From: Frankiales bacterium
GTDB taxonomy: Bacteria > Actinomycetota > Actinomycetes > JAFAQI01
Length of the DNA: 13,383 nucleotides
Direction of reading: 5' to 3'
NCBI GenBank assembly: GCA_019246495.1
Contig: JAFAQI010000539.1
Span: 1 to 13,383, forward strand
This document shows, piece after piece, positions 1 through 13,383 of the stretch. Both the position numbers and the translations under genes were made by a program. The notes under the pieces were generated by a model. It saw only the letters and a program-made list of their open reading frames with translations, was not told the origin of the DNA and made no database searches. Numbering within the stretch: the stretch's first letter is position 1; every line of letters starts with the position of its first letter.

Positions 1-156
1 ACTCCGTTGTGGCACGGCGTCTCGCTTTGCCGCGACCTTGCGCTGGGACGCGGCACCGCGGCGGGGATGCTCGGCCACGCCGCGTACCTCGTCGCGATGG
101 CCCTCATCGGTGTCGTGCTGGCGCAGCGCTCGTATCAGCGGCGGCTGCAATGGTGA
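1..156 (+). CDS. ABC-2 type transporter permease, C-terminal fragment
   Basis: Only the last 51 codons are inside the window (frame 1, stop TGA at 154-156). The visible part starts [16 protein letters not shown] and ends in a hydrophobic helix ([12 protein letters not shown]) followed by a basic tail. It closely parallels the end of the next gene, which reads [17 protein letters not shown], so the two are tandem paralogues. ABC-2 (NodJ/daunorubicin-type) permeases form the membrane channel of exporters driven by a separate ATPase, here presumably encoded further left. The stop codon overlaps the start of the next gene, which indicates translational coupling in one operon. Substrate unknown. 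The family call rests mainly on similarity to the complete neighbour. Confidence 0.8.
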
Positions 157-959
157 CCAGCGCGATCCTGGTCGCCCGGCCGCCGACCGTGGCCCGGCCG
201 TTCGGCCGTGCCGCGCGGATGTTCGAGCGCAACGTCACCGTCTATCGGTCGAGCTGGTTCGTCCTCGTCTCCGGGTTGCTCGAGCCGCTGCTCTACCTCG
301 GCTCGGTCGGCGTCGGTTTCGGGAAGCTCGTGGGCACGCTGCCCTACGACGGGCACCGGGTCGGTTACGCGCAGTTCGTTGCGCCCGCACTACTCGCGAC
401 GTCGGCGATGAACGGGGCGATCGTCGACGCGACGTTCGGCGTCTTTCACAAGCTCAAGCACATGAAGGTGTACGACGCGGTGCTGGCGACACCGGTTGGC
501 GCGACCGACATCGCGATCGGCGAGGTCGCCTGGTCACTCGCCCGCGGTCTCATCTACGCGCTCGCGTTCCTGGTCGTCGCCGCGGCGTTCGGCGACATCC
601 AGTCCTGGTGGGCGCTGCTCGCGCTGCCCGCGTCGCTGCTGATCGGGCTGTGCTTCGCCGGTGTCGGCACGGCAGCGACGACCTACATGCGGTCGTGGCA
701 GGACTTCGACCTCGTCCAGCTCGCAATCCTGCCGCTGTTCCTCTTCTCCGCGACGTTCTACCCGTTGTCGACGTATCCGTCCGGCGTCCGCTGGGGCGTC
801 GAGGTGACGCCGCTCTACCACGGTGTTGCGCTGCTCCGGCAGCTCACGCTGGGCGGGCTCAACTCGTCGATCCTCGGCCACGTCGCCTACCTCCTCGCCC
901 TCGGCGTCGCCGGCGTGGTGATCGCCGGCCGCCGGCTCGAGCAGCGTCTGCTTCGCTGA
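150..959 (+). CDS. ABC-2 type transporter permease (NodJ/daunorubicin-exporter-like)
   Basis: A 269-residue integral membrane protein. The start is the ATG at 150, which overlaps the previous gene's stop (ATGGTGA); a longer reading frame runs upstream but only through that gene's coding sequence, and the GTG at 153 is an alternative. A cytoplasmic N-terminal stretch of about 35 residues leads into roughly six hydrophobic segments (first near residues 36-56). The central [18 protein letters not shown] region and the final [13 protein letters not shown] region are typical of ABC-2 permeases of the NodJ/DrrB type. It should pair with an ATPase subunit, not visible here, to export lipids, polysaccharides or drugs; the substrate cannot be read from sequence. 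Together with the upstream fragment it forms a two-permease set, possibly a heterodimer. It ends 32 bp before leuB, which has its own promoter-like sequence, so the two are probably functionally unrelated. Confidence 0.88.
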
Positions 960-978
960 GGCGAACGGACTCGCCGGT

Positions 979-984
979 TAGCCT
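979..984 (+). promoter_or_regulatory. Candidate -10 element (TAGCCT) for leaderless leuB mRNA
   Basis: TAGCCT fits the actinobacterial TANNNT -10 pattern and lies 7 nt before the leuB GTG, so transcription would begin at or next to the start codon. No Shine-Dalgarno sequence precedes leuB, in agreement. I see no convincing -35 box. Confidence 0.45.
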
Positions 985-991
985 CGTCGCC

Positions 992-2038
992 GTGACAGAC
1001 ACGCTTCGGCTCGCGGTGATCCCGGGCGACGGCATCGGGTCCGAGGTCGTCGCCGAGGGCCTGAAGGTCCTCGACGCAGTCCTCGCGCTCGACGGCGACA
1101 AGGTCGACGCGACGTCGTACGACCTCGGTGCCGCGCGGTGGCACCGCACCGGCGAGACGCTGCCCGACAGCGTCCTGGCGGAGCTCCGCGGGCACGACGC
1201 GATCCTGCTCGGCGCGGTCGGCGACCCGAGCGTGCCGTCCGGTGTGCTGGAACGCGGGCTGCTGCTCAAGCTGCGCTTCGCGTTCGACCACGCGGTGAAC
1301 CTGCGGCCGGTGAAGCTCTATCCCGGCGTCAGCACCCCGTTGCGGGACGCCGGGCCGGATGACATCGACATCGTCGTCGTGCGGGAGGGCACCGAGGGCC
1401 CGTACGCCGGAGTCGGCGGCGCACTTCGTCATGACACGGCTCAGGAGGTCGCCACCGAGAACAGCGTGAACACCCGGTGGGGCGTCGAGCGGGTGGTGCG
1501 TGACGCGTTCCGCCGCGCAACTGCGCGACCACGTCGCAAGCTGACGCTAGTGCACAAGACCAACGTGCTGACCCACGCCGGCTCGCTGTGGTCGCGCACG
1601 GTCGACGCGGTCGCGCCGGAGTTTCCGGACGTCACGGTCGACTACGCCCACGTCGACGCCGCCTGCCTTTACTTCGTCACGCAACCCGCGCGGTTCGACG
1701 TGGTCGTCACGGACAACTTGTTCGGCGACATCGTCACCGACCTCGGCGCGGCGATCGCCGGCGGCATCGGCCTCGCGGCCAGCGGCAACCTCAACGTCGA
1801 CGGCACGGCGCCCAGCATGTTCGAGCCCGTCCACGGAAGCGCACCCGACATCGCCGGCCAGGGTCTCGCCGACCCCACAGCGACCGTGCTGTCGGTGGCG
1901 ATGCTGCTCGAGCACACCGGCCGGCCGGCGGCGGCCCAGCGGGTGGAGCAGGCCGTCGCGGCCGACCTCGCCGAGCGTGGCGACAGCCGCCGGTCGACCT
2001 CCGCGGTGGGCGACGCGCTCGTCAGCCGACTCGGCTGA
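992..2038 (+). CDS. leuB: 3-isopropylmalate dehydrogenase
   Basis: A 348-residue cytoplasmic enzyme of normal length. It oxidises and decarboxylates (2R,3S)-3-isopropylmalate with NAD+ to 2-oxoisocaproate, the third step of leucine synthesis. The N-terminus ([19 protein letters not shown]) matches the beta-decarboxylating dehydrogenase family. Visible motifs are the substrate-binding Arg stretch around [20 protein letters not shown] with catalytic Tyr138, VHKTNV with catalytic Lys189, and metal-binding Asp222, Asp246 and Asp250 (in HVDA and NLFGDIVTD). The C-terminal [14 protein letters not shown] segment is the cofactor loop. GTG at 992 is the start because the family N-terminus begins there; the open frame extends far upstream only inside the permease gene. 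ilvE follows after 16 bp. leuC lies at the right edge of the window, about 11 kb away, so the leu genes are dispersed, as is usual in actinobacteria. Confidence 0.96.
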
Positions 2039-2042
2039 GCCT

Positions 2043-2048
2043 TACCCT
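2043..2048 (+). promoter_or_regulatory. Candidate -10 element (TACCCT) for leaderless ilvE mRNA
   Basis: TACCCT sits exactly 6 nt before the ilvE ATG, within the 16-bp leuB-ilvE gap, and there is no Shine-Dalgarno sequence. The same hexamer at the same distance precedes the FAH-family gene at 8221. A clear -35 is not visible, so ilvE may be expressed both from leuB read-through and from this site. Confidence 0.5.
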
Positions 2049-2054
2049 CTGTCC

Positions 2055-3134
2055 ATGGGACTGCAGTTCGTGGTCGAGCCGACCGCCACGCCGACGAGCG
2101 CCGACGCTCTCGCCGAGATCCTCGCCGCCCCGGGGTTCGGCAAGCACTTCACCGACCACATGGCCACGGCGACCTGGACCGCTGATGACGGTTGGCACGA
2201 CGCGCGCATCCGTCCCTACGGCCCGCTGCAGCTCGACCCGGCGACGCACGTCTTCCACTACGGCCAGACCATCTTCGAAGGCTTCAAGGCCTATCACCAG
2301 CCGGACGGGACCATCGCGACGTTCCGCCCCGCGGCGAACGGTGAGCGGTTCGTGCGGTCGGCCGCGCGCATGGCCCTTCCCGCGCTGCCCGTCGAAGACT
2401 TCGTGACGGCTGCGGACCTGCTCATCCGGCAGGACGCGGCGTGGGTGCCGACCGACCCCGAGACGAGCCTCTACCTCCGGCCATTCATGATCGCGACCGA
2501 GGTCGGTCTCGGCGTGCGCCCGGCAAGCGAGGTGACGTTCCTCGTCATCGCGTCGCCCGCCGCGTCGTACTTCGGTGCCGTCGTACGGCCCGTGACGATC
2601 TGGCTGTCCGAGGACTACTCCCGCGCCGCACCGGGCGGCACCGGCGCGGCGAAGTGCGGCGGCAACTACGCCGCGAGCCTCGTCGCGCAGCAGGAGGCCA
2701 TCGCCAACGGCTGCGACCAGGTCGTCTTCCTCGACGCGGTCGAGCGTCGGTGGGTCGAAGAGCTCGGCGGGATGAACATCTTCTTCGTGCTCGACGACGG
2801 CACGCTCGTCACACCTGAGTTGACCGGCAGCATTCTCGAAGGCGTCACCCGCGACACCGTGCTGACGATCGCGAAGGAGCTCGGCCACGAGGTCGAGGAG
2901 CGGCGCGTCGACGTCGACGAATGGCGCAAGGGCGCCGAGACCGGCCGGATCACCGAGGTCTTCGCCTGCGGCACTGCGGCGGTCGTCACGTCCCTCGGCT
3001 CGCTGCGCTGGCGCGGCGGCGAGGTGACGATGCCGGCCGAGATGCCCGTCGCCCAGCGGGTCCGCGACACGCTCGTCGGCATCCAACACGGCCTTCTTCC
3101 CGATCCGCACGGCTGGCTGCATCGCGTCCCCTGA
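2055..3134 (+). CDS. ilvE: Branched-chain-amino-acid aminotransferase
   Basis: A 359-residue PLP-dependent (fold type IV) aminotransferase that makes or degrades Leu, Ile and Val by exchange with glutamate/2-oxoglutarate. The length and the N-terminal extension before FGKHFTDHM fit the longer actinobacterial/eukaryotic-type IlvE rather than the shorter E. coli type. Key signals are HYGQTIFEGFKAY near residue 75, the PLP lysine in GAAKCGGNYAAS (Lys200), EELGGMNIFFV, GSILEGVTRDTVL and EVFACGTAAVV. ATG at 2055 gives the expected N-terminus MGLQFVVEP. It lies between leuB and the CBS-domain gene, in keeping with a branched-chain amino acid cluster. The downstream gap to the CBS gene is 28 bp. No unusual residues noted. 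Confidence 0.96.
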   Translation: MGLQFVVEPTATPTSADALAEILAAPGFGKHFTDHMATATWTADDGWHDARIRPYGPLQLDPATHVFHYGQTIFEGFKAYHQPDGTIATFRPAANGERFVRSAARMALPALPVEDFVTAADLLIRQDAAWVPTDPETSLYLRPFMIATEVGLGVRPASEVTFLVIASPAASYFGAVVRPVTIWLSEDYSRAAPGGTGAAKCGGNYAASLVAQQEAIANGCDQVVFLDAVERRWVEELGGMNIFFVLDDGTLVTPELTGSILEGVTRDTVLTIAKELGHEVEERRVDVDEWRKGAETGRITEVFACGTAAVVTSLGSLRWRGGEVTMPAEMPVAQRVRDTLVGIQHGLLPDPHGWLHRVP

Positions 3135-3162
3135 GTCGATACGCTGCCGGCAGGAGGCAGCG

Positions 3163-3546
3163 ATGCAGGTCCGTGACGCCATGAGCACCGACGTCCTCAC
3201 CGTGGGACCGAGCCACACCCTGCGCGAGGCGGCGGCCCGGATGTCGAGCCGCAAGGTCGGCGCCGTCGTGGTCATGAACCCCGATCACGACCAGCCGGGG
3301 ATCCTGACCGAGCGCGACGTGCTCGACGCGGTGGGGACCGGCCAGGACGTCGACGTCGAGAAGGTCGGCGACCACCTCACCAGTGACATCGTCGTCGCCT
3401 CGCCAGATTGGCCGCTGCCGAAGGCCGCCGCGACCATGGTCTCCGGCGGCTTCCGTCACCTCGTGGTGTGCGACGGTCCGGAGGTCGTGGGTGTGCTCTC
3501 GGTCCGCGACATCGTCCGCGTCTCGACATCCGAGACAGTGTCTTGA
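3163..3546 (+). CDS. Double CBS-domain protein
   Basis: A 127-residue cytoplasmic protein made almost entirely of two CBS domains (about residues 1-58 and 65-120), which pack as a Bateman module. Each ends in the ligand-binding signature: GILTERDVL (46-54) and GVLSVRDIV (110-118), with Asp52 and Asp116 in the ribose-binding position. CBS pairs generally bind AMP, ATP, SAM or related adenosyl ligands and act as energy or metabolite sensors. No enzymatic or DNA-binding domain is attached, so it probably works through a partner. An AGGAGG at 3152-3157, 5 nt before the ATG, supports the start; TACGCT at 3140-3145 could be a -10 element. It sits between ilvE and the cimA leader, so a role linked to branched-chain amino acid metabolism is possible but only inferred from position. 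Its stop overlaps an ATG (TGATG at 3544-3548). Confidence 0.9.
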   Translation: MQVRDAMSTDVLTVGPSHTLREAAARMSSRKVGAVVVMNPDHDQPGILTERDVLDAVGTGQDVDVEKVGDHLTSDIVVASPDWPLPKAAATMVSGGFRHLVVCDGPEVVGVLSVRDIVRVSTSETVS

Positions 3547-3571
3547 TGGGCGGAACCCGGTGGCGCAGACT
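3543..3571 (+). promoter_or_regulatory. Candidate promoter for the cimA leader transcript
   Basis: TTGATG (3543-3548) and CAGACT (3566-3571) are spaced by 17 bp. Transcription would start near 3578, only a few nucleotides before the leader-peptide ATG at 3582. The -35 overlaps the stop codon of the CBS gene. Both hexamers are imperfect, so read-through from upstream genes is the alternative. Confidence 0.4.
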
Positions 3572-3581
3572 CGACGCCGAC

Positions 3582-3623
3582 ATGACCATCCACCGGATCA
3601 TCATCGCCAGGCGCGTCGGCTGA
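3582..3623 (+). CDS. Isoleucine-rich attenuation leader peptide of cimA
   Basis: A 13-codon ORF, MTIHRIIIARRVG, too short for normal gene calling. Four of 13 residues are Ile, three of them consecutive (ATC ATC ATC at 3597-3605). Its stop codon lies in the loop of a 10-bp hairpin, and a strong intrinsic terminator follows 17 nt later, immediately before the cimA ribosome binding site. This is the layout of amino acid attenuation leaders, with isoleucine as the sensed residue, which fits citramalate synthase as entry enzyme of an isoleucine pathway. No Shine-Dalgarno precedes ATG 3582, so the leader may be leaderless. A longer in-frame version starts at ATG 3546, overlapping the CBS stop, and would give 25 residues by translational coupling. 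That the peptide is translated is inference; the codon run and RNA structures are seen. Confidence 0.75.
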   Translation: MTIHRIIIARRVG

Positions 3624-3640
3624 GCTTCCCGCCGACGCGC

Positions 3641-3677
3641 AACCCCTCGCTGGTCATCAGCGGAGGGGTTTTTTCTT
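3641..3677 (+). terminator. Intrinsic (rho-independent) terminator upstream of cimA
   Basis: Left arm AACCCCTCGCTG (3641-3652), loop GTCAT, right arm 3658-3670 with one unpaired G, giving a 12-bp GC-rich stem, followed by a T-tract through 3677. It lies just before the cimA ribosome binding site (GAGAGGA, 3678-3684), so it must be conditional if cimA is to be expressed. Confidence 0.88.
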
Positions 3678-3689
3678 GAGAGGACCGCA

Positions 3690-5297
3690 ATGACGACCGA
3701 GGTGCCCCCGGCGTACGACGCCGAGGCCTTGCACGTCTATGACACGACGCTGCGCGACGGCAGCCAGCGCGAAGGCCTGTCGCTGTCGGTCGAGGACAAG
3801 CTCGCGGTCGCGGCTCATCTCGACGACCTCGGTGTCGGGTTCATCGAGGGCGGTTGGCCCGGCGCGAACCCGAAGGACGCGGCGTTCTTCCGCCGCGCGG
3901 CCGACGGCGAGCTGCGGCTCCGGCATGCCCAGCTTGCGGCGTTTGGCGCGACGCGCAAGGCCGGCGTCAAGGCGGCTGACGACCCGCAGGTGCAGGCGCT
4001 GCTCGACGCACGGACGCCGGTCGTGACGCTCGTCGCCAAGTCACACACTGGACACGTCGAGCGGGCGCTGCGGACCACGCTCGACGAGAACCTCGCGATG
4101 ATCCGCGACACGGTCGCCTTCCTGCGGGCCGAAGGTCGCCGGGTGTTCCTGGACGCGGAACACTTCTTCGACGGCTACGCACTCGACCGCGACTACGCAC
4201 TGGCGGTCGTTCGCACGGCGTACGACGCAGGCGCCGACGTCGTCGCGTTGTGCGACACCAACGGCGGGATGCTGCCCGGCCGGCTCGCCGACATCGTCGC
4301 CGAGCTCGCGGCCGAGGGAATGCGCGTCGGCATCCATGCGCACAACGACACGTCCTGTGCGGTGGCCAACTCGCTCGCGGCCATCGCCGCCGGTGCGACG
4401 CACGTGCAGGGCACCGCCAACGGCTATGGCGAACGCGCCGGCAACGCCGACCTGTTCGCCGTCGTCGCCGGACTCGAGGTGAAGCTCGACCGTCGGGTGC
4501 TTCCGCCGGGAACGCTCGCCGATCTCGTCCGCGTCAGTCATGCCATCGCGGAGCTCGCCAACATCGCGCCGGACCCGCATCAGCCGTGGGTCGGCGCGAG
4601 CGCCTTTGCGCACAAGGCCGGGCTGCACGCGTCCGCGCTCAAGGTGGATCCGGATCTCTACCAGCACACCGATCCGGCCGTCGTGGGCAACGACATGCGG
4701 GTGCTCGTGTCCGAGCTCGCCGGTCGCGCTTCGGTCGAGCTCAAGGCACGCGCGCTCGACATCGCGGTCGACCGGGAGACGGTCGGCCGGGTCATCGACC
4801 GCGTGAAGGAGATGGAGGCCGCCGGCTACTCCTTCGAGGCGGCGGAGGCGTCGTTCGAGCTCCTGCTTCGTGAGGAGGTCGACGGCGTGCGGCCGCGGTT
4901 CTTCGAGCTGGAGTCATACCGCGTCATCACGGAGAGCCGCCCCGCCGGCGACGGAAGCGAAGAGATGACCCACGTGTCGGAGGCCACGGTCAAGCTGCAC
5001 GCCAAGGGGGAGCGGATGGTCGCGACCGGCGAGGGCAACGGACCGGTCAACGCACTCGACCGGGCCCTGCGCCAGGCGTTGGAGCGGGTGCATCCGCACC
5101 TCGCCACGTTCGAGCTCGTGGACTACAAGGTGCGCATCCTCGAGGGCGCACACGGCACCGGCGCCGTGACGCGCGTCCTCGTCCGGACCTCGGACGGCCG
5201 GACCGAGTGGGACACCGTCGGCGTCGACGAGAACGTCATCGCCGCGTCCTGGCAGGCCCTCGACGACGCCTACACATTTGGGCTCTTGCGCCGCTGA
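3690..5297 (+). CDS. cimA: Citramalate synthase
   Basis: A 535-residue enzyme of the alpha-isopropylmalate/homocitrate synthase superfamily. It condenses pyruvate with acetyl-CoA to (R)-citramalate, the first step of threonine-independent isoleucine synthesis; LeuC/LeuD and LeuB then usually carry the product to 2-oxobutyrate. The N-terminal HMGL-like TIM barrel contains YDTTLRDGSQREG (Arg22, Asp23), GWPGANPKD, CDTNGGMLPG and the metal-binding HAHND (His216, His218). The C-terminal LeuA-type regulatory domain (roughly residues 405-530) normally binds the feedback inhibitor, here expected to be isoleucine. GWPGANPKD and the overall length favour the CimA subgroup over 2-isopropylmalate synthase, though some actinobacterial members carry looser names. 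ATG 3690 has a GAGAGGA site 5 nt upstream. The Ile leader and terminator in front indicate attenuation. The last codons lie in a tandem repeat that continues downstream. Confidence 0.9.
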   Translation: MTTEVPPAYDAEALHVYDTTLRDGSQREGLSLSVEDKLAVAAHLDDLGVGFIEGGWPGANPKDAAFFRRAADGELRLRHAQLAAFGATRKAGVKAADDPQVQALLDARTPVVTLVAKSHTGHVERALRTTLDENLAMIRDTVAFLRAEGRRVFLDAEHFFDGYALDRDYALAVVRTAYDAGADVVALCDTNGGMLPGRLADIVAELAAEGMRVGIHAHNDTSCAVANSLAAIAAGATHVQGTANGYGERAGNADLFAVVAGLEVKLDRRVLPPGTLADLVRVSHAIAELANIAPDPHQPWVGASAFAHKAGLHASALKVDPDLYQHTDPAVVGNDMRVLVSELAGRASVELKARALDIAVDRETVGRVIDRVKEMEAAGYSFEAAEASFELLLREEVDGVRPRFFELESYRVITESRPAGDGSEEMTHVSEATVKLHAKGERMVATGEGNGPVNALDRALRQALERVHPHLATFELVDYKVRILEGAHGTGAVTRVLVRTSDGRTEWDTVGVDENVIAASWQALDDAYTFGLLRR

Positions 5298-5360
5298 CGC
5301 GGATCGCGGGTGGATTACTGCCCGCTGACGCGGATCGCGGGTGGGCTCTTGCCCCGCTGA
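5280..5360 (+). repeat. Degenerate 31-32 bp tandem repeat spanning the 3' end of cimA
   Basis: Two full copies (5280-5311 and 5312-5342) and a partial third (5343-5360). The core from 5291 to 5313 is repeated exactly at 5322-5344 (23 bp, offset 31). GGGCTCTTGCGCCGCTGA, which encodes the end of cimA, recurs at 5343-5360 with one change. The repeat occupies nearly half of the 157-bp cimA to 5455 gap. No T-tract follows, so it is not an obvious terminator. The remainder, 5361-5440, shows no clear feature. Confidence 0.85.
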
Positions 5361-5454
5361 GCGTCACCGGGGAGGGACATTTCCGTCGCGCGGCGAATCC
5401 TTTGGGTGATCTCGCTCGTTGAAGCGGCGACCCCCCAGCGCCAGGAGGACTCCC

Positions 5455-7590
5455 GTGGGTTTGCGCAAGCGTGCCCTGCTGACCGTGGCCACCGCCGCGA
5501 CCCTCGGCCTGCCCGTCGTCGCCTCGAGCGTCAGCGCGCCGGCGACCGGTGCGACAGCCGTGCCCAGCGACCTGCTCGCGGTCGCCCGCGCCGGTGCGCC
5601 GGTCGTGCTGACCGGCGCCCAGATCCCGGCCTGGGCAGCGCCTGCCGCCGAAGGCGTTGCGGCGCCGTACCCCTCGGGTGCGAGCAGCAGCAACCCCATC
5701 GGAGACCACGCGCGCGACGCGCACAACGGAACGCTCGTCGTTCCGCCCGCCGCGGCCACCGTCGACAAGACCCGACCCGACCAGATCGCGGCCTACTCCT
5801 GGGTCGCCGGTCACTGGAAGGAGATTCCGGTCCAGGTTGACCAGCGCTTCCCCTACTTCCTCGCCAACGGCCGCTCCAACTTCGGCGTCTACTCGGGCAC
5901 CGACGAGGAGCTGACCTACGCGTGGAACAGCGACGCGCACGACGTCGGCGAAGAGGCGTGGAAGAAGATGTTCGGCGACTGCCAGTCGCGTTTCGCCGAC
6001 AATGTCGACGAGGTCAACGCCGCTGTCAAGGCGGGTTGGCTGTCGCTCGGTCCGCAGGAGACCGCCGCCGACTACCTGAGCTCGATGACCGACCCGCAGC
6101 CGCTGTTCGACACCGACGACGAGCTGTCGTTCATGGCCGGTGACGCCGGCGGGCAACCGCCGTCTCCCGTCGCGCTTCCGCCGGGCGCGCAGCCCCAAGG
6201 TCAGGTCGTCACGCTGCTCGACCCGGTCAACCCGACGGTGAAGCGTTACGTCTACCTGTTCCACAAGCCGGGCGGGTCCAGCTTCAGCGCGGCCAACAGC
6301 CAGGTGCAGATGGGTCGCGACGGTGACTCGACTCAGTGGATCGACAAGAACTCGTTCTCGGACGGCAGCTACGACCAGATAGGTACGTCGAACACCGGCT
6401 ATGGCCCGAACCTGCCCGGCACCGTGTGCAGCACGGCGGCGGGCAACGCCGACAAGATCGCCGCGGCCGACGGCACACCACGGCCGTCGTCCGACCGCCA
6501 GCCGCGGGACGACTTCACGGTCTCGACGCCGGTCTACCAACTGCACGCCACGGGCCGCTGGTTGGTTCAGGGGCTGCGCGTCCGCGCGCCCGGCGCCAGC
6601 GACTACGGCCCCAACATCATCGCGCGCTGGAAGGGCCGGGCGTTCCAGCAGAGCCCGGACTCGTCGGTGTCAGTCGTCGGGTTCGAGGACGAGCAGGTGA
6701 ACTGGGAGCTGAACTCCGCGCTGCTCGGGTGGCGGTCGGGCCCGGTCCGCGCGATCCGCGAGGTGTGGGGTGCCGACTCCGGCACGAACGTCACGAAGAC
6801 CGAGTACTACTACAACGACGCCGACGTCTTCGCTTACCACGTGCGGGTGCACCCGATCCCGCCGGACGGGCTCTACACCGACTGGGACTACCGGCCCGGC
6901 GTAGCGACCCGCTACTACAACATCCGCCAGCAGGCAGGTGTCCCGATCGACGGTGTGCCGGACTCGTCGGTCGGCGAGATCGACCAGGTGCCGGTGACCG
7001 GCCAGAACGCCGAGATCAACAGTTGTGACCCGACGTTCGACGTGTGCTCCGCGATGAACAACCCGGAGGAGGTCGCGGGCAACGGCTTCGGGCTGGTCTA
7101 CCAGTTCGAGCTCACCGGCGCGACCGCCGCGGCCGGCAACGTCGCGGCCGTGCCCTACTACCGCGACGACGCCTGCTTCGACGACGGCACCGGCGATGCA
7201 CCGGCTCCGCGCCCGTGGCCCGGCGAGAAGTCGAGCGATACGCGCGTGCAGCAGGGCTACGTCGACTACTGGGCTGCGCGCGGCATGCCGGTCACGGGCG
7301 ACCTGGCCACGGACTATGCGCAGCTGAAGTGCCAGCCGCAGAAGGCGGGCGACCCCAACACGCCGCCGTGGCAGGTGATGCCGTTCCAGGGCGCGATCGG
7401 GGAGCACGGCGTGCACTTCTTCGTGACCCAGGACAGCGACAACGCGTTCGGGCCGAAGAACGTCGACGAGATCGACGGTCAGCAGTGGCGCTTCGAGGTG
7501 CCGATGGCGACGCCGAAGAACGTCATGCTCGCCTACGGCCTTAACGTGTCGGCCAAGCTCGTCCCCGTGGTTGCCCGCTTCGTGAACTGA
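5455..7590 (+). CDS. Secreted protein of unknown function
   Basis: A 711-residue protein, unrecognised beyond being exported. GTG at 5455 is preceded by AGGAGG (5443-5448) with 6-nt spacing. This start gives a classic signal peptide: RKR at residues 4-6, a hydrophobic core ALLTVATAATLGLPVV, and a probable cleavage site at about residues 25-32. The first 12 codons of the longer open frame are therefore discarded. The mature protein is rich in Asp, Tyr, Trp and Pro with no transmembrane helix or anchor seen. It has six cysteines (176, 325, 524, 531, 574, 626), enough for three disulfides. Recognisable blocks are PVQVDQRFPYF, DDELSFMAGDAG (221-232), YVYLFHKPGGSSF, FEDEQVNWELNS and TKTEYYYNDADVFAYHV. 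Alternating beta-like segments suggest a beta-rich fold. It stands alone: the neighbours are cimA upstream and a convergent PAP2 gene whose end it overlaps by 58 bp. I assign no activity. Confidence 0.85.
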   Translation: MGLRKRALLTVATAATLGLPVVASSVSAPATGATAVPSDLLAVARAGAPVVLTGAQIPAWAAPAAEGVAAPYPSGASSSNPIGDHARDAHNGTLVVPPAAATVDKTRPDQIAAYSWVAGHWKEIPVQVDQRFPYFLANGRSNFGVYSGTDEELTYAWNSDAHDVGEEAWKKMFGDCQSRFADNVDEVNAAVKAGWLSLGPQETAADYLSSMTDPQPLFDTDDELSFMAGDAGGQPPSPVALPPGAQPQGQVVTLLDPVNPTVKRYVYLFHKPGGSSFSAANSQVQMGRDGDSTQWIDKNSFSDGSYDQIGTSNTGYGPNLPGTVCSTAAGNADKIAAADGTPRPSSDRQPRDDFTVSTPVYQLHATGRWLVQGLRVRAPGASDYGPNIIARWKGRAFQQSPDSSVSVVGFEDEQVNWELNSALLGWRSGPVRAIREVWGADSGTNVTKTEYYYNDADVFAYHVRVHPIPPDGLYTDWDYRPGVATRYYNIRQQAGVPIDGVPDSSVGEIDQVPVTGQNAEINSCDPTFDVCSAMNNPEEVAGNGFGLVYQFELTGATAAAGNVAAVPYYRDDACFDDGTGDAPAPRPWPGEKSSDTRVQQGYVDYWAARGMPVTGDLATDYAQLKCQPQKAGDPNTPPWQVMPFQGAIGEHGVHFFVTQDSDNAFGPKNVDEIDGQQWRFEVPMATPKNVMLAYGLNVSAKLVPVVARFVN

Positions 7591-8192
7591 GTCGCTCGGA
7601 GCGTCGCGAGTATCGCGATCCCCAACGGGATCGCGCCGATCGTGTCGCTCAACCAGTGGTAGCCCGCGTAGACGAGTGCGGCAGCCACGAGCACGGTGAG
7701 GACGCCGGTGCCGGCGAGCAGCCGGCGCCGGCGCGGCGTACCCCTTCGGGACAGCAGCTGTGCCACCAGCCCGTAGCAGACGAGGACGCTGGCCGTGTGG
7801 CCGCTGGGGTAGCTCAACGCGCTCTCGACGGCTGGCCGGTCGGGAAACAGGGTCGGCGGCGGGCGACCCATGCCGTGCTTGACGGCGAGCACGGTCACCG
7901 CGAGAAGAGCGGCGCCGCTGGCTGCGGCGAGCAGCGGCCGGCGGTCACTCCGGTGGCGGGCAACGAGCACGCCGACGACGGCGAGCACGCCGAGGTCGGC
8001 CAGGGGTGAGAAGACGTCGGTGAACCACCGGCACGCCGTGACGACCCAGTCGGCGTGGTGGCCGTGCAGGTGACGGAACGTGGTCTCGTCGATGCCGTCG
8101 AATCCCCCGACCGCAACGGCGACGGTGAGCCCGACGAACAGCGCGGTGCAGGCAGCGGCGAGTGCGGCTGCTCGGCGGGACAGGGCGGGCAT
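7533..8192 (-). CDS. PAP2-superfamily membrane phosphatase homologue
   Basis: A 219-residue polytopic membrane protein with about six hydrophobic segments (near residues 8-29, 65-79, 87-104, 133-147, 159-177, 185-199). It has the layout of PAP2 enzymes, which dephosphorylate lipid phosphates such as phosphatidate or undecaprenyl diphosphate at the membrane surface. KHGMGRPPP (Lys105), YPSGH (His132) and YHWLSD (His179, Asp183) mark the three signature blocks. Two expected arginines differ: the KX6RP block ends PP (Pro112 for Arg), and the residues at the SR position of SRX5HX3D are Ala172-Leu173. The histidines and aspartate remain, so activity is uncertain. ATG at 8192 is chosen because GAGGTG lies just upstream; GTG at 8195 is an equal alternative. 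The gene diverges from the FAH gene across 28 bp and overlaps the secreted-protein gene by 58 bp at its 3' end. Confidence 0.85.
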   Translation of the reverse strand: MPALSRRAAALAAACTALFVGLTVAVAVGGFDGIDETTFRHLHGHHADWVVTACRWFTDVFSPLADLGVLAVVGVLVARHRSDRRPLLAAASGAALLAVTVLAVKHGMGRPPPTLFPDRPAVESALSYPSGHTASVLVCYGLVAQLLSRRGTPRRRRLLAGTGVLTVLVAAALVYAGYHWLSDTIGAIPLGIAILATLRATQFTKRATTGTSLADTLRP

Positions 8193-8208
8193 CACCTCGA
8201 CGCTCGCA

Positions 8209-8214
8209 TACCCT
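8209..8214 (+). promoter_or_regulatory. Candidate -10 element (TACCCT) for leaderless FAH-family gene
   Basis: TACCCT lies exactly 6 nt before the GTG at 8221, identical in sequence and spacing to the site before ilvE. There is no Shine-Dalgarno sequence in the 28-bp divergent gap. No clear -35 is seen. Confidence 0.55.
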
Positions 8215-8220
8215 CGCGGA

Positions 8221-8982
8221 GTGCGCATCGCCCGGTACTCCCATGACGGTGAGGTCGCGTTCGGCATCGTCGAGGGAGACGAGCTGGCGGAGCTCGCCGG
8301 ACATCCCTTCGGGCCGGTGTCGTTCACCGGCGTCCGGCATCGCGTCGACGCCGTGCGGCTGCTCGCCCCGGTCCTGCCCAGCAAGGTCGTCGCCGTCGGC
8401 CGCAACTACGCCGAACACGCCAGCGAGATGGGTGGTGAGGTGCCGGCCGAGCCGCTGATCTTTCTCAAGCCTTCGACGGCGGTGACCGGGCCGGGTGACG
8501 TGATCGCCTATCCGTCGTCGTCGTCGCGGGTGGACTATGAGGGTGAGCTGGCGGTTGTGATCGGCCGGCTGTGCCGAGACGTCCCCGAGAGCAAGGCGCT
8601 GGAGACGGTGCTCGGCTACACGTGTGCCAACGACGTGACGGCGCGGGACCAGCAGAAGAGCGACGGCCAGTGGTCGCGAGCGAAGGGCTATGACTCGTTC
8701 TGCCCGCTCGGGCCGTGGATCGAGACCGACCTCGACGTAAGCGACCTGCGGCTGACGACGAGCGTGAACGGCGCGGTGCGGCAGGATGGTCGGACGGCAC
8801 AGATCGTGCACAAGGTGCCGGCGCTCATCGCCTACGTGACCGCCTGCATGACGCTCTTGCCCGGTGACGTGATCCTGACCGGTACGCCGGCGGGCGTCGG
8901 GCCGGTCGAGGTTGGCGATGAGGTCGTGGTCGAGATCGAAGCCATCGGCCGGCTTGCCAACCGCGTGGTGCCGCGTGGCTGA
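8221..8982 (+). CDS. Fumarylacetoacetate hydrolase (FAH) family protein
   Basis: A 253-residue cytoplasmic metal-dependent enzyme of the FAH/FAHD1/HpcE superfamily, whose members cleave or decarboxylate beta-diketone or oxaloacetate-like acids. The fold is shown by KVVAVGRNYAEHASEMG (55-71), IFLKPSTAVTGPGD, DYEGELAVVIG with metal ligands Glu107 and Glu109, CANDVTARDQQ with Asp138, PLGPWIET and LTGTPAGVGP. The length is that of the single-domain, FAHD1-like members rather than true fumarylacetoacetase. GTG at 8221 is selected because the protein begins RIARYSHDG as in family members and because of the promoter-like sequence before it; the open frame extends upstream only opposite the PAP2 gene. 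It overlaps gltX by 8 bp and is surely co-transcribed with it. The exact substrate cannot be assigned from sequence. Confidence 0.92.
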   Translation: MRIARYSHDGEVAFGIVEGDELAELAGHPFGPVSFTGVRHRVDAVRLLAPVLPSKVVAVGRNYAEHASEMGGEVPAEPLIFLKPSTAVTGPGDVIAYPSSSSRVDYEGELAVVIGRLCRDVPESKALETVLGYTCANDVTARDQQKSDGQWSRAKGYDSFCPLGPWIETDLDVSDLRLTTSVNGAVRQDGRTAQIVHKVPALIAYVTACMTLLPGDVILTGTPAGVGPVEVGDEVVVEIEAIGRLANRVVPRG

Positions 8983-10417
8983 CGTCCGGCTGCGGGTTGC
9001 GCCGTCGCCGACCGGCGACCCGCACGTCGGTACGGCGTACGTGTCGTTGTTCGACCTTGCGTTCGCGCGGCAGCAGGGCGGGGACTTCGTGCTGCGCGTC
9101 GAGGACACCGACCGGGCCCGGTTCCGCGAGGACAGCGAGCAGCAGATCTACGACACGTTGCACTGGCTCGGACTCGACTGGGACGAGGGGCCGGACAAGG
9201 GCGGGCCGTTCGCGCCCTACCGGCAGTCCGAACGGCTCGACACCTACCGGCCGGTAGCCGAGAAGCTCGTCGCCGACGGCGTTGCCTACTACTGCTGGTG
9301 TACGCCGGAGCGGCTCACGCAGATGCGCGAAGCGCAGCAGAAGGCGAAGCAGCCGACGGGTTACGACCGGTTGTGTGTCGGCAAGTCGCGCGAGGAGCGC
9401 GAGGCGCTCGCGGCCGACGGTGGTCCGGGGTTCAGCCCGACGCCCGTCGTGCGGATGTTGATTCCCGAGGACGTGCCGCTCGCGTTCGATGACTTGATCC
9501 GCGGTGAGGTGCACGCGCCGCGGCCGGACGATCAGGTGATCCTCAAGGCGGACGGGTTTCCGACGTACCACCTGGCGGTTGTCGTCGACGACCACCTGAT
9601 GGGAATCACCCACGTCGTGCGTGGCGAGGAGTGGATCTCCTCGACGCCGAAACACCTGCTGCTCTACGACTGGCTCGGGTGGGACCGACCGGCGTTCGCG
9701 CACATGCCGCTGCTGCGCAACGTCGACAAGTCGAAGATCTCGAAGCGCAAGAACCCGGCGGCTCGGTTGACGTGGTTCGTCGAGGAGGGCTACCTGCCCG
9801 AGGCGCTGCGCAACTTCCTCGCGTTGATGGGTTACTCCATGCCGGACGGTCGCGAGATCTTCTCGTTCGAAGAGATGGTCGAGTCGTTCGACTGGGGCCG
9901 GGTCAACGCCGTCGGTCCGGTGTTCGACCTCGACAAGCTCGGCTGGCTCAACGGGCACTACATCCGCGCACTGCCCGGGGACGAGCTGGCGGAACGGATC
10001 GTCGCCTACCTGGGCGTCGAGGGCGACAAGGCGGATCTCGTTCGCGAGGCGACGCCGCTGGTGCAGGAGCGAATGACGGTGTTGCGGGAGGCCCGAGAGA
10101 TGTTGGGCTTCCTCGTCGACGACGAGTTCGCGTTTGACCCGGCAGCCGCGACGAAGTTTCTCGGTGTGGAGCAGCGGCCGACCCTGCAGGCCGCGCGCGA
10201 TGCGATCGCCGGGCTGGGGGAGTGGTCGACCGCGGCGATCGAGGCGGCGTTGCGGTCGTCGCTGATCGACGGGCTCGGTCTCAAGCCCAAGCACGCGTTC
10301 GGACCGGTTCGGGTCGCGGTCACGGGCCGGACGGTGTCACCGCCGTTGTTCGAGTCGATCGAACTGCTCGGCCAGGCGGAGGCGCTGACCCGTCTCGACC
10401 AGGCGTTGTCCCTGTAG
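8975..10417 (+). CDS. gltX: Glutamyl-tRNA synthetase
   Basis: A 480-residue class I aminoacyl-tRNA synthetase that ligates glutamate to tRNA-Glu. The HIGH-type motif is in VAPSPTGDPHVGTAY (HVGT at 17-20) and the KMSKS-type motif is KSKISKRKN (252-260). Between them FVLRVEDTDRAR and the CWCTPERL insert match GltX. The C-terminal helical anticodon-binding domain covers about residues 320-480. The start is GTG at 8975, inside the end of the FAH gene (8-bp overlap), giving VADVRLRVAPSPTG; the longer open frame upstream is FAH sequence in another frame. Actinobacteria usually lack glutaminyl-tRNA synthetase, so this enzyme is probably non-discriminating and also mischarges tRNA-Gln for GatCAB; that is inferred from the group, not seen. 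The tRNA-Gln and tRNA-Glu genes follow directly. Confidence 0.97.
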   Translation: MADVRLRVAPSPTGDPHVGTAYVSLFDLAFARQQGGDFVLRVEDTDRARFREDSEQQIYDTLHWLGLDWDEGPDKGGPFAPYRQSERLDTYRPVAEKLVADGVAYYCWCTPERLTQMREAQQKAKQPTGYDRLCVGKSREEREALAADGGPGFSPTPVVRMLIPEDVPLAFDDLIRGEVHAPRPDDQVILKADGFPTYHLAVVVDDHLMGITHVVRGEEWISSTPKHLLLYDWLGWDRPAFAHMPLLRNVDKSKISKRKNPAARLTWFVEEGYLPEALRNFLALMGYSMPDGREIFSFEEMVESFDWGRVNAVGPVFDLDKLGWLNGHYIRALPGDELAERIVAYLGVEGDKADLVREATPLVQERMTVLREAREMLGFLVDDEFAFDPAAATKFLGVEQRPTLQAARDAIAGLGEWSTAAIEAALRSSLIDGLGLKPKHAFGPVRVAVTGRTVSPPLFESIELLGQAEALTRLDQALSL

Positions 10418-10420
10418 AAT
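10415..10420 (+). promoter_or_regulatory. Candidate -10 element (TAGAAT) for the tRNA-Gln/tRNA-Glu unit
   Basis: TAGAAT is the best -10 match in the short gap, and its first three bases are the gltX stop codon. A GC-rich discriminator (CGTCGCGG) follows, as in stable-RNA promoters under stringent control. Transcription would begin about 23 nt before tRNA-Gln. No good -35 was found at 16-18 bp, so read-through from gltX is also possible. Confidence 0.4.
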
Positions 10421-10449
10421 CGTCGCGGCCGCGCGAGCGGTCGCACCCA

Positions 10450-10521
10450 TGGGGTATGGGGTAATTGGCAGCCCGGCTGATTCTGGTTCAGCTAGTCTAG
10501 GTTCGAGTCCTGGTACCCCAG
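10450..10521 (+). tRNA. tRNA-Gln (anticodon CTG)
   Basis: A full 72-nt cloverleaf. Acceptor TGGGGTA pairs with TACCCCA (10514-10520), with discriminator G10521. The D arm contains AATTGGCA. The anticodon stem GCTGA/TCAGC (10476-10480, 10488-10492) encloses loop TTCTGGT with anticodon CTG at 10483-10485, reading CAG. The T arm is CTAGG-TTCGAGT-CCTGG. CCA is not encoded. It is 33 nt after gltX and 22 nt before tRNA-Glu. Confidence 0.97.
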
Positions 10522-10543
10522 CGAAAGGCTCATCAGCACCCTG

Positions 10544-10616
10544 GCCGCCATCGTCTAGAGGCCTAGGACGCCGCCCTCTCAAGGCGGTAGCACGGGTTCA
10601 AATCCCGTTGGCGGTA
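10544..10616 (+). tRNA. tRNA-Glu (anticodon CTC)
   Basis: A full 73-nt cloverleaf. Acceptor GCCGCCA pairs with TGGCGGT (first pair G-T wobble), with discriminator A10616. The anticodon stem CCGCC/GGCGG encloses loop CTCTCAA with anticodon CTC at 10578-10580, reading GAG. The T arm is ACGGG-TTCAAAT-CCCGT. CCA is not encoded. It forms a pair with tRNA-Gln downstream of gltX. Its last 19 nt are overlapped on the opposite strand by the end of the HNH gene. Confidence 0.97.
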
Positions 10617-11326
10617 CTCGAGTAATCTACTCCAGTTTTCCCGGCCAGAAGATGCGGGGCGTATTGCCGCAGCAGATGGACGGCGTACGAAATCTTGTCC
10701 GAGACTCGCTGCCCGCTCGGTTGCGAGCTGTTCCACAGCTCCAAGTTCTCGATTCGATTGTCGAGTCTGTTGCCGTTGACGTGATGAACGCTTTCCGTCG
10801 GCAGCAGCGGTCGTCCGAGATGCTGCGCCATGACGAGTCGATGTTCCAGTGCGGACGAGTCGCCGCCAACGAGTGGCCTTAGCTCCGGCGGAACGGGGAC
10901 CACGAAATAGCCGTGACTGACGTAGCCGACGCCGGGCAGGTCCTTGATGGGCACGTGCTCCATCGGATCTCCCACGCGGAGAAGCCGGCGGTAGTGGTTG
11001 CGGCACAACTGCCTGGCGTAGGCCTCTCGCTGGCAGGTAGTCAGACGGCACTCGTGATTTCGCCGACGTCCGATCGGTTGCTGGTCATCAATGCTTCCAT
11101 CGCGCCGGAGCCGCTGATAGTGCGCGTGACACAACCCCTGCTCGGTTGCGACGCGTCCGCACGCGCGGGCGAAACACATCGCGGCCCGCGCGCGCTCCCC
11201 GACGGGAATGTCGCCAGTGGTCGAACCGGTGCGCTGTCGTCGTCGGTAGTGCGCCTCGCAGAGATGTCGCGCATAGATGCGTCGCGCGCATCCGTCGACG
11301 CTGCACGGGTGTTGTTCGCCGGACAT
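10598..11326 (-). CDS. HNH endonuclease with three Cys/His zinc-finger-like repeats
   Basis: A 242-residue putative nuclease. The C-terminal half has the HNH signature LEHRLVMAQHLGRPL...VHHVNGNRLDNRIENLELW (residues 160-198; His181, His182, Asn190, Asn194), as in phage and mobile HNH proteins that nick or cut DNA with a beta-beta-alpha-metal fold. The N-terminal half holds three repeats of C-x4-C-x9-C-x2-H-Y: Cys8/13/23-His26, Cys51/56/66-His69 and Cys93/98/108-His111, spaced 42-43 residues, probable zinc-binding DNA-recognition modules. ATG at 11326 is chosen because GGAGG (11332-11336) lies 5 nt upstream; GTG at 11332 would overlap that site. The last codons run into tRNA-Glu and its terminator. 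Third codon positions are less G/C-biased than in neighbours, suggesting acquisition. No integrase, terminase or restriction partner is nearby, so a homing or solitary role is likely but unproven. Confidence 0.88.
   Translation of the reverse strand: MSGEQHPCSVDGCARRIYARHLCEAHYRRRQRTGSTTGDIPVGERARAAMCFARACGRVATEQGLCHAHYQRLRRDGSIDDQQPIGRRRNHECRLTTCQREAYARQLCRNHYRRLLRVGDPMEHVPIKDLPGVGYVSHGYFVVPVPPELRPLVGGDSSALEHRLVMAQHLGRPLLPTESVHHVNGNRLDNRIENLELWNSSQPSGQRVSDKISYAVHLLRQYAPHLLAGKTGVDYSSTANGI
10616..10639 (+). terminator. Probable intrinsic terminator of the tRNA unit
   Basis: ACTCGAGTA (10616-10624), loop ATC, then TACTCCAGT (10628-10636): 8 of 9 pairs with one C-C mismatch, followed by a TTTT run ending at 10639. 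It begins at the tRNA-Glu discriminator base and lies within the coding end of the convergent HNH gene. The T-tract is short, so efficiency is uncertain. Confidence 0.6.
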
Positions 11327-11379
11327 CGTCACCTCCGAACTCCAGGTTGCAGGGCGATACCGACATTTCTGGCGTCGGC

Positions 11380-11385
11380 CAGACT
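11380..11385 (+). promoter_or_regulatory. Candidate -10 element (CAGACT) for the kinase-like gene
   Basis: CAGACT is 6 nt before GTG 11392, the same spacing as the TACCCT sites before ilvE and the FAH gene. The intervening TGAGG may instead act as a ribosome binding site, though it would be only 2 nt from the start. Confidence 0.3.
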
Positions 11386-11391
11386 GAGGTT

Positions 11392-12000
11392 GTGGACATC
11401 GGCATCCGCGACTTCGCAGACCTCGCGCGGGTCGTGCGGGCGCAACCCGGACCGACGCGACTGGTCGGTGTCGACGGATGCGGTGGTGCCGGCAAGACGA
11501 CGTTCGCCGGCTGGCTGGCCGAGGTGTTCGACAACGCGCCAGTCGTTCACACCGACGACTTCGCGAGTCACGCCGAACCGACGCAGTGGTGGCCGGCGAT
11601 GTTGCGCGACGTCATCGAGCCGCTGAGCGCCGGCCGACCCGCGACCTACGCGCCGTACGACTGGACGGCCCGCCAACGCGCGCACGACAAGCTCGTCGTG
11701 CCACCCGCCCCCGTCGTGGTCATCGAGGGTGTCGGCGCGACGCGTTCCGCGTGGCGGGACCGGCTTGCGTTGCGCATCTGGGTGGACGCGCCGCGCGCAC
11801 TACGGCTCGACCGCGGCATAACGCGCGACGGCGAGGAGCTGCGCGACTTCTGGCAGGAGTGGATGGCGGCGGAGGACGAATACGTCGCGGCGGAACGCCC
11901 GTTCGCCTACGCCGATGTCGTTGTCGACGGCGACCCGCAGGTCCCGTACGACGCCAGCCGCGAGTTCGTCGAGATCCGCGGGCTCAGCGAACCGCGGTGA
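11392..12000 (+). CDS. P-loop NTPase, uridine/nucleoside-kinase-like
   Basis: A 202-residue soluble protein with a Walker A motif GCGGAGKT (residues 29-36) directly after strand LVGVD. The HTDDF block follows at about 55, then VVVIEGVGA near 115 as the Walker B-like strand, and Arg-rich DAPRALRLDRGITRDG as a lid-like region. This is the pattern of the uridine kinase/phosphoribulokinase-like group, often annotated uridine kinase in actinobacteria. The true substrate is uncertain because the canonical nucleoside-binding residues cannot be verified here. GTG at 11392 is the most likely start (VDIGIRDFADLARVV); the open frame extends much further upstream, but that part is antisense to the HNH gene. 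It diverges from the HNH gene across 65 bp and overlaps the end of the small convergent ORF by 17 bp. Confidence 0.8.
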   Translation: MDIGIRDFADLARVVRAQPGPTRLVGVDGCGGAGKTTFAGWLAEVFDNAPVVHTDDFASHAEPTQWWPAMLRDVIEPLSAGRPATYAPYDWTARQRAHDKLVVPPAPVVVIEGVGATRSAWRDRLALRIWVDAPRALRLDRGITRDGEELRDFWQEWMAAEDEYVAAERPFAYADVVVDGDPQVPYDASREFVEIRGLSEPR

Positions 12001-12190
12001 GCCTTGCGGGCGCAGCCGAGGCGCCGACGCGCACGATGCCGGCGGACCGGTCGCCGGCGCGGTACGCCAGCAGGCAGTCGTCGCACGAGCAGCGGCCCGA
12101 CGCCGCCATCAGCAGGCGCAGCGAGACGCGGGGCCGGTCGTCGACCGGAGCCGGGGAGTCGGCGGCAGTGACGAGGCGCAGGTGCGGCAT
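11984..12190 (-). CDS. Small hypothetical protein with a C-x-C-x2-C cluster
   Basis: A 68-residue ORF that I do not recognise. Evidence for coding is compositional: almost every codon ends in G or C (only about five do not), much stronger than expected for a chance frame at this GC content, and it fills an otherwise empty stretch. It contains a compact GRCSCDDC motif (Cys34, Cys36, Cys39), which could bind zinc or iron but lacks a fourth cysteine. There is no membrane segment or signal peptide. GAGG lies only 2 nt before ATG 12190, a weak start signal. It is on the same strand as ndgR, 86 bp downstream of it, so the two could share a transcript. The 3' end overlaps the kinase-like gene by 17 bp. 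Confidence 0.55.
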   Translation of the reverse strand: MPHLRLVTAADSPAPVDDRPRVSLRLLMAASGRCSCDDCLLAYRAGDRSAGIVRVGASAAPARLTAVR

Positions 12191-12246
12191 GTCCTCACGG
12201 TCGCGCGAAACCAGCCGGGGCGGAATCGCCCGAATGTCTCTTTCGT

Positions 12247-12266
12247 CTGACTCGTCCTGACTAGTC
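12247..12266 (+). repeat. Tandem 10-bp repeat CTGACTNGTC
   Basis: CTGACTCGTC (12247-12256) is followed immediately by CTGACTAGTC (12257-12266), in the gap just downstream of ndgR. The second copy contains the palindrome GACTAGTC. Function unknown, perhaps chance. No strong terminator for ndgR was found in the gap. Confidence 0.5.
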
Positions 12267-12276
12267 CCCGCCCACC

Positions 12277-12993
12277 TCAGCCGCGCCAGCCGAGGGCCCG
12301 CGACAGCGCCCGCCCCGCCGCGACGACCTCCGCCGAGTGCAGCCGCCCCGGCTGCCGCGTCAGCCGGTCGATCGGACCCGACACGCTCACCGCGGCCACC
12401 ACCGAACCGTCCGCGTCGAACACCGGCGCCGACACCGACGCAACCCCCGGCTCACGTTCGGCGACGCTCGCCGCCCAGCCACGCCGCCGCACGGTCGTGA
12501 GCACGGCGGGGGAGAACCGGGCCCGCTGTACGAGCGGGCGCACCGCCTCCGCCGGCTCCCACGCGAGCAGCACCTGCGCTGCAGATCCCGCCGTCATCGG
12601 CAGCTCCGCGCCCACCGGCACCGTGTCCCGCAAGCCGGTCGGCCGCTCAGCCGCCGCGACGCATCGGCGTACGTCGCCCTCGCGCCGATAGAGCTGCGCG
12701 CTCTCGTTCGTCGCCGCACGCAACCTGCCGAGCACTCCACCCGCGGCCTGCTCGAGCGGGTCGGCCCGCCGATGTCCCGCGAGCTCGACGATGCGCGGGC
12801 CGAGCGCGAAGCGTCCCTGGCCGTCGCGCGCGACCAGCCGGTGGTGCTCGAGCGCGACCGCGATCCGGTAGGCGGTCGGCCGTGCGAGGCCGCTGCGCTC
12901 CACCAGTTCCGCCAGCGCCGCCGGGCCCGCCTCGAGAGACACGAGCACCTGCACCGCTTTGTCGAGGACCCCGACTCCGCTACTCTGTTCCAC
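12277..12993 (-). CDS. ndgR: IclR-family transcriptional regulator, NdgR-type
   Basis: A 238-residue DNA-binding regulator. The N-terminal winged helix-turn-helix (about residues 6-65) includes [17 protein letters not shown] and the recognition region [30 protein letters not shown] ends the domain. The IclR effector domain (about 75-238) has [50 protein letters not shown] and [13 protein letters not shown]. Sequence, length and position divergent from leuC match the NdgR/LtbR group of actinobacteria, known to control leuCD and other amino acid genes in Streptomyces and Corynebacterium. GTG 12993 is the start because family members begin at the [10 protein letters not shown] block; the 21 codons upstream lie in the promoter region. 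A direct repeat between the two genes suggests control of both leuC and itself. The small-molecule ligand is not visible from sequence. Confidence 0.93.
12959..12986 (+). promoter_or_regulatory. Candidate leuC promoter
   Basis: TTGTCG (12959-12964) and TACTCT (12981-12986), spacer 16 bp. Both lie within the first codons of ndgR on the other strand. Transcription would begin near 12993, giving a leuC leader of about 57 nt that contains both copies of the putative operator repeat. Confidence 0.5.
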
Positions 12994-13021
12994 AGAGCGA
13001 TACTGCCGTCTCACATAGCGA
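12991..13021. promoter_or_regulatory. Putative NdgR operator: direct repeat CACA(G/T)AGCGA
   Basis: CACAGAGCGA (12991-13000) and CACATAGCGA (13012-13021) differ at one base and are offset by 21 bp, two helical turns, so a dimeric regulator could contact both on one face. Similarity extends to 12 of 16 positions with the flanks. The copies overlap the ndgR start and lie between its -35 and -10, just downstream of the leuC -10. A 6-bp inverted repeat, CTCTGT-TCC-ACAGAG (12983-12997), overlaps the first copy. Confidence 0.5.
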
Positions 13022-13028
13022 AATGCAA
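13000..13028 (-). promoter_or_regulatory. Candidate ndgR promoter (leaderless)
   Basis: On the minus strand TTGCAT (13028-13023) and CAGTAT (13005-13000) are 17 bp apart, and CAGTAT is 6 nt before the GTG of ndgR, matching the leaderless spacing seen elsewhere in the window. No Shine-Dalgarno precedes ndgR. Confidence 0.5.
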
Positions 13029-13049
13029 GCGACAGGCACTGGAGGCCTG

Positions 13050-13383
13050 ATGGCACGGACCCTGGCGGAGAAGGTCTGGGACAGCCACGTCGTGCGGCGG
13101 GCCGCCGGCGAGCCCGACCTGCTCTACATCGACCTGCATCTCGTGCACGAGGTGACGAGCCCGCAGGCCTTCGACGGCTTGCGCGCGGCGGGACGCACGG
13201 TGCGCCGTCCCGGCCTCACGCTCGCGGTCGCCGACCACAACGTGCCCACGTCCGATCGCAGGCTTGGAATCCCTGACGAGGAAAGCCGGACGCAGGTTGA
13301 GACCATCGCCCAGAACGCCCGCGATTTCGGCATCGAATACTTCGACGAGCTCGACGAGCGGCAGGGCATCGTTCACATCATCG
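13050..13383 (+). CDS. leuC: 3-isopropylmalate dehydratase large subunit, N-terminal part
   Basis: The first 111 codons of LeuC; the right edge of the window cuts the gene (the full protein is usually near 470 residues). With LeuD it forms the [4Fe-4S] isomerase that converts 2-isopropylmalate to 3-isopropylmalate, and in cimA-containing organisms it usually also isomerises citramalate. The start [15 protein letters not shown], the [14 protein letters not shown] block (28-41), and VADHNVPT (60-67) are diagnostic. The cluster cysteines lie beyond the edge. ATG 13050 has GGAGG at 13041-13045. An in-frame ATG at 13023 would add nine residues but has no ribosome binding site. The gene is divergent from ndgR with 56 bp between them, the classic arrangement for regulation by that protein. 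Confidence 0.96.

Follow-up and report, generated by a model that had tools for sequence, protein, structure and literature searches.

The cimA locus and its leader

The window, by which we mean the whole stretch of 13,383 nucleotides that was analysed, carries leuB (within 980-2038), ilvE (ORF 1977-3134), a small CBS-domain gene (3163-3546) and cimA (3690-5297, forward strand). The CBS-domain gene, for which no curated family cut-off was reached, lies between ilvE and a leader element, and all three of these upstream genes stand 5′ of the leader and on the same strand. The putative target of the leader is cimA, whose product matches the model TIGR00977 with 634.4 bits (cut-off 450) and whose ATG at 3690 is preceded by GAGAGGA, in agreement with the citramalate synthase and ribosome binding site named by the first-pass annotation. 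A comparable CBS-domain gene 5′ of cimA was noted by eye in several relatives. Elsewhere in the window, tRNA-Gln (ctg) and tRNA-Glu (ctc) (10450-10617) lie immediately 3′ of gltX.

The same annotation had assigned cimA to a threonine-independent isoleucine pathway. The implied independence needs a caveat: at E 0.001 the threonine ammonia-lyase model found matches in all 16 genomes searched, the window's own included, and its cut-off was exceeded in 12 of them, the own genome matching in part only. Thus, isoleucine synthesis probably has two entry routes, cimA being one of them.

The leader ORF (3582-3623, forward strand) encodes MTIHRIIIARRVG in 13 codons, from an ATG at 3582 to a TGA at 3621-3623. 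Three consecutive isoleucine codons, ATC ATC ATC, form the putative sensor run (3597-3605), and a fourth isoleucine codon is found at 3588. Folding bore out both hairpins of the original description: a 10-bp hairpin, H1 (3611-3640, forward strand; arms 3611-3620 and 3631-3640), whose loop opens with the leader TGA, and, abutting it, an intrinsic-terminator-like hairpin with a T-tract (3641-3674, forward strand), which consists of a 12-bp stem with one bulge (3641-3670) and six T residues (3669-3674). The segment 3546-3690 folds better than shuffled sequences (z -2.7), with one of 200 shuffles as good. By eye, a promoter-like pair, TTGATG (3543-3548) and CAGACT (3566-3571), spaced 17 nt apart on the forward strand, precedes the ORF, and CAGACT ends 10 nt 5′ of the leader ATG. 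The -35-like hexamer TTGATG overlaps the stop codon of the CBS-domain gene. A longer ORF from the in-frame ATG at 3546, which overlaps the same stop codon, is possible but was set aside; in 72 of 88 distinct leaders, 5-6 codons separate the closest usable start from the isoleucine run.

Conservation, anatomy and folding of cimA leaders

The first-pass annotation had staked its attenuator on conservation in relatives, and such conservation was found. A CimA search at E 0.001 gave a match in 59 of 60 genomes (own included, weak paralogue matches counted). From the upstream regions of true cimA genes we assembled a class set of 48, the window included. A short ORF with at least two consecutive isoleucine codons occurs in 36 of these. 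The Ile-Ile ORF of L042, which overlaps coding sequence and has no hairpins, is spurious and was not counted, and three upstreams with a single isoleucine codon adjoining the hairpin (L009, L025, L043) were counted as bearers, so that 38 of the 48 share the anatomy of the window's leader. It is absent from the other ten class upstreams (L008, L010, L013, L017, L018, L021, L035, L037, L038, L042). In the window's own family it was present in all 11 readable upstreams (L001-L007, L031-L034), the assembly of G001 having yielded no CimA.

We then applied a fixed detector to 156 cimA upstreams, which comprise the 48 class loci, the best 80 named-genome loci among the matches listed and 29 additional ones found in 100 genomes sampled from the phylum; the set contains the window and some loci present twice, and L125 was dropped because its gene start is missing. 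Of these 156 upstreams 90 were positive. None of 156 reverse complements and none of 156 gene interiors were, and 20 dinucleotide shuffles gave 0-3 positives of 156 each. Named bearers among the matches listed include Streptomyces, Nonomuraea, Kribbella, Amycolatopsis, Kutzneria and Micromonospora, as well as Pseudonocardia, Lentzea, Cellulomonas and Demequina. Two metagenome bins titled Bifidobacterium breve (L093 and L098) carry a cimA about 63% identical to that of the window, and these record names may be wrong. By the fixed detector, the leader is absent from 25 of 26 cimA loci of other classes (L132-L157). The one positive, L144, from genome G123 of a different class within the phylum, has MRNATTAARIIIIR before cimA, with an unrelated hairpin sequence and a similar order of parts; it may have been either kept or independently evolved.

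Removal of identical leader cores, under a T-tract rule slightly looser than that of the fixed detector, reduced the 156 loci to 88 distinct leaders. In every one of these, the sensor run consists of isoleucine codons alone, two, three and four of them in 62, 23 and 3 leaders, respectively. Sensor runs favour ATT, a rare codon, over the genome-typical ATC: ATT accounts for 122 of 205 sensor-run codons versus 30 of 478 isoleucine codons within the initial 700 nt of the matched cimA genes. TAG is the stop codon in 52 of 88 leaders versus 22 of 75 cimA genes. The window's leader, with ATC and TGA, departs from both preferences. H1 most often starts 5 nt 3′ of the isoleucine run (47/88; range 1-8), and its position is maintained whether the stop codon falls 0-6 nt past the run (41 leaders) or 12-30 nt past it (47). 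The predicted gap between H1 and the terminator is zero in 79 of 88 leaders, as against 21% of shuffles; 43% of all shuffles failed to yield two hairpins. The mean folding z-score is -5.7, and 87 of the 88 leaders score below -2.

A TGTGnCAnACT-like motif lies about 6 nt 5′ of the leader start in the 88 leaders, and a Shine-Dalgarno-like motif was found in only four. Both observations fit a leaderless transcript, and the leader ORF is probably leaderless, or almost so. Leaderless transcripts have been reported for other S. lividans leaders in the available part of PMC8079986.

Exchanging hairpin arms between species provided evidence for both hairpins. When H1 3′ arms were swapped, the number of paired positions out of 10 dropped from 9.31 to 6.73, the best of 500 swaps reaching 7.39. 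Duplex energies were -20.8 kcal/mol for native and -15.2 for swapped H1, and -18.1 and -13.5 kcal/mol for the terminator, each native duplex being better than 60 of 60 swaps. RNAalifold on 14 aligned leaders gave 16 pairs, in four of which at least one sequence has both partners altered. Relatedness inflates such positives, and the swap test does not register invariant bases, such as GCGC at the foot of H1.

The two hairpins had been proposed to be mutually exclusive, and this part of the proposal found no support. We searched for an overlapping antiterminator by constrained folding in four ribosome states and by arm swaps of 12 helices in the 88 leaders, and only H1 and the terminator stood out; the ten alternative helices gave no co-variation, with 16 to 60 of 60 swaps as good. 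For folding by ribosome state we masked the RNA under the ribosome. Mean H1 pairing was 0.93 with no ribosome, 0.76 with the A site on the first isoleucine codon of the run, 0.43 on the last and 0.00 on the stop codon. In contrast, the terminator was predicted at a mean of 0.95 in each of the four states, and above 0.8 in 85-87 of the 88 leaders. Because the terminator is predicted in every ribosome state, no base-pairing switch is visible, and in these models H1 and the terminator stand in tandem, compatible rather than alternatives. If the front edge of a ribosome is taken to lie 12 nt past the start of the A-site codon, then in 88 of 88 leaders a ribosome on the first isoleucine codon of the run would overlap H1 by no more than 3 nt, and on the stop codon its front edge would reach 9-36 nt past the start of H1, again in all 88. 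H1 would therefore read ribosome position in both stop-codon classes.

Kin leaders before ilvB, ilvA-like genes and leuS

To the best 150 candidates from each of 30 whole genomes we applied a covariance model, R1, built from 14 cimA leaders. Among the candidates scored there were 56 matches, of which 12 covered the H1 part only and 44 were full-length. Twenty full-length matches precede cimA (14 being the training sequences), 19 precede ilvB, with E-values down to 1.3e-13, and five lie elsewhere: before an ilvB fragment (L193), an ilvA-like gene (L194) and leuS (L195, L196), and at L197. The last (E 4e-4) was taken as a chance match, no branched-chain gene being present in the downstream sequence read. 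Thus, in these 30 genomes, 43 of 44 full-length matches precede branched-chain amino acid genes or leuS. In ten genomes that carry no leader at cimA, R1 matched nothing there, and eight of the ten have matches before ilvB, ilvA-like genes or leuS. In both genomes examined of family f18 (G028 and G048), a leader with isoleucine codons precedes an ilvA-like gene and none is found at cimA. These leaders, at L194:428-518 (G028:C171) and L202 (G048:C1:1220467-1220537), encode VAQHLMIISWAREPA and, with one isoleucine, VTVHEMAIT (by eye), and the best matches of the ilvA-like proteins are to threonine ammonia-lyase models, at scores below the curated cut-offs. The leuS leaders L195, L196 and L204 read, by eye, MQVELLLSPPR, MDLAARLLLAGPR and MRSGLLLA.

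From 30 ilvB loci we obtained 12 readable leaders; L166 could not be oriented, and 17 others gave none by rule. The 12 carry mixed isoleucine, leucine and valine codons, often ATT and GTA, in a sensor run 0-5 nt 5′ of H1, and their H1-terminator gap is 0 (nine leaders) or 1 nt (three). A strict search had suggested that the window's genus lacks ilvB, a reading withdrawn after a looser search, which found three pieces in G000 and G001, two of them strong, and in G002 a weak match that does not establish the gene there.

As far as sequence can tell, the cimA leader is a sister, with a sensor run of isoleucine only, of the actinobacterial ilvB leader already described in PMC1262725, and rarer copies of the cimA-type leader stand before ilvA-like genes and leuS. 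Besides the R1 matches, the ilvB leaders share recurrent peptide ends such as RVG or RAG, and two of them (G029, G049) are identical to the S. lividans IlvL peptide MRTRILVLGKRVG given in the accessible text of PMC8079986. They differ in their mixed codons and their target gene. The Corynebacterium ilvBNC attenuator, or ilvB-II motif, as presented in excerpts of PMC11857589 and PMC10272879, resembles the cimA leader in its branched-chain uORF, a transcription start near the start codon and its terminator, but has an antiterminator that overlaps the terminator, an overlap not seen in cimA leaders. The M. tuberculosis ilvB1NC attenuator, compared by its description in part of PMC13236596, shares the proposed logic, in which stalling lets an upstream hairpin form and a ribosome at the stop codon masks it, and differs in having LVVI codons, ilvB1 as its target and hairpins described as mutually exclusive. 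The Streptomyces leuS leader (LeuL2; PMC8079986 and PMC1262725, partial texts) stands before a gene at which R1 likewise finds leaders (L195, L196, L204), but has leucine codons, an aminoacyl-tRNA synthetase as its target and an antiterminator drawn in PMC1262725.

In the available portion of Seliverstov et al. 2005 (PMC1262725), elements are given for trp, trpS, leuS, ilvB, cys and leuA, and T-boxes for ileS, with none for cimA; the same portion calls the mode of action of ilvB leaders unclear. The accessible part of the S. lividans study (PMC8079986) lists eight leader peptides, none for cimA, and cimA does not occur in the part of PMC11109978 at hand. The literature surveyed and Rfam 15 contain no description of an attenuator at cimA, which is weak evidence of absence, most subscription journals lying outside the survey. 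The cimA leader belongs to a known kind of leader, and its switching step is possibly unusual.

Probable isoleucine sensing and possible roles of H1

The 88 distinct leaders place an isoleucine-only codon run before an isoleucine gene, and a predicted terminator with T-tract and co-varying arms between the ORF and that gene. The product of citramalate synthase serves isoleucine alone, and an isoleucine-only run, as opposed to the mixed runs of ilvB leaders, matches that role. Together, the conserved run, the hairpins, their spacing, the promoter-like motif and the co-variation within each hairpin strongly support the isoleucine-codon attenuator that the first-pass annotation had placed before cimA; these features, like the ORF itself and the kinship with ilvB leaders, are read directly from the sequence. 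We therefore consider it very probable that the leader attenuates transcription of cimA through a translating ribosome and in response to the level of charged isoleucyl-tRNA, a degree of confidence that covers isoleucine sensing and attenuation and excludes the contact step described below. The cell most likely makes citramalate synthase only when isoleucine is short. Termination in the cell, its response to isoleucine, the direction of that response and the action of H1 on the terminator are steps that we infer.

In the proposed mechanism, transcription would begin at or slightly 5′ of the leader start codon, and a ribosome would translate the 13 leader codons behind RNA polymerase. With sufficient Ile-tRNA, the ribosome would reach the stop codon and cover the 5′ arm of H1, so that H1 is blocked and the terminator ends transcription. 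When Ile-tRNA is scarce, it would stall on the isoleucine codons; its front edge would then lie at the foot of H1, leaving H1 free to form, and polymerase would read through into cimA. Starvation is expected to raise gene expression at a biosynthetic attenuator, and if it raises cimA, H1 must oppose termination. Since no strand shared between the hairpins was seen, we prefer contact at their junction: H1 would touch the base of the terminator, which, with no spare nucleotide between the two, could not close fully in the RNA exit channel. We give this step somewhat less than an even chance, and rank it above the two other roles considered for H1.

One of these is that H1 acts mainly as a pause hairpin and keeps polymerase in step with the ribosome, read-through being set by the closeness of the ribosome instead of by H1 opposing the terminator. 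The fixed distances from isoleucine run to H1 to terminator, and the failure of ribosome position to alter predicted terminator strength, agree with this reading, which nevertheless offers no simple reason for the zero gap that is so much rarer in shuffles; we regard it as rather unlikely. Slightly less likely still is a classical four-strand attenuator, in which a stalled ribosome masks the foot of H1, the freed 3′ arm of H1 pairs with the terminator 5′ arm as an antiterminator, and release at the stop codon yields H1 plus terminator. A ribosome with its A site on the last isoleucine codon does cover the H1 foot, lowering H1 pairing to 0.43; by eye, the 3′ arm of H1 repeatedly shows GCG and the 5′ arm of the terminator CGC; and antiterminator and terminator overlap in the Corynebacterium ilvBNC leaders (PMC11857589, in the part available). 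However, with a mean of -3.0 kcal/mol the helix in question falls well short of the terminator (-18.1), and 59 of 60 species swaps do as well. The swap test being blind to invariant bases, an antiterminator that excludes the terminator, which was not found by it, could at a similarly low probability be a weak helix of such bases. Given that no alternative helix co-varies and the terminator is predicted equally in all states, we propose that the cimA leader acts like a ribosome-mediated attenuator and do not claim the four-strand type.

Two further readings were considered. The terminator might merely mark the 3′ end of an upstream transcript, with an incidental ORF, as its position after leuB, ilvE and the CBS-domain gene on the same strand would allow. 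This is highly improbable, because the isoleucine run, H1 spacing and promoter-like motif are conserved while the preceding sequence differs between genomes, and because model matches concentrate before cimA and ilvB. A riboswitch or T-box, suggested by a structured 5′ region ahead of a biosynthetic gene, is the least probable of all: at the gathering thresholds of Rfam 15, the window matched two tRNAs only, and 20 related loci matched no family, whether T-box, riboswitch, leader or other.

Several points weigh against the attenuator or its contact step, among them its absence from ten of the 48 class upstreams and 25 of the 26 loci of other classes, and the prediction of the terminator in every ribosome state. 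H1 is predicted to form without a ribosome too (0.93), and it could re-form after ribosome release at the stop codon. Double adjacent hairpins have reportedly been described elsewhere as termination sites (PMC8355165), whereas H1 would have to act as an antiterminator. Regulation by the S. coelicolor ilvB leader was reportedly unaffected by codon substitutions, as stated in the available portion of PMC1262725. In favour of the attenuator, an M. tuberculosis ilvB1 leader reporter was no longer induced once its LVVI codons had been replaced by alanine codons, according to the part of PMC13236596 at hand.

More tentatively, and with a little less confidence than in the contact step, we suggest a class-wide actinobacterial type of attenuator (cimA, ilvB, an ilvA-like gene and leuS) whose switch would involve no alternative base pairing: H1, under the control of the ribosome and with no spare nucleotide, would block terminator closure by contact. 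This element may have moved between two isoleucine entry enzymes, standing at cimA in most families seen, whereas two genomes examined from one family lack it at cimA and have it at an ilvA-like gene.

Citramalate synthase is used in metabolic engineering, and the attenuator proposed here predicts isoleucine-specific control of this enzyme across many actinobacteria. Two abutting, non-competing hairpins would offer a concrete alternative to the textbook scheme and make the action of ilvB leaders testable.
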